The position numbers and the translations under genes were made by a program. DNA of 64,000 bases from an uncultured Campylobacterales bacterium (GTDB lineage: Bacteria; Campylobacterota; Campylobacteria; Campylobacterales; Arcobacteraceae): positions 1-64,000 of the forward strand of contig CANNFB010000003.1 in NCBI GenBank assembly GCA_947503785.1. The letters are read 5' to 3'. The notes under the pieces are model-generated. The model was not told the DNA's origin and ran no database searches. It saw only the letters and a program-made list of their open reading frames with translations. This document shows, piece by piece, positions 1 through 64,000 of this stretch (position 1 is the stretch's first letter; each line of letters opens with the position of its first letter).

Positions 1-1
1 A

Positions 2-82
2 TTTGGTTTGGTTTATAGTTTAAGAGGTTTAGTCGGGCTTTTATGTTTTGTGTTATTTGCGGACGGAGGGCTTTTAGATTAA
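2..82 (+). CDS. possible C-terminal tail of a membrane protein (partial)
   Basis: A reading frame is open from the window edge and ends at TAA at 80-82, giving 26 hydrophobic residues that end in the sequence FADGGLLD. It may be the end of a protein that starts outside the window. No family can be assigned from so short a tail. The AAAGG at 81-85 that follows could serve the next small frame. Confidence 0.25.
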   Translation, partial: FGLVYSLRGLVGLLCFVLFADGGLLD

Positions 83-94
83 AGGTATTTTCTA

Positions 95-289
95 TTGTTT
101 CTTGAATATTATTTATTAAATTATCTTTATCTAATTGGTCTAGTTTTTTTATTATTTGTTCTGACAATACTTGCCTTTGTTATGAAATATATTGTAAAAA
201 TAACGTTTCTATTAAAAATAAGTAGTGAATTTTACAATATATTAAAGTTTAATATATGGGATAATAGTTGCCTATTATTCCACATATAA
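95..289 (+). CDS. possible small membrane protein
   Basis: This frame encodes 64 residues from a TTG start, with AAAGG at 81-85 nine bases upstream. Residues about 5-35 form one or two very hydrophobic segments. It lies 12 bases after the preceding stop and converges on the hcp gene. Nothing in it is recognised and the base composition is extremely AT-rich, so it could be a chance frame. Confidence 0.25.
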   Translation: MFLEYYLLNYLYLIGLVFLLFVLTILAFVMKYIVKITFLLKISSEFYNILKFNIWDNSCLLFHI

Positions 290-305
290 AAGTTATAGGT
301 TAAAC

Positions 306-830
306 TTAAGCGTTTAGTCCTACACCCATTCTCCAGTCGTCTTCACCCGATGTACTAGCAGCTTCATGTCTCCAAGTAATTTTTCTATAAGCAAAAGAAA
401 CTTTTTCTAATGGTGCAACTTGTGTTTTTGCTACATTTTCTTCATTTTCCATAAAGGAATCAATATCAACAATAACAGCATCTTCTAATAAAATTGTAAA
501 GTAATGCTCAGGTTTACCAGCATAGCTAGTTCTGTACCATTTTAATTCAACTTCAGTTAATGTTTCACCTTTAGTTAATGCATTGTAAAGTAATGGTGAA
601 CATTTATCAAAAATCTTAGAAATTATTAATGGTTCATGAACTCTTTGACCTGATGGTTGACCTGATTGAGGATCTCTTGGGATACTAATGTTATGAGAAA
701 AACCTTTAATTAAAGCTTCGTTTTCATGACCTTTTTGGTAAGAGTTACCAACAGATTCTGGTGTAAATGTACCTTCAGTAATTAAACCTTGAGTACTTCC
801 TTTGATTGAGATAAATATAGGGTTATTCAT
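306..830 (-). CDS. hcp: Hcp, type VI secretion tube protein
   Basis: This is a 174-residue Hcp-family protein. Hexameric rings of Hcp stack to form the inner tube that is propelled out of the cell when the TssBC sheath contracts. The N-terminus (NNPIFISIKGSTQG) and the central HEPLIISKIFDKCSPLLYNA stretch are typical of the family. It is the last T6SS gene on this strand. A 94-bp AT-rich gap separates it from the kinase gene, so it probably has its own promoter, which would suit the high demand for the protein. An AAGGAATAAA ribosome site precedes the ATG. Confidence 0.93.
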   Translation of the reverse strand: MNNPIFISIKGSTQGLITEGTFTPESVGNSYQKGHENEALIKGFSHNISIPRDPQSGQPSGQRVHEPLIISKIFDKCSPLLYNALTKGETLTEVELKWYRTSYAGKPEHYFTILLEDAVIVDIDSFMENEENVAKTQVAPLEKVSFAYRKITWRHEAASTSGEDDWRMGVGLNA

Positions 831-924
831 TTTATTCCTTTTTTTTAATGTAAAGTATTTTATCTAAATATAATTAAAATTATAATTAAAAAATAATTAA
901 AATTAATAATTTCTTATTAAATTA

Positions 925-1794
925 TTACAATAGTTTTAATAATGTATTTTTGTAAATTCGGTTCTTTGGATTTATACTAAGTGAAGACTTAAACCATGTT
1001 CTTAATAAGATAGGAATTTTTGAAAAATCATACGTTTTAATGTCTTTTTTCTTTAGTTCTAAAGAATTTTCTTCAAAGAATGATTTGGATGAATAAATTT
1101 CATACATTAAACATGCAAATGAAAATATATCTGACTGAATAGTGGGTTTTTCACCATCTAATACTTCAGGTGCACAATATTTTGGATTAAAAGCTTTTAC
1201 TTTTTTATATTCAAGAGTAAAGTCTTTATTTTTATTAGTATCTTGTGAGATTCCAAAATCAAAAAGTGTAATCATCCCCTTTTTACTAATCATTATATTT
1301 GATGGTGTAATATCAGCATGAATAATATTATTTAAATGTATATATTCTAAAGAAGATAATAACTCTTTAAATAATTTATTCTTAAATTTAATTGACATGT
1401 TTGAAATATTTAAATTTGCTAATAAATCACCCTCTAATTTTTCAAGTACAATATAAGGTATATTTGATTTATTATCAATTCCAAAATCTAATACTTTTAG
1501 AATATTTTTATGATTTAATCTTTTTAAAAAAGAATATTCAGCATATACAAAAGCTGCAATGTCATCTTTCTTTAATAGCTCTTCTGTAGGTACTTTAGTT
1601 GCAATATTTGATTCTTCATTAAAATAATCACAATATATATCAGAAGAACTGTATACAATACTAAGCCCCCCTCTTCCTATCTCATCTTCAAGATAATATC
1701 TATTGTTAAGTAAAGAAATATCACTTTTAGCTTTTTTTAGTTTCTTTTTAAAACTCTTTTTTGCTAATTTCTTTACTAAATCTTTTTCTTGCAT
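925..1794 (-). CDS. ppkA: T6SS Ser/Thr protein kinase (PpkA/Stk1-like)
   Basis: The 289 residues are almost entirely a Hanks-type kinase domain. The glycine loop starts near residue 40 (GRGGLSIVY), the ATP-binding lysine is K67, the catalytic loop reads HAD at 159-161 in place of HRD, DFG is at 179-181 and APE at 208-210. In other T6SS the kinase phosphorylates the FHA protein to trigger assembly. This copy shows no transmembrane segment and no periplasmic sensor domain, unlike longer PpkA proteins, so it looks cytosolic. Its ATG shares a base with the phosphatase stop (TAATG), which indicates translational coupling. The function within the T6SS is inferred from the context. Confidence 0.88.
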   Translation of the reverse strand: MQEKDLVKKLAKKSFKKKLKKAKSDISLLNNRYYLEDEIGRGGLSIVYSSSDIYCDYFNEESNIATKVPTEELLKKDDIAAFVYAEYSFLKRLNHKNILKVLDFGIDNKSNIPYIVLEKLEGDLLANLNISNMSIKFKNKLFKELLSSLEYIHLNNIIHADITPSNIMISKKGMITLFDFGISQDTNKNKDFTLEYKKVKAFNPKYCAPEVLDGEKPTIQSDIFSFACLMYEIYSSKSFFEENSLELKKKDIKTYDFSKIPILLRTWFKSSLSINPKNRIYKNTLLKLL

Positions 1795-2465
1795 TATACA
1801 CCTACTAAAATAGCAGTTATATTATCATCTGCTTTTGTTGATAACACATTAAACCTAAGTCTATCCATCCCTTCTTCAAGGCTATTATCTTCCATCGAGT
1901 TTTTAATAACTTTACTTGATACGTTATCATATAGACCATCACTACATAATAAAAATAAGTCATTTTCTTTTATTAAGAATCTTGTAGTTTCTACAAATAG
2001 TTTACCTGGTGCTGATATAGCAGACGTTAAAACTTTTCTATGTCCATAGAAATCATTTATTTCAATTGCATGATCATTTGTTACTGTACTTAAAATATTG
2101 TTTCGAAGGTTATAACATCTACTATCTCCTGAATGTATACAAACACCTTTACTTCCTTCAATATAAAGTAACATTAGAGTTGTTCCAATTGTAATATTTG
2201 CACCTAATTTTTCAACTTTATTTTGTAAAATATTATGAATTTTTTCTAATTGTTGGTTCATGATATTTATTTTAGTTTCAAAATCTCCTGTTATTTGCAT
2301 TTCTTCAAAGATATCAGTAATTAAATGACTTGCAAAATTACCTTCAGAATGACCACCCATTCCATCACAAACTATCCATAATCCTCTCTCATCACTTGAA
2401 TAAAAAGAGTCTTCATTTACTTTTCTTATATGCCCTGGGTGTGTGAATGAAAAACTTTTTGCCAT
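1794..2465 (-). CDS. pppA: T6SS PP2C-family phosphatase (PppA/Stp1-like)
   Basis: This is a 223-residue PPM/PP2C phosphatase. The metal-binding motifs are visible: NEDS at 17-20, DGMGGH at 34-39, a CSDGLYD motif further on and DDN near the C-terminus. In the threonine phosphorylation pathway of T6SS it removes phosphate from the FHA protein and opposes the kinase encoded directly downstream. The start codon overlaps the tssM stop (TAATG) and the stop overlaps the kinase start, so the pair is probably made in a coupled manner. Confidence 0.9.
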   Translation of the reverse strand: MAKSFSFTHPGHIRKVNEDSFYSSDERGLWIVCDGMGGHSEGNFASHLITDIFEEMQITGDFETKINIMNQQLEKIHNILQNKVEKLGANITIGTTLMLLYIEGSKGVCIHSGDSRCYNLRNNILSTVTNDHAIEINDFYGHRKVLTSAISAPGKLFVETTRFLIKENDLFLLCSDGLYDNVSSKVIKNSMEDNSLEEGMDRLRFNVLSTKADDNITAILVGV

Positions 2466-5400
2466 TATAAATTCTCACTTAAATAGAAATTTGATAAAGA
2501 GTTATTTCTCTTTAATATTTTTGTTATAGAACCTTTTAAATAAAATGAACCTGAATAATCATTTTGATCATATTTTATAATTACAGAGTCATTAGTCTTT
2601 GTTTTAACAGAGAACTTATTAAATAGTTTAAATAATCCCCATTCATTATCTATATAGTTTTCAACTACAGGATTACCAGATAAACTATTTAGATTAAACT
2701 TGACTACATTATTTAGACTTTGTGCTGGCCAAACTATTTTTTTGTTTTGAATAGGTCCATGCTCATAAATAATACTATCATCATCATATGTTAATTCCAT
2801 AGTTGCAATATTACTATTTAAAACATGAGGTTTTATAGAAAGCACAAATCCTAAATTACCATTGTTTTTAAAGAATAACTTCCTTAATCTATTTGCATTT
2901 AATACAGCTTGCATATAACTCTTTTGAATATTCATTAAGTTTCCATCAAGGTTTTGCAAATTGTAAGAACTTCCATTTGATTGAATTCTTACAAAACTTG
3001 CAGTATAGTTTTTATGAAATGAATCTAATATTCCATCTTTTTTGAAGAAATCACTAAAGTCCTCAAGTTTTACAAAGTTATTAGATTCTTTTTTAGAAAC
3101 GGGATACTTACCCCTAATTCTGTCATTATAAAAAGATAAAACATCTTCTTTATATTTAGTATTAATATATGCTTTAGTGTTTTTTAATAAAGCTCTCCAG
3201 TTATCTTTTAAAACTTGTCTATACCATTTTTTAACATGAATGGGTAATGAGTTTAATTGAACAACCATAGGTTGTGTTCTTCCATGAACTCTATCCGTTA
3301 CAATTTTAAATGAGTCGTATCTTGGAGTAACTGCACCATTTATTGATGTCATTGTTTGATACGCTTTATTTAGCTTACTTACTGCATTTTTAAGAATACT
3401 TGTAGGTTGTCCTTTATCATCTAATAAAGTGTTATATTCTTTAAAGAAATCTCTTAAGTTTTTAATACTTGTATTATCAATTCCTTTATCGACGCTACTT
3501 AAACCTTTTTTAGCAACAGCACGTGCTATTTGACCAGTTGCAACTGTAGAAATTATTGCATTTGTTACATTTGCATTATCTTTAGAATTTCTTTTTAATT
3601 CCTCTGCTGGCGTATAAATCTCCGTATTATCTTTTAAAGCTTGTAATATAGATATAATTGGTGAATCAGCTGAACTTAAAATAGATAATTGATTATTTAA
3701 TGAGGCAATTGAACTTTGAGATGGAACTCTAAGTTTTGCTAATGCATTAATCCAATATCTTTTGTAATCTGCAAAATAGAAACTAAGTATTTTTTTATAG
3801 TTGTTATTTATTTCAACGGGACTTAAGTCAGTACTTTTCCCTATTACCCAGTTGTTTAGTAAAATACCTTTTGTTAAACCTCTTCCTTGTTTAACCATAA
3901 TAGAATAACCCTCTTTTGTAAAGAAACCTGGAATTAAATAATCATTGCCTTTAAATGAAGTAATATTACTTCCTAGAACATGAGAGAACCTAAAGTCTTT
4001 TAATCCCATTTGATTAATTTTATTTTTAAGACCTTTGTATGTTAGTGCATCAGTTCCTAATTTTGTTAATCTTGACCTTGCTGTTTTTAAAGTTTTTTGA
4101 TCAATTTCATAAGGTTCAAATCCATGTTCTAATAAGCGAGCCCAGTGGAAGTTTAATCCTTTTTGAATATTTGGATTACTTTTATATAATTTACCCCAAT
4201 TGTCTGCCATATAGTCTTTTAAATAGACCTTATCTCTTCTTTTTAGGTTTTCAAGCATAATATATGCTTTTGTATTATTCCAAGTCTTATCAAAGTCTTT
4301 TAGATTATATTTCATTTGACTTTGTATGTATTTAGCAACTCTTGGAAGTAAAAGTTTTTTTAAATCATTATAATAAACTTCATTTATTTTTTTATTTCTA
4401 TCTTCGATTTTATAGTAAATAAGTTTCCAAAAATCATCACTTGTATTATTATATTCATATTCTTTAATATTTTCTAAGTCATTTAGTACTGTTAATACTT
4501 GGTGAAAACTATCTGTTGAGATTATATTTGTTTTCTTAGAATCATAAATTTGATAACTTTTTTCCAAATTAGTTAATGTATTGTTTTGACTTATAAAATC
4601 TGTAACAATAAAAATACTAACAAATGCAACAATCAATAAAGATGCAGTATAAGCAACTATATTATTTCTTTTTGTTCTTTTTTTGTAATTTGAATCCATT
4701 TTGATAATTTCAGATTCAGGGAAAATAATATCATTTAAAAGCTTTTTAATAAAAATACCTTTAGTATCCCTAGCTAATCCAAGTCTATCTTCTGGAACTA
4801 ATGCATTTTGGTTATCTTCACAAGGAACACTTGTAAAATAAATACCTCTTAGCATTAAAGGTTTTCTATATCTTGTTTGTGCAAAACATATATCAACAAA
4901 AAGATTAGTTCTTTCAAATAGTTCAGAAAAGTTTTCACAGAACATAAAAATTTTACTTCTATATGAATCTTCCCATTCATAATGCATTCTATCTAGAACT
5001 GAACTGTTTAATCTTTTTAATAAATTTTCTAGCTCAGGTCTTACAACATTTGTATCAATATTTTCATTTTTACTATCAAAAGTAACACCTAGTATTTCAT
5101 TCTTTTCATCTTCTGTAAGTCCAGAAAAATACTCATTGAAACCTTCTATCTTATCACTTTTTGTAATGATTAAATAGATTGGAATACTTGACATAAAAGC
5201 TTTTGATAATTCATCAAATCTATCTCTTAAATCTTTTCCATATTGCTCTAGTTCTTTTTCAGTTTTATCAAGTAAAGTATCAACACTAATAGTAAGAATA
5301 ATACCATTTATCGGTCTTCGCCATCTTTTTTTAGTAAATAGATTTAAAAACTCTTTCCAAATAACTGGGTCTTCAGGATTTAATTCACACTCAATATAAT

Positions 5401-5944
5401 TTCCTGGCATATCAATAAAGACAGAGTGTTCAGCAAAGTACCATTGAAATGATTTTGTATTTTCTTCCTCAACTACAGTTCTATTATCATAGTTTACATT
5501 TAAAGGAAAATCTAATCCAGAAGATTCTAATAATGTTGTTTTCCCTTCTTCATTGTTTCCTACAACTAAGTACCATGGTAGCTCATATTTAGCACTTCTT
5601 TTATTTTTATATAAGGATGATTTTTTGATTACTTTTATAGCTTCATTGAATTTGTTTTTTAAATCTTTTACTTTTAAAGAGATAACTTTTTTATAATCTT
5701 GTTCTAATTCAAATCTCTCTTTTTTATCTTTTATAATATCTTGTGTTTCTTCTTTTTTGAATAACATTGTTAGTAAAATTATAATTATAGTTCCAAAGAA
5801 AATACTAAATGCAATTAATAGTCTATATGTTAAATCTTCGTAAGATTTAAAAAAGTATGGTGTAACAAAAATTACAAATAAAGATAAAATAAATGCAATT
5901 GTAATAAGCCAGAAGCTTAGTGTTTTGAAAATTGATTTTTTCAT
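2465..5944 (-). CDS. tssM: TssM (IcmF), inner-membrane T6SS scaffold
   Basis: This 1159-residue protein is the inner-membrane component that joins TssL and TssJ in the T6SS trans-envelope complex. Membrane helices lie near residues 10-31, 41-62 and 428-450. A Walker A motif (GNNEEGKTT, 129-137) is followed by DMPG at 178-181 and TKSD at 261-264, so the cytoplasmic NTPase domain looks intact, which is not true of all TssM proteins. The long part after residue 450 is the periplasmic region that contacts TssJ. The ATG overlaps the tssL stop (ATGA). Confidence 0.95.
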   Translation of the reverse strand: MKKSIFKTLSFWLITIAFILSLFVIFVTPYFFKSYEDLTYRLLIAFSIFFGTIIIILLTMLFKKEETQDIIKDKKERFELEQDYKKVISLKVKDLKNKFNEAIKVIKKSSLYKNKRSAKYELPWYLVVGNNEEGKTTLLESSGLDFPLNVNYDNRTVVEEENTKSFQWYFAEHSVFIDMPGNYIECELNPEDPVIWKEFLNLFTKKRWRRPINGIILTISVDTLLDKTEKELEQYGKDLRDRFDELSKAFMSSIPIYLIITKSDKIEGFNEYFSGLTEDEKNEILGVTFDSKNENIDTNVVRPELENLLKRLNSSVLDRMHYEWEDSYRSKIFMFCENFSELFERTNLFVDICFAQTRYRKPLMLRGIYFTSVPCEDNQNALVPEDRLGLARDTKGIFIKKLLNDIIFPESEIIKMDSNYKKRTKRNNIVAYTASLLIVAFVSIFIVTDFISQNNTLTNLEKSYQIYDSKKTNIISTDSFHQVLTVLNDLENIKEYEYNNTSDDFWKLIYYKIEDRNKKINEVYYNDLKKLLLPRVAKYIQSQMKYNLKDFDKTWNNTKAYIMLENLKRRDKVYLKDYMADNWGKLYKSNPNIQKGLNFHWARLLEHGFEPYEIDQKTLKTARSRLTKLGTDALTYKGLKNKINQMGLKDFRFSHVLGSNITSFKGNDYLIPGFFTKEGYSIMVKQGRGLTKGILLNNWVIGKSTDLSPVEINNNYKKILSFYFADYKRYWINALAKLRVPSQSSIASLNNQLSILSSADSPIISILQALKDNTEIYTPAEELKRNSKDNANVTNAIISTVATGQIARAVAKKGLSSVDKGIDNTSIKNLRDFFKEYNTLLDDKGQPTSILKNAVSKLNKAYQTMTSINGAVTPRYDSFKIVTDRVHGRTQPMVVQLNSLPIHVKKWYRQVLKDNWRALLKNTKAYINTKYKEDVLSFYNDRIRGKYPVSKKESNNFVKLEDFSDFFKKDGILDSFHKNYTASFVRIQSNGSSYNLQNLDGNLMNIQKSYMQAVLNANRLRKLFFKNNGNLGFVLSIKPHVLNSNIATMELTYDDDSIIYEHGPIQNKKIVWPAQSLNNVVKFNLNSLSGNPVVENYIDNEWGLFKLFNKFSVKTKTNDSVIIKYDQNDYSGSFYLKGSITKILKRNNSLSNFYLSENL

Positions 5945-6801
5945 TGTTTAGCTCCTTTTAAGTCACTTATTTTAAACTCTTTATAATCTTTATTTAACTG
6001 ATTTAAAAAGTCATCATCTTGTTTATGTAAACTGAAAGTAAGGCTTGAATATATAATAATAAGTAAAATCATAATACTTGAGAATAAAACCCAATATGAT
6101 ACTTTATTAAAAAGTCTATACTTGTCTTTTGCTGGTTCTTGATTGGTATAAAAAGTTAAGGGATCTCTTCCTTGTACAATTTTTATTTGTTTATATAAAC
6201 TATCCTTTATATTGCTAAGCTCAATTTGCCCTCTATCTATAACTCTATATTTACCTTCAAAACCTAAGGCTAAACATGTATACATAAGTTCTAATATATG
6301 AATATATTTAGCAGGCGTTTTTAAGAACTTATCTAATAAGTGAAAAAAGTTCTCTCCACCATAAGTTTCATTATGAAAAATACTAAGTAAGCTATTATTA
6401 GACCAGTTATTATTTCTTCCAAAAGATGTTGTAGTTACTAACTCATCAATGAAAGTACATAATATATATCTGGTAACTAAAATTTCACTCTCGTCAATAC
6501 CGTATTTTGAAGCAGATTCATTATATAAGTTAATCTTACCAACAAACTCTTCTCTTATTTCATTTACATCTTTTGTTGTATTATCATCTTGTAATTGAAG
6601 TACTAATTTAAATAAAGGCGAAGCAGCACTAATAAATGGATTAAAGCTAATCTCATAATTATTTTCTTTTCTTGCCCTATTTCTTTTAAAAACACTTTTT
6701 TGTTTTTTAAAGTTACTATATGGTGTTGCTTGTCTATTATCAAAATTTGTCAAAGAGTTATTACTTTGATCATTTGAAATTAAAATAGTCTTATTGCTCA
6801 T
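5941..6801 (-). CDS. tssL: TssL (DotU/IcmH), T6SS membrane complex
   Basis: This 286-residue protein has a cytoplasmic DotU-type domain (about residues 45-215) and a single C-terminal membrane helix near 232-254, followed by a short tail of about 32 residues. No OmpA-like peptidoglycan-binding domain is attached, so any anchoring to the wall must come from another protein. It sits between tssK and tssM and overlaps tssM by four bases. Residues with LSIFHNETYGGENFF are characteristic of the family. Confidence 0.93.
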   Translation of the reverse strand: MSNKTILISNDQSNNSLTNFDNRQATPYSNFKKQKSVFKRNRARKENNYEISFNPFISAASPLFKLVLQLQDDNTTKDVNEIREEFVGKINLYNESASKYGIDESEILVTRYILCTFIDELVTTTSFGRNNNWSNNSLLSIFHNETYGGENFFHLLDKFLKTPAKYIHILELMYTCLALGFEGKYRVIDRGQIELSNIKDSLYKQIKIVQGRDPLTFYTNQEPAKDKYRLFNKVSYWVLFSSIMILLIIIYSSLTFSLHKQDDDFLNQLNKDYKEFKISDLKGAKQ

Positions 6802-6815
6802 GTTATTTCTTTATC

Positions 6816-8147
6816 TTATTTATTTTTTATTGCCCATAATGAATAATTCACATTAGGAAGTTCTGAGGATAAATGGAATGCAAAACCAGCTGATTTCTGT
6901 AGCTCTTTTTCATTCTCTGGCGTTAATTCTAATTTAAAGTAAAGATGATTTACCCTATATGGAATCTCTTTTGGTGGTGTTGATAATGGTTTGATTTTAA
7001 ACCCAACAAGATGGAAGTTAACAAGATTTTTAATAGTCTCAATAGTTCCCATTTTTAAACTTGTTGTTAATACTTCTTTGATTTTTTGAGCTGATATATC
7101 TGCTGTAACTGCGAATACAAATGATGAGTTCTTTAATAATTCTTTATCTTTTACAGGAGAAATATAAATACCATATTTTCTTTGTTCAATTGCAAGAGAA
7201 ATACTATTTTGTTCTAGAACCATTGCTAACATTGATTTTAATTCATCTAAAATGTTATTAAAACTTGTAGATTGGTCTGAATGAATGTAGTTAAACTGTT
7301 TAAGTAGTCTTTTCTCTTTTTTCATAAATACCGCTAATTCTCCAGCTAAAGTACTTAATTCTAAGAAAAGCTCATCTGGATGTATTTTATCTTGTGTTAA
7401 TAAAAAGTGAAATTTACTTTCAGTTTTATTTAAAAGTTGTAGCATTAAATAATCGCCTAATTCAGTAGCTTGTAACACTGAATCACTAATTTTTTCAGCT
7501 AGTTTTTCTGCTCTATATGTAAGCATACTAGTTAATTCATTTACTTTTGATAATAATTGTTTTGATGAATTAAGATGTAAGTATGAAGCTAAAAATACTT
7601 CATCTAAAGATACTATTCCACTTGTTGAAACAGCTCCTACTTTTGCTATTTTTATATTTACATAGCCATCATTTAATTCATCTTCTAATAACAATTTAAA
7701 ATTATGTTGTGCAGTTAAAATATCACTGTTACTAGATTCTCCTGCATTCGTATTTGGCACATTTGATACTGTTTGTGCCTTATATCTTGTTAAAAGATTT
7801 TTTTGCTCTTCGAAATGTATATCATCACTATCTTGGATAAATAAAGGTAGTGCTAAATAAACATATTTATTAGTATCTGTTGCTTTGATATTTAATGTAA
7901 GATTATTCTCTTCTCTAGTTGTTATTTCAAATAATGTACCATCAGGCATGATTCCAGAAGCACTTTCAAGTATTATTTTACCAGTACTTAATAAGTGTTC
8001 ATCAATTTTTAAATTAAAGAAACCCCAATTATTAGCTCTTGTTTGGTAAGTTCTTGTTCTTAATTCATAATTGTAATATCTATCATTTTGCTGAAAATGT
8101 TGTGGTCTTATAAAAAGACCTTCTCTCCAAACTACTTTATTTTGCAT
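6816..8147 (-). CDS. tssK: TssK, T6SS baseplate-membrane adaptor
   Basis: The 443-residue product begins with VVWREGLFIRPQHFQQNDRY, a hallmark of TssK (VasE/ImpJ). The trimeric protein links the TssEFG baseplate to the TssJLM membrane complex. The length is normal for the family. Its ATG shares a base with the tssJ stop codon, and tssL follows after 14 bases. Confidence 0.95.
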   Translation of the reverse strand: MQNKVVWREGLFIRPQHFQQNDRYYNYELRTRTYQTRANNWGFFNLKIDEHLLSTGKIILESASGIMPDGTLFEITTREENNLTLNIKATDTNKYVYLALPLFIQDSDDIHFEEQKNLLTRYKAQTVSNVPNTNAGESSNSDILTAQHNFKLLLEDELNDGYVNIKIAKVGAVSTSGIVSLDEVFLASYLHLNSSKQLLSKVNELTSMLTYRAEKLAEKISDSVLQATELGDYLMLQLLNKTESKFHFLLTQDKIHPDELFLELSTLAGELAVFMKKEKRLLKQFNYIHSDQSTSFNNILDELKSMLAMVLEQNSISLAIEQRKYGIYISPVKDKELLKNSSFVFAVTADISAQKIKEVLTTSLKMGTIETIKNLVNFHLVGFKIKPLSTPPKEIPYRVNHLYFKLELTPENEKELQKSAGFAFHLSSELPNVNYSLWAIKNK

Positions 8148-8602
8148 TATTCTGCTCTTTCAATACTAAATTTTTTAATTTTTAATTCAATATAATTATA
8201 TTTTTCTTGCTCTAAATTAATAACATATTTCCATGATGATTTATTTTCAATATTTCTAAATTTACCAATTACACCTAAGAACTTTGTATTCTTTTCAAAT
8301 ACTATTTTATAAACTTGTTCTTGTTGAGGAACAATTATATGCTTAGATTGTGATACTAAATCATCACCTAATTTTTTACCAGATTTATTTAATAATTTCC
8401 AAAAGTCATATTTTAGAAATTTTTCTGCTGATTCAAGTTCATAAAAAGTTAACATTAATGGTGAAGATACATCATCTAAATCAGGGTTTAAATCTTTTGA
8501 TGATTGAACTACCAACTCAATGTGTGTTGGTTTACTTGAACATCCACTTATGATAAATATTATAAAAATAAGTGTAAGTATTGGTTTTAATAATTGTTTC
8601 AT
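8147..8602 (-). CDS. tssJ: TssJ, T6SS outer-membrane lipoprotein
   Basis: This 151-residue protein has a lipoprotein signal peptide ending in FIISGC, with the lipidated cysteine near residue 21. The rest fits the small beta-sandwich of TssJ (VasD/SciN), including the typical PLMLTFYELESAEKF stretch. It tethers TssM to the outer membrane. It lies between the FHA gene and tssK, overlapping the latter. Confidence 0.92.
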   Translation of the reverse strand: MKQLLKPILTLIFIIFIISGCSSKPTHIELVVQSSKDLNPDLDDVSSPLMLTFYELESAEKFLKYDFWKLLNKSGKKLGDDLVSQSKHIIVPQQEQVYKIVFEKNTKFLGVIGKFRNIENKSSWKYVINLEQEKYNYIELKIKKFSIERAE

Positions 8603-8613
8603 TTTATGTCCTT

Positions 8614-9993
8614 TTATATTGATGTTAATTTTATACTATATGAAATATTGTTGTACTCATTTGAAAAATCTTTTTCAATTAAGTTTATTCCAAAATCAGG
8701 GTCTTCATTTAGCTTTTTAAACATATTTATATATGCATCCCACATTTGATATTTTTTAGGCATTAATGCACTTAATGCACCATTTTTTTCAAAATGATGT
8801 TCTAGGCTTTTTGGAGAAAACTTTAATACTGCTATATTGATAAGGTTTTTACTTGATCGATGTAATGCAATATTATGAATATCTAGTTCAGTAAAAGATT
8901 TTTTAACTGCTTCTGATATTTTTATATTATTATCATTTTTATTATCTAATAAGTTTAAAGCATATTGACCCATTTTAATAGGATTAGCATCATCATATGC
9001 AGGGCTTATATCAGAAATAAGAAGATCTTTTTTTATCTTGTCTTTTGTATTTAAAGAGTTCTTCAAACCTTCAAGTGAATTAATAACTATATTTGAAATT
9101 TCAGTAAGTAGAGCATCTCTTTGTTCTTGATTTAATGAAGTCATTTCAATACCTAGTTTTTTTTCTAATATTGAAAGTCCATGATTTGTTTCTTCTTCAC
9201 TTATGATAGGTTTTTGTTTTATTACAATATCTTCTACGATTGGGGCTTGTTTACTTGGCGTAATTGGTGTACTTACAACAACTTCCTTTATAACTTCATC
9301 TTCATCAATCTCATAAACGATATCTTCTTCTTGTGCAAGTTCTTTAAATTGAGGAATGTTTATATGCTCTTGTAAAGGCTGGGAACTTATACTTTCTTGT
9401 GCAAAGTCTTGAGTTAAAATTGTTGGTTCAGAGTCTTTTTCAAAAGAGTATAAATCATTTTCATTTACATCATTATCATTAAACATACTCATTACATTTG
9501 AACTAAAATTTTCTTCTTCGGGAATAACAAAAGAGCTTGTCATAATATTATTATCTTCAAGTAAAAAGTCATCATCTGGAATTAATTGATTGCTTGATTT
9601 ATTATAATTATTAGATGTTTGTGGATTTGATACAAGTGTTTGTTCATTGATAATATCATCTTGTGTATAATCATTGTCCATGAATCTTGCTTGTATTTCA
9701 TATTCACCAAGAACAAAAATATCTGTAGAATTTATTTTGATTGAAACACCTTTAGGTAATTTCTTATATGGATATTTTAAATAAGTGCCATTTGTACTTT
9801 GATCTTTTATAAAATAAATACCATCTGTATAATCAATAATAGCATGGATACCAGATATATAGCTCTGTCGATCTTCAAGTTGCCAAGAAGCATCATTAGA
9901 TCTTCCAATAGTTCCATTTGTCATATTAAAATGGAAATTTCGTTTATGTGGAATATCCTTTCCATTCTTTATTATGTCAAATATAAGTTTCAT
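8614..9993 (-). CDS. tagH: T6SS FHA-domain protein (TagH/Fha-like)
   Basis: The 459 residues have a forkhead-associated domain at about 25-95 with the GRSNDASW, SGIHA and STNGTYL signatures that bind phosphothreonine. A long acidic, low-complexity linker (about 110-270) and a conserved C-terminal TagH/VasC domain follow. In T6SS with a kinase-phosphatase pair, this protein is the usual substrate and activator. Both partner enzymes are encoded in the same operon, so that role is likely here. It follows a 43-residue lipoprotein gene by 3 bases and precedes tssJ by 11. Confidence 0.9.
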   Translation of the reverse strand: MKLIFDIIKNGKDIPHKRNFHFNMTNGTIGRSNDASWQLEDRQSYISGIHAIIDYTDGIYFIKDQSTNGTYLKYPYKKLPKGVSIKINSTDIFVLGEYEIQARFMDNDYTQDDIINEQTLVSNPQTSNNYNKSSNQLIPDDDFLLEDNNIMTSSFVIPEEENFSSNVMSMFNDNDVNENDLYSFEKDSEPTILTQDFAQESISSQPLQEHINIPQFKELAQEEDIVYEIDEDEVIKEVVVSTPITPSKQAPIVEDIVIKQKPIISEEETNHGLSILEKKLGIEMTSLNQEQRDALLTEISNIVINSLEGLKNSLNTKDKIKKDLLISDISPAYDDANPIKMGQYALNLLDNKNDNNIKISEAVKKSFTELDIHNIALHRSSKNLINIAVLKFSPKSLEHHFEKNGALSALMPKKYQMWDAYINMFKKLNEDPDFGINLIEKDFSNEYNNISYSIKLTSI

Positions 9994-9996
9994 AAA

Positions 9997-10128
9997 CTAT
10001 TGTCCTTTTAATGATGTAACTTCAGGTTTTACCTGATATAAAGGCTTGTATGTTTCGTGGAAGCTTGCACAAGCGGTAAACGTTAAAACTAATAAAATAT
10101 TTATAAATAATAGATGTGTTTTTTTCAT
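9997..10128 (-). CDS. 43-residue lipoprotein inside the T6SS operon
   Basis: A short frame on the minus strand starts with ATG at 10126-10128 and stops with TAG at 9997-9999. A strong AGGAG site lies just upstream. The product begins MKKTHLLFINILLVLTF and continues TACASF, giving a signal peptide and a plausible lipidated cysteine at residue 20. A polar tail of 23 residues follows. It fills the whole gap between tssH (9 bases away) and the FHA gene (3 bases away), which supports a real gene. No known T6SS component is recognised. A role as an extra outer-membrane anchor is only a guess. Confidence 0.7.
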   Translation of the reverse strand: MKKTHLLFINILLVLTFTACASFHETYKPLYQVKPEVTSLKGQ

Positions 10129-10137
10129 TTAATTCTC

Positions 10138-12687
10138 CTAATTATGTGTAATTGAAACTTGATTTGTTTCATCAATTGATAAGTTAATTGTATTTAATTT
10201 AACATCTTCAATACTGCAGTTTAAGATATATTTTGATAATTTTGGCATAATATTTGTATTTATAATTAAATCAATATTACGAGCACCCGTATCAATTGTA
10301 TTAGATAGTGATACTATATAATCAAGTAAATTATCATTGATTTCTAATATAATCTCTTTTTTTGCAAGTTGTTTTTGAATTGTTTTTAATTTTAATTTTG
10401 CAATGTCTTTAAGTGCATTATCTTTTAAATTAAAATATGGAATAACATTCATTCTTCCTAATAATGCTGGTTGTAAATATGATGATAAAATTGGAGTTAT
10501 CTCTTTTGTTAATTCATCCATTTTTAAATCACTATTTTCAGTACACATTTGTGTAATCTCTGCAGTTGCTAGATTTGAAGTCATAATTATAATTGTATTT
10601 TTAAAATCAATTACTCGGCCTTCTCCATCATTTGCTATACCTTTATCAAATATTTGATAGAAAAGATTTAGAATATCTGGATGTGCTTTTTCAATTTCAT
10701 CTAATAAAACTACAGAATATGGTTTAACTCGAACTGGATCTGTTAGTTGTCCACCATCACCATATCCAACGTAACCAGGTGGTGAACCAATAAGTCTTGA
10801 TACTGTATGCTTCTCTTGGAATTCAGTCATATTTATTGTAGTAATAAATCGCTCTCCCCCATACATTAAATCAGCAATTGCCAATGCAGTTTCAGTTTTA
10901 CCAACGCCACTAGGACCAACTAGTAAAAATACACCTGCTGGTGAGTTTTCATTTTTAAGCCCAGAAACAGAGATTTGTAAAAATGTATTTAAATATGAAA
11001 TTGGTTCATCTTGCCCAATAACTCTTTGTTTCATTTTATCTTCTAGTTCCATTACCGTTTTAATTTGTTCTTGAACCATATTTCCTAAAGGAATTCCTGT
11101 CCAAGATGATATAACTTCTGCTACTTGTTCTTTAGTAACATTTTTATAAATATATGAACCGTCTTTTTGAGCAATTTTTAATTCACTATTTAATCTATCA
11201 AGTTCTTCTTTATCATTTGTTACATTATTTATTTGATCAAGAAGTTCTTTTTGAATATTCCAGTTCTCTTCGACTTCTTTAATTTCATCATTAATAAGTA
11301 CAATTTCATCTTCTAAAATAGATATTTGCTTTGAATAATCTTTAATTGCATTTGAATCATCCCTTGTTAAATAATCAATTTCTCTTTGTTTTTCAATAAT
11401 TGAAGTATTTAACTTTTGTAAAGCATAAGGAATATTTGTTTTACTGATTTTAACATTTGCACAAGCAGTATCTAATACATCAATAGCTTTATCTGGAAGT
11501 TGCCTACCTGTTATATATCTAGCAGATAAAATAGCTGCTGCTTTTAAAGCTTCATCTTCAATATATACATCATGAACTTCTTCATATTTTTCAGTAATTC
11601 CTCTAAGAATAGTAATAGCTTGATCTACTGTTGGCTCTAAAAGATTAATTTTTTGGAATCTTCTTGAAAGTGCAGGATCTTTTTCAAAATACTTTCTATA
11701 CTCTAACCATGTAGTTGCAGCAATTGTTCTAAGTTCTCCACGTGCTAAAGCTGGTTTTAGTAAGTTTGCAGCATCTCCCCCACCTTCATTTCCACCAGCA
11801 CCAATTAAAGTATGTGCTTCATCAATAAAAAGAATTATAAATTGAGTACTTGCTTGTATCTCTTTTATAACAGCTTGTAATCTTCTTTCAAACTCACCTT
11901 TAACACTAGCACCTGCTTGAAGTGCTCCTAAGTCTAAAGATAAAATTTGTGCTTCATATAAATAGTTTGGAACTTCTTTATTTATAATTTTAAGTGCAAG
12001 ACCTTCAACAACTGCTGTTTTACCAACACCTGCTTCTCCTACCATAATTGGATTGTTCTTTCTTCTTCTTAGCAAAATATCAACAGCTTGTTTAATTTCT
12101 GAATCTCTACATAAAACAGGATCAATCTTACCCTCTTTCGCAAGATTTGTAAGGTTTGAAGTGTATCTTTCTAGTTCTGAACCAGCAGTTACTTTTTTAT
12201 TACCATTTTTCTCTAGTTTATCTATTACTTGTTCGTTTAAACCAATTATTAACTCTTTTGCTTCTTCAAAATTTATGTTATTTAATAATTTAAAGTATGC
12301 AGTGTTTGAGTATTTAATTGCATTATCAAATAATGATAAAATTAAAGCAGATTCACTTATATCTGTACTAGCAAGTGTTACTCGAGCTAATACATAAGCT
12401 TCTTCTAGCCATTGAACTAAAAGTGTTGAGAAAATCGGGTTCGTACTCTCTGTCATTGTACTTTTAGAACTGGCTTGAATTGTATTAAAAACTTCTTGAG
12501 CATCAATTTTATAATGCTCTAATACTTTATTGAAAACACTATTGTTATTTTCTAACATAGAGTATAAAATATCTTCAATTATAATTTCATTTCCACCTCG
12601 AACAATACATCTTTGTGCAGCTTGTTCTAAATATTTTTTTGTACCGGTATCTAAAGAATTTATTAACTCTTTTAATTCAACTTTCAT
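10138..12687 (-). CDS. tssH: TssH (ClpV), sheath-recycling AAA+ ATPase
   Basis: This 849-residue Clp/Hsp100 protein has an N-terminal Clp domain, a first AAA+ module with Walker A GEAGVGKT at 217-224, a coiled-coil middle region and a second module with GPSGVGKT near residue 590. The hexamer disassembles contracted TssBC sheaths. The length and both ATPase sites are complete. The ATG overlaps the tssG stop. It groups with ClpV rather than housekeeping ClpB mainly because of its T6SS context. Confidence 0.95.
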   Translation of the reverse strand: MKVELKELINSLDTGTKKYLEQAAQRCIVRGGNEIIIEDILYSMLENNNSVFNKVLEHYKIDAQEVFNTIQASSKSTMTESTNPIFSTLLVQWLEEAYVLARVTLASTDISESALILSLFDNAIKYSNTAYFKLLNNINFEEAKELIIGLNEQVIDKLEKNGNKKVTAGSELERYTSNLTNLAKEGKIDPVLCRDSEIKQAVDILLRRRKNNPIMVGEAGVGKTAVVEGLALKIINKEVPNYLYEAQILSLDLGALQAGASVKGEFERRLQAVIKEIQASTQFIILFIDEAHTLIGAGGNEGGGDAANLLKPALARGELRTIAATTWLEYRKYFEKDPALSRRFQKINLLEPTVDQAITILRGITEKYEEVHDVYIEDEALKAAAILSARYITGRQLPDKAIDVLDTACANVKISKTNIPYALQKLNTSIIEKQREIDYLTRDDSNAIKDYSKQISILEDEIVLINDEIKEVEENWNIQKELLDQINNVTNDKEELDRLNSELKIAQKDGSYIYKNVTKEQVAEVISSWTGIPLGNMVQEQIKTVMELEDKMKQRVIGQDEPISYLNTFLQISVSGLKNENSPAGVFLLVGPSGVGKTETALAIADLMYGGERFITTINMTEFQEKHTVSRLIGSPPGYVGYGDGGQLTDPVRVKPYSVVLLDEIEKAHPDILNLFYQIFDKGIANDGEGRVIDFKNTIIIMTSNLATAEITQMCTENSDLKMDELTKEITPILSSYLQPALLGRMNVIPYFNLKDNALKDIAKLKLKTIQKQLAKKEIILEINDNLLDYIVSLSNTIDTGARNIDLIINTNIMPKLSKYILNCSIEDVKLNTINLSIDETNQVSITHN

Positions 12688-13679
12688 TATTTTCCTTTTT
12701 GTGCAATTATAATTTGTTCATCGTAGTGGGATTCACCAATCCAACTATTAACTCCAAGATATTTTTTATTTTCTTGGTCTAAAACTAGCATTTCTTTTTC
12801 TTCGTGTTTTATTTCTAAGCATACTTCATGTTCTAATGGCTCTTTTAATGAAAAAGATATAAGTTCATTAAGTTCTTTCATCTTTTTACCTAGAACTGAA
12901 TATTTAACTAAATCTTTAGAAGTTACATTTTTTAATAGAACTTGAAATTTAGCATTTTTACTTACTATTGTTTCTCCAATTAAAAAATTTGACCCTAGTG
13001 AAATATTGGATTCACCAAGTGATGAGTATTGCCAAGAAGGTATTTTATACTTACTTGGAATACATTGAATAATTTCAATATCATTATGTGATAAATAGTG
13101 TCTTAAAATTGATTTTAAAGTACCTGCTGATTTATGCTTCATACTTAAAATACCAATATATGGTATTAGCTTTTGTAAATTTAATGAAGAACTAACTTCT
13201 TGTGAATGAGAATATAACCCTAAAAAAGATAAAATATATTTTGAAAACTTATCTTTTAAATCATTTTTATACTGAATATAATAACGATGCTTCTCCCAAA
13301 TAGGATAAACAAATCTCTGTAAATGATGATTAAAAAGATTTAAAAAGTCATGTAATACTCTATCTGAATCAACACTATCTAAAACCATTTCTGTGTAGTT
13401 TGAAGGCATAGGAGAAGAGCTTCCAAAAATTCCTAAAAAATTTAGCGTCATTTCAACTTTAACTCCACTTTCTGTATTTATAAATAAGATATTCTTTATT
13501 TCAGAACGTTGAAAGGATAGGCTAGGATTTGCTTTAAATATAATTTTTTTATAAAGCATTTCAGAACTAACTTCTGGATAAAACTTTTTTAAATAGTTAC
13601 AAACAACCCTTATGGATTGTGGTAAGGAATATTTTGATGTTGATTCTTTAATCCGATTATTTATATCTATAATAGTCAT
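12687..13679 (-). CDS. tssG: TssG, T6SS baseplate protein
   Basis: This 330-residue protein fits the TssG (ImpH/VasB) family, with SGVKVEMTLNFLGIFGSSSP and LPxxYTE-like sequence (PMPSNYTEMV) near residue 90-105. TssG forms the wedge of the T6SS baseplate with TssF and TssE. It follows tssF by 8 bases and shares its stop with the tssH start. Confidence 0.93.
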   Translation of the reverse strand: MTIIDINNRIKESTSKYSLPQSIRVVCNYLKKFYPEVSSEMLYKKIIFKANPSLSFQRSEIKNILFINTESGVKVEMTLNFLGIFGSSSPMPSNYTEMVLDSVDSDRVLHDFLNLFNHHLQRFVYPIWEKHRYYIQYKNDLKDKFSKYILSFLGLYSHSQEVSSSLNLQKLIPYIGILSMKHKSAGTLKSILRHYLSHNDIEIIQCIPSKYKIPSWQYSSLGESNISLGSNFLIGETIVSKNAKFQVLLKNVTSKDLVKYSVLGKKMKELNELISFSLKEPLEHEVCLEIKHEEKEMLVLDQENKKYLGVNSWIGESHYDEQIIIAQKGK

Positions 13680-13687
13680 TTATTTCT

Positions 13688-15463
13688 CTACATTAATGTT
13701 TGTGAGCCAAGTTTTGCAGGCCACTCATATAACTCTTTATTTTGCATATCAACACTTAATTTATGAAAAGAGTTTATATTGCTGTAAAGAGCAAAAAATT
13801 CGTTTAGTACTGAACAAAATAAATATGCTTCACCAATACATGAAAACTTGTTTGGATTAACCTTTAGATGAATATGTGTTCCTCTAATTGGCAAACCTTT
13901 ATCAATCATTTCTGTTGTTTCGTACGATATATCTTCAATTCCTTTTAATATCATACCTGTACGCTCTTTTTGTTTTACATCATAAGCACCGAAGAAATCG
14001 TATGTTTCTAAGATTGTTCTTAATGATTTTACATTATCTAATGAAAGATAATTCAAAGACATATTAGAAATAATTCTCCATAAAAAATCACCTGCGATTG
14101 GTGGTGGATAACTTGATGATGGAATAGTAATATTCTTAAAAGAGATATTTGATGAATTTGATAAGGCATTTGCAATACAAATATCACCTAATAATAAAGT
14201 TGATGGAACATCTCTATTTGTACATAATATTTTTACAGATACTGTTGCATTACTATTTGAAAGATTATCTTCTGTATTAACAGAAGTAGCAAATCGTAAA
14301 TATGTATTAGTTCTTTCTCCATCAGTTGAAAGTTTAATTCTTGAAGAGAAATACTCATTGCTGTCATCTAAATGCTCAAAAGATTCAAAAGGTAAGTAAT
14401 CTTGATAAATATTTTTACTAGATATCCAACCTCTTACATTTTCTATTGAAAAAACTTCACTGTGCGTTTTATCTAAATCAGAAGGCACAATTAAAAAATC
14501 ATCAACTTCTTGGTTTTTTCTAATAGGAACACTATCTGTTTCAAAAAGATTAATAACAGGAGTACAGTATAAAGAAAAATGCTCTTTTTTAAGTGTTTCT
14601 GTATGAGAAAATCTCTTTGACAGATGTATTTTAATTGTGAAGTTTCTACTTTGAGCTAATATAGTTTCAGCTATATTTTTTATATCTTTTAAATTTAAAA
14701 TATCTACAAATAAATACTTATCTTTAAAACAAAAATATTCTTGTAATAATACATAACCATCAAATACATTAAGTGGATAAGGAGTCATAGTCTCTAAGGA
14801 GTTAAACCCAACAGGAGAAATAGATCTTTTATCTAAAGGAATAATTTGAAGAGATTTACCCTCTTTATCATTTATCGAAATATCTATTTTTTTAACATAT
14901 TTTGTTAAAAATAAATATAGGTCTTGTGATATAAACTTTGAACCACTAAGATATATTCTCAGGTTATTGAAAATTAAATCTTGTAATGTTCCTGACGTAG
15001 TCATTTTCATATTTAATTCTAAAGAACTTTCTTTTCCATGTACAAAATAATTAACATCATTTATTACAAAAGGCATAACAATAGTTTCATAAGTTGTTCT
15101 AAATTTACACTGAATACCATCCATTGCATTTCTACTTAAAACTTCAGTATCTTTTTTGATTTTTATATTATTTGTAGAATCTTTTATAGGTTCATATTGA
15201 ATAATACTATATGAAGGAACGGGTCTTACATAGTTTGGCCATAATAATTGAACTAAAGTATGTGCAACTTCCGGTAGTTCTTGGTTAAGTTGTTGTTTTA
15301 GTCTTCCTGTTAAAAAAGCAAAACCTTCTAATAATCTTTCGACATCAGGATCTTGTCCTTCTTTTGAAAGGTAAGTAGATAGTCCAGGGTTTTTTTTAGA
15401 AAACTCTGCACCTTCTGTTCTTAGTGAAGTTAATTCTTCTTTATAGTAATCGTTAAATGCCAT
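13688..15463 (-). CDS. tssF: TssF, T6SS baseplate protein
   Basis: The 591-residue product begins FNDYYKEELTSLRTEGAEFS and continues with DPDVERLLEGFAFLTGRLKQ, both diagnostic for TssF (ImpG/VasA). It forms the baseplate wedge with TssG. The start lies inside the end of tssE (11-base overlap), so the two are probably translationally coupled. Confidence 0.95.
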   Translation of the reverse strand: MAFNDYYKEELTSLRTEGAEFSKKNPGLSTYLSKEGQDPDVERLLEGFAFLTGRLKQQLNQELPEVAHTLVQLLWPNYVRPVPSYSIIQYEPIKDSTNNIKIKKDTEVLSRNAMDGIQCKFRTTYETIVMPFVINDVNYFVHGKESSLELNMKMTTSGTLQDLIFNNLRIYLSGSKFISQDLYLFLTKYVKKIDISINDKEGKSLQIIPLDKRSISPVGFNSLETMTPYPLNVFDGYVLLQEYFCFKDKYLFVDILNLKDIKNIAETILAQSRNFTIKIHLSKRFSHTETLKKEHFSLYCTPVINLFETDSVPIRKNQEVDDFLIVPSDLDKTHSEVFSIENVRGWISSKNIYQDYLPFESFEHLDDSNEYFSSRIKLSTDGERTNTYLRFATSVNTEDNLSNSNATVSVKILCTNRDVPSTLLLGDICIANALSNSSNISFKNITIPSSSYPPPIAGDFLWRIISNMSLNYLSLDNVKSLRTILETYDFFGAYDVKQKERTGMILKGIEDISYETTEMIDKGLPIRGTHIHLKVNPNKFSCIGEAYLFCSVLNEFFALYSNINSFHKLSVDMQNKELYEWPAKLGSQTLM

Positions 15464-15869
15464 CTTTAAATATCTTTACTTTTCCATTTTTTAATAAATC
15501 TGCCTTAAAATTTATTCTCTTACTTCTTCCATTAACTATTAAATATCCTTCAATAAGAATATTCATTTCGTTTAATGTTAACTTTTCTCTAGAAACGCCT
15601 ACTTTTGTTTTAAAAAGTCTTGGCTCATATCTTTTAATACAAATTTCAGCATTTTGTTCAATTATCTCTATTGAATCTTTCATACTCAAATTTATATTAT
15701 TCAAATCAGGTCTTCCATAATCTTTAGCAATCTCTGCACTACCTGCGTTTGTTGAAAAAATACGTGATAAATTATTTGCAATAGAGGCATAAACTGCCTC
15801 TTCATCGCTTTGGAAATTTTTATTATCTAATTGTGATGATAATCTTTCAAATAAACTTCCTTTATACAT
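15453..15869 (-). CDS. tssE: TssE, gp25-like baseplate protein
   Basis: This 138-residue protein resembles phage T4 gp25 and the TssE family. It starts with YKGSLFERLSSQ and contains the YGRPDLNNIN and RYEPRLFKTKVGV stretches expected of gp25-like proteins. It nucleates sheath polymerisation on the baseplate. It follows tssC by 4 bases and overlaps tssF. Confidence 0.92.
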   Translation of the reverse strand: MYKGSLFERLSSQLDNKNFQSDEEAVYASIANNLSRIFSTNAGSAEIAKDYGRPDLNNINLSMKDSIEIIEQNAEICIKRYEPRLFKTKVGVSREKLTLNEMNILIEGYLIVNGRSKRINFKADLLKNGKVKIFKDGI

Positions 15870-15873
15870 ATGT

Positions 15874-17349
15874 CTAGTCTTTATCTAGTTTTCCAACTAA
15901 AGATAACTCAAAACTTGCACCCATGTATTTAAAGTGTGGTCTTAATGAAATTCTAACTTTATACCAACCTGGATCGCCCTCAACATCATCAACATTAATT
16001 GCAATATCTTTAAATGGTCTTTTACTTCTAATTTCAGCACTTGGGTTTTCTTGGTTAGCAACATATTGCTTAGCCCATTTATTAAGTTCTCTCTCTAAAT
16101 CAGCTCTTTCTCTCCATGAACCAATATGCTCTCTTTGAAGAACTTTGATATAGTGAGACATTCTTGTAATTGCAAAAAGGTATGGTAATTGAGTACCTAA
16201 TTTGTAATTTAATTGTGCTTCATTTCCTTCAGGAGTGTTAGGAAATACTTTAGGTTCTTGTGCAGAAGTTGCAGCAAAGAATGCAGCTGAATTACTACCT
16301 TTTCTCATAATTAATGGAATAAAACCTTGTTCTGATAATTCATATTCTCTTCTATCTGAAACTAATACTTCAGTAGGAATTTTCATCTCGATATCACCCA
16401 TACTCTCAAAAGTATGCACTGGTAAATCTCTTACTTCTCCACCAGATTTTGGTCCAATGATATTTGTACACCATCTAAAGTTAGCAAAACTATCAGTTAA
16501 TTTACTAGCAAATGGATAAACAGTATTTCCCCATAAGTAATCTTCATGGTCTTTAGATACATTTTCTTTATATACAAAGTTTGAAATTGGATTATCTTCT
16601 GGATCGTATGGAGCTCTTAAAAGAAATCGAGGAAGTGTTAATCCAACATATTTAGAATCTTCATTCTGTCTGAAACCTCTCCATGCTGCAAATTGAGGAG
16701 AACTCATAACATCATCCATATCTTTTAAATCTGGAAGACCTTCAAAAGAATCTAATCCAAAAAACTTAGGGCCAGCAGCTGCAATAAAAGGAGCGTGACT
16801 CATTGCTGAAATAGATGCAACTTTATTTAAGAATTTAATATCTACATTTGATGGAGATAATTGATAATCAGCGATTATTGTTCCAACAGGTTCTCCACCA
16901 AATTGTCCATAACCACTTGTATATACATGTTTATATAAACCAGTTTGTGTAATATCTAAACTATCTTCAAAATCTTCCATTAAGTCTTCTTTTGAAACAT
17001 TAATGATTTCCATTTGAATATTTTGTCTAAAATCAGTTCTTTCAACTAGCATATGTAATCCACGCCATTTTGATTCTAAAGCTTGAAATTGTTCATGATG
17101 TAAAATTTCATCCATTTGTGCAGATATCTTTTCATCAATTTCAGCAATCATTTTATCAATAATTGATTTATTAACTTTTTCATCTACATTATCAGACTTG
17201 ATTAATTCTTCGATTAAAGCACCAACACCTGATTTAACTACACCATAAGTATCATCTTCTTGCGTTAGACTTGTCTGAGCTACAATACTATCTAATAAAC
17301 TACTTTCTTCTGCAGATTTGTTTTGAGCTATCATTTCTTCAGTTGACAT
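15874..17349 (-). CDS. tssC: TssC (VipB), large sheath subunit
   Basis: This 491-residue protein is the large subunit of the contractile sheath. Recognisable family stretches include WRGLHMLVERTDFRQNI, ADYQLSPSNVDIKFL, FLLRAPYD, and the C-terminal PFKDIAINVDDVEGDPGWY. The length is standard. It sits between tssB (21 bases upstream) and tssE. Confidence 0.97.
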   Translation of the reverse strand: MSTEEMIAQNKSAEESSLLDSIVAQTSLTQEDDTYGVVKSGVGALIEELIKSDNVDEKVNKSIIDKMIAEIDEKISAQMDEILHHEQFQALESKWRGLHMLVERTDFRQNIQMEIINVSKEDLMEDFEDSLDITQTGLYKHVYTSGYGQFGGEPVGTIIADYQLSPSNVDIKFLNKVASISAMSHAPFIAAAGPKFFGLDSFEGLPDLKDMDDVMSSPQFAAWRGFRQNEDSKYVGLTLPRFLLRAPYDPEDNPISNFVYKENVSKDHEDYLWGNTVYPFASKLTDSFANFRWCTNIIGPKSGGEVRDLPVHTFESMGDIEMKIPTEVLVSDRREYELSEQGFIPLIMRKGSNSAAFFAATSAQEPKVFPNTPEGNEAQLNYKLGTQLPYLFAITRMSHYIKVLQREHIGSWRERADLERELNKWAKQYVANQENPSAEIRSKRPFKDIAINVDDVEGDPGWYKVRISLRPHFKYMGASFELSLVGKLDKD

Positions 17350-17370
17350 AAACTTCCTTTTATAAAATTT

Positions 17371-17856
17371 TTATTCTTTAGAACTAAGATTTAGTTCTGA
17401 CATTAATGCATCTCTTTCTTCTTTACCCGATATTGCACTCTCTATTGCTTTTCTAAAAGCGGGAACATTTCCTAATGGGCCTTTTAAAGCCATAAGTGAT
17501 TGTCTTAATTCCATTAAAACTTTCATTTCAGGAACATTTTCAACTATTTTTTCAGGAGAAAAATCTTTAACACTATCGATTTTTAAATCAACATTTAAAG
17601 ATGAACCTTCATCATCAACTAATTTATTGTCAACATTAAATGTTACAGATAAATCTTGAGCTTTTAATACATCGTTAAAGTTACCTTTATCAATTTTAAT
17701 TGCTTTTCTATCTTCAACAGCTACTTTTTCTTCATTTGGATTGTAGTCACCTAATAATGTAATCTTATAAGGTATTTCAACATCTTCTGTTGCATCTCCT
17801 GTTGCTGGTTTATACGTAACGTTAATTCTTTCTTTTGGTGATTCTGATTGTTTCAT
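17371..17856 (-). CDS. tssB: TssB (VipA), small sheath subunit
   Basis: This 161-residue protein is the small sheath subunit. It carries RINVTYKPATGDATEDVEIPY-type sequence at the N-terminus, then DLSVTFNVDNKL and LKIDSVKDFSPEKIVENVPE, all typical of TssB. It pairs with TssC, encoded directly downstream. TssH normally acts on the assembled TssB-TssC sheath. Confidence 0.96.
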   Translation of the reverse strand: MKQSESPKERINVTYKPATGDATEDVEIPYKITLLGDYNPNEEKVAVEDRKAIKIDKGNFNDVLKAQDLSVTFNVDNKLVDDEGSSLNVDLKIDSVKDFSPEKIVENVPEMKVLMELRQSLMALKGPLGNVPAFRKAIESAISGKEERDALMSELNLSSKE

Positions 17857-17864
17857 TCTTACTC

Positions 17865-19436
17865 CTAATTAATTTTGATTTGTAATGCACTATTTATATC
17901 AATCGTGCAAAGTTTTTTATACATAGATTCAATTTTTTCTGTTTCTATATCTGTATTATTAAATGATGATAAAATTAAGCTATATACTTTTGCACACAAG
18001 CTTGGATTCCATTCATCAAGACAATATTTATTTATATCATTCTCAAGTGACTCTAGTAATGCTAGACCAATATCACTTTTGTTAAATTCTATTGCTAAGT
18101 TTGCATGCTTTAATCTCCAATTAAATTTATCTTCTATAGAAGTTGAACTATCATGATATTTTTGTAGTAATATCATTGCTTCTGTAATTTTGTCATCATT
18201 TGCTAATTCATAAATATCTTTTAATAAATCTTTTTCTTTATTATCATTATTTACTTCTTCTTTTTCAACAATTGAATTGTTTGATGATATTTCATCAAGA
18301 ATCCATTTTTTAACTCTATTTGATGCAAAGGGAGTATCATCAATAAAAAATAAATCTAAAATCCCCTCATTTGATTTAAGGAAAGAAACTAAAGTATTTT
18401 TAACTTCAAGTGCGGCTGAATAGTTTTTAGTTTTTTCTAAAATCATAAAAGAATAATGATGCCCATCAATCCAAAATGGAGACATTTCAAGTATCTCTTC
18501 TACTAAATTAAATGCATCTTCATACTCTTTATTGTTAAAAAGATTTTTTACATCATCAAGTTCTAATTCAGAAGGTGGATTTAATGAAGTTTTCTTATCT
18601 TGTTCATAAGGTAATCCTTCTGTATCTAGCCAAGATAACATTCTATTAATTCTTAAAGCTCTTAAATCTGAAATATTCTGATTTCTATAATAAGTTGTTA
18701 ATAAATTTGCATTTTTTTTGAATATTCTTAAAACTTTTATTGCATCTGCATCATTTTTAATCTCAGTAATCTCTTCCTTTACAATTTTAACTACTTCGAC
18801 TTCTTTTTTAATTATAGGTTCAATTTTAGTTATTTCTTCTTTTTTGATTACTAACTTGTTGGTTTTTTCATTATTTTTTTTTTCAATAATCTCTTCAGTA
18901 AAACGTATTATTTTTCTAAAATTATTATCATTATTTTCAAGTATTTTTTTGATTGTTAAATCTAATTTATTAAGTAATTCATTGAATAAAGTTACATCAA
19001 TTATTGAGTTTTTAATTTCTTCATAATTCATAATATCATTTGTTAATGATTCATTTAACCAAGTGAAAATATTAGTTTTAGCTTTCTTCGATTTAGGGAA
19101 TAAATCCTTATTAAATCTTTCTAAGAGTTCAATATATGTATATAATCCAAGTTTTAATCCAGACCAAGAATCTTCTTTCCATAGCCCATATAACCACCAT
19201 GAAGCTATTTTAAGGTCTTTGCTTTCTTTGATTAAAAATTCTTCACATAGTTTTGTTACTAGTTTCCAATTTGGACCACCATTTTGTGTAACACTTGTGT
19301 TCTTATCCATTTCTTGTTCTATAAATAAAAAGGAGTCTTCATATTTACAATCTTCACCTGCAGGAGTTTTATTATTAAATTCTTGTAAAATTAATTTATT
19401 TAACAAAATAACATTCACCCCTAATTTAATTACCAA
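17865..19436 (-). CDS. tssA: TssA, T6SS assembly protein
   Basis: The product (523 residues from the most upstream start) has an ImpA N-terminal domain with PAGEDCKYEDSF near residue 24 and WLYGLWKEDSWSGLKLGL near 83-100. A low-complexity Lys/Glu linker and a helical C-terminal domain follow. TssA helps prime tail assembly. The TTG at 19436 has no clear ribosome site, whereas TTG at 19404-19406 is preceded by AGGGG at a good distance and fits the family's short N-terminus, so the true start may be 19406. It is the first gene of the minus-strand cluster. Confidence 0.9.
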   Translation of the reverse strand: MVIKLGVNVILLNKLILQEFNNKTPAGEDCKYEDSFLFIEQEMDKNTSVTQNGGPNWKLVTKLCEEFLIKESKDLKIASWWLYGLWKEDSWSGLKLGLYTYIELLERFNKDLFPKSKKAKTNIFTWLNESLTNDIMNYEEIKNSIIDVTLFNELLNKLDLTIKKILENNDNNFRKIIRFTEEIIEKKNNEKTNKLVIKKEEITKIEPIIKKEVEVVKIVKEEITEIKNDADAIKVLRIFKKNANLLTTYYRNQNISDLRALRINRMLSWLDTEGLPYEQDKKTSLNPPSELELDDVKNLFNNKEYEDAFNLVEEILEMSPFWIDGHHYSFMILEKTKNYSAALEVKNTLVSFLKSNEGILDLFFIDDTPFASNRVKKWILDEISSNNSIVEKEEVNNDNKEKDLLKDIYELANDDKITEAMILLQKYHDSSTSIEDKFNWRLKHANLAIEFNKSDIGLALLESLENDINKYCLDEWNPSLCAKVYSLILSSFNNTDIETEKIESMYKKLCTIDINSALQIKIN

Positions 19437-19605
19437 ATAGTGGTAATATTTTTTAGTATTCTATCGTTATAATTCTTTAATTGAACTTTAAAAGTATCTT
19501 ATTATATTATTTAAAACAATAAAGAAAAATGATTACTTTTTACTAATATAATGTACATTTAAATTATTTTTAAATAAAATAAGGTAAATTAAAAATGGAT
19601 GGTCT

Positions 19606-19759
19606 ATGAGAAATGCTTTAAATGTTGTAGCATCAGGAACAATTATATGTGCATGTGGCGGAAAAGTTTCATTATCTTCTACTGAATTTAGATGCTACTA
19701 TTGGTGGCAAAAAACTATTATATTGGAAAGATATATTAGGTGTATCCGTTCTTCTTTAG
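19606..19759 (+). pseudogene. PAAR-like T6SS tip protein remnant, frameshifted
   Basis: The frame from ATG at 19606 encodes ALNVVASGTIICACGGKVSL, like the start of PAAR-like spike-tip proteins that begin with a short hydrophobic strand and a CxxGG turn. After codon 27 the homology-like text continues in the +1 frame as LDATIGGKKLLYWKDILGVS, ending at TAG 19757-19759. An extra T in the TTT at 19687-19689 would explain the shift. The product is much shorter than typical family members, so it looks like a decayed, truncated copy. The family assignment rests on pattern only. The rest of the 19437-19939 gap shows only AT-rich promoter-like sequence. Confidence 0.45.
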
Positions 19760-19939
19760 TAAAAAATATGACTAAAAAAATCACGAATGATAAGGTATCA
19801 TACCTAGCTAATTAAAATGAGATGTAAGTGGAATTTTGTAAATATAATAAATAATAATATTTTAGTAAATTTATAAAATGTAATTAAGTTATAAGTAGTT
19901 ATAATTTTATCAGTTATAAAATTAGGAGATAAGAGTATC

Positions 19940-20437
19940 ATGATAAGAAAAGAAATAATATCGGTTTTAACGCTTTGTGCACTATTCACAGGTTGTAATC
20001 AGGTAAATGAACCAGTTACACCAATAACGCCAATAGCAGTGGAAGCAGAAGAAATTATTGCTACTGATAGTTTAAATATGAATGACGAATTAATATCATT
20101 TTATAATGAATGGAAAGGTACAAAATATAGTACTAGAGGAAACTCTAAAAAAGGAATTAGTCCTGGTAATTATGTTCAAAGATTATTTAAAGAAAAATTT
20201 GAATTAGATATTTCTAACAATCCTAGAAAACAGTTAAAATTTGGAGATAAAATCAAAAAAAGTGATTTACAAATTGGAGACTTAGTATTCTTTAAAAAAA
20301 GTAGAAATAGAATGCATGTTGGTGTTTATATGAACAATGGTGACTTTATGCACTCATCTGTTAAAGGTGTAAAATTTAGTAAAATAGATAAAGCATACTA
20401 CAAAAACACTTATTATACTGCTCGAAGAGTATTTTAG
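19940..20437 (+). CDS. MepS-like NlpC/P60 lipoprotein lacking catalytic cysteine
   Basis: This 165-residue protein has a lipoprotein signal peptide with lipobox FTGC (Cys19). The rest resembles the murein endopeptidase MepS (Spr): WKGTKYS near 58-64, GDLVFF at 113-118, MHVGVY at 125-130 and FMHSS at 136-140. In the family the nucleophile lies in a GIDCSGF motif. Here residues 72-78 read GISPGNY, so the cysteine is proline (P75), while both catalytic histidines (H126 and H138) remain. It is therefore probably unable to cleave peptidoglycan and may bind or regulate instead. It starts about 0.5 kb from the divergent tssA and ends at a strong hairpin. Confidence 0.75.
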   Translation: MIRKEIISVLTLCALFTGCNQVNEPVTPITPIAVEAEEIIATDSLNMNDELISFYNEWKGTKYSTRGNSKKGISPGNYVQRLFKEKFELDISNNPRKQLKFGDKIKKSDLQIGDLVFFKKSRNRMHVGVYMNNGDFMHSSVKGVKFSKIDKAYYKNTYYTARRVF

Positions 20438-20439
20438 AT

Positions 20440-20466
20440 TTAAAGATATCATTTGGATATCTTTAA
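20440..20466. terminator. bidirectional hairpin terminator
   Basis: An 11-bp perfect inverted repeat (TTAAAGATATC and GATATCTTTAA) with a 5-base loop lies between two convergent genes. It lacks a long T-run directly after the stem on the plus strand, so efficiency is uncertain. Confidence 0.6.
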
Positions 20467-20509
20467 ACAAATTTAAAATTACAGAATTACCTTAAAAAAC
20501 CAAAATAAC

Positions 20510-20788
20510 TTACCAAAAAGAAGCTGTACCATACGCAGTATTTTCATCATTGTCTAATTCTAAATAGATATTATCATTATAATCTCTGTATAAGTTATAA
20601 TCACCTATTGAGACACTTTTTTCAATATCTCTTTTGTTTAAATAGATATCTTCACAATATTGACTTAGGTCTGATAGATGGTACTCTACCATTGAAGGAG
20701 CCATATTATCAATAGCGCCTTCAATTGAGTTAAAATCATCAACTCCAAAAGTGTTATACAAAGATGTTTTATTTAATAATGTGATCAT
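20510..20788 (-). CDS. hypothetical protein
   Basis: A 92-residue acidic protein with no signal peptide or membrane segment. No family is recognised. It follows the coiled-coil gene by 11 bases on the same strand, so the two are probably co-transcribed. The ribosome site is weak. A hairpin at 20440-20466 ends the transcript. Confidence 0.6.
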   Translation of the reverse strand: MITLLNKTSLYNTFGVDDFNSIEGAIDNMAPSMVEYHLSDLSQYCEDIYLNKRDIEKSVSIGDYNLYRDYNDNIYLELDNDENTAYGTASFW

Positions 20789-20799
20789 TATCGATTTTT

Positions 20800-21249
20800 C
20801 TAGTTGTTAAATCCATTTAATAATGATGCCATTCTATTTAAATCTATCTTATTTTCTTCAGGTTTTTTATCATCTTCATTTGTAGTATTATTATTGTTAA
20901 AGATATTGCCATTTGTTGGTTCCTTATCTTCTACTACTTCTGATGATATTTCTTCTGTATTTGTATATGAAGTATCTTCTTTATTTTCAGTAGTTACTTT
21001 TTTATTTAATAAACCTTCAATTTTACCTAACATTGAAGAAATATTTGAATTATCTTCTTCTGTATTTGTTTTAAAGTCATTTACGTTTAATTCTAAATCT
21101 TCTTTTACAGTTTCTAATTCAAGAACTTCATCTTCTAATTCAGTAATTCTGTTTTCTAACTTAGTGTTTTTACCCTCAAGTTCTTCATAGGCTTTTATTA
21201 AAGTATTTAAAGCATTATTTAGTTTTGAAATTGTTTCTGCATTTGTCAT
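20800..21249 (-). CDS. coiled-coil hypothetical protein
   Basis: The 149-residue product starts with a strong predicted coiled coil (about residues 5-62, with heptads such as LENRITELEDEVLELETV). A disordered, Asn/Glu/Thr-rich middle follows, and a short conserved-looking tail ends in LNRMASLLNGF. No enzyme motif is present. It is transcribed downstream of prlC with a 51-bp gap and is followed by another unknown small gene. Confidence 0.7.
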   Translation of the reverse strand: MTNAETISKLNNALNTLIKAYEELEGKNTKLENRITELEDEVLELETVKEDLELNVNDFKTNTEEDNSNISSMLGKIEGLLNKKVTTENKEDTSYTNTEEISSEVVEDKEPTNGNIFNNNNTTNEDDKKPEENKIDLNRMASLLNGFNN

Positions 21250-21300
21250 TTGTCTTACATCCTTGGTGATATTATTATTAATTCGTTATTATTGCTAAAT

Positions 21301-23268
21301 TTAGCTAATAATTCCATCAATTCTTAATAAAGAATCAATACTTGGCTTTCTTTGTGCAAAATTGTAAAATAATTGCTCCATATTTTGAGATCCACCTTTT
21401 GATAAAATAGTCTCTTTATATTTTAAAGCAAGCTCTTTATTGAAGATGTTTCCTGAATCAATAAACATATAGAAAGCATCAGCACTTAGTACCTCTGCCC
21501 ACTTATATGAATAATATCCAGCTGAGTAACCTCCTGCAAAAATATGAGAGAATCCATTTTGAAATTTGTTATATGGAGGTGGTATCATAACAGCAAATTC
21601 TTTTCTTACTTCATTTAATAAATTTTGTACTTCTTCTTCACTTTTGTATAAGTCTTGATATAGTTTAAAGTCAAACAAAGCAAATTCTACTTGTCTTACT
21701 AAAGATAACGAAGATTGAAAGTTTTTAGCTTTAATAATTCTATCAATAGCTTCATCATCAAGTACTTCTTGTGTTTCATAATGTTTAGCAAACAGTTTTA
21801 ATACTTCTTTATCATATGAAAAATATTCTAAAAATTGTGAAGGAAACTCAACTGTATCCCAAGCAACTCCAGAAATACCACTTACATAAGGATCTTTTAT
21901 ATCACTAACTAAGTGATGTAAAGCATGTCCCATTTCATGGAAAAGTGTTACAACATCAGAGTGTCTTAATAATGATGGAGTAGTTTTTGTTGATTGAGGG
22001 AAGTTACAAACTATAAAAGCAGTAGGTAAATGCTTTTGTCCTTTAGAATCTACATAATGAGAGTGCCAGTTATTCATCCAAGCCCCTCCTCTTTTATCTT
22101 TCCTAGCTTCAAGGTCAATATATATTCGTGCAATCTCTTTATCATTTGATAACAAATTATAAACTCTAACTTTTTCATCCCATGCTTTAGCATCTGTTTG
22201 AACAAACTTGATATCAAACATTTGATGTAAGAAGTCAAAGAACCCATTTAATACTGATTCTTGTTCAAAGTAAGGTCTATAATATTCTTCATCTAAGTCA
22301 TACTTAGCTTTCTTTAATTTTTCAGAATAATAAGCCATATCTGATGATCTAAAGTCACTTATTCCATCTTTGCTTGCTAATTGCTTGATTTCTTCTAACT
22401 CTTCAATTGCCTTAGCTTTTCCTTTATGTCCTAGTTCTTCTAGAAAAGTAACAACCTCTTCTTCTTTTGAAGCCATTTTTGTTTGTAGTGAGTATTCAGA
22501 ATAAGAGTTAAATCCTAAAATTTTCACCTTTTCATTTTTAAGGGCAAGAATTTGTTCTATAATCTTTCCATTTTGTGGAGCTTTTGTACAATATGCTTTA
22601 TAAAGCTCTTCTCTTCGTTCTCGTGATGTTCCATACGTTATATAAGCCATATATGATGGAATTTGTAAAGTAAACTTATATTTAGTTTTATCATCTTCTT
22701 CAAACTTTGCTAATTCTAAATCTGAAACTGGAATTTCTTTTACTTCATCTACATTTTCGATAATCATTTCAAACTCATTTGTAGCATCAAGTAAGTTTTG
22801 AGAAAACTTATGAGATAGCTCACTTAAAGTTAAATTTATATCTTCTAATCTTTTCTTTTTATCATTATCTAAGTGACAACCAGAAAGTACAAAGTCTCTT
22901 ATTTCATTTTCTAATACTTTAATTTGTATATTAGTTAAAGTAGTTTTATACTTAGACTGTATATCTTTTAAAGCTATATAAATACTTTCATTTTGAGATA
23001 TCCAAGTTTCGTATTTTGAGATAACAGGAAGACATTCTTCATAAACTTTTCCTGTAATTTCTGAATTTTTTACTGAATCAATATGAAAGATTGGAGTAAG
23101 AAAATCATTAAGGCTCTCCCCTATTTCTTCATATGGCATTACAAAGTTTTCATATGTTTTATCTTTTATTTCCATAAGTTCTACTATTTCATTTTTTGAT
23201 TGCTCTAATAACTTTTCTAATAATACTTTTGAATCTGTTAATTTTTCTAAATTAAATTCTTTAAACAT
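21301..23268 (-). CDS. prlC: oligopeptidase A, M3-family metallopeptidase
   Basis: This 655-residue cytosolic zinc peptidase of the thimet oligopeptidase family degrades short peptides, including cleaved signal peptides. The zinc motif HEMGHALHH is present, preceded by the typical DVVTLF, with the downstream glutamate expected in the VEFPSQFLE stretch. The C-terminal region with FAGGYSAGYYSYKWAEVL is also characteristic. It lies 14 bases downstream of prmC on the same strand. Confidence 0.92.
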   Translation of the reverse strand: MFKEFNLEKLTDSKVLLEKLLEQSKNEIVELMEIKDKTYENFVMPYEEIGESLNDFLTPIFHIDSVKNSEITGKVYEECLPVISKYETWISQNESIYIALKDIQSKYKTTLTNIQIKVLENEIRDFVLSGCHLDNDKKKRLEDINLTLSELSHKFSQNLLDATNEFEMIIENVDEVKEIPVSDLELAKFEEDDKTKYKFTLQIPSYMAYITYGTSRERREELYKAYCTKAPQNGKIIEQILALKNEKVKILGFNSYSEYSLQTKMASKEEEVVTFLEELGHKGKAKAIEELEEIKQLASKDGISDFRSSDMAYYSEKLKKAKYDLDEEYYRPYFEQESVLNGFFDFLHQMFDIKFVQTDAKAWDEKVRVYNLLSNDKEIARIYIDLEARKDKRGGAWMNNWHSHYVDSKGQKHLPTAFIVCNFPQSTKTTPSLLRHSDVVTLFHEMGHALHHLVSDIKDPYVSGISGVAWDTVEFPSQFLEYFSYDKEVLKLFAKHYETQEVLDDEAIDRIIKAKNFQSSLSLVRQVEFALFDFKLYQDLYKSEEEVQNLLNEVRKEFAVMIPPPYNKFQNGFSHIFAGGYSAGYYSYKWAEVLSADAFYMFIDSGNIFNKELALKYKETILSKGGSQNMEQLFYNFAQRKPSIDSLLRIDGIIS

Positions 23269-23282
23269 TTTTATAATCCTTT

Positions 23283-24119
23283 TTATTTTTTAAACTGTAT
23301 TGTAAATCCTCTATCAAACTTTTCATAGTCCTGATAGAATGTAAAATTTTTTGTATCAAATTTCTCTAAATATACTGACAATGGTTTTTTTTGATCATAT
23401 CCCATTTCGCAAAGTAAATACTCGATATCTCTTTCATTTGTTTGATCAATTATGTCTTTTAATAATTCATCCCCTATATTTCCACCAAATAATGCATTTG
23501 AAGGTTCAAACTTAACATTATGAGGTAATTCATAATCATTTGCAATATATGGTGGATTTGATATTGTTAAATCTATATTTATCTCCGCTATATTTTCATA
23601 CAAATTACTTAGTCTAAATTCAATTTTATTTTCAACTCCATGCTTTACGGCATTCTCTTTTGCAAGTGCAATGGCTTTTTCGTTAATATCAACTGCTATG
23701 ATTTTAATATCTTTTACTAGTAAAGCAAGCATTACGGATATGATTCCTGAACCAGTTCCAATTTCTAGTACACTAATATTCTCTTTTTTATTCTTTATGT
23801 CTTTTATGATTTCAAGTGCATTATCTATTAATAGTTCTGTTTCTGGTCTTGGTATTAAGACACCCTCTTTTACTATAAAAACCTCTCCATAAAACGATGC
23901 TTTATTTGTTAAGTATTCCATAGGATAATTTGTTGCTCTTTTTTTTATTAATTGTTCAAGCTCTTTTTGCTTTTCAAACTCATTATTATAGTTAAGATGT
24001 AGCCATATAGTATTCTTTTCTAGTAAATACATCATTAACATCTCAACTTCTTTAGCTGGAATATGTGTTACAAATTTTAAATCATTTGTATATTTTCTAA
24101 TTGTATCTTTTATTGTCAT
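23283..24119 (-). CDS. prmC: PrmC (HemK), release factor glutamine methyltransferase
   Basis: This 278-residue SAM-dependent methyltransferase modifies the glutamine of the GGQ motif in release factors RF1 and RF2. The SAM-binding VLEIGTGSGIISVMLA stretch and the active-site NPPYI motif, which positions the glutamine, are intact. The N-terminal helical domain ends in RRATNYPMEYLTNKASFYG-type sequence. It precedes prlC. Confidence 0.93.
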   Translation of the reverse strand: MTIKDTIRKYTNDLKFVTHIPAKEVEMLMMYLLEKNTIWLHLNYNNEFEKQKELEQLIKKRATNYPMEYLTNKASFYGEVFIVKEGVLIPRPETELLIDNALEIIKDIKNKKENISVLEIGTGSGIISVMLALLVKDIKIIAVDINEKAIALAKENAVKHGVENKIEFRLSNLYENIAEINIDLTISNPPYIANDYELPHNVKFEPSNALFGGNIGDELLKDIIDQTNERDIEYLLCEMGYDQKKPLSVYLEKFDTKNFTFYQDYEKFDRGFTIQFKK

Positions 24120-24167
24120 ATTATGTATAAACCTTTTTTTAAACTTTATATTATAGTTAAATTGATA

Positions 24168-25235
24168 TTACTCTAAAATATATAGAGCTAATTCATCTGA
24201 TAATAAAAAGTTTTTATTGTAAATTCTTTCATTTTTCTGTAAAACTTTGTCACTTTCTATTAAATGATTTACTTTTTCTAGTTCTTTTTGTGTAAATAGT
24301 GATAATTCAATACCATTTGAACACCTAAAACCAAGTAGTATTTTCTCTGTTTTTATATCATCTAAATCTATTGATTCGTAATCCATTTTAAATGGATCCT
24401 CTATATATTCTTCTATACTTTTTGAAGGATAATATCTTTTTTTATTTACATATCCAACAGCACCTGCTCCAATTCCTAAATATTCTTTATGTTCCCAATA
24501 GCCATAGTTATGTTTTGATTCATATTTCTTTTCTTTAGCAAAATTTGATATCTCATATTGAGTAAAATTATGCTCTTTTATAAAGTCAAAAATTTCATAA
24601 GATAACTCTTCATCATCAATTTTAACTGATGCTCTATCAAAGAATTTTGTACCTTCTTCTATCATTAAGGAGTATGCACTTAAGTGTGTGATTGGTAAAG
24701 AAAAAGCTTGTTTGAAATCTTCTTTCATACTCTCTAATGTATCACCTTGAACTCCATATATAATATCGCAGTTAATACCATTAAAACCTATACGATTTGC
24801 ATTTTGTATAGCTTCTATAGCACTTTTACTCTTATGCGAACGTCCTAAAAATTTTAGCTTGTCATTGTTGAAACTTTGCACTCCAAAGCTAACTCGATTA
24901 ACACCAAAACTATGCATAGTTTCAAGCCATTCGTATGAGGCTGAATTTGGATTTGCTTCTGTTGTGATTTCTGCATCTTTTATTAAATATGGTTTTATCA
25001 TATTTAATACTTCTTCATACTCTTGTGCTTTTACACAGGAAGGAGTACCTCCACCTATAAATACTGTTTCTATTTCTTTATTATGTTTTTTAACATAACT
25101 TTCTAATTCATTTTCTAATTGTTTTTTTAATGCTTTCATATACTCTTGTTTCAAATGAAACTTATCAGTATATGAATTGAATGCACAGTAAAAACATTTG
25201 CTGTCGCAAAAAGGTATATGTATATATAAAAGCAA
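24168..25235 (-). CDS. hemW: HemW, radical SAM heme chaperone
   Basis: The 355 residues start with YIHIPFCDSKCFYCAF, giving the CxxxCxxC iron-sulfur motif at C10, C14 and C17. The residue after the last cysteine region is phenylalanine rather than the extra cysteine of HemN, which points to the HemW heme chaperone rather than coproporphyrinogen dehydrogenase. GGGTPS and the NYGYWEHKEYLGIGAGA stretch are typical. It is divergent from rppH across a 55-bp gap. Confidence 0.9.
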   Translation of the reverse strand: MLLYIHIPFCDSKCFYCAFNSYTDKFHLKQEYMKALKKQLENELESYVKKHNKEIETVFIGGGTPSCVKAQEYEEVLNMIKPYLIKDAEITTEANPNSASYEWLETMHSFGVNRVSFGVQSFNNDKLKFLGRSHKSKSAIEAIQNANRIGFNGINCDIIYGVQGDTLESMKEDFKQAFSLPITHLSAYSLMIEEGTKFFDRASVKIDDEELSYEIFDFIKEHNFTQYEISNFAKEKKYESKHNYGYWEHKEYLGIGAGAVGYVNKKRYYPSKSIEEYIEDPFKMDYESIDLDDIKTEKILLGFRCSNGIELSLFTQKELEKVNHLIESDKVLQKNERIYNKNFLLSDELALYILE

Positions 25236-25290
25236 TTTTTAATCCTAATTTCTGTAAAATATTTGGCTAATTATAAGGGAAAACATATTT

Positions 25291-25785
25291 ATGACTGATA
25301 AAAACGAAACCACAAAAGATAATACTAAAAATTATAGACCCAATGTAGCAGCAATCGTACTATCAGCGAAATACCCACATACATGTGAAATATTTATTGC
25401 ATCACGTACTGATGTAGATAACGCTTGGCAATTTCCTCAAGGTGGAATTGATGAAGGTGAAAATGCTAAAGAAGCTTTATATAGAGAGCTTGAAGAAGAA
25501 ATAGGAACAAGAGAAGTTGAAATTATTGCAGAATATCCTCAATGGGTATCTTATGACTTTCCTCCAGCGATTGCAAAGAAAATGCAGCCTTACGATGGTC
25601 AAATACAAAAATATTATTTAGTAAAATTAAAAAAAGGCGCAAAAGTAAATATTGAAACTGAAATCCCAGAGTTCAGTGAATATAAGTTTGTACCAACAAA
25701 AAATATTTATGACTATATAACTTTCTTTAAAAGAACAGTTTATAAACAAGTTCTAAAATATTTTAAAACTGAAGGTTATATTTAA
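25291..25785 (+). CDS. rppH: RppH, RNA pyrophosphohydrolase
   Basis: This 164-residue Nudix hydrolase removes pyrophosphate from the 5-prime end of RNA, which starts mRNA decay. The Nudix box is complete at residues 51-72, with E57 and the REL-EE block at 65-70. The N-terminal YRPNVAAIVLS and WQFPQGGID stretches are typical of RppH. It begins a plus-strand cluster that continues with lysC 17 bases downstream. Confidence 0.93.
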   Translation: MTDKNETTKDNTKNYRPNVAAIVLSAKYPHTCEIFIASRTDVDNAWQFPQGGIDEGENAKEALYRELEEEIGTREVEIIAEYPQWVSYDFPPAIAKKMQPYDGQIQKYYLVKLKKGAKVNIETEIPEFSEYKFVPTKNIYDYITFFKRTVYKQVLKYFKTEGYI

Positions 25786-25802
25786 AAAGGAATTATGAGT
25801 AA

Positions 25803-27014
25803 ATGTTAAAAGTATTAAAATTTGGTGGTACGAGTGTAGGTACACTTGAAAGAATCCAAAACGTTGCAAATATAATAAAAAAAATAAAAGATGAAGGCCA
25901 TGATGTAATTGCAGTAGTTTCTGCTATGAGTGGTGAAACAAATAAATTAATTGAGTATGCTGAAAACTTTTCAGCACAACCAAATGCTGCTGAAATGGAT
26001 ATGTTATTAAGTGCAGGAGAGAGAGTTACTTCTGCACTTTTATCAATTGCCTTAAATGAACAAGGCTACAAAGCTACTTCTATGAGTGGTAGAGAAGCAG
26101 GTATTATTACAGATAATGCTCATACTAAAGCTAGAATTGAAGATATTGATACAACAAATCTTAAAAATGCGATAGCAGATGGTAAGACAGTTATAGTTGC
26201 CGGTTTTCAAGGTGTTACTATTGATACAAAAAGAGTATCAACTCTTGGTCGTGGAGGTAGTGATTTAACTGCTGTTGCAATTGCAGGTGCAATAGATGCT
26301 GATATCTGTGAAATATATACAGATGTTGATGGTATTTATACAACAGATCCAAGAATTGAGCCAAAAGCTAAAAAATTAAAAAGTATTTCTTATGATGAAA
26401 TGTTAGAATTAGCTTCATTAGGAGCAAAAGTTTTACAAAATAGATCAGTAGAAATGGCAAAAAAATTAAATGTAAATTTAGTATCAAGATCTAGCTTCAC
26501 TCCTGAAGTTGAAGGTACGTTAATAACAAAGGAAGAGAATATTATGGAAAAACCAATAGTAAGTGGAATTGCATTAGATAAAAATCAAATTAGAGTTGGA
26601 ATGTATGGGGTTACTGATCAGCCTGGCATTGCTGCATCTATTTTTACATCATTAGCTGATGCTGATATTAATGTTGATATGATTGTACAAACTGTTGGTG
26701 TTGATGGTGCTACTGATTTAGACTTTACTATTCCTACAAGTGATTTTGATGCTTGTAAAGAAGTTATGGCTAGATTTGTAAAAGACTCAAAGAAAATTGA
26801 TTATAACGAATCAATTTGTAAGGTATCTATTGTAGGTGTTGGTATGAAGTCACATACAGGTGTTGCATCAAAAGCATTTTCTTCAATGGCAAATGAAAAC
26901 ATTAATATTAGAATTATATCTACTTCTGAAATTAAAATTTCAATGATTATTGATGTTAAATATGCAGAATTAGCGGTAAGAGCATTACACGAAGCTTATA
27001 ATCTGGATAAGTAA
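25803..27014 (+). CDS. lysC: aspartate kinase
   Basis: This 403-residue enzyme phosphorylates aspartate in the first step of lysine, threonine and methionine synthesis. It has the KFGGTSVG start, the GRGGSDLTAVAIA catalytic stretch and two C-terminal ACT domains that usually give feedback control by lysine or threonine. The nearest AAGGA site is 11 bases upstream. A four-codon frame (ATG at 25795, stop at 25807-25809) with tighter spacing overlaps the start and might modulate translation. Confidence 0.95.
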   Translation: MLKVLKFGGTSVGTLERIQNVANIIKKIKDEGHDVIAVVSAMSGETNKLIEYAENFSAQPNAAEMDMLLSAGERVTSALLSIALNEQGYKATSMSGREAGIITDNAHTKARIEDIDTTNLKNAIADGKTVIVAGFQGVTIDTKRVSTLGRGGSDLTAVAIAGAIDADICEIYTDVDGIYTTDPRIEPKAKKLKSISYDEMLELASLGAKVLQNRSVEMAKKLNVNLVSRSSFTPEVEGTLITKEENIMEKPIVSGIALDKNQIRVGMYGVTDQPGIAASIFTSLADADINVDMIVQTVGVDGATDLDFTIPTSDFDACKEVMARFVKDSKKIDYNESICKVSIVGVGMKSHTGVASKAFSSMANENINIRIISTSEIKISMIIDVKYAELAVRALHEAYNLDK

Positions 27015-27016
27015 AC

Positions 27017-27568
27017 GTGCAAGAATTTTTAAATTGGACCGTCGATACAATCAGGGAAGATAGATTAATTTCTCCTTGGTTAGAAGAAAAAAAATATGAA
27101 TGGACTCCTTTAGTTTCTAAAAATATTGTAAATTTATTAGAAAAAGGTGCTTCTGTTATTGTTTTAACAGATAGAGATAGGGAATGGTTCTTAGAGTATG
27201 TTTTATCAAATATTAATTCTCCTAAATTAAATAGACCATTTTTACCTTTTTATGATTTTAAATCTTTTTATAAATATATGGATAATATAAAATCTGATGA
27301 TGATATTGCATATATAAAAGATATGTTAAATATCTCTTTTCCTAATGGTTATTGTTTTTGGTATATAGGAAAAAGTCAAGATGTTCGTGCAGTTATTCCA
27401 AAAGTTTCAAAAAACTCATTTTTATGGCTTTTTGATGAAGAAATGCAAGATGCTTTTAACTTAAGATCAAATGATGAAGCTTTAGATATGAAATTACTAC
27501 AAATGTTTAGATTATATAATAAAACAGTAAGTTCAGCACTATTTGCAGAAATAAACGTAGAAAACTAA
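27017..27568 (+). CDS. hobA: HobA, DnaA-binding initiation factor
   Basis: The 183-residue product matches HobA, a Campylobacterota protein that binds DnaA domain I and helps oligomerise it at oriC. It is a functional analogue of DiaA. The start WTVDTIREDRLISPWLEE is characteristic. It begins with GTG, 2 bases after the lysC stop, and holB follows after one base. The order lysC-hobA-holB-folP is known from Helicobacter pylori, which supports the call. Confidence 0.88.
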   Translation: MQEFLNWTVDTIREDRLISPWLEEKKYEWTPLVSKNIVNLLEKGASVIVLTDRDREWFLEYVLSNINSPKLNRPFLPFYDFKSFYKYMDNIKSDDDIAYIKDMLNISFPNGYCFWYIGKSQDVRAVIPKVSKNSFLWLFDEEMQDAFNLRSNDEALDMKLLQMFRLYNKTVSSALFAEINVEN

Positions 27569-27569
27569 A

Positions 27570-28193
27570 ATGTGTGATAAAAAAATTGATAAATCAGCTA
27601 TTTTAATTGTTAATGATATAGATAAAACATTAAGTAATTTATTACCTTTTTATTCTCCTCATAATATTAGAATAATTAAAAATGAAGAAAAAGACGAATT
27701 TCAAATTCTTCAAGCTACTCAAGCTATAAAAGAAGCATATATTGCTTCAAATGAAAATAAATATATTTTTTTATGTGGAAATACTTTTAGAAAAGAAGCA
27801 CAAAATTCTTTATTAAAAGTATTAGAAGAACCTCCTAAAAACGTAGTTTTTATTATTCTTACAAACTCTAAGTCTTCGCTTTTACCAACTATATATTCAC
27901 GTATGCCTTATACGTATATGAAAACTTCATTGTTGAAAGATGAAACTTCATTAGATATTTTAAAGTTAGATTTAAAAGATATCTATATGTTTTTAAAAGA
28001 GAATCAAAAGATATCAAAGAATGAAGCAAAAAACATAGTTGAATCCATTTTATTAAAAGTAAATAAACAAGATATAAAACTTAGCTCTTCTCAGCTAGAT
28101 TTGTTTTCTAAAGCATCAAAGCTTTTAGAATTAAATTCAAGACCAAATAATATCTTAACTACACTACTCTTATCTTTAGCAAATCAAAACTAA
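27570..28193 (+). CDS. holB: DNA polymerase III delta-prime subunit (short form)
   Basis: This 207-residue protein resembles the clamp-loader delta-prime subunit. The NSLLKVLEEPPKNVVFIILT stretch and the following SRM (in place of SRC) motif are diagnostic. No Walker A motif is present. The protein is about two-thirds the length of the E. coli homologue, lacking most of the first part of the AAA+ domain and the C-terminal collar, as in other members of this phylum. It is tightly packed between hobA and folP. Confidence 0.85.
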   Translation: MCDKKIDKSAILIVNDIDKTLSNLLPFYSPHNIRIIKNEEKDEFQILQATQAIKEAYIASNENKYIFLCGNTFRKEAQNSLLKVLEEPPKNVVFIILTNSKSSLLPTIYSRMPYTYMKTSLLKDETSLDILKLDLKDIYMFLKENQKISKNEAKNIVESILLKVNKQDIKLSSSQLDLFSKASKLLELNSRPNNILTTLLLSLANQN

Positions 28194-28224
28194 AAACTAA
28201 AAACTAAATATCAAGGTTTAATAT

Positions 28225-29028
28225 ATGCAAACTTATAAAACAAAAATTATGGGTGTTCTAAATGCAAATGAAGATTCATTTTTTAAAGATAGTAGATTTG
28301 ATAGTAAAGAAGCTAGTTTTAAAATTGAAAAAATGATTGAAGATGGTGCAAATATTATTGATATTGGCGGAGTTTCAAGTAGACCTGGAAGTATTGCTGT
28401 TGATGAGAAAATAGAATTAGAGCGTTTGAAAAATATTGTTGATACTATTTATAAAGAAAAATATTTTGAAAAAGTTGATTTTTCTATTGATTCTTATTCC
28501 CCTTTAGTTATTGATTATGTTTTAAATAAAGGTTTTAAAATAGTAAATGATATTACAGGTTTAGTAAATGATGAAGTTTGTAGAGTAAGTGCTAAATATA
28601 ATGCAAAAGTTATAATAATGCATATGCAAAATAATCCTAAAAATATGCAAGAAAAACCTGAATACAATAATGTTGTATTGGATATTGATGCGTACTTTGA
28701 AAAACAAATACAAAAAGCAATAAGTTTTGGAATCAAAGATATATCATTAGATGTAGGAATTGGTTTTGGAAAAACTTTAGAACATAACTTATTACTTTTA
28801 AATAAATTAGAGTATTTTAAACATTTTGGATATGAATTATTAATTGGTGCTAGTAGAAAATCTATGATTGATATGATTACACCGTCTGAGATAAAAGATA
28901 GGCTTCCTGGAACTTTAGCAATTCACTTGGAATCTGTTAATAGAGGTGCCTCAATAATTAGATGTCATGATGTTTATGAACATTATCAAGCTTTAAAAGT
29001 TCAAGAGGCAATTAACTCAATTTCTTGA
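28225..29028 (+). CDS. folP: dihydropteroate synthase
   Basis: This 267-residue TIM-barrel enzyme joins p-aminobenzoate to the pterin pyrophosphate in folate synthesis and is the sulfonamide target. The family motif near the start reads MGVLNANEDSFF in place of the usual NVTPDSFSDGG. IDIGGVSSRPGS, NDITG and LIGASRKSM are conserved. An AAGGT site precedes the ATG. The stop codon lies within a terminator hairpin that converges on tyrA. Confidence 0.92.
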   Translation: MQTYKTKIMGVLNANEDSFFKDSRFDSKEASFKIEKMIEDGANIIDIGGVSSRPGSIAVDEKIELERLKNIVDTIYKEKYFEKVDFSIDSYSPLVIDYVLNKGFKIVNDITGLVNDEVCRVSAKYNAKVIIMHMQNNPKNMQEKPEYNNVVLDIDAYFEKQIQKAISFGIKDISLDVGIGFGKTLEHNLLLLNKLEYFKHFGYELLIGASRKSMIDMITPSEIKDRLPGTLAIHLESVNRGASIIRCHDVYEHYQALKVQEAINSIS

Positions 29029-29038
29029 GTTAATTTTT
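29011..29038 (+). terminator. intrinsic terminator of the rppH-folP cluster
   Basis: A perfect 10-bp stem (ATTAACTCAA and TTGAGTTAAT) with a TTTC loop is followed by a T-run. The folP stop codon lies inside the hairpin. It separates folP from the convergent tyrA gene. Confidence 0.75.
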
Positions 29039-29042
29039 AGTT

Positions 29043-29873
29043 TTACAATATCTCATGTAAAGTATTTGCTTTCTTCATCCACTCTTTAAGTTCATCATAA
29101 TCTTGTTTTTCAACCATAATTCTTACTTTTTTCATATGATCTTCAAATAAATCAATTGATTTTAAAAGGTTTTCTCTATTTTGTTTAAAGATATCTGTCC
29201 ACATATCTGGACTTGATTTTGCAATTCTACTCATATCTTTAAATCCACCAGCTGCAAGTGCAATAATAGATTTAGGATCTTCATGTCCCATAACTGTATT
29301 TGCAAGAGAATATGAAATAACATGAGGTAAATGTGACATATAACATGCATGTATATCATGCTCATCTGAATCCATCACAATAATTCTCATTCCAATTGCT
29401 TGAAATACTTTAAAAGCTCTATTTACATGTATGTTTTCATTATCTTCAAGATTACATAAAACTACTGTTTTCCCTTCATATAAATCATCAATAGCAGCTT
29501 TTGGTCCAGATTTTTCTGTTCCTGTCATTGGGTGAGCTGCTATAAAATTTTTTCTAATAGATTTTGGAATATTATTAACAATAAAATTCTTTGTTGAACC
29601 TAAATCCATAATAGTTGTTTTCTCTTTAATATCAAGAAATTCAGGTAGTATTGAAATGATATTATCAACAGGTATTGCTAAAACAATCAAATCGCATTTT
29701 TCTATTAACTCTTTAATGTCAACTAATTCATCTACTAGATTTAATTCTTCAATCTCTTTTTTTGATTTTTCACTTCTTGCATAACCATAAACTTTTGTAG
29801 CTATTGCATATCTTTTTACAGCTTTTGCAAAAGAACCACCCATTAGTCCTAAACCAACTATTCCTATATTCAA
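29043..29873 (-). CDS. tyrA: prephenate dehydrogenase
   Basis: This 276-residue NAD(P)-dependent enzyme makes 4-hydroxyphenylpyruvate for tyrosine. It begins with the nucleotide-binding GIVGLGLMGGS motif and keeps the DLGSTK, AHPMTGTEKSGP and SHLPHV active-site stretches. No chorismate mutase or ACT domain is fused. An integrase gene ends 80 bp upstream of its start, so an element has inserted close to its promoter region. Confidence 0.93.
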   Translation of the reverse strand: MNIGIVGLGLMGGSFAKAVKRYAIATKVYGYARSEKSKKEIEELNLVDELVDIKELIEKCDLIVLAIPVDNIISILPEFLDIKEKTTIMDLGSTKNFIVNNIPKSIRKNFIAAHPMTGTEKSGPKAAIDDLYEGKTVVLCNLEDNENIHVNRAFKVFQAIGMRIIVMDSDEHDIHACYMSHLPHVISYSLANTVMGHEDPKSIIALAAGGFKDMSRIAKSSPDMWTDIFKQNRENLLKSIDLFEDHMKKVRIMVEKQDYDELKEWMKKANTLHEIL

Positions 29874-29953
29874 GATAACACCTTTTTTGTAAATTAATTT
29901 GAAGATTATATCTTAATATTTATTTAAACTAAATATCCCAATATAAGCTATGT

Positions 29954-30991
29954 CTAGACACACTGTGTCTTTTTTGAGTCTAAAAATGTTGTTTTTCTTC
30001 CTACTTTTGACCTAGGAATATACTTACTATATCTACTTTGTGTTATATCTGTGCTCTTGTGTCCAATCATATATGACACCCACATAAGATCTTCTTTATT
30101 CATTAGCATATTTGTAACGAAAGTATGTCTAGTTTGATATATATTTCTGTAGTCTAAAGAACAACTCTTTAATAAAATTTTCCAACGATAATATAAATCA
30201 CATGTTTGTTTAAAAATATCTCCACGTGGTTTATAAAATACATACTTCTTTAATCCAGTGATTTTTCTTTGATTGATAAGAAAATCTTCACATTGTGGCA
30301 ACATATCAATAATTCTGATGCTGCTCTTTGTCTTAGGAGATTGTATAAAACCTTTAGTAATAGTTTTATTAATATCAAGAGTGAAATTTTCAAAATCAAT
30401 ATCTTTCCATGTTAAAGCAAATATTTCACCCGAACGCATACCTGTATAAAATGCAATTCCTAAATAGTTTTTTAATACCATATCTTCTGAACTTGATAGT
30501 ATTAGTTTTACTTCATCTAAAGTAAATGGTTTCATTTCATAATCAGATTTTAAACTAGGTTTACTAACAAGAGGAATAATTGTAATATACTCTTCAATTG
30601 TTGCTATCTCAAAAGCACTTTTTAAAATTGTATGGCATATATTTAAAGTTGATTTATCAGTAAAAGTAGCGAAGTATTCAAATATTAATTTCTTTGTTAC
30701 ATCATTTACTTTTGTATCTTTAAAATATGTCTTGATTCTACTGTTAAATAAGCTCTCATAACTAATATAAGATGTTCTTTTGAGTGTAATCTCTTTTTCA
30801 AGTAAAACTCTTTCACAAAGCTCTATTAGTGTTGGAACTTTTGTATTAAGATTAAACTTTGTAAGAAACTCTTCATTCTTGTAATAGTTTTTAAAGAACT
30901 TTCTATTTTTTGGAGTATCAGCCATTTTAGTTGATAATCTCTTTTTTCCAATTCTTATATAAAGAACACCATTTCTATTATAAAAATTCAT
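29954..30991 (-). CDS. int: phage-type tyrosine recombinase (integrase)
   Basis: This 345-residue protein has an N-terminal arm/SAM-like DNA-binding part and a C-terminal catalytic domain. The active-site arginine is in TGMRSGEIFALTW, a lysine hairpin follows (TKTKSSIR), box II reads YQTRHTF, and the end GHKSTDITQSRYSKY supplies the late histidine and the nucleophilic tyrosine. It probably integrates and excises the element that runs to about 34.8 kb. Its start overlaps the preceding excisionase-like gene by four bases. The last codons overlap an AGACAC-ACT-GTGTCT-like palindrome at 29956-29970. Confidence 0.92.
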   Translation of the reverse strand: MNFYNRNGVLYIRIGKKRLSTKMADTPKNRKFFKNYYKNEEFLTKFNLNTKVPTLIELCERVLLEKEITLKRTSYISYESLFNSRIKTYFKDTKVNDVTKKLIFEYFATFTDKSTLNICHTILKSAFEIATIEEYITIIPLVSKPSLKSDYEMKPFTLDEVKLILSSSEDMVLKNYLGIAFYTGMRSGEIFALTWKDIDFENFTLDINKTITKGFIQSPKTKSSIRIIDMLPQCEDFLINQRKITGLKKYVFYKPRGDIFKQTCDLYYRWKILLKSCSLDYRNIYQTRHTFVTNMLMNKEDLMWVSYMIGHKSTDITQSRYSKYIPRSKVGRKTTFLDSKKTQCV

Positions 30992-31281
30992 TTGAATTTA
31001 TCCTTATCTTTTATAATAGCATTTGTAATAAATTCTATTTTAACCTTATTATCTTTAATATGTTTTTTATAATGTATATTTTCTTTTAATCTACCATCAT
31101 CAATCATATTATTAATACTGTTATATGATTTACCTAAATACCTCGCAACATCTATTTTTTTAATTAAATGTATTTCCGGTGTAATTATATTTTCTAAATC
31201 AATAACTTTTTCTCTTAATGAAGTTACTTCATTTAAAAGCTTTGGTATTAATTCTAAATATTCAAAAGCTGCATAATTCAT
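30988..31281 (-). CDS. excisionase-like DNA-binding protein
   Basis: A 97-residue protein with a short N-terminal coiled coil (about residues 10-32) and a winged-helix or MerR-like motif, KKIDVARYLGKSYNSINNMI, near residues 41-60. Small proteins of this form next to an integrase often act as excisionases or directionality factors. It overlaps the integrase start and lies 9 bases after the preceding gene. The function is inferred from position and motif. Confidence 0.65.
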   Translation of the reverse strand: MNYAAFEYLELIPKLLNEVTSLREKVIDLENIITPEIHLIKKIDVARYLGKSYNSINNMIDDGRLKENIHYKKHIKDNKVKIEFITNAIIKDKDKFK

Positions 31282-31290
31282 TTTATATCC

Positions 31291-31641
31291 TTAAAAGCTA
31301 AATTCAAAGTCATTTGTATAATCATTTAGAGATATAATATCTCCCTCAATATAACCTCTCTTAATTAATTCATTTTTAGCTAATCCATAATGTTTTAAAT
31401 CATAATCTTCAATATTTTCATTTCTATTTAAATATAAAGATAAAATTTTGTTATTTACATAAGTAATGATTTTTAAAAATCTTTCTGAACTAATTTTGTC
31501 TTGACCATGTAAAAGAATTGTAAGGTCAGCTAATTTAGTTAATGTCGCTATTTTGATATCTATTAATATATTTTTTACAGTATTTATAATTTGTTCTGTA
31601 AAATCGATACAAGTTTGAATCCAATTTTGAGAATGTTTCAT
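31291..31641 (-). CDS. hypothetical element protein
   Basis: A 116-residue, mostly helical protein with no recognised domain. Its ATG overlaps the stop of the 43-residue gene upstream (ATGA), and the excisionase-like gene follows after 9 bases, so it belongs to the integrase operon. No signal peptide or membrane segment is visible. Confidence 0.6.
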   Translation of the reverse strand: MKHSQNWIQTCIDFTEQIINTVKNILIDIKIATLTKLADLTILLHGQDKISSERFLKIITYVNNKILSLYLNRNENIEDYDLKHYGLAKNELIKRGYIEGDIISLNDYTNDFEFSF

Positions 31642-31769
31642 ATTAACCCTTTTGAATTACAAATTTTTGAATTTGTATTTATTGGATTTAATACATAGTT
31701 TTTTATTATATTTTGATAATTAGTTGTTTTTTGATAAAATGGAAAGTCAGACTGTTTGATTGATTGCAT
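31638..31769 (-). CDS. 43-residue first gene of the integrase operon
   Basis: The frame is open further upstream, but an AGGGG site 9-10 bases before the ATG at 31767-31769 argues for this start. The product begins MQSIKQSDFPFYQ. Its TGA overlaps the next ATG, which suggests translational coupling. Nothing is recognised in it. It may be a leader or a small regulator of the integrase operon. Confidence 0.5.
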   Translation of the reverse strand: MQSIKQSDFPFYQKTTNYQNIIKNYVLNPINTNSKICNSKGLI

Positions 31770-31810
31770 TTTGTTACCCCTAATAAATGGGATTCGATAA
31801 ATTGCTAACA

Positions 31811-31829
31811 GTATTTTATGACAAAATAC
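31811..31829. promoter_or_regulatory. candidate operator for the element repressor
   Basis: A perfect 7-bp inverted repeat, GTATTTT and AAAATAC with spacer ATGAC, lies between the divergent integrase operon and repressor gene. Phage-type repressors commonly bind such palindromes to control both promoters. Binding is inferred. Confidence 0.5.
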
Positions 31830-31867
31830 GATATACATCAAGACGAATTGAACTAAATGAGGATAAA

Positions 31868-32185
31868 ATGAGAAATATTGATGATGTTTTATCTAGACTA
31901 TACGATAAATTGGGATTTGACAAAGATAAAGAATTTTGTGAAAGGTACGATTTAAAGCAAAATACTCTTAGTACATGGAAGAAAAGGAATAGTATTCCTT
32001 ATGATTTAATAGCAAATATATCGCAAAATGAGAATATTTCATTAGATTATGTTTTAAATGGAAAAAAAGAAATTAAGTCAAATATTGATTATAAATCAGA
32101 GATAATTGATACATTAGAAGAACTAAATAACACACAACTTAAATATATCTATCATATAACAGAGGCTGAAAAGCTAAAATCTTAA
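31868..32185 (+). CDS. CI-like helix-turn-helix repressor of the element
   Basis: The start at 31868 is chosen because GAGGA lies just upstream and the resulting protein begins MRNIDDVLSRL, the usual start of a phage CI-type HTH domain. The 105 residues contain a helix-turn-helix near residues 18-50, with YDLKQNTLSTWKKRNSIPY. There is no S24 peptidase domain, so induction by RecA-stimulated self-cleavage is unlikely. It is divergent from the integrase operon and is probably its repressor. Confidence 0.8.
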   Translation: MRNIDDVLSRLYDKLGFDKDKEFCERYDLKQNTLSTWKKRNSIPYDLIANISQNENISLDYVLNGKKEIKSNIDYKSEIIDTLEELNNTQLKYIYHITEAEKLKS

Positions 32186-32314
32186 AAATAACAATTGTAT
32201 ATATTACATAATAACTTGTAAAATGTACAATTTAAAATCTTCTTATCCTAAAAATAATTAATTAAAATTTTAAATAATAATTAGTAAAATGAAATCTAGA
32301 AAGTTAATAAAGGT

Positions 32315-32572
32315 TTGCAATTGATTGAAGAGATATTTAAAGTAATATTTAGAGTTATAGCATTAATAATATTCAAATACTTTTTTTATATAGTAGGAGC
32401 AATAGTATTAAAACTACTTACAATAGGAAAATATCCCAATTTAAATGATTATTATGATGATTTTAAAGAAGACCCATTTGTAATTGTTTCTGATTCTGCA
32501 GTAGTCTCTGGCTTTGGAGTACTGATATTCTGCACAGCTTTCTTTTTCTTTCTTTATTATACTAACCCTTAA
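32315..32572 (+). CDS. small membrane protein in the element
   Basis: This 85-residue protein starts with TTG behind AAAGG. It has two hydrophobic segments, about residues 8-35 and 60-82. No family is recognised. It is the first of the plus-strand cargo genes, with a 20-bp gap to the next. A TTG six bases further on is an alternative start with better spacing. The 129 bases before it hold only AT-rich, promoter-like sequence. Confidence 0.5.
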   Translation: MQLIEEIFKVIFRVIALIIFKYFFYIVGAIVLKLLTIGKYPNLNDYYDDFKEDPFVIVSDSAVVSGFGVLIFCTAFFFFLYYTNP

Positions 32573-32592
32573 ATAAAATAAAAAGGATATAA

Positions 32593-32901
32593 ATGATTAA
32601 AAAACTACTAATAATAGTCATTGCTAGTACACTAACTTATGCAGGAAATCACAGTGCCACATTTAAAAGAAAGTCAGATGAAACTCAAAATCAATCAATT
32701 AGTGTTAGAGGAATAGTAACTGATATCTCAGAAAGAAGTAGATATATAAGAGTAAAAGTATCTTTAGATAATGGAAAAGATATAAAAGGATGAATCTCTA
32801 AAGAGAGTAGATTAAAAGAAAATGATAGAGTATATGGAAGATGTACTAATTATAAAAGTGGTGAATATAAGAATTGTTCATTAACTAGAACAAGATACTA
32901 A
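32593..32901 (+). pseudogene. secreted OB-fold-like protein broken by an in-frame TGA
   Basis: The gene has an AAAGGA site and a signal peptide (KKLLIIVIASTLTYA). A beta-rich region follows (SVRGIVTDISERSRYIRVKV, then SLDNGKDIKG) that resembles small OB-fold or SH3-like secreted domains. TGA at 32791-32793 stops the frame after 66 residues. Beyond it the same frame stays open for 35 codons to TAA, giving ISKESRLKENDRVYGRC and a tail. The stop sits where a tryptophan would be natural (KG-W-IS), so a TGG to TGA change is likely. Other genes here use TGG, so the code appears standard. Confidence 0.65.
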
Positions 32902-32915
32902 ATTTATTTGTAAAT

Positions 32916-33212
32916 ATGAAATACATATTATTAAGTTTATTACTATGCTTAAACCTTTCTGCAAGTTACAAAAGACTAGATAAACAACGTTTGAATATTA
33001 TAAGAAATATAATAGATAAAAGATTTACTAATGTTGATAAAATAAAAGGTAACACAAAAGTAGAATTAAAAATAAATAAAGATGGTATTGCTAACTATAG
33101 AATGATTGAAAAATCTAAAAATAAAAAGTTTAATGAAATTGTTTCAAACTTTATAAAAAAAGAAAACGGAAAATTTTATATTAAATTTTTAAATGAAAGA
33201 AAAAGATTATGA
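32916..33212 (+). CDS. small secreted TonB-C-like protein
   Basis: The 98-residue product has a signal peptide ending near LNLSAS and then a region resembling the C-terminal domain of TonB or TolA: KVELKINKDGIANYRMIEKS, then KNKKFNEIVSNFIKK. It has no membrane anchor or proline-rich linker, so it is not a complete TonB. It lies in the cargo of the integrated element, 14 bases after the broken gene. The domain call rests on pattern only. Confidence 0.5.
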   Translation: MKYILLSLLLCLNLSASYKRLDKQRLNIIRNIIDKRFTNVDKIKGNTKVELKINKDGIANYRMIEKSKNKKFNEIVSNFIKKENGKFYIKFLNERKRL

Positions 33213-33223
33213 AGAGAAGATAA

Positions 33224-34144
33224 ATGGAATTTAACGGAAATACATTAAAAATTAAAAATAGAATTTATGCGATTGATAATATTAAAAATGTTGAATATTC
33301 AGAAAAAATGATTAGATTTGTAATTATTACTATTCCTCTTATGTTTCTATTTGCCCCAATCTTTTTCTTCTATACAAATATATTTATGATTATACTATAT
33401 ATTTTATTATTTGGATTATCATTCGTAAAAATAAAACTATACAGTATTTTTATAGATAATACATATCAAGCAGCATTTAGTACTACTGATGAAAGTGATT
33501 TTATTGCATATAAAAAAGAACTTACTTATCATATGGAAAACAGACAACATAATATTGTTAAATCGAAAAAAATAAAAGATATTAAATCAATTGAAATATC
33601 TGAATCAGCAGAAGAATATAAGATAAGAAAACGAAAAGAAGCTTTTAACAAGAACTTAAAAAAGCAAGAAGAAATTTATAAGAATAAATATCAAGAAGTA
33701 AAACAAGAAGATATAAAAACTACTGATACTGAAGAGAAAAAAGAATCAAAACCTAGAATGTCAAATAAAAAGAAGAAAGAGAAAGGTGACGATTATGAAA
33801 AGAAAGTTGCAGGATATTATAAATTAGATGGCTATGATATTTATTTAAATGGTATAAAAAAAGATAGATTAGATGGTGGGATTGATGTTATATGTAAAAA
33901 AGATGATGAAGTTATATTAATACAATGTAAAAATTGGAATCATACTACAGGAAGAAAGATTACTCATACTCACATAAAAGAATTTCATAGTAATTGTATT
34001 AAGTATATAGACCAAGAAAATTTAGATAAAACAAATGTAAAATTAAAATACATAGTACCAAATATAAAAGTATTTAAAGCCTGTGCAATTAATATCTTTA
34101 GAGATGATTATTATAATTGCAGATATGAGATTTTAGAGTTTTAA
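33224..34144 (+). CDS. membrane-anchored Mrr-like restriction endonuclease
   Basis: This 306-residue protein has two membrane helices near residues 31-68, a charged coiled-coil linker (about 115-190) and a C-terminal PD-(D/E)xK nuclease domain of the Mrr_cat type. Putative active-site residues are E192, D221 (in LDGGIDVI), Q234 and K236 (in IQCKNW). Related proteins cut modified or foreign DNA. Membrane anchoring suggests action near the envelope, perhaps on incoming DNA. It is cargo of the integrase element. The substrate is unknown. Confidence 0.75.
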   Translation: MEFNGNTLKIKNRIYAIDNIKNVEYSEKMIRFVIITIPLMFLFAPIFFFYTNIFMIILYILLFGLSFVKIKLYSIFIDNTYQAAFSTTDESDFIAYKKELTYHMENRQHNIVKSKKIKDIKSIEISESAEEYKIRKRKEAFNKNLKKQEEIYKNKYQEVKQEDIKTTDTEEKKESKPRMSNKKKKEKGDDYEKKVAGYYKLDGYDIYLNGIKKDRLDGGIDVICKKDDEVILIQCKNWNHTTGRKITHTHIKEFHSNCIKYIDQENLDKTNVKLKYIVPNIKVFKACAINIFRDDYYNCRYEILEF

Positions 34145-34162
34145 AAAATATTAGGAATATAA

Positions 34163-34777
34163 ATGCCAACTAATTTAGACAAGCAAAGAAGAAATTTATT
34201 AATTTTAGAATCAATAATATTATTATTAGAACTTACAAATACAAAAGTTAAATGTATTCCTTTACCTTTATTAAAAGATATAGATATTGAAAAGTTAAGT
34301 TTTATGTGGATTACTTCTTACAATAATATTTTAATGTATATGCTTGTTTATTTTGGGTTTAGATTTATTGCACATTATATTGATAATAAAGATAGTAGTA
34401 ACAAAGTATCTATAAAAGATAATGTAATTAGAAGTAGGCCAAAAAATATTTTTGATAAATTAAAATCAATGTTTATAGATTTTTTATCCCTTATAGTTCA
34501 AACAAAAACTTATGATCTACTAATACCTATTGTTTTATTTATTGTAATCCTTTATGCATCATTCATAGAATCCTATTATAGTATTAGTTCTAAAAGTGTC
34601 CTTTTATTAGTGTTCTTAGGTTTTATACTTATACTTTTTTTTATGGGAATAATTGATTATTTTAAAAATAAAAACATAAAATATAACTATATAAAAAAAG
34701 ATGAGAATATTGTTAAATTAAGAGATAAATATAAAACAAAAAAAGTTTATTTAAATAATAGAAATAAAAGTGTATAA
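34163..34777 (+). CDS. multi-pass membrane protein of unknown function
   Basis: This 204-residue protein has hydrophobic segments near residues 45-65, 118-138 and 145-165, and a lysine-rich C-terminus. It follows the Mrr-like nuclease by 18 bases and may act with it. No family is recognised. It is the last gene of the element. The 276 bases that follow, before bamA, hold AT-rich promoter-like sequence. Confidence 0.55.
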   Translation: MPTNLDKQRRNLLILESIILLLELTNTKVKCIPLPLLKDIDIEKLSFMWITSYNNILMYMLVYFGFRFIAHYIDNKDSSNKVSIKDNVIRSRPKNIFDKLKSMFIDFLSLIVQTKTYDLLIPIVLFIVILYASFIESYYSISSKSVLLLVFLGFILILFFMGIIDYFKNKNIKYNYIKKDENIVKLRDKYKTKKVYLNNRNKSV

Positions 34778-35053
34778 AATTAAATATATTCATATTTATT
34801 TAATATCTTATACCTTTAATTAATAGAACTATTATTTCTTTTTATATTCTTATTAATTATGTGTTGTTTTTGTGTTAATAATTTGAAAGATTTTTAATGT
34901 TATTATCTCTCTAGTTAATTATAGTGATTATTACAAATGCTATAAACTAACCTTTTTATTGAAAAACAATCAAATATTAGGCAACTAACTATTAATATTT
35001 ATATAAAGTGAATTTAGATATATTATTGTTTAATTATGAAATTAAGGAAAGTC

Positions 35054-37300
35054 GTGAAAAATAAAGTAATCCTATTTTCTTTGGCATGTGCAACTGCACT
35101 ATGCGCAGATACAATACAATCTATAGAATATAATAATTTAAATAAGATATCTCAAAAAATAGTAGATGAAACACTTAATATGAAGCCAGGTGATGAACTC
35201 AACGATAAGAGAATAAATGATGCAATCAAAAAGTTTTATAAATTTGGCTATTTTGATGATATAGTTGTTATTAATGATAACGGTAAACTTCAACTGAACT
35301 TTAAAGAAAAACCTTCGATTGCAAACATTGATATTAAAGGTTATAAATCTAGAACAGATGATATAGAATCATTAAAAACAATGATTAAACTTAAAAAAGG
35401 TTCAATGTATACTGAAAAAAGAGTTAAAGATGCAAAAAAAGTATTATTAGACCTTTTAGAAAATGATGGATATATTAATTCTGTTGTTGAAACAGAAATT
35501 GAAACAATAAATGAACACTCTTTAAAACTTACATTTAATGTAAATAAAGGTGATGAAATTATTATTAAAAAAGCAAATTATTATGGTTCTAATGAATTAG
35601 ATCAAGATGATTTTGATAATGTTACAGCAAATAAAGAAAAAGAAATAGCTTCATGGTGGTTTGGTCAAAATGATGGTGAAGTTAAAATTGATCAATTAAA
35701 ATATGATGCAAGAAGAATAAATGAATTATATTTTGAAAAAGGATATCTTGATGCACAAGTTAAAGAACCTTTCTTAAATATTGACTTTGCTTCAAATCAA
35801 GCTGACTTAGATTTCTTTATAAATGAAGGTACTAAATATATTACAAATGATATTAAAGTTTATGTGGATTCTTCAATTGTAGATGCAAAAGATATTTATC
35901 CAGAATTAGATTTAATTATTGGAAATACTTTTAATATTAAAAAACTTAGACGTGATCAAGCTTATATTAAAACACAAGTAGCAAACAAAGGTTATGCTTT
36001 TGCTGAAGTAAAGTTCGATGTTAAAAAAGATACAAAAAATTCTAAAGTTGATATTACATATAATGTAATACCAGGTAAAAAAGTTTATATAAATGATGTG
36101 AAAATTTCAGGAAACTCTAGAACACTAGATAGAGTAATTAGAAGAGATGTATATTTAGCTCCTGGAGATTTATACAGTGAAACAGATTTTACGGATACTA
36201 AATCAAAGTTAGGTAGATCATCATATTTTGAAAAAGTTAAAGTTGAACAAAAAAGAGTAACAGAAGATAAGATTGATATCTTAATTGAAGTAGTTGAAGC
36301 AGCAACAGGAGCACTAACTCTTGGTGGTGGATACGGTTCTTATGATAAGATAATGGTTAGTGGTTCTGTTAAAGACTCAAATGTATTTGGTTCAGGTTTA
36401 GGTGTTGGAATTAGTGCTGACTTATCGGCTAACAAGAGTGCCTTTTCTGTAAATTTAAGTAACCCAGCAATTAATGATAGTAAATTTAGTGGTGATATAG
36501 AAGCTCATAATACTGATAGTGAAATTAGTAGAACGGTATATGATTTAGATAAAAATACTAAAGGTTTCTCAGTTGGTGTTGGTCGAGAAATTCTTAGAAA
36601 TTTAAGAGGTGGATTAAGATACAAACTTGATTTTATAAAAGAAGAATATACATACGAAGATACTTCAACTGTTCCTGATGCAAAACGGTTTAAAGATGCA
36701 GATTATATATCAAGTTCATTAACTCCATATTTAAGCTTTGATAATACAGATAATTATCAATTACCAAGAGAAGGTATTAAATCTGGAACTTCTTTAGAGT
36801 ATGCAGGTGTTGGTGGAGATTCTAAATATTTAAAATCAAGTACATATTTCAAATACTTTAATAGTTTAAATGATTATGCTGAATTAGATTGGATTTTTAG
36901 ATTTAGAACGAAAGTAAGTGTTTTAATTGATAATGGACAAATAAACCAAGGTGACTCATTATACTTAGGTGGAGTAAAAAGTTTAAGAGGATACTCTTCT
37001 TATGCATTCCCTGCAAATAATGATGGATATGTTACTGAACCATATAAAAGATCTTGGGCAAACTCTATTGAAATGAGTTTCCCTTTAATTCCTAATGCTA
37101 AAATGAGATGGGCATTATTCTATGATTATGGAATGATTGGTGAAGATAACTTTAGTGATATTGCAAGATCAAGTACAGGTGCTGTTTTAGAATGGATTTC
37201 TCCGCTTGGACCATTACAATTAATCTTTGCAAAAGCTTTAGATGCTAAGCCTGAAGATGAAACTTCTACATTTGAATTCTCACTTGGGAGTAGTTTCTAA
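35054..37300 (+). CDS. bamA: BamA, outer-membrane protein assembly factor
   Basis: BamA inserts beta-barrel proteins into the outer membrane. The protein has a signal peptide (ending ATALCA), five POTRA-type repeats and a C-terminal 16-strand barrel with the lid motif FxGGVxSLRGY-like YLGGVKSLRGYSSYAF and a terminal phenylalanine. The frame is open from ATG at 35036, but GTG at 35054 has AAGGA five bases upstream and gives a cleaner signal peptide, so it is preferred (748 residues). The stop overlaps the mqnC start (TAATG). Confidence 0.94.
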   Translation: MKNKVILFSLACATALCADTIQSIEYNNLNKISQKIVDETLNMKPGDELNDKRINDAIKKFYKFGYFDDIVVINDNGKLQLNFKEKPSIANIDIKGYKSRTDDIESLKTMIKLKKGSMYTEKRVKDAKKVLLDLLENDGYINSVVETEIETINEHSLKLTFNVNKGDEIIIKKANYYGSNELDQDDFDNVTANKEKEIASWWFGQNDGEVKIDQLKYDARRINELYFEKGYLDAQVKEPFLNIDFASNQADLDFFINEGTKYITNDIKVYVDSSIVDAKDIYPELDLIIGNTFNIKKLRRDQAYIKTQVANKGYAFAEVKFDVKKDTKNSKVDITYNVIPGKKVYINDVKISGNSRTLDRVIRRDVYLAPGDLYSETDFTDTKSKLGRSSYFEKVKVEQKRVTEDKIDILIEVVEAATGALTLGGGYGSYDKIMVSGSVKDSNVFGSGLGVGISADLSANKSAFSVNLSNPAINDSKFSGDIEAHNTDSEISRTVYDLDKNTKGFSVGVGREILRNLRGGLRYKLDFIKEEYTYEDTSTVPDAKRFKDADYISSSLTPYLSFDNTDNYQLPREGIKSGTSLEYAGVGGDSKYLKSSTYFKYFNSLNDYAELDWIFRFRTKVSVLIDNGQINQGDSLYLGGVKSLRGYSSYAFPANNDGYVTEPYKRSWANSIEMSFPLIPNAKMRWALFYDYGMIGEDNFSDIARSSTGAVLEWISPLGPLQLIFAKALDAKPEDETSTFEFSLGSSF

Positions 37301-38370
37301 TGGTAAAGAAAATGGATTTATTAAATAGACGAATTACAAATGCAGAAGCCTTAGATTTAATTGAAAATGCTTCTTTATTAGAATTAGGCGAATTAGCAAC
37401 AAAAAGAAAACTTGAACTACATCCTGATAAAACAACATCATTTATAGTTGATAGAAATATTAACTATACAAATGTATGTTGGGTTGATTGTAAGTTTTGT
37501 GCCTTTTTTAGACACGGGCGAGATGAAGATTCCTATGTATTAAAGTTTGATGAGATTGATGCAAAAATTGATGAATTGTTAGAGATTGGAGGAACACAAA
37601 TTCTTTTCCAAGGTGGAGTTCATCCAAAACTAAAAATTGATTATTATGAAGAGTTAGTTGAGCATATTCATACAAAATATCCTCAAATTACTATTCATGG
37701 TTTTTCTGCAATTGAAATCAAATATATTGCAAAAGTATCAAAAATTACAATTTTAGAAGTTTTAAAAAGACTTCAAGTAAAAGGTTTAAGTTCAATTCCA
37801 GGAGCTGGGGCTGAGATTTTATCTGATAGAGTAAGAGATATAATTGCACCAAATAAAATGGACAGTCTAGATTGGATTGAAGTTCATGAATTAGCACATT
37901 CAATTGGTATGAAAACGACTGCTACTATGATGTTTGGAACAGTTGAAACTGATGAAGAAATTATTGAACATTGGGAACTATTAAGAGAGTTACAGGATAG
38001 AACGGGTGGATTTAGAGCCTTTATTATGTGGTCTTTCCAAGGTGCTAATACAACTCTTTTAAAAGAGATTCCAGATATTAAACCTCAATCTTCAAATAGA
38101 TATTTAAGATTACTTGCAGTTTCAAGACTTTATTTAGATAACTTTATGAATATGCAAAGTTCTTGGGTTACACAAGGTTCTTACATAGGTCAATTAGCTT
38201 TAAATTTTGGAGCAAATGATTTAGGAAGTACAATGATGGAAGAAAATGTAGTTAAAGCTGCAGGAGCTTCTAACAGAATGAATCAAGAAGAGATGATTAG
38301 GCTAATTAGAGATGTTGGCGAAAAACCAGCAAAAAGAAATACAGCTTATGAGATATTAGAGAGGTATTAG
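37300..38370 (+). CDS. mqnC: MqnC, cyclic dehypoxanthinyl futalosine synthase
   Basis: This 356-residue radical SAM enzyme acts in the futalosine route of menaquinone synthesis, used by Campylobacterota in place of the MenFDHCEB route. The iron-sulfur cysteines are C60, C64 and C67 in NVCWVDCKFCAF. HGFSAIEIKY and MFGTVET are typical. MqnE is a close relative, but the length and motif context favour MqnC. It shares one base with the bamA stop. A second ATG at 37312 is possible. Confidence 0.88.
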   Translation: MVKKMDLLNRRITNAEALDLIENASLLELGELATKRKLELHPDKTTSFIVDRNINYTNVCWVDCKFCAFFRHGRDEDSYVLKFDEIDAKIDELLEIGGTQILFQGGVHPKLKIDYYEELVEHIHTKYPQITIHGFSAIEIKYIAKVSKITILEVLKRLQVKGLSSIPGAGAEILSDRVRDIIAPNKMDSLDWIEVHELAHSIGMKTTATMMFGTVETDEEIIEHWELLRELQDRTGGFRAFIMWSFQGANTTLLKEIPDIKPQSSNRYLRLLAVSRLYLDNFMNMQSSWVTQGSYIGQLALNFGANDLGSTMMEENVVKAAGASNRMNQEEMIRLIRDVGEKPAKRNTAYEILERY

Positions 38371-38374
38371 ACCT

Positions 38375-39670
38375 TTGATTAAAAAATTTAAAAAATATTT
38401 ATTTGCATTAGTAATTTTACAAGGAAGTTTAATGAGTGCTAGCATAAAGCATATAGAAATAAAAGGGATTAAAGTTCCAATAGTTTTTGAAAAACAAAAT
38501 AGTTTACCTATTTTAAATTTACAATTAGTTTTTCAAAATTCAGGTTATATTCAAGATAAAGATAAAAGTGGATTAGCAAGTTTTTCTTCAAAGTTATTAA
38601 ATGAAGGAACTAAAGAATTAGGTTCTACTAAATTTGCACAAAAATTAGAAGAAAATGCAATTTCATTACATACATCAAATGGTTTTGAAACTTTCGTAAT
38701 GGAATTATCAAATTTAAAAGATGTAAGTGATAAGTCAATTGAATTATTAGCTAAATTAATTAAATCGCCAAATTATAGTAATGATACATTATCTAAGTTA
38801 AAAACATTAAAAACTGGTGAATTAAAAAGAAAAGAAAATGATTTTGATTATACTACAAAGAATTTATTAAAAGCAAATCTTTTTAAAGGTACATCTTTAG
38901 CCAATCCTAGTTCTGGTAGTTTAGAAAGTATTGAAGATATTAAACTTAAAGATATAAAGACCTTTATCAATGATACAGTTAATCTAAATAACTTAATTAT
39001 TGTTGCAGGTGGAGATTTTACTTATAAAGAGTTTGCAACTTTAATCCAACCTGTTTTAGATGCTTTAAAACCAGGAACTAAAAGAGAATTAGAAGAGATT
39101 AACTTTGTATCTAAAGATACAGAAGAAACACTAATCAAAGAAACAGAACAAGCTTATATTTATTTTGGGAGCTCATATAATGTTACAGCATCTGATAAGA
39201 ATAGATATATAGCAAAAGTTGCATCATTTATTTTAGGTGGTTCAGGTTTTGGTTCAAGACTTATGGAAGAAATTAGAGTAAAAAGAGGACTTGCATATAG
39301 TGCTTATGGTTCTGTTTCTATAAATAAATCTCATACATTCTTCAGCGGCTATTTACAAACAAAAAATGAAACTGCAAAAGAAGCACAAGCTTTAGTTAAA
39401 GAAATCATTAAAGATTTTGTAAAAAAAGGTGTTACAAAAGATGAGTTAAAAGCTGCAAAAAACTTTTTAACTGGAAGTGAACCTTTAAGAAATGAAGTTT
39501 TATCTCAAAGACTAAATAAGGCTTTTACTCTTTATTATAGAGGTTTAGATCAAGACTATCCAAAAAGAGAGTTGGATTTAATTCAAGATTTAAAATTAAA
39601 AGATTTAAATGAATTTATAAAATCTCATGAAGAGATCAATAATTTAACATTTGCAATTGTAAGGAAATAG
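38375..39670 (+). CDS. M16-family protein without the zinc motif
   Basis: The 431-residue product starts with TTG and has an N-terminal signal-like segment. It has the fold signature of insulinase-like M16 proteins ([14 protein letters not shown], then [20 protein letters not shown]). Active members carry HxxEH in the first stretch, and here that position reads SFSSK, so it cannot bind zinc in the usual way. M16 peptidases often pair an active with an inactive subunit. No active partner is seen in this window. It probably lies in the periplasm. Confidence 0.85.
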
Positions 39671-39671
39671 T

Positions 39672-40949
39672 TTGTTAAGATTTGCACCAAGTCCTACATC
39701 TAGCATGGACGTTGAAAGTTTAAGAGTTGCTATATTTAATTATATTGTAGCTAAGCAATTAAATGAAGACTTAGTAATAAGAATTGAAGATATAGATAAA
39801 GAAAAAAATATTGATGGAAAAGATAAAGAAATTTTAGAAATTTTAAGTCTTTTCTCAATTGATTATTTAACGGCTGCACATCAAAGTGATTCCTTAAAGT
39901 ATCATCAAAAGATGGCTATGCAACTTTTAACAAAAAAGAAAGCATTTTCTTGTTTTTGTGGAGATGCTAAACTTCTAGAATTAGAAGAAGAAGCAAAAGC
40001 TCAAAATAAACCTTTTGTATATGATGGGTTTTGTCAAACTTTATCTGATGAAACGATTTTAGAAGTAAATGCACCTTTTACAGTAAGAATTAATAAACCA
40101 GAAGAAAATATTAAATTTACAGATATCTTAAAAGGTGATTTCGATGTAAGTCCTGATGAGATTGATGCTTTTAATATTTTAAAACATGATAAAACACCAA
40201 CATATGATTATGCTTGTGCTGTTGATGATATGCTTATGGATATTTCACTAATAATTAGAATAGAGGAACATTTATCAAGTACTGCAAAGCAAATACATGT
40301 AAGGAATTCTTTGGGTTATACAAAAGAGATTAAATTTGCACACTTAGCAAAGATCTCTAATATTCCAAATATTGCAAGTTCTATAAAATCTTTAATTGAT
40401 GAAGGTTTTCTTCCAAGTGCTATTGCTAATTATTTAGTTGTTTTAGGAAATAAAACTCCAAAAGAAATTTTTTCTTTAGAAGAAGCAATAGAGTGGTTTA
40501 AAATTGAAGATATTTCAGCAGATGTGACAGAGTTTGATATTGATAAATTAAGATTTATTAATAAAAAACATTTAGAACAAATGGATGAGATGAGATTATC
40601 TAAGTTATTAGGTTTTGCTGATTTAGATATTGGTAAACTTGGAAAGGTTTATCTAGAAGAAGTTTCTACATTAAAAGAGTTAAAAGATAAAATTAACACT
40701 ATTTTTGAATCAAAAACTACATGCATTGGTTTTGAAGAAGAATTTAAAAAATTAAAAGACTGTTTACAAAATGCTCCATATCATGATGATTTCAATGAGC
40801 TAAATAAATATATCACAAAAGAAACTGGATTAAAAGATGATTCTTTATCTAAACCATTAAGATATCTTTTAACAGGAGAAAAAACTGGAGCAGATATTTC
40901 AACTATCTATCCATTAATTAAAAACTATTTAGGAGAAATTATAAAATGA
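39672..40949 (+). CDS. GluRS-like protein lacking both synthetase signatures
   Basis: This 425-residue protein aligns by eye along its whole length with bacterial glutamyl-tRNA synthetases: RFAPSPT at the start, RIEDIDKE near 37-44, YDYACAVDD at 178-186 and the C-terminal anticodon-binding part. The HIGH motif reads MDVE (12-15). The KLSKR loop is missing: the region at 227-240 reads [14 protein letters not shown], several residues shorter than normal. Both elements are needed to bind ATP and form aminoacyl-adenylate. The intact frame suggests a retained pseudoenzyme rather than a dead gene. Its position before yggT and slt matches that of gltX in Campylobacter. A working GluRS must be encoded elsewhere. 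Confidence 0.85.
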
Positions 40950-41218
40950 TAGATGCCTTTATTACTTCTGTACTTACTGTAGTCTTAACAATTATATCTT
41001 TATATAAATGGGTTATTATAATCTCAGCACTATTAACATGGGTACGACCTGATCCAAATAATCCTATTGTTCAAATGTTATATAGATTAACAGAACCAGC
41101 TTATGCGTTGGTGCGAAAATATATTCCTACTGTTTTTGGTGGAATGGATTTAGCCCCTATTATATTAATCTTTGGATTAATGTTCTTAGAAATTTTCTTA
41201 AAAAATTTATTCTTTTAG
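40946..41218 (+). CDS. yggT: YggT-family membrane protein
   Basis: A 90-residue integral membrane protein with two hydrophobic segments (about 3-30 and 67-88) and the typical [20 protein letters not shown] stretch between them. YggT proteins are linked to osmotic stress and to membrane or division functions, but the mechanism is not firmly known. Its ATG overlaps the stop of the GluRS-like gene (ATGA). Confidence 0.9.
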
Positions 41219-41227
41219 TATAATATT

Positions 41228-42880
41228 ATGAAAAAACTAGTAGCTTCTTTATTTTGCCTTGCTGCATTAAATCTTAATGCAAATACTGAAGCTGTTAACA
41301 TTACAGACAAAGGTTTTAAAGTCACACTAGATTGGCTTGATGAAAAACCAAAATCTTATGCAAAAGATTTCTTTATTATTCAATATTTAAATCAAAAAAA
41401 TATTAGTGAACAAGATGCTCAAACAGCTTATGATATGTCACGAGCAAAAAAAGGAAGAGTAAAAAAAGCTTTTAATAAAAGATTTTCTAAGATTCCAAAT
41501 AAAGACTTACGATGTTATAGAGCAAGTTCAGAAGATTTATTAAAAGAAAATTCTAGATGTATTGCCTTAGGTTTAAGTATTTTTGATGCAACAAAAATGT
41601 CACAAGAAAATTTAAAAAATGCAATTGAAAAAATCAAAGACTACCCTACTTTGGCAAACGATTTAGAAATATTCGCTTCAGACGATCCTTTTAATGCTTT
41701 ATTAAATGCAAATACAAATAGATTTTACAGATTATTTTTTGATTCAAGAGATACTTATCGTACGAATATTATAAATAATACAATACCCCAAAGTTTTATT
41801 GATAAATTAGCACAAGAAAATAGTTTTAATAGGTTTATAGATTATGTTGTTCATCGAGGTAAATTAGATAAGATTCAAAAATCTTTATTTAATGTAAAGA
41901 ACAACAATAAAATTACAAATCAAACCTTTTTCTCTTTAGCTTTAAATGCAATTAATTATAATAAAGAAACAGTTGCCTTAAACTATTTAACACAAGCATA
42001 TAATAAATCTTATTTACAATCAGATAAAGATAAATCTCTTTTTTGGATTTACTTATTAACTCAGAATAAAACTTTTTTAAATGAAACTGCTCAGAGTTGG
42101 GATAATAACTTATACTCTTTATATGCAAAAGAGTTATTAGAAGTATCAATTGATAATATTTATTATGATATTGATATTCCAAATACACCAAGTGTATATA
42201 ATACTTTAGATCAATTTGAATGGATTAAAGTTGAAGTTGATACAAAGAAAAATCTTGATGATGTAAAATTAGCTAAATATACAAATCTTTTTACTGAAGC
42301 TTCAACTTTGCCTCATTATGCTTATGTATTAGAAAGATACGCACGATACAGAAAACAGTATTTTATCAAACCTTTTAGAAATGTTATGCAAAATTATGAT
42401 GTTAATAGACAAGTTTTAATGTACGCTATTGGAAGACAAGAAAGTAGATTTATTCCATCTGCTGTATCTTTTGCAACTGCTCAAGGTGTAATGCAAATAA
42501 TGCCATTTTTATCAAAGCAACTATCTAAAGATTTAAAAGAACCTTACAATATTTATGAACAGTTTTTACCTGAAATAAACTTGAGATATGCAAATAAGCA
42601 TCTTGATTCTTTGGCTAAACAATTTGATAATAATCCTTTATTTATTGCTTATGCATATAATGGAGGAGCAGGATATACAAGAAAACAGTTTAAACGTGGG
42701 CTATTTAAAGAAAAAAATAGATTTGAACCATTTATGAGTATGGAACAAATCTCATATGCAGAAACTAGAAAGTATGGTAGGAAAGTCTTAACAAACTATT
42801 ATATTTACAATAATCATTTAAATAAAGAAAATAAAATTTCTTTATCTTCTATTTTTCAAAATCTAATTTTGCCGAATTAG
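41228..42880 (+). CDS. slt: soluble lytic murein transglycosylase
   Basis: This 550-residue periplasmic enzyme cleaves the glycan strand of peptidoglycan, forming 1,6-anhydro ends. It has a signal peptide (ending LNLNA), a helical superhelix region, and a C-terminal SLT domain with the catalytic glutamate in IGRQESRF, then AQGVMQIMP and AYNGGAG. It follows yggT by 9 bases. Its 3-prime end overlaps the convergent lipoprotein gene by 32 bases. Confidence 0.92.
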   Translation: MKKLVASLFCLAALNLNANTEAVNITDKGFKVTLDWLDEKPKSYAKDFFIIQYLNQKNISEQDAQTAYDMSRAKKGRVKKAFNKRFSKIPNKDLRCYRASSEDLLKENSRCIALGLSIFDATKMSQENLKNAIEKIKDYPTLANDLEIFASDDPFNALLNANTNRFYRLFFDSRDTYRTNIINNTIPQSFIDKLAQENSFNRFIDYVVHRGKLDKIQKSLFNVKNNNKITNQTFFSLALNAINYNKETVALNYLTQAYNKSYLQSDKDKSLFWIYLLTQNKTFLNETAQSWDNNLYSLYAKELLEVSIDNIYYDIDIPNTPSVYNTLDQFEWIKVEVDTKKNLDDVKLAKYTNLFTEASTLPHYAYVLERYARYRKQYFIKPFRNVMQNYDVNRQVLMYAIGRQESRFIPSAVSFATAQGVMQIMPFLSKQLSKDLKEPYNIYEQFLPEINLRYANKHLDSLAKQFDNNPLFIAYAYNGGAGYTRKQFKRGLFKEKNRFEPFMSMEQISYAETRKYGRKVLTNYYIYNNHLNKENKISLSSIFQNLILPN

Positions 42881-43328
42881 AGTTTTCATCAGCTAAATTA
42901 AGAGTTAAATTATAAGTATCTTTTACTTGATTAAATTTTACAAGATAGTACTTTCCCCATGTGTTTTTTGACAAAATATTCTTATATTTTATATCATTAC
43001 TAGAAAGTTCTTCAATAGATTTAGGCTTTTGCCCATTTAAAGTAAAAGAATATCCATTTTCATTTACATTTTGACTCTTTGCTTCTACAAAATAAATAGA
43101 TGTAACAAATACTTCATCTTTTGATTTAAACTCTTTAATATCTGTATTATTTAAATACGTTCCCCATAAAAGAACCTTTTGTTCTTTATTTACAATTACA
43201 TCAGCTTTTTTTGTATATTGCATAGCTTTAGCTTCAATCTCATTTTTGTCAAAATGCTTTAATGCTGTAGTTGATGAACATCCAATAAATATAGTTGATA
43301 ATATTGATAAAGATAAAGTTTTGTACAT
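42849..43328 (-). CDS. predicted lipoprotein
   Basis: A 159-residue protein with a lipoprotein signal peptide (lipobox IGCS, cysteine at 17). The mature part is beta-rich and of unknown family. It lies 28 bases downstream of glnS on the same strand and ends inside the convergent slt gene, with no obvious terminator between them. Confidence 0.75.
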   Translation of the reverse strand: MYKTLSLSILSTIFIGCSSTTALKHFDKNEIEAKAMQYTKKADVIVNKEQKVLLWGTYLNNTDIKEFKSKDEVFVTSIYFVEAKSQNVNENGYSFTLNGQKPKSIEELSSNDIKYKNILSKNTWGKYYLVKFNQVKDTYNLTLNLADENSNSAKLDFEK

Positions 43329-43356
43329 ATATCGCCTTTTTTTAAATTTTTAGTTT

Positions 43357-45630
43357 CTATTTTAACTTTTGAGCAACTAACTGATTTACAACTTTAGGAT
43401 TTGCTTTTCCACCAGTTGTTTTTAAAACTTGACCTACAAAAAAGCCTAAAAGCTTAGTATTCCCTGCTTTAAATTTACTTACATTATCTGGGTTTTTTGC
43501 AATAATATCATCAATAATAGGAGAAATAATTGCTGGATCAGATATTTGTACAAGGCCCTTATCTTCAACTATTTTTGTTGGATTATCACCAGTTTTAACC
43601 ATTTCTTCAAATACTTGTTTAGCAATTTTACTCGAAATTGTCCCATCATCAAGTATTTTAACAAGTTGCGATATTTGACCTGCTGTAAATTTAAGCTTAG
43701 ATATTTCTTTATCTTTTAATTCTCTAGCCACTTCTGTTACAACAATATTTGCTAAACTAACAGGACTGTTTAAAGTAGATAATGACTCTTCATAAAATGT
43801 TGATAGTTTTTCATCACGTGCTAAAATATTTGCTACTTCATTATTTAAACCAAGTTCTTTTAAATATTTATCAAATAATACTTTTTCTTTATCACTCATA
43901 GCTGCAACTTCTCCAACTACTTGTTCATTTTTAACTTGTTTTTTTGTTTCTGCTTTTACTTCATTATTTGACTTTGGTTCTTCTGCTTTTGTTTTTTTAG
44001 CCCAAGAGTCTTTAAGTCCAACAATTTTATTAAATACAGGTTTTTCATCTCTATAATCAAGAGGATCTGCATAAAAATATCCCTGTCTTTCAAACTGAAA
44101 TCTTTTATCTATTTTTTCAAGTATAACAGCAGGTTCAATAAGTGCATTTTTAATAATTCTTAATGAATTAGGGTTTAAATCTTCTATTCCCTCAGGTGCT
44201 TCATTTTTAAATAATCTATCATAAAGTCTTACTTCAATTTGTCTTGCTTCTTTTGAACTTACCCATTGAATAGCACTTTTTACTTTTATTCCACTAGTAT
44301 CACTTCCACTTTTTGAATCAGGATGATATTTTGCTTTTATTTCTACAATATTTCCCTTAGAATCTTTTATAACTTCTTGACAAGTGATTATGTATCCGTG
44401 TCTTAATCGTACAGCTTGAGTAGGAGTTAAACGAAAATAACCTTTTTCAGGATTCTCAGAAAAATCATCTCTTTCTATATAAATTTCATTTGAAAAAGGT
44501 ACTTTTCTTGTACCCTCTTTTGGAACATCGTGTGGATAATATGGAGATACAAGGTCTTCACTACCTTCATAGTTTTCTATTGTAACTTTAAGTGGATCAA
44601 GTACACACATTACTCTTGGTACTTTTTTATTTAAATCATCTCTAATACAAAATTCAAGTTGAGCTACATCAACCATCGAGTTAGCTTTTGCAACTCCAAT
44701 TTGATCACAGAAATTTAAAATTGATTCTTTTGTGTAACCTTTTCTTTTATATCCAGCAATCGTTGGCATTCTAGGATCATCCCAACCATCAACATATTTC
44801 CCCTCAACTAATTCTAAAAGCTTTCTCTTACTCATAACTGTATAGTTTATACCAAGTCGTGCAAATTCATGTTGGAACGGACGTGGTAATTCTAGTTTTA
44901 AAGTATCTAATACCCAGTTATAAATATCTCTATTATTTTCAAATTCTAAAGTACAAATAGAGTGTGAAACGTTTTCAATATAATCAGATAAACAGTGAGC
45001 AAAATCATACATAGGATAAATACACCATTTATCCCCTGCTCTAAAATGATGAGCATGTCTAATACGATATAAAAGAGGATCTCTTAATTTCATATTTGCA
45101 GCACTCATATCAATCTTAGCCCTTAATACATGCTCACCATCTTTAAACTCACCATTTTTCATTTTTTCAAAAAGGTTTAAATTTTCTTCAATAGTTCTAT
45201 TGGCAAATTTACTTCGTATTCCTGCTTGTGTAACAGTTCCTCTGTTTTCACGCATTTGTTCTTCATTTACACTATCAACATAAGCCTTATCCATTTTAAT
45301 AAGTTCAATTGCATAATCATATATTTTATCAAAATAATCAGAAGTAAAATGTACATTTTCTCCCCAGTCAAATCCAAGCCACTGTACAGCATCTTTTAAA
45401 GCTTCTACATATTTTGTGTCTTCTTTTGTTGGATTTGTATCATCCATTCTAAGATTACAGTGACCATTAAAATCAGATGCAATACCAAAATTTATACAAA
45501 TAGATTTAGCATGACCTATATGAGGAAAGCCATTTGGCTCAGGTGGAAATCTAGTAATAACTTCTTTATATTTGCCAGACTTTAAGTCCTCATTTACTAT
45601 TACATGTAAAAAATCTTTATTCTCACTCAT
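43357..45630 (-). CDS. glnS: glutaminyl-tRNA synthetase fused to a YqeY domain
   Basis: The 757 residues comprise a class I GlnRS (PPEPNGFPHIGHAK with HIGH at 37-40, and VMSKRKL for the KMSKS loop) with two anticodon-binding barrels, then a Lys/Glu linker near 550-580 and a YqeY/GatB-tail domain to the end. Such a fusion is known from Deinococcus, where the YqeY domain aids tRNA binding. Charging Gln directly makes the Glu-tRNA(Gln) amidation route of H. pylori unnecessary. An unusual GluRS-like gene lies 2.4 kb away on the other strand. Confidence 0.93.
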   Translation of the reverse strand: MSENKDFLHVIVNEDLKSGKYKEVITRFPPEPNGFPHIGHAKSICINFGIASDFNGHCNLRMDDTNPTKEDTKYVEALKDAVQWLGFDWGENVHFTSDYFDKIYDYAIELIKMDKAYVDSVNEEQMRENRGTVTQAGIRSKFANRTIEENLNLFEKMKNGEFKDGEHVLRAKIDMSAANMKLRDPLLYRIRHAHHFRAGDKWCIYPMYDFAHCLSDYIENVSHSICTLEFENNRDIYNWVLDTLKLELPRPFQHEFARLGINYTVMSKRKLLELVEGKYVDGWDDPRMPTIAGYKRKGYTKESILNFCDQIGVAKANSMVDVAQLEFCIRDDLNKKVPRVMCVLDPLKVTIENYEGSEDLVSPYYPHDVPKEGTRKVPFSNEIYIERDDFSENPEKGYFRLTPTQAVRLRHGYIITCQEVIKDSKGNIVEIKAKYHPDSKSGSDTSGIKVKSAIQWVSSKEARQIEVRLYDRLFKNEAPEGIEDLNPNSLRIIKNALIEPAVILEKIDKRFQFERQGYFYADPLDYRDEKPVFNKIVGLKDSWAKKTKAEEPKSNNEVKAETKKQVKNEQVVGEVAAMSDKEKVLFDKYLKELGLNNEVANILARDEKLSTFYEESLSTLNSPVSLANIVVTEVARELKDKEISKLKFTAGQISQLVKILDDGTISSKIAKQVFEEMVKTGDNPTKIVEDKGLVQISDPAIISPIIDDIIAKNPDNVSKFKAGNTKLLGFFVGQVLKTTGGKANPKVVNQLVAQKLK

Positions 45631-45717
45631 TATTATTAAACCTTTTGATTTTGAAACTTTTATAAGACTTGTATTTTAGCAAATTAGAGCTTATATCATC
45701 TATGACTTAGTGCTAGA

Positions 45718-45761
45718 ATAATAAAATATATCGCCTATATAAATATACTTTAACCCTACTT
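45718..45761 (+). repeat. left 44-bp direct repeat of a 3-kb insertion
   Basis: A 44-bp segment starting ATAATAAAATATATCGCC and ending TTTAACCCTACTT is repeated base for base at 48680-48723. The offset is 2962 bp and both flanks diverge at once. It lies upstream of glnS. The pair looks like att sites or a duplicated target around inserted DNA. Confidence 0.9.
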
Positions 45762-45890
45762 CCTCTATGGCTAGTAGTTGCTTAGTTAGTGTGTCTCTTT
45801 TGTGTTATCATATCATTTAAGTTAAAAATAACCCTCTTTTCTATTCTGTTAGGAATGTATTAAAATACTTTCTTAATGTAACACTTGTTT

Positions 45891-45915
45891 TGATCTGTCA
45901 ACACTTTATGAGACA
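45891..45915 (-). mobile_element. probable right terminal repeat of the IS3 remnant
   Basis: The sequence TGATCTGTCAACACTTTATG and the next bases lie 12 bp beyond the transposase stop, where IS3 elements carry their right terminal repeat, which often begins TGA. No matching left end was found. Confidence 0.45.
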
Positions 45916-45927
45916 TAATTTAAATAC

Positions 45928-46044
45928 CTAAGCAATCATTTCTTTTTGTAACATTTTTTCCTCATAATCAACAGGTGACATATAATTATTTGATGAATGT
46001 AATCTTTGTATATGGAGTTCAGCTTCGTTCAAAATAGTTTTCCT
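45928..46044 (-). pseudogene. IS3-family transposase C-terminal remnant
   Basis: On the minus strand this stretch encodes QRLHSSNNYMSPVDYEEKM followed by LQKEMIA and a stop, the typical end of an IS3-family OrfB (YNxxRxHSSLxYxSPxxYE). Only about 37 codons survive, and the usual YN-RK part appears deleted. No left IS end or OrfA is present. The remaining right end is described separately. In the 540-bp gap between glnS and the next gene, this remnant and the left direct repeat are the only features seen. Confidence 0.75.
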
Positions 46045-46170
46045 TTAGTAAAATATTCTAAATAATAATTTATAAAATTTAATATAAATATCTCTTATTT
46101 TTAATACTTAAAATCATTATTTATAATAATTTAGATAAAATAATTACAAAATAAAAAGGATGAATATTTT

Positions 46171-47037
46171 ATGATAGCTTATGATAACTGGGGACATGTA
46201 TATGGAATAATTTTTAATGAATTTAAATATAAATTATTTATAGATACTTTAATTAATAGTCAAAAGAAAAAAGAAGTTTTTAAATTAAATAATAAAGAAG
46301 ATGAAGTTTTATTTATCTCTAATGTAGTAGAAAATGAAAAAGGATTTTGTTTTTTAATAGGAAAAACAAATGAAGAAGTAAGTAAAACAAAATTCGATAC
46401 TAAGACATTTAAAAGTGAGGATATAGAATTTAAAGAAAATGAACATATAAGTGATTATACACATATTTTTATAAGTAAAGATAGTATTTCTAAAACTGGA
46501 ACTAGTTATTACTTGCTTCTAGAAAAAAATCAAAGAATACAAATAGGAAGTATCAAAAAACTTATAGGAAATATTATTGGATATAAGTCTTTGGATGATA
46601 AAGTTAAATCAAGAGTATATATTGGTTCTTTTATGCAAAGTGATTATATACGGAAATTAAATGAACATGAGATTATTGGTAAGCAAATTATAATTAGTGA
46701 GAAAAAGAAAAATATTCTTAATCTACCTGATAGTGAAGATGAAGAAACTGAAACAACAGTTACTCAAATCTCTAAATATGCTAAATCTGCAAAATTTATT
46801 AATGATTTAAATTTTTTAATTAAAAATCCAATAGCGCATGAAAAAAAAGATATATTTTTGATTGTGGATGATGGTAAGTCTAAAAACAAAAAAATTCCAT
46901 TTGATTCACATTCAACTAAATATGTGCCTTTTTTTCAATTACCTTTTTATGTTAAATCGGTAAATAAGACTATTAATGGAAGAATTGTTGATATCTTTTC
47001 TAATATTGTTATAACGAATGACTATGATACTATTTAA
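46171..47037 (+). CDS. unknown protein, first gene of a pair in the 3-kb insertion
   Basis: This 288-residue protein has a good AAAAGGA site upstream. It is soluble, with no signal or membrane helix. An acidic stretch (PDSEDEETET) lies near residue 190. Mixed alpha-beta content is suggested but no catalytic motif is recognised. The next gene starts 20 bases before its end, so the two are probably coupled. Its place in a repeat-bounded island next to a membrane protein would fit a two-gene defence or toxin module, but that is a guess. Confidence 0.7.
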   Translation: MIAYDNWGHVYGIIFNEFKYKLFIDTLINSQKKKEVFKLNNKEDEVLFISNVVENEKGFCFLIGKTNEEVSKTKFDTKTFKSEDIEFKENEHISDYTHIFISKDSISKTGTSYYLLLEKNQRIQIGSIKKLIGNIIGYKSLDDKVKSRVYIGSFMQSDYIRKLNEHEIIGKQIIISEKKKNILNLPDSEDEETETTVTQISKYAKSAKFINDLNFLIKNPIAHEKKDIFLIVDDGKSKNKKIPFDSHSTKYVPFFQLPFYVKSVNKTINGRIVDIFSNIVITNDYDTI

Positions 47038-47608
47038 GGATTCTGCATTAATAGCACTTTTTAAACAAAGACTTATAATAAGAGATAAATATAAAACAGG
47101 AATAGGTCAGCCATTTTTTTTATTAAGATATTCTTTGCCTATTATAAGTTTAATATTGTTTTTACTTATAATCGATTATTTAAGTTTATCAAAAAATGAT
47201 TTCTTAGATTTAATAAAGCAACTTAACAGTTTAGTAGGAATCATATTAGGTTTTAGTATAGCTTCTTTTGCAATTTTTATATCAATAAGTAATGATAAAT
47301 TAGAAAATGAATCAAAACAAAGTAAATATACATATAGAGAAATTGGTAGTTCATTATTTTTTTATAATGTTGAAGTAGCCTTATTTACATCATTAATTGG
47401 GATTATTATCTTGTATTTAAATATTCCAATATTTCATATGAATGATTTTATTGAACTTCTTACAAGTGATGATTTTAAAATATCTTTATTATTTTCAACT
47501 AAAGGAATAAAGTTTTCTTTATATATAATATATTTACTTTTATTCTTTCAATTAATCTTCAATTTATTCTATTCTTCTATATTTTTAAATAGTTCTATAA
47601 AAAAATAA
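47018..47608 (+). CDS. four-helix membrane protein, second gene of the pair
   Basis: A 196-residue protein with four hydrophobic segments, near residues 28-50, 67-90, 113-135 and 165-190, and a basic N-terminus. The second segment (LVGIILGFSIASFAIFISIS) resembles those of several small bacterial effector-like membrane proteins, without a firm family match. It overlaps the preceding gene by 20 bases and lacks its own clear ribosome site, which suggests translational coupling. ATG at 47024 is an alternative start. Confidence 0.7.
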   Translation: MTMILFKDSALIALFKQRLIIRDKYKTGIGQPFFLLRYSLPIISLILFLLIIDYLSLSKNDFLDLIKQLNSLVGIILGFSIASFAIFISISNDKLENESKQSKYTYREIGSSLFFYNVEVALFTSLIGIIILYLNIPIFHMNDFIELLTSDDFKISLLFSTKGIKFSLYIIYLLLFFQLIFNLFYSSIFLNSSIKK

Positions 47609-47617
47609 AATTATTGA

Positions 47618-47648
47618 AATTCATAATAATATAATTTTATTATGAATT
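47618..47648. terminator. hairpin between convergent island genes
   Basis: A perfect 12-bp inverted repeat (AATTCATAATAA and TTATTATGAATT) with a 7-base loop lies between the plus-strand pair and the minus-strand gene. It could end transcription in both directions, although the stem is A/T only. Confidence 0.5.
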
Positions 47649-47682
47649 AAAATATTAAGATTATTTATTTAATATCTTATAG

Positions 47683-48477
47683 TTAGGTTTCTGTTCTATT
47701 GATATTAATAATTGTATCGTTTTGCTCTTCTAATTTATATTTTGGTATTGAAATAGGATCAAAAAGCTTTTCTATCTGTTTATCAGAAGGATTATATCCA
47801 CTTATAATTCCATTATAAGCAATATTAAGTTCATCGTAAATAATTGGTGTACTAACATAAAGAGTACATGCGGTACCAAGTATATGAAATAATCCTATAA
47901 CTTTTGACCATAATGTTTTATCTTTTTTAACTTCTTTTATAATTGTTTCATGGATATAAACAATTTTTTCTTTTTCATCTTGTGGTATAGAATTGTCATT
48001 TTTTATTAATTTCATTGATTCTTCTACATGTTCTAAGATGATTTGTTTATTAATGTTTGTAGGACTTAAAAGTTCGTCTTGTTGTTCTTTTTCAGAAATT
48101 TCTTGATAAGTTTTAGCCATCATTTTTAAATAAGCTATAAATTTTATTAAAGAAGATGCTACATTTTTAAATAACATTGGTTCAGATAATATCCCATCTA
48201 ATTCAGTTGGATAAGATTTACAATATACTGTTAAGTCTCTCATTCTTGATTCAAGATTAGTCTCAGACAATACACTATGTAATTCTTGATATAATTCATC
48301 ATTTAATTCTTTAGTTATAGTTTTAAGAAAATATATATTTTCATAAAATTTCTCTAAATATTTATGTTCTTTGGGTGTAAAGAAAATTCTTTTATTACTT
48401 AATGAACGATTTAAAAGCCCATCAAATTTTTGTGTCTTAACTATAAATTTTTTTAGTGTTTTTAAATCTTCATACAT
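47683..48477 (-). CDS. unknown helical protein with C-terminal membrane segment
   Basis: A 264-residue, mainly helical protein. One hydrophobic segment lies near residues 198-222 (VIGLFHILGTACTLYVSTP), followed by a polar tail. No domain is recognised. It is the only minus-strand gene of the 3-kb insertion. The 200 bases upstream hold promoter-like AT-rich sequence and a motif that recurs at the other end of the island. Confidence 0.65.
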   Translation of the reverse strand: MYEDLKTLKKFIVKTQKFDGLLNRSLSNKRIFFTPKEHKYLEKFYENIYFLKTITKELNDELYQELHSVLSETNLESRMRDLTVYCKSYPTELDGILSEPMLFKNVASSLIKFIAYLKMMAKTYQEISEKEQQDELLSPTNINKQIILEHVEESMKLIKNDNSIPQDEKEKIVYIHETIIKEVKKDKTLWSKVIGLFHILGTACTLYVSTPIIYDELNIAYNGIISGYNPSDKQIEKLFDPISIPKYKLEEQNDTIININRTET

Positions 48478-48679
48478 TCAATTCTCTTCCTATTTTAATA
48501 AAAGTATATAGTAAATAATAGTTTTTGTGTAGAGTACTAAATAATTAATACTTTAATAGTAGTATTTAGTGTGTCGATTTTGTGCTCGAGAATTATAAAT
48601 TATTACTTATAATTCTGTATATTAGTAAAATGTAGTTTTATAGAAAATACCATTTTATAGTATGTTCATATATTTCATT

Positions 48680-48723
48680 ATAATAAAATATATCGCCTAT
48701 ATAAATATACTTTAACCCTACTT
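48680..48723 (+). repeat. right 44-bp direct repeat of the 3-kb insertion
   Basis: An exact copy of 45718-45761. It ends 17 bp before the mobB start, and a -10-like TAGATAAAAT follows directly, so the repeat overlaps the mobB promoter region. This placement suggests that the element inserted in the glnS-mobB intergenic region and rebuilt the promoter side. Confidence 0.9.
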
Positions 48724-48740
48724 TAGATAAAATCCAATTT

Positions 48741-49238
48741 ATGAATAAAAAAAGATTAGTAGTGGCCTTTTCAGGTCCATCAAACAGTGGAAAAACAACA
48801 GCAATAGTTAAAGTATCAAATATTCTACAAGATAGAGGTTTTAAAGTTTGTATCATTAAGCATGATCCAAAAGATAAAGCTATGTTTGATAGACCAGGAA
48901 AAGATTCGTTTAAATTTGGAGAAACAGGTGCAGATGTTGCAGTTGTGAGTCCTAATAAAACTACTTTATTAAAGAAAGAAACTTCTTCAATTGAAGAAAT
49001 GATTGATTTATTTGATAATTTTGACTATTTATTGGTTGAAGGTTTAAAGACTTTAGACTTACCTAGAATTTCTATTTTTAGAAATAATTTAAATGAAGAT
49101 TATTTTAAAGTAACGGATGCAATAGCTAGTGATGACACAATCAATGATGATGATATTCCATCATCAATTGATAGATTAAACTTAAACTCTCCAGAAGATA
49201 TGATTATCTGGATTGATAAAAACGCAAAGAGAGTATAA
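48741..49238 (+). CDS. mobB: MobB, molybdopterin-guanine dinucleotide biosynthesis adaptor
   Basis: This 165-residue GTP-binding protein assists MobA in forming the guanine dinucleotide form of the molybdenum cofactor. The P-loop GPSNSGKT is at residues 12-19, followed by IIKHDPKDK and the [13 protein letters not shown] stretch typical of MobB. No mobA lies nearby. fbp follows after 2 bases. Its promoter region is formed partly by the right direct repeat of the inserted island. Confidence 0.92.
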
Positions 49239-49240
49239 AT

Positions 49241-50083
49241 ATGCAAGATATAATCAAAGCAATAGAAGAAGCAAGTATTAAGATTAAAGAGTTAATTGAA
49301 ACAGGTGATACTGCTAAAAGTGAACAAGAAAATTCAACTGGTGATACTCAATTAAAACTTGATATTGCAAGTGATGTAATTATTGAAGATATATTTAAAA
49401 CAATTCCACGTATCAAAGCTATTGTTTCAGAAGAACAAGAAGAAATTGTTAATTTAAATAAAGATGGCGAATACTTAATCGCTTATGATCCTTTAGATGG
49501 TTCTTCTTTAGTAGATGTAAACTTATCTGTGGGTTCTATTTATGGAATTTATAAAGATAATTTTGATGCTAAAAGTATTATAGCTTCTGTTTATGTTGTA
49601 TTTGGTCCACGTGTAGAAATGGTTGTTGCAATTGATGATGTTAAAATGTATAGATTAAAAAAAGGTAAATTTGAATTTATCCAAACTATTGTTTTAAATG
49701 AAAAAGGTAATTTAAATGCACCTGGCTCTACACAAAATTGCTGGGCACCTTTTCATAAAGAATTAATTGACGATATCTTCAATGATGGGTATAGATTAAG
49801 ATATTCAGGTGGTATGGTTCCTGATTTACATCAGATTTTACTTAAAGGTGGTGGATTATTTTCTTATCCAGGAACTACAGATAGACCAAAAGGTAAATTA
49901 AGACAATTATTTGAAGTATTCCCTTTTGCATATACTTATGAAAAAGCAAATGGACAAGCTGTTGATGGTTTTAAAAGAGCTTTAGAAGTTGAAACAACAC
50001 ATATTCATGATACAACTCCTTGTTTCTTTGGATCTAATACTGAGATAAATAGAGTTTTAGAAGTTTATAAAAAGAATGGATAA
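49241..50083 (+). CDS. fbp: class I fructose-1,6-bisphosphatase
   Basis: This 280-residue enzyme removes the 1-phosphate of fructose 1,6-bisphosphate in gluconeogenesis. The metal-binding [20 protein letters not shown] and [12 protein letters not shown] stretches are intact. It fits with the phosphoenolpyruvate carboxykinase encoded 8 kb downstream. The next small gene starts inside its last codons (8-base overlap). Confidence 0.94.
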
Positions 50084-50282
50084 AACAAACGACATAGTTA
50101 TTGATGAGTGGGAAATAAAGCTTGATCAAAAATTAGTTGAGATAAAAGAGTGTCAAACAAGTAATTCTTTAGAGTCATGTACTCCATGTGATAAGTTTTT
50201 TGACTGTGAATTAAGAAAAAAATACGTCGTAGCTGTTTATTCATCAATGAATAAAGGTGCTGGCGGTGGCTTTGAATTTTAA
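50076..50282 (+). CDS. small cysteine-containing conserved-type protein
   Basis: A 68-residue protein with four cysteines, in [16 protein letters not shown], which could bind a metal. It ends in a glycine-rich GAGGGFEF. It overlaps the end of fbp and precedes metG by 27 bases, so it is probably co-transcribed. Function unknown. Confidence 0.7.
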
Positions 50283-50309
50283 TATTATAATTTATAAAAG
50301 AGGTAAATA

Positions 50310-52265
50310 ATGGAAGAATCTTGTAAAAATGTTTATATAACAACACCAATATATTATGTAAATGATGTAGCACATATAGGGCACGCGTATACAACGATCA
50401 TAGCAGATATGCTAGCTAGATATTCAAGATTAACAGGTGCGAATACTTATTTTCTAACTGGAACTGATGAGCATGGTCAAAAAATTGCTCAAAGTGCAGA
50501 ACTAAGAGGGAAAACTCCAAAAGAGTATGCTGATGAAGTATCTGGAAAGTTTAAAGCTTTATGGGATGATTTTGATATTTCTTATGATAAATTTATTAGA
50601 ACAACTGATGATGAACATAAAATTGGTGTACAAGCAGCATTCCAAAAAATGTATGATAAGGGTGATATTTATAAAGGTGATTATGAGGGTTACTATTGTG
50701 TATCATGTGAGACATTCTTTACTGAAAAACAATTAGTTGATGAGCAATTTTGTCCTGATTGTGGTAAACCTACAAATATAGTAAAAGAAGAAAGTTACTT
50801 TTTCAAGTTGTCAGCTTATGAAGATAGACTTCTTAAATGGTATGAGGAAAATGAAGACTGCATACTTCCAAGATCTAAGAAAAATGAAATTGTAAATTTT
50901 GTTCAAGGTGGATTAAGAGATTTATCAATTTCTAGAACATCTTTTGATTGGGGTGTTAAACTTCCTGAATCTATGAACGAACCAAAACACGTAATGTACG
51001 TTTGGCTTGATGCTTTAATGAACTATATTACAGCACTGGGATATGGAACTGATGAAAAAGAAATGAAACATTGGCCAGCTTCTACTCATCTTGTTGGAAA
51101 AGATATTTTAAGATTCCATTCTATCTATTGGCCAGCCTTTTTAATGTCTTTAGATTTACCATTACCAAAGCATATAGCAGCTCATGGTTGGTGGACAAGA
51201 GATGGTGAAAAAATGTCTAAATCAAAAGGAAATGTTGTAGATCCAAAACTAGTAGCTGATGCTTATGGTTTAGATGCATTTAGATATTTCATGTTAAGAG
51301 AAGTTCCTTTTGGTCAAGATGGTGACTTTTCACAAAAAGCTTTAATGGATAGAATTAATTCTGATTTAGGAAATGATTTAGGAAACTTATTAAATAGAAT
51401 TTCTGGAATGAGTGGTAAATACTTTGACTTTAAAGTATCTTCAAAAGATGTTAAAAAATTCCATCAAAAAGAGTTAGATGAAGTAGAAGCTATTTTAGAA
51501 AATGTTGAAGAGTACTTATACAAAATGCAATTAAATAGATACTTAGAAGATATTTGGAAAGTATTAACTATTGCAAATAAAGCAATTGGTGATTATGAGC
51601 CTTGGAATTTAATGAAAGAAGGTAAAACAGATGAAGCTATGGCTTTAGTTGCTTTAATTACTAATATAATGGCTAGAGTTTCACTTCTTTTAGATTCAGT
51701 AATGCCTGAAAAAATTGGAAAAATTGCAGCTTCATTAGGAATCACAATAAATAATGAAACGTATACATCTTTAATATTAAACAAAGAGTTAATTGCAGAT
51801 ACTACTATTACTAAAGTTGAACAATTATTCCCTAGAATTGAAGAAGTTCTTTTAGAACAAGCAAAACCAGCAGTTGTAGAAAAAGCTGTTGCAGAAGTGA
51901 AAAGTTCTAAAAAAGAAGAAAAAATTGAAGAAGATGATAATTTAATTACTATTGATAAGTTTTTTGAAACATCTTTAAAAATTGGAACAATTGTAGCGGC
52001 TGAGGAAGTTCCAAAATCTAAAAAACTTTTAAAATTACAAGTTGATTTAGGTGAAGGAAGAAATAGACAAATTCTAGCAGGAATAAAAGAATTTTATTCT
52101 GCAGAAGAACTAGTAGGAACACAAGCCTGTGTTGTTGCAAATCTAAAACCAGCTAAATTAATGGGAATGATTAGTGAAGGAATGCTAATGGCTGCTAAAG
52201 ATGAAAATGGTTTATCTTTAATAAGACCAGAAACTCCAAAACAAATTGGAACTAAAATAAGCTAG
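50310..52265 (+). CDS. metG: methionyl-tRNA synthetase
   Basis: This 651-residue class I synthetase carries HIGH at 22-25, a zinc knuckle (CVSCETFF and FCPDCGKP) and the KMSKSKGN loop. A C-terminal tRNA-binding domain of the EMAPII/Trbp111 type occupies about residues 545-651 and supports dimerisation and tRNA binding. The next gene overlaps its last base (stop TAG and start GTG share sequence). Confidence 0.96.
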   Translation: MEESCKNVYITTPIYYVNDVAHIGHAYTTIIADMLARYSRLTGANTYFLTGTDEHGQKIAQSAELRGKTPKEYADEVSGKFKALWDDFDISYDKFIRTTDDEHKIGVQAAFQKMYDKGDIYKGDYEGYYCVSCETFFTEKQLVDEQFCPDCGKPTNIVKEESYFFKLSAYEDRLLKWYEENEDCILPRSKKNEIVNFVQGGLRDLSISRTSFDWGVKLPESMNEPKHVMYVWLDALMNYITALGYGTDEKEMKHWPASTHLVGKDILRFHSIYWPAFLMSLDLPLPKHIAAHGWWTRDGEKMSKSKGNVVDPKLVADAYGLDAFRYFMLREVPFGQDGDFSQKALMDRINSDLGNDLGNLLNRISGMSGKYFDFKVSSKDVKKFHQKELDEVEAILENVEEYLYKMQLNRYLEDIWKVLTIANKAIGDYEPWNLMKEGKTDEAMALVALITNIMARVSLLLDSVMPEKIGKIAASLGITINNETYTSLILNKELIADTTITKVEQLFPRIEEVLLEQAKPAVVEKAVAEVKSSKKEEKIEEDDNLITIDKFFETSLKIGTIVAAEEVPKSKKLLKLQVDLGEGRNRQILAGIKEFYSAEELVGTQACVVANLKPAKLMGMISEGMLMAAKDENGLSLIRPETPKQIGTKIS

Positions 52266-53257
52266 TGAAAATTACCTCTATTATAGATATTATTGATGGA
52301 AAACTTTTAAGTTCTCCATCAATATCTTTTATATACTCTTTTAAAACAAATGTATCAAAAGTAAAAGAAGGAGATCTTTTTATAGCTTATAATTTGGATG
52401 ATATTCAAATAGCTATACAAAAAGGTGCTTTTGCAATAATTTTAGAAAAAATATATCCTATTACAGATAAAGAGATAGCATGGATAAAAGTAGATAATCT
52501 TGAAACTTCTATTATCAAACTATTTCGATATAAGCTTGCACATTTTAATTTAAAAGCTTTTTCTTGCAATGATATAAGTTTTGAATTTTTCAAAACTCTT
52601 TCCTCTTCATCAAGTAAAAAAATTAAGCTTATTCCTAATAATCTAAAGAAATTTGTTTCAGTTCTTGAAGATATTGATGATGAAACAATTTTAGTTTCAA
52701 ATGATAATAAAATACTAGATAAAATATATCCAAATAACACAAGTTTTGAAAAAGAAGATTTTCTTATCTCGAACTTACTTGAGCATTCACTTTTTGAGGT
52801 TTCTTTTACTTTTGAAGGTAAGTATTTTCAAAGAGTAAAAATACCAAGTATTTATATTGAAGATTTTATTAGAGTTTATGACTTTTTAAATATAAATGAA
52901 TATGATGATTCTAAATTAAAAAATTCTAATCTTTTTAAAACAATGTTTTTAGATAAGGGTTTAAATACTGTAGAGTTTGGAAAATCTGATAAATTTATCA
53001 TATCTTCAAATAACATATCTTTAGTAAAAAAAGAAGTTACTTATCTAAAAAGTAAATTTACTTATGGAAAGATAATCTATATTACTTCCTCTTATTTAGA
53101 TTTTTTATCAGAAGAGCAAATTGTTTTAAAAAATATTTCTGAAATAAGAAATATATTAAAAAACAACTCTTTCAATGCTTCATATATTGTAGGATTTAAG
53201 TTTGAAGAAATACAGAAAACTTTATTAAAAGAAGAAAAAGAGTTAACTCTTTTCTAA
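52265..53257 (+). CDS. Mur-ligase-like protein without a P-loop
   Basis: The 330-residue product starts with GTG at the end of metG. The N-terminal part (SFIYSFKTNVSKVKEGDLF and AIQKGAFAIILEKIY, about 20-65) resembles the UDP-substrate-binding domain of MurF or MurE. The expected ATP-binding GxxGKT of the central domain is absent: the matching place reads AFSCNDISFEFFKTL. It is therefore unlikely to be a ligase. A gene of this sort downstream of metG seems to be a feature of the phylum, which I recall but cannot verify here. Confidence 0.65.
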   Translation: MKITSIIDIIDGKLLSSPSISFIYSFKTNVSKVKEGDLFIAYNLDDIQIAIQKGAFAIILEKIYPITDKEIAWIKVDNLETSIIKLFRYKLAHFNLKAFSCNDISFEFFKTLSSSSSKKIKLIPNNLKKFVSVLEDIDDETILVSNDNKILDKIYPNNTSFEKEDFLISNLLEHSLFEVSFTFEGKYFQRVKIPSIYIEDFIRVYDFLNINEYDDSKLKNSNLFKTMFLDKGLNTVEFGKSDKFIISSNNISLVKKEVTYLKSKFTYGKIIYITSSYLDFLSEEQIVLKNISEIRNILKNNSFNASYIVGFKFEEIQKTLLKEEKELTLF

Positions 53258-53259
53258 TT

Positions 53260-53916
53260 TTAATATATAGTTCCAAAAGAACTTATCACCTTTCCTACAA
53301 TTTTAATATCAGAATTATTTAATACTTGAGATGGATAGTCTTTATTATCTGAAATAATATCTAAATGTCCATCAACTCTTTTTTGTATTCTTTTGACAAA
53401 TAATCCATGAACTGTAGTAAATGCATATATTCCATCTCTTGAACAATCATTTTTTGTTTTATCTAAAAATATGATGTTATCGTCATTTAGCGTAGGTTCC
53501 ATTGAGTCCCCAACTACATTTATTGCATCAATATTTTTTAAATTCTCTTTTCCACCTAATCTATCTATAAAATATGCAGGTACTTCTAAAGATTCAAAAT
53601 CATCACTATTCTCATATGCCCCACCACCAGCACTAACTGCAACTTCTGGAAAATATTTTATCCAGTATTTATCTGTACTATCCACAAGTGATCCCGGACT
53701 TTGATTATAAAGAAGCCAATTTATTGATATTTTCTTTTTTGCACAGAAATTTAGTATATTTGAGTATGGAATTTTGCCTCTATTTTTCATAGTTGCAAAA
53801 TTCGCTTGTGACAATTCTAACGAAGTTGCTACATCTTTATCAAATATTTTGCCATTTACTCCATCTGCACTTAGAATATCTTTTAATTTATCTATGATTT
53901 CACTTACAATAAGCAT
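53260..53916 (-). CDS. LexA/CI-like S24 transcriptional repressor
   Basis: This 218-residue protein has an N-terminal CI-type helix-turn-helix (about residues 25-65) and a C-terminal S24 peptidase domain. The self-cleavage site is probably A96-G97 (VSAGGGA). The catalytic dyad is S138 (in VVGDSMEP) and K175 (in LFVKRI). Such proteins cleave themselves with activated RecA and derepress target genes. No phage genes adjoin it, so it may be a chromosomal stress regulator. It converges on the Mur-like gene with a 2-bp gap. Confidence 0.85.
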   Translation of the reverse strand: MLIVSEIIDKLKDILSADGVNGKIFDKDVATSLELSQANFATMKNRGKIPYSNILNFCAKKKISINWLLYNQSPGSLVDSTDKYWIKYFPEVAVSAGGGAYENSDDFESLEVPAYFIDRLGGKENLKNIDAINVVGDSMEPTLNDDNIIFLDKTKNDCSRDGIYAFTTVHGLFVKRIQKRVDGHLDIISDNKDYPSQVLNNSDIKIVGKVISSFGTIY

Positions 53917-53963
53917 TTTTAATCCTTTTACATAGTATTTACATAATTATATTACAAAATGCA

Positions 53964-53989
53964 ATATTTTTCAAGGTTATTGAAAATAT
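53964..53989. promoter_or_regulatory. inverted repeat upstream of the S24 repressor and oad operon
   Basis: Arms ATATTTTTCAA and TTGAAAATAT, separated by GGTTA, form a near-perfect inverted repeat (one extra T). It lies in the divergent region between the S24 repressor and the 31-residue frame before oadG. It could be the repressor's own operator. This is inferred. Confidence 0.35.
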
Positions 53990-54028
53990 ATTATAGAATT
54001 TGAAATATTAAATACAAAAGGACACAAA

Positions 54029-54124
54029 ATGGCAAGAAAAATTATTGAAACAAGAAATAACGTTATAGATTTTTTTCACAAAGTTGACACTTTAATTTAC
54101 CAGTTTGGCGATAAAGTATTATAA
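54029..54124 (+). CDS. possible 31-residue small protein upstream of oadG
   Basis: A short frame starts with ATG at 54029 and ends with TAA at 54122-54124, encoding MARKIIETRNNVIDFFHKVD and 11 more residues. An AAAAGG site lies 8 bases before the ATG. The predicted product is a basic amphipathic helix. It lies 113 bp before oadG and could be a leader peptide or small regulator. The rest of the 53917-54237 gap is AT-rich without other features. Confidence 0.4.
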   Translation: MARKIIETRNNVIDFFHKVDTLIYQFGDKVL

Positions 54125-54237
54125 AAAAACCAAATTTAACAATTTAATAAAAATAAAACATAAGTATAAATGTTAATAAAGCAAGTTTAATATATTATTA
54201 CACTAATAATCACACTGTGGTAATAACGGAGACAGTT

Positions 54238-54480
54238 ATGGAAATAAACTTAGTTACGGAAGCATTGAAATTTATGGCATTAGGAATGGGTGTAGTATTC
54301 TCATTCTTGATTATTATGATTTTTGTGCTAAAAGCTCAGGCTGCATTATTGACAAGATATTTTCCCCAAAAGAAAATAGAGCCAGTAAAAAGGCCAAATA
54401 CGAATGCATCATCTAATGAAACTGCAAAAGTAGCTGCAATTGTTGCAGCTGTACAGCATCACAAAAATCTAAAAGGTTAA
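54238..54480 (+). CDS. oadG: oxaloacetate decarboxylase gamma subunit
   Basis: The start at 54238 is chosen because GGAG lies 6 bases upstream. A GTG 21 bases earlier is in frame but lacks a site. The 80 residues have one N-terminal membrane helix (FMALGMGVVFSFLIIMIFVL) and a polar C-terminal tail, as in OadG. The subunit joins the alpha and beta subunits and binds zinc in related enzymes. The stop overlaps the oadA start. Confidence 0.85.
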   Translation: MEINLVTEALKFMALGMGVVFSFLIIMIFVLKAQAALLTRYFPQKKIEPVKRPNTNASSNETAKVAAIVAAVQHHKNLKG

Positions 54481-56303
54481 TGTTAATGGCAAAAAAGTAT
54501 ATAGATGTTATGGATACTACGTTTAGGGATGGATTCCAATCCGTCTTTGGTGGTAGAGTTTTAATGAATGACTTCTTTCCCGCTGTTGAAGCTGCGAAAG
54601 ATGCTGGTATAACTCATTTTGAGTTTGGTGGTGGAGCTAGGTTCCAATCTTTATTTTTCTACTTACAAGAAAATGCATTTGAAATGATGGACAAGTTCAG
54701 AGAAATTGTTGGTCCAGATGCAAACTTACAAACTTTAGCTAGAGGTATCAATACAGTAATGTTAGATACAGGTTCTAGAGAACTAATCGACTTACATGCA
54801 AAAATGTTTGCAAAACATGGTACAACAACAATCCGAAATTTTGATGCTTTAAACGATGTACAAAACTTAGAATACTCTGCTGAGTGTATTAAGAAGTATG
54901 GTTTAAATCATGAAGTAGTAGTTACACTTATGGATTTACCTCCAGGATGTAGTGGTGCTCATGATGTTGCTTTCTATGAAAAAACTTTAAGACAAATACT
55001 TGATAGTGGAGTTCCACATGATTCTCTTTGTTTTAAGGATGCTTCAGGAACTGCATCTCCTCAAAAAGTATATGAAACTATTCAAATGGCTAGAAAGCTA
55101 GTTGGAAATGATACTCATATTAGATTACATACACACGAAACTGCTGGTGTTTCTGTAGCTTGTTATTTAGCTGCATTAGAAGCTGGAGCTGATGGTATTG
55201 ATTTAGCTGCAAGCCCAGTTTCAGGTGGAACTTCACAACCAGATATTTTAACAATGTTACATGCAGTTAAGGGTAAAAACTTTGACTTAGGTGGATTAGA
55301 AATTGAAAAAGTATTAAAGTATGAAGAAGTATTAGGTGATTGTTTAAAAGATTACTTTATCCCACCAGAAGCTACACAAGTTTCTCCTTTAATTCCTTTC
55401 TCTCCAATGCCTGGTGGAGCATTAACTGCTAACACTCAAATGATGAGAGATAATGGAACTTTACATAAATTCCCAGAAGTAATAAAAGCAATGAGAGAAG
55501 TTGTTGAAAAAGGTGGTTATGGTACATCAGTAACTCCTGTTTCACAATTTTATTGGCAGCAAGCTTATGCAAATGTTATGTTTGGTCCTTGGAAACAAAT
55601 TGCTCCTGGTTATGGAAAAATGGTTCTTGGATATTTTGGTAAAACACCAGTTGCTCCAAATGAAGAGATTGTTGCACTTGCAGCTTCAAAATTAAAAATG
55701 GAACCTACTACAGAAAATCCTTTAGATATTGCAGATAGAGATGAAAAGAAAAAAATCTCTGTTTGGAAACAAAGATTAGAATTAGAAGGAATTGAAACTA
55801 GTGAAGAAAATATCTTTATTGCTGCTGCTTGTGATGAAAAAGGTATTGCTTTCTTAAAAGGTGAATCACCATTAAATATAAGAAAAAATGATTCTACATG
55901 TGAAAATGATAAAGAATGTAATTTAGGAGAAAATAAAAATATGAGTAATGCAAATGGAAACTATACAGTTGTTGTAGATGGTCAAAAGTTTAATGTGTCA
56001 ATTGCAGAAGGTAATGCTGATATTCAAGTAACACCAGTTACTTCAGAAGCTTCTTCTACATCAGCTCCTGCAGCTTCTTCAAACGATGCAGAAACAGAAA
56101 TTCCTGCAGTTGTAAATGGAGCAGTATGGAAAATTCTTGTTAAAGAAGGTGATAAAGTTGAAAAAGATCAACAAATAATGATTTTAGAAGCAATGAAAAT
56201 GGAAATTGATATTAATGCCCCTGTTTCAGGAACTATAAAAAGTATTTTAGTTTCACCTAATGCAGCAGTTGAAGAAGGACAAACTTTAGCCATTATTGGT
56301 TAA
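54480..56303 (+). CDS. oadA: oxaloacetate decarboxylase alpha subunit (biotin protein)
   Basis: The 607 residues contain an N-terminal carboxyltransferase barrel (MDTTFRDGFQSVFGGR, and RLHTHETAGVS with metal-binding histidines), an association domain, an Ala/Ser-rich linker and a C-terminal biotinyl domain with biotin on K573 of EAMKMEI. It transfers CO2 from oxaloacetate to biotin. The same fold occurs in pyruvate carboxylase subunit B, but oadG and oadB on either side favour the sodium-pumping decarboxylase. ATG at 54486 is an alternative start. Confidence 0.92.
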   Translation: MLMAKKYIDVMDTTFRDGFQSVFGGRVLMNDFFPAVEAAKDAGITHFEFGGGARFQSLFFYLQENAFEMMDKFREIVGPDANLQTLARGINTVMLDTGSRELIDLHAKMFAKHGTTTIRNFDALNDVQNLEYSAECIKKYGLNHEVVVTLMDLPPGCSGAHDVAFYEKTLRQILDSGVPHDSLCFKDASGTASPQKVYETIQMARKLVGNDTHIRLHTHETAGVSVACYLAALEAGADGIDLAASPVSGGTSQPDILTMLHAVKGKNFDLGGLEIEKVLKYEEVLGDCLKDYFIPPEATQVSPLIPFSPMPGGALTANTQMMRDNGTLHKFPEVIKAMREVVEKGGYGTSVTPVSQFYWQQAYANVMFGPWKQIAPGYGKMVLGYFGKTPVAPNEEIVALAASKLKMEPTTENPLDIADRDEKKKISVWKQRLELEGIETSEENIFIAAACDEKGIAFLKGESPLNIRKNDSTCENDKECNLGENKNMSNANGNYTVVVDGQKFNVSIAEGNADIQVTPVTSEASSTSAPAASSNDAETEIPAVVNGAVWKILVKEGDKVEKDQQIMILEAMKMEIDINAPVSGTIKSILVSPNAAVEEGQTLAIIG

Positions 56304-56321
56304 AAGTTTATTGGAATAATA

Positions 56322-57644
56322 ATGAAAAAAAGTTTATTTTTAATTTTATTTGCCCTTTTTTCTGTATTTGCAGTAAACTCTTTTGCGGCATCAGCACATG
56401 TTGAAGTTACAGAAGAGAAAAAAGAGTACGAATCAAAATCAATGTCAGAATTAGTTGATTCGTTTTATAGCACAACTGGTTTAAAAGCAATTATCAACCC
56501 TCAAGAAGGATTAAAAGGTCCTCATGGCGAAGAATTAACAGTATTTGCACAAAGCTTTGGTAGAATTATTATGATAATAATTTGTTTAGTTCTATTCTAT
56601 TTAGCTATTAAAAAAGGTTTTGAACCATTACTTTTAATTCCTATTGGGTTTGGTGGAATTTTAGCCAATATTCCAATTGCAGAAATTGCAGGTGCTGATG
56701 GAATGCTTGGTATAATTTATAATATGGGTATTACAAATGGATTTTTCCCACTTCTGATTTTTATGGGAGTTGGAGCTATGACGGATTTTGGTCCATTATT
56801 AGCAAATCCTAAAACAGCATTACTTGGTGGTGCCGCTCAATTTGGTATTTTCGGTTCACTAGTTGCAGCAGTACTTTTATCACAATATGTGCCAGGTATT
56901 GAATTTACTTTAGAACAAGCAGCAGCAATTTCTATTATTGGTGGGGCTGATGGTCCAACATCAATATTTATAGCTTCTGCCTTAGCTCCTGAATTATTAG
57001 GTGCAATTGCGGTTGCTGCATATTCTTATATGGCCTTAGTTCCAGTTATTCAACCTCCAATTATGAGAGCGTTTACATCTGTAACTGAGAGAAAAATAAG
57101 AATGAAAACTGCAAGAAAAGTTTCTAAATTAGAGAAAATTGTTTTCCCTCTAGTTGTAGTTATGTTAACTTTGCTAATTTTACCAGATGCATCTCCTCTA
57201 ATTGGTGCATTATGTTTAGGTAATTTTGCTAAAGAATCAGGAGTTGTTGATAGACTTTCTGATACAATGCAAAATTCATTAATTAATATAGTTACAATAT
57301 TTTTAGGATTAGGAGTTGGTTCAAAGCTAGCAGCAGAACAATTCTTAGTTGCTGAAACTATGGGTATTATGGCAATTGGACTATTAGCATTCTCAGCAGG
57401 TACTGCAATGGGTGTATTAATGGCGAAACTTATGAACTTATTAAGTTCAAAAGATAATCAAATCAATCCTTTAATTGGAGCAGCTGGAGTATCAGCAGTT
57501 CCAATGGCAGCAAGGGTTGTAAGTAAAGAAGGCCAACAATATGATCAATCGAACATTTTATTAATGCACGCGATGGGTCCTAATGTTGCTGGAGTAATTG
57601 GATCAGCCGTTGCAGCGGGTGTACTTTTATCAATATTTAAATAA
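56322..57644 (+). CDS. oadB: oxaloacetate decarboxylase beta subunit, sodium pump
   Basis: This 440-residue membrane protein decarboxylates carboxybiotin and exports sodium ions. It has an N-terminal signal-like segment (to NSFAASA) followed by about 9-11 membrane helices. The conserved [10 protein letters not shown] and [11 protein letters not shown] stretches that hold sodium-binding aspartate and serine residues are intact. It follows oadA by 18 bases and precedes pckA by 28. Confidence 0.95.
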
Positions 57645-57672
57645 AAATTAATTAAGTAGGAAGAATTAAATT

Positions 57673-59253
57673 ATGTCTGAAATTAAAGACTCTTTAGGTT
57701 TAGAAAATGTGGGAACGGTTAGAAGAAATCTTGATGTAGATACATTAATGAAGCACGCAGTAGAGGATGAAGGTGCAAAAGTATCTTCAACTGGTGCTTT
57801 AATGATAGACACTGGTATCTTTACTGGTAGAAGTCCAAAAGATAAGTTTTTTGTTAATCAAGATCCATCAAATAAATATATTGCTTGGGGAGATATTAAT
57901 AAAAAAGTATCTACTGAAGTTTATGAAGAGTTATTAGTTACTTCAAAAAAACAATTAAGTAATAAAGACTTATACGTTACAGATGTATATTGTGGAGCAT
58001 CTTTAGATTCTAGAAAATCTGTTAGATTTATTACTGAAGTTGCTTGGCAAGCACACTTTATTAGAAATATGTTTATTGTTCCTCAAACTCAAGAAGAGTT
58101 AGATAATTTTGTTCCAGATTTTACAATTTACAATGCTTGTAAAACTGTTGATATGGCTTATGCAAGTCACAATTTACATTCAGAAGTATATGTAGTATTT
58201 AATGTTGAAGAAAACATTGCTATGATTGGTGGAACTTGGTATGCCGGTGAAATGAAAAAAGGTGTTTTCTCAATGATGAATTACTGGCTACCTCTAGATG
58301 GTAAGCTTGCAATGCATTGTTCTGCTAATATTGGAGAAGATGGAGATACTGCATTATTCTTTGGTTTATCAGGAACTGGAAAAACTACACTTTCAACAGA
58401 TCCAAAAAGAGCTTTAATCGGTGATGACGAACATGGTTGGGATGATAATGGTGTATTCAATTTCGAAGGTGGTTGTTATGCTAAGGTTATAAATCTTGAT
58501 AAAGATTCTGAGCCAGAAATTTTTGGTGCTATCAAAAAAGGTGCTATTTTAGAAAATGTTGTTTATGATGAAAATGGAGTAGTTGACTATTCTGATGGTT
58601 CAAAAACAGAGAATACTAGAGTTTCTTATCCTTTAGATCATATTGAAAATCATACACCTGATATGAAAGGTGGGCACCCTACTAATATTATCTTCTTATG
58701 TGCAGATGCATTTGGTGTATTACCTCCTGTTGCAAAACTTGACAAACAACAAGCAATGTACTACTTTTTAAGTGGATATACTGCAAAAGTTGCAGGAACT
58801 GAAAGAGGTATTACTGAACCAGTTGCAACTTTTTCTTCATGTTTTGGTGAAGCATTCTTACCTTTAAATCCTACCGTTTATGCTGAATTATTAGGTCAAA
58901 AAATTGACAAGCATAATGTAAATGTTTATTTTGTAAATACAGGATGGACAGGTGGAGCTTATGGAGTTGGAAAAAGAATGAGTATTAAAAATACTAGAGC
59001 TTGTATTAATGGGATTTTAGATGGTTCTATTGAAAACTCTGAATTTGAAACTTTACCAATATTTAATTTAAAGATTCCAAAAACATTAGCTGGTGTTGAA
59101 ACAGAAGTTTTAAACCCTAGAAATACATGGTCTAATAAATCTGAGTATGACGAAACTAAAAAGAAATTAGCTGGTATGTATATTGAAAACTTTAAAAAAT
59201 ACTTAACTTTAGAAAGTGAATATGATTTCACAGCTGCAGGACCAACTTTATAA
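57673..59253 (+). CDS. pckA: ATP-dependent phosphoenolpyruvate carboxykinase
   Basis: This 526-residue enzyme interconverts oxaloacetate and phosphoenolpyruvate with ATP. The substrate motif GRSPKDKF, the kinase loop [11 protein letters not shown], the metal-binding [10 protein letters not shown] and the adenine-binding region with [14 protein letters not shown] are all present. Its place behind oadGAB suggests joint control of oxaloacetate flux. fbp upstream completes a gluconeogenic route. A strong terminator follows. Confidence 0.97.
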
Positions 59254-59283
59254 GGTATAATTTCCTTAATAAAGTTTGCTGTT

Positions 59284-59317
59284 AAAAGGAGTGGATTAAA
59301 TTTCACTCCTTTTTTTT
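59284..59317 (+). terminator. intrinsic terminator after pckA
   Basis: A 10-bp stem (AAAAGGAGTG and CACTCCTTTT) with a 10-base loop runs into an 8-T tract. This is a classic rho-independent terminator for the oadGAB-pckA transcript. Confidence 0.85.
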
Positions 59318-59337
59318 AACTTAAAATAGGAGAGATT

Positions 59338-59832
59338 ATGAAATTATCGAGCTTTTTAGAAGATATCAAAGAAAATGAAAAAGAGGTAGTGTATTATTGT
59401 TGTAATCACTTATTATCAAAGAAATTTGATGTTGAAAATGATTCAGTTACTTATGATGAATTAAAAGAAATGTTTGTTGATTATAACAATTTTTCTAAAC
59501 TATTAAATGATTCTGCAGGTATTATTTACAAAAAATATGAAGCTGATTTAAATGATGTTTATAAAACTGTGTGTAGTAAATTTAATGAAGATCCTGATAA
59601 TAAATATGTGTTTGACTTTAGATTAGCAAGAGTAGCAAATCAAGAACCAGCTCAATTTTTAAACATTGAAGATAAAGATACACAAGAAACTGTAATTGAA
59701 AAGTTTGAAGATAAAATTAATACAATTTTAGAATCAAAATATTATAATGATAATAAAAATGAATTATCAAATGATTTAATTATTCCTCAAAGAACTCTAG
59801 AATTAATTAAATCAGCTGCAGAAGCTTCTTAA
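59338..59832 (+). CDS. hypothetical cytosolic protein
   Basis: A 164-residue, acidic, mainly helical protein with an AGGAGA site before its ATG. No signal peptide, membrane segment or known motif is seen. It lies between two terminator hairpins, so it is probably transcribed alone or by read-through from pckA. Confidence 0.75.
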   Translation: MKLSSFLEDIKENEKEVVYYCCNHLLSKKFDVENDSVTYDELKEMFVDYNNFSKLLNDSAGIIYKKYEADLNDVYKTVCSKFNEDPDNKYVFDFRLARVANQEPAQFLNIEDKDTQETVIEKFEDKINTILESKYYNDNKNELSNDLIIPQRTLELIKSAAEAS

Positions 59833-59848
59833 TTAATATTAAGAGATT

Positions 59849-59881
59849 ATACAAATAGAGTTATTAACACTCTATTTGTAT
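59849..59881. terminator. bidirectional terminator between convergent genes
   Basis: A perfect 13-bp inverted repeat (ATACAAATAGAGT and ACTCTATTTGTAT, 7-base loop) lies between the hypothetical gene and ribBA. The ribBA stop codon falls within it. Confidence 0.75.
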
Positions 59882-60895
59882 TTCTTCTATAATTTCTAAA
59901 CCAAAACCATTTAATCCTACAAATGAATGTTTTCCACCACTTGTCATAAGTTTAATCTGTTTAATATTTAATGAATTAAGTATTTGAGCTCCAATTCCAT
60001 AATCTTTTTGAGATTCTTTTGATTGCATATCATCACTTAAAAATATTAATATTCCACTTTTTGATTGTAAAAAATTAATAGTTTTTAACATTGAGTGAAG
60101 TTTCTCATCATTTAAAAATAGTTTTATATCAGGAATTACTGTATGAAACTTAACATGAGTAATTTCACTTAATTCTCCAAAGATTATAGCTGTATGAATA
60201 TTTTCAATATGATCTTTGAATTCTTTCTTTATTGCTTTTTTACCAAAAAATGTAACTTCCTCAGTTGAAATATTTTCTACAAGATTTTCATGTGATAATC
60301 TATATTCAACTAAATCAGAAATATAAATTTGTTTCATTGTATGTTTTTGTGCAAAAATATCTAAATCATCACGTCTAGCCATTGTTCCATCTTCTTTCAT
60401 GATTTCACAAATTACAGCTTCTCCATTAAGTCCTGCTAATTTACATAAATCAACACTTCCTTCTGTATGCCCTGTTCTAACTAATACTCCACCATCTTTT
60501 GCAATCAATGGAAATATATGTCCAGGACGTACTAATTCTTGAGCTTTTGAGATGGGATTAGCTAAAATTCTAATTGTATCATCTCTCTCCCCTGCACTAA
60601 TTCCAGTTAAAGCATCAACTGCATCAACTGATACTGTAAAAGCTGTTTCATAAGATGATGTGTTTGAACTAACCATTGGATTTAAATCTAATTTATTAGC
60701 AGTTTCTTTCGTAACTGATACACAAATTAAACCTTTGGCATGTGTTGCCATAAAATTTACTTTTTCAGGAGTACTTAGTGCCGCAGCATAAACTAAATCA
60801 CCCTCATTTTCTCTATCTTCATCATCAAGCATAATAACCATATTACCTTTTTGAATCTCTATAATTGCTTCTTTTACTCTTTGTATTGCGTTCAT
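59864..60895 (-). CDS. ribBA: DHBP synthase with a degenerate GTP cyclohydrolase II domain
   Basis: The N-terminal half (about residues 1-200) is a complete 3,4-dihydroxy-2-butanone-4-phosphate synthase, with MLDDEDRENEGDL and RTGHTEGSVDLCKLAGLNGE, which supplies the four-carbon unit of riboflavin. The C-terminal half aligns in position with RibA but lacks the three zinc-binding cysteines (CxxGDxxxSxxCDC) and the arginine-rich GTP site, so that half is probably inactive. A separate ribA would then be needed. The total is 343 residues. Confidence 0.88.
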   Translation of the reverse strand: MNAIQRVKEAIIEIQKGNMVIMLDDEDRENEGDLVYAAALSTPEKVNFMATHAKGLICVSVTKETANKLDLNPMVSSNTSSYETAFTVSVDAVDALTGISAGERDDTIRILANPISKAQELVRPGHIFPLIAKDGGVLVRTGHTEGSVDLCKLAGLNGEAVICEIMKEDGTMARRDDLDIFAQKHTMKQIYISDLVEYRLSHENLVENISTEEVTFFGKKAIKKEFKDHIENIHTAIIFGELSEITHVKFHTVIPDIKLFLNDEKLHSMLKTINFLQSKSGILIFLSDDMQSKESQKDYGIGAQILNSLNIKQIKLMTSGGKHSFVGLNGFGLEIIEEIQIEC

Positions 60896-60968
60896 TATTC
60901 TTCTTTATGTATAGTATTTAATATTTTCATTATTATATCAAAAATATTGAAATTTAATCTAAAACCTC

Positions 60969-60997
60969 TTGACAAAAATATGCTTTTTTACTATAAT
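60969..60997 (+). promoter_or_regulatory. consensus sigma-70 promoter of the tRNA operon
   Basis: TTGACA at 60969-60974 and TATAAT at 60992-60997 are both perfect and separated by 17 bp. GGCAC follows near the expected start point. This GC-rich discriminator would suit stringent control of stable RNA. Confidence 0.85.
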
Positions 60998-61014
60998 TTC
61001 GGCACTTAAACGAT

Positions 61015-61089
61015 TGGGGTATGGCCAAGCGGTAAGGCAACGGCTTTTGGTGCCGTCATTCGTAGGTTCGAATCCTACTACCCCATCCA
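61015..61089 (+). tRNA. tRNA-Gln (TTG)
   Basis: The acceptor stem pairs TGGGGTA with TACCCCA, and T-CCA is encoded at the 3-prime end. The anticodon loop TTTTGGT gives anticodon TTG. The T arm is GTAGG-TTCGAAT-CCTAC. This tRNA is the substrate of the GlnRS at 43.4-45.6 kb. Confidence 0.95.
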
Positions 61090-61131
61090 CTTTAAGTAGA
61101 TTTTTTAATTTTTTGTATAAAAATTATAGCT

Positions 61132-61208
<77 letters not shown>

Positions 61209-61221
61209 ATTTATGTGTTAA

Positions 61222-61298
61222 GTCAAGGTAGCTCAGCTGGCTAGAGCGCTGGTCTCATAAGCCGGAGGTCGAGGGTTCGAGTCCCTCTCTTGACACCA
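61222..61298 (+). tRNA. tRNA-Met (CAT), elongator
   Basis: The cloverleaf has acceptor GTCAAGG, loop CTCATAA (anticodon CAT) and encoded CCA. It lacks the initiator mismatch. A CAT tRNA could also be tRNA-Ile with lysidine at position 34, and this cannot be excluded by eye. Confidence 0.88.
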
Positions 61299-61337
61299 CT
61301 TTCTATATACACTTAATTCTAATTTTTTAGAATTTAT

Positions 61338-61415
61338 GCTGGTGTAGCTCAGCTTGGCTAGAGCAGCTGATTTGTAATCAGCAGGTCGGGGGTTCGAGTC
61401 CCTTCACCAGCTCCA
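61338..61415 (+). tRNA. tRNA-Thr (TGT)
   Basis: The acceptor pairs GCTGGTG with CACCAGC, followed by T-CCA. The anticodon stem GCTGA/TCAGC encloses loop TTTGTAA, giving anticodon TGT. It is the last tRNA of the operon. An imperfect hairpin at about 61416-61447 follows and may end transcription. Confidence 0.93.
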
Positions 61416-61455
61416 TTAATCAAAACTTTTTTAAAGTTAAGATTAATAAACTCCC

Positions 61456-61653
61456 CTATTTCATTAATTCATCAGTTTTTTCTTTTGTTCCATTATAAAT
61501 ACTTGATGAAGTATCTTTTGTCTCTTCCCATGTTTGAGATGATAAATCTTTTATAACTTCCCACGCAGTTGAACTATCTTGTTTTATTCCTGTCCATGTT
61601 GCACATGATGAAAAAAACAATGAACATAAAATTAAAAATAAATATTTCTTCAT
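61456..61653 (-). CDS. small lipoprotein
   Basis: A 65-residue protein with signal peptide and lipobox SSC (cysteine at 17). The short mature part is rich in Ser, Thr, Trp and Glu with repeated TWE/SS elements (TAWEVIKDLSSQTWEETKD). Proteins of this type are often small outer-membrane lipoproteins of unknown role. It lies 8 bases downstream of another lipoprotein gene. Confidence 0.7.
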   Translation of the reverse strand: MKKYLFLILCSLFFSSCATWTGIKQDSSTAWEVIKDLSSQTWEETKDTSSSIYNGTKEKTDELMK

Positions 61654-61661
61654 TTTTTAAC

Positions 61662-62003
61662 CTATTGATTTGGATTTTCAAAGAATACATAAGTTGAATA
61701 ATCAGATACTTCAAAATATACTTTCTTTTCATTAGTATCTTTTTTAAAGTTTAGATTTTCGTCTAAAAATCCATATCCATATCTATATGCTCTTGATTCT
61801 CTTCCATCAGTTGAAATTGCTGTTGAAAGTTTATCGATTTTGATAAATCTTTTTATTAATTTTTCACCTGCATAAACTTCAAGTACACCATTCACACCTG
61901 TCCAGTTTTGTAAGTATCTATTTATTTTATTTTGTTTTTCTTCGCAACCATTTATAAATAATGCTGCTGCTATTAGTGATATAGTTAGTAAACTTTTTTT
62001 CAC
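61662..62003 (-). CDS. predicted lipoprotein
   Basis: The 113 residues start with GTG, with AAAGGA 8 bases upstream. The signal peptide ends at INGC (cysteine at 20). The mature part contains WTGVNGVLEVYAGEKLIKRF and no recognised domain. It heads a two-gene lipoprotein unit. The 93-bp gap upstream contains only AT-rich sequence. Confidence 0.75.
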   Translation of the reverse strand: MKKSLLTISLIAAALFINGCEEKQNKINRYLQNWTGVNGVLEVYAGEKLIKRFIKIDKLSTAISTDGRESRAYRYGYGFLDENLNFKKDTNEKKVYFEVSDYSTYVFFENPNQ

Positions 62004-62096
62004 TCTATATTTCCTTTATATGACGTTTTTAGTCTAAAAGTGTACAACAAAAGTGCTTTAACGCTTATATAGGATTGTGATTTTTTTTTGCTTTAA

Positions 62097-62843
62097 CTAT
62101 TCTTTAATAATTAAAAATTCACTATTTTCTTTTATATAGGGATACTTTAATTTTATATTATTTTCTAAAATATATTCCTGTGTTTTGTGTGAAATATGAA
62201 TTAAATAGCCAGCTTTAACTTTTAATGTATCAAGAATATTACTTGCTTGAATATAATTTAAATGATTACCTGTTGATTTTCTTTCATCATAGCATGCATC
62301 AATAAAAACTAGATCTAAATGCTTTTCTTTTAAAAAATCTAAATATTTCTTTTGAATACCTGCACAATCTGTTAAATATGCAAGCTTTTTATTTTTATAC
62401 TCAATTAGATATCCGAATGTATTTTTAGAATGTATTAATGGAATTGATGTAAATGAAATACCATTAATCACAATTTTTTCAAGTATATCTACTTCTTTAT
62501 AGGAAATGGAATGTTTATGTTTAAATAAATCAGAAAAACCTAAATCATCTTTTGGATGAAAACAATTTATCTTGTCTTTTGAATGTCTAAGTCTTAATAA
62601 TCCTAAACAATGATCTGCATGGAAATGTGTTAAAAAAATAGCATTCAATTTTTTACCATCAAATTTATTAGAAATATTATCTATACCTGCATCAATAAGA
62701 ATATATTCATTATTAATTTTTATATAGGCACAGGTTGATAGATTTTTTTTATTTTTATCTCTATAATATGTGCAAACTTTACAATCACAATTATGTACAG
62801 GAATACCCGCACTATCAGCTGTTCCTATAAATTTGATTTTCAT
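62097..62843 (-). CDS. phnP: PhnP, phosphoribosyl cyclic phosphodiesterase
   Basis: The start at 62843 is chosen because AAGGA precedes it. The longer frame from 62870 adds nine residues without a better site. The 248-residue metallo-beta-lactamase-fold enzyme has the PhnP opening FIGTADSAGIPVHNCDCKVC, with extra zinc-binding cysteines, and THFHADH for the metal site. It opens the cyclic phosphate formed by C-P lyase to give ribose 1,5-bisphosphate. It overlaps phnN by 29 bases. Confidence 0.88.
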   Translation of the reverse strand: MKIKFIGTADSAGIPVHNCDCKVCTYYRDKNKKNLSTCAYIKINNEYILIDAGIDNISNKFDGKKLNAIFLTHFHADHCLGLLRLRHSKDKINCFHPKDDLGFSDLFKHKHSISYKEVDILEKIVINGISFTSIPLIHSKNTFGYLIEYKNKKLAYLTDCAGIQKKYLDFLKEKHLDLVFIDACYDERKSTGNHLNYIQASNILDTLKVKAGYLIHISHKTQEYILENNIKLKYPYIKENSEFLIIKE

Positions 62844-63381
62844 TTTTATCCTTATTATTTTTAAATTCATTTAATAATTTGAGGAAGGATTTAGAAGTAT
62901 TATTAAGTGAACCTTCATTATTAAACTCTATTAAATTTTTAGCTTCAATATTTTTATATGTTCTATTTAGTCTTTGTTCTATTTCCTCTTTTGATTCTCT
63001 AGCTCTTAAAGTAAGTCTATTTCTTAACTCATCTTTTGAAACACTAATATTAATGGTATAAACATTATCAAATACATTTTCAAAATCTTTTATCTTAGAT
63101 CTTGAAATAGAAATAATATTAATACCCTTTTTAATTGAGTTTTTTGCAATACCATAAAAGTTATTATGAGCAGACCATGTTGAAAGAAAAAAACTATTAT
63201 TTTTTAATAGCTCAAAAGCATCATCGGCAAGATAATAGTTTTTCTCACTTTTATCAGGTTTTCTTGTTATGTATCTTTTTATAAAATGAAAATTTTTACC
63301 TAAATCTTTTTTAATCTCTTTTAACAAAGTATCTTTACCAACGCCACTTGCACCTACTATTAAAACTATTTTAGTACACAT
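62815..63381 (-). CDS. phnN: PhnN, ribose 1,5-bisphosphokinase
   Basis: This 188-residue guanylate-kinase-like protein has P-loop GASGVGKD at 10-17 and the YITRKP substrate stretch near 38. It phosphorylates ribose 1,5-bisphosphate to PRPP, closing the phosphonate breakdown route. It sits between phnM and phnP on the same strand, which supports the call. PhnN and guanylate kinase share the fold. Confidence 0.87.
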   Translation of the reverse strand: MCTKIVLIVGASGVGKDTLLKEIKKDLGKNFHFIKRYITRKPDKSEKNYYLADDAFELLKNNSFFLSTWSAHNNFYGIAKNSIKKGINIISISRSKIKDFENVFDNVYTINISVSKDELRNRLTLRARESKEEIEQRLNRTYKNIEAKNLIEFNNEGSLNNTSKSFLKLLNEFKNNKDKNENQIYRNS

Positions 63382-63465
63382 TTTAAATCCTACTTTTTAG
63401 TATATTTATATACTTCTTCGTTAGTTTTACTTTTAATCCAGGGTTATGATTTTTTATTTTTGTCA

Positions 63466-64000
63466 TTATAATTTAAAGCCTCTAATTCCATTATAAATTG
63501 ATTCTCCATCTTTTAATGTAAGCACGACTTTAGGAATATGTCTATCATCTATTACAATAATATCAGCTCTTTTCCCTTCTTCTATAATTCCTCTATCTTG
63601 AAGATTTGCATAATTTGCTGGAGTTGAAGTAATCATTGAAAAGCCTTTTGCTATATCAAGATTTGCATCTTCTTTCATTCTATAAACTGCTTGAAGCATA
63701 GACGTTGGATGATAATCTGAACATAAGTATTTACAAACACCCTCTCTTACTAATTCAATAGCCGCTATATTACCACTTTGACTTCCACCTCTTACAATAT
63801 TAGGTGCTCCCATACCTGTAGCAATTCCTTTAGAAACTGCATATTTAGCAACTTCTAAATCAAGTGGAAACTCTGAAAGTTGAACACCTAAATCTAAAAG
63901 ACCATCGAGTTTTTCTATACAATCATCATCATGGCTAAGTAATGTTAAATTATGTGTTTTTGCATAAGAAATTAAATCATTAATTTTTTTTTCATCTTTT
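63466..64000 (-). CDS. phnM: PhnM, phosphonate triphosphate diphosphatase (partial)
   Basis: The frame is open to the window edge, so the N-terminus is missing. The visible 177 codons encode the C-terminal part of a metal-dependent amidohydrolase: SHDDD, MGAPNIVRGGSQSGN, CSDYHPTSMLQA and GKRADIIVID. PhnM removes pyrophosphate from the ribose 1-methylphosphonate 5-triphosphate intermediate in the C-P lyase route. Core C-P lyase genes are expected just beyond the window. Confidence 0.9.
   Translation of the reverse strand, partial: KDEKKINDLISYAKTHNLTLLSHDDDCIEKLDGLLDLGVQLSEFPLDLEVAKYAVSKGIATGMGAPNIVRGGSQSGNIAAIELVREGVCKYLCSDYHPTSMLQAVYRMKEDANLDIAKGFSMITSTPANYANLQDRGIIEEGKRADIIVIDDRHIPKVVLTLKDGESIYNGIRGFKL

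Follow-up and report, generated by a model that had tools for sequence, protein, structure and literature searches.

Locus and gene content

The window, the 64,000-nucleotide stretch of DNA analysed here, comes from an uncultured Arcobacteraceae bacterium (genome of 2.76 Mb in 54 contigs) and carries on its plus strand the row bamA-mqnC-M16 peptidase-gltX2-yggT-slt, with glnS-yqeY convergent to that row. The features that bear on gltX2 are:

38375..39670, plus strand: M16-peptidase-like gene, upstream of and abutting gltX2
39672..40949, plus strand: gltX2, catalytically degraded GluRS2 orthologue, 425 aa, TTG start
39708..39719, plus strand: degraded HIGH signature, D13 V14 E15 S16 (HIGN in intact orthologues)
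39951..40034, plus strand: retained zinc-knuckle ligands, C94-x-C96 ... Y117 ... C121
40350..40382, plus strand: remnant of the KMSKS loop, residues 227-237, the rest deleted
40946..41218, plus strand: yggT-like gene, its start overlapping the gltX2 stop by 4 nt
43357..45630, minus strand: glnS-yqeY, intact GlnRS fused to YqeY, presumably the replacement of GluRS2 (NF011291, 1216 bits)
61015..61089, plus strand: tRNA-Gln(UUG), U1-A72 retained

The gltX2 reading frame has no internal stop over its 425 codons. In profile searches its product matches gltX_bact (TIGR00464) over residues 2-417 at 331 bits (cut-off 289.95) and tRNA-synt_1c at 171.7 bits, and it is the GluRS2 of Campylobacterales, the tRNA-Gln-specific type of GluRS; it is not a Glu-Q-RS, scoring 125.7 bits against a cut-off of 276.7 for that model. 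The AF2 model (pLDDT 93.5) has the GluRS fold, including the C-terminal helical anticodon domain, and a fold search matched its whole length, about 420 residues, to solved GluRS at VIA Z 36.0-36.2, a match to the GluRS fold only, which active and inactive forms share.

Both catalytic signatures fail in this protein. Close intact orthologues carry GDMHIGN and KKMSKRD at the HIGH and KMSKS sites, and in the alignment the window protein reads DVES at the first and lacks about 8 residues of the loop at 227-237. In the dead forms P6, G10, Y178, G197 and D199, which we take to belong to the adenylate site, are likewise changed or variable, the ATP-, glutamate- and tRNA-site roles used throughout being assigned from known GluRS structures. 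The window protein almost certainly cannot make an adenylate, and presumably it does not aminoacylate. The first-pass annotation, which described a full-length GluRS-like protein without HIGH or KMSKS that should form no adenylate, is thereby borne out, the second point at that same strength. The same losses were present in 10 of 10 sampled members of the genus and recur in the wider order; being common to several species, they rule out strain-specific decay or sequencing error.

The source genome encodes exactly three class Ic synthetases: the gltX2 product, GlnRS-YqeY and a canonical GluRS1, intact elsewhere in the genome (C2:314295-315620) with HIGG and KKLSKR. The glnS gene ends 2.4 kb from gltX2, and its product keeps both PHIGH and VMSKRK. 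In nearly all relatives with a readable flank yggT lies directly 3' of gltX2. The M16-like peptidase gene (38375-39670), which lies directly upstream of gltX2 in Arcobacteraceae, encodes a protein with a weak match to YfmF/YfmH models, below cut-off. Genomes with an intact GluRS2 show the same gltX2-yggT synteny, so the neighbourhood by itself says little about the role of gltX2 and lends little to the earlier reading of it as a sign of a selected role.

Signature loss tracks glnS across Campylobacterales

We sampled 250 genomes of the order, all drawn from one database, and found glnS in 88 of them and GluRS2 in 222. Of 139 GluRS2 sequences read, 138 were scored; the one set aside came from G031, which has a broken glnS. 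Signatures were lost in 80 of the 84 GluRS2 from genomes with glnS, against 2 of the 54 from genomes without it, where the other 52 were intact (80/4/2/52; Fisher p ~1e-30, uncorrected for phylogeny). Both traits change 22 times on the tree and the informative independent pairs agree in 12 of 12 cases (p ~0.0005), although the tree is that of the GluRS2 gene with the motif columns removed and has long branches, which makes the number of changes approximate. Both GluRS2 states also occur inside at least 11 genera (g10, g12, g23, g25, g35, g42, g57, g65, g67, g72 and g74), and these within-genus contrasts are independent of the exact count on that tree. The association supports the earlier proposal that GlnRS-YqeY made a second GluRS redundant. 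Loss of KMSKS precedes loss of HIGH: 13 genomes with glnS and without KMSKR keep the H and G of HIGH, the reverse was seen in none, and a deletion at the KMSKS loop was present in 58 genomes.

The exceptions fall on both sides. Four genomes with glnS keep the signatures (G145, G203, G241 and G207, the last lacking only the R of KMSKR). Two others, G128 (L192; 96% complete) and G025 (L019; 74% complete), have a degraded GluRS2 and no detectable glnS, and a search of both for a glnS fragment found none; they may be incomplete assemblies, secondary losses of glnS or real exceptions. The glnS of G031 (L308, G031:C171, about 7988-9205) contains many in-frame stops beside an intact GluRS2, an apparent reversal in which GlnRS is decaying and the indirect route has been kept. 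On a single contig of another genome (G035:C290; L307, L311) glnS and gltX2 are both full of stops, probably through assembly error or joint decay. GluRS2 was absent above the search cut-off from about 16 of the 88 genomes with glnS, of which G159, at least, has a truncated remnant. In nine genomes no match to either glnS or GluRS2 reached the cut-off (G049, G052, G056, G065, G068, G078, G090, G091 and G101); these may make Gln-tRNA by way of a non-discriminating GluRS or of a divergent GluRS2.

In 38 of 85 genomes with glnS, no more than about 3 kb separates this gene from gltX2. Several arrangements occur, with glnS-yqeY directly upstream, divergent or downstream (G055, G196 and relatives; G142, G206; G019; window 40949-43357), and such adjacency is commoner than random insertion would give. 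Among 60 relatives about half have glnS, 59 have gatA and all 60 have gatB. We found asnS in none of these 60 genomes, which rules out an AsnRS having replaced GatCAB; since asnS was not found, GatCAB presumably persists for Asn-tRNA(Asn), GlnRS having presumably taken over Gln-tRNA. A change in tRNA-Gln through loss of U1-A72 is likewise ruled out: each of the 28 genomes read has the pair, and the tRNA-Gln gene is identical in G262, which has glnS, and G160, which does not.

Dead forms are under purifying selection

We estimated dN/dS on pairs by the Nei-Gojobori method and discarded values from distant pairs for saturation. In Poseidonibacter, gltX2 gave 0.16-0.20, compared with 0.11-0.13 for glnS (GlnRS constraint being compared in four Poseidonibacter-type genomes), 0.12-0.155 for slt and 0.08-0.12 for the M16 gene. 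Close pairs of dead GluRS2 elsewhere gave 0.10-0.33, shortened forms of 382-396 aa included, and the shortened pair G190/G234 gave 0.10. At the observed divergence neutral drift would be expected to produce about 11-15 stops; we saw none. Dead GluRS2 is under purifying selection and is not neutral debris, in line with the earlier suggestion that its retention is selected. HisZ is a HisRS paralogue that regulates HisG, and both HisZ and PoxA are class II with other partners; the dead GluRS2 is HisZ-like in having lost its catalytic residues while its fold is under purifying selection.

The constraint is uneven along the protein. Of the sites invariant in family-matched active enzymes, dead forms keep 28 of 62 in the Rossmann halves, against 63 of 75 in the rest of the protein (p = 2e-6), and when dead pairs are compared with close intact ones, constraint is relaxed about twofold in the catalytic half and not in the anticodon half. 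Of 80 dead orthologues, 75 have all three zinc-knuckle cysteines and five have lost them; the cysteines persist in 23 of the 28 dead proteins that have deletions inside the knuckle. In all six families tested the dead forms have become more acidic, by about 8-25 net charges (about 10 typically), the largest shift resting on one intact sequence, and genus means show the shift in each of the 11 contrasts. Among the residues that we take to be Glu-pocket and tRNA-facing, Y178 and R45 stand at 0.45 or less in dead forms, R397 at about 0.5 and R196 at about 0.6. The idea that dead forms had acquired conserved residues was rejected, most apparent gains having vanished with family-matched controls. 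Because basic residues are lost and the proteins are more acidic, the retained function is probably independent of acceptor-stem tRNA binding or glutamate sensing, which goes against the tRNA or glutamate sensing role first suggested.

Discussion

We consider it probable that the window protein is a pseudo-synthetase left behind by a GlnRS takeover and kept for an older, non-catalytic role. The ancestral GluRS2 would have charged tRNA-Gln with glutamate for GatCAB, and horizontal gain of GlnRS-YqeY would have made this charging redundant. The adenylate site would then have been dismantled, the KMSKS loop first, then HIGH and the remaining ATP/Glu pocket. Since the protein outlived its catalytic activity in many lineages, the retained role most likely predates that loss, being present already in the active enzyme and independent of the active site. 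In the transamidosome of Thermotoga maritima GluRS touches GatCAB through its zinc-binding domain (PMC4381286), and because this domain is the contact there and survives here, GatCAB is our first guess for a partner. Continued contact between the zinc-knuckle face and GatCAB, in a partnership without catalysis, is an unproven guess, to which we give well under even weight; the zinc may serve folding alone.

The next most likely partner is the YqeY-tailed GlnRS. By binding the YqeY tail, a homologue of the tail domain of GatB, a dead GluRS2 might stabilise or regulate GlnRS. The YqeY part of GlnRS does match GatB family models, and we found glnS near gltX2 in 38 of 85 genomes, but in many others glnS lies elsewhere, and some 16 genomes with glnS do without GluRS2, and we regard this explanation as unlikely.

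Slow pseudogenization within an operon would require no function at all: the frame would stay open because gltX2 is wedged between essential neighbours and coupled to them, and the product would have to stay soluble while eroding. The gene does abut the M16 gene and overlap yggT, which is nearly always next, its loops are progressively deleted, the catalytic half is relaxed and some genomes with glnS lack GluRS2. However, coupling would keep the frame and not the residues, and dN/dS of 0.10-0.20 long after the loss, the most eroded pair included, is too low for such a process. Constraint on the anticodon domain is no weaker than in active enzymes, and the zinc ligands outlast local deletions. 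We find this account rather unlikely. The heavy trimming of some dead lineages and the relaxed catalytic half, which slow erosion would also give, nevertheless count against a retained older role, and that role is dispensable or replaceable, because about 16 of 88 genomes with glnS lack GluRS2 above cut-off.

It is improbable, in our judgement, that the protein acts on tRNA-Gln, either as a chaperone that binds it and helps GlnRS or in surveillance, hydrolysing mischarged Glu-tRNA-Gln. Its anticodon and stem-contact domains are kept and constrained, tRNA-Gln is unchanged and glnS is often adjacent. GluRS2 of Helicobacter pylori reportedly hydrolyses excess Glu-tRNA-Gln, and a title cited by two papers contains the phrase "GluRS2 hydrolyzes excess". 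The dead forms have nevertheless lost the tRNA-facing basic residues R45, R116, R171, K378, K388 and R397, with a shift of about 10 net charges in six families, and degradation has also reached the active-site residues on which such hydrolysis might depend. A synthetase still active with non-canonical residues is extremely improbable: the predicted fold is intact and R3, R37 and D185/D186 are conserved, but H13, G15, D199, Y178 and KKMSKR were lost independently in many lineages, with unrelated replacements.

The pseudo-synthetase that we favour is orthologous to the active, tRNA-Gln-specific epsilonproteobacterial GluRS2 of the H. pylori type, with the same fold, length and gltX2-yggT synteny and with intact versions in the nearest relatives without glnS. 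It differs in lacking HIGH, KMSKS and other ATP/Glu-site residues and in being more acidic. The second GluRS of T. maritima reportedly charges neither tRNA and is described as inactive (PMC3927822), but as described it has a gene-duplicated catalytic domain and keeps a HIGH-type motif, and recurrent loss linked to glnS is not described there. HisZ and PoxA are synthetase paralogues similarly reused for other roles (PMC9437257), but they are not known to arise recurrently from a replaced enzyme as the dead GluRS2 does here. The only GluRS paralogue that the same review lists as having taken on a new function is YadB (PMC9437257). YadB, or Glu-Q-RS, also derives from GluRS, but is catalytic and without an anticodon domain, whereas the window protein has this domain at its C-terminus. 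We found no report of a degraded GluRS2 in the open-access literature. GlnRS and GluRS2 were noted to co-occur in 6 of 10 epsilonproteobacteria, with the suggestion that GlnRS is possibly non-functional there, and they co-occur in Mesorhizobium as well (PMC3927822). Our data make this inference look reversed: it is GluRS2 that has lost its signatures, and GlnRS, at least in the four Poseidonibacter-type genomes compared, retains its own and is constrained.

The pattern across Campylobacterales, in which GluRS2 repeatedly loses its catalytic site once GlnRS is gained and is usually kept intact under selection, points to a second, non-catalytic job. It could be, at slightly less than an even chance, that GluRS2 throughout Campylobacterota, active Helicobacter and Campylobacter forms included, has such a function, and that GlnRS replacement made natural separation-of-function alleles more than 10 times, keeping only that function. 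The published view of which enzyme works in these bacteria apparently needs correcting, and the automatic annotation "glutamate--tRNA ligase" is probably wrong in many genomes. The order offers a replicated natural experiment: in many lineages horizontal transfer has supplied a substitute for an essential enzyme, whose remnant would expose a hidden second function, and this makes moonlighting in the GatCAB/GluRS2 system open to test.
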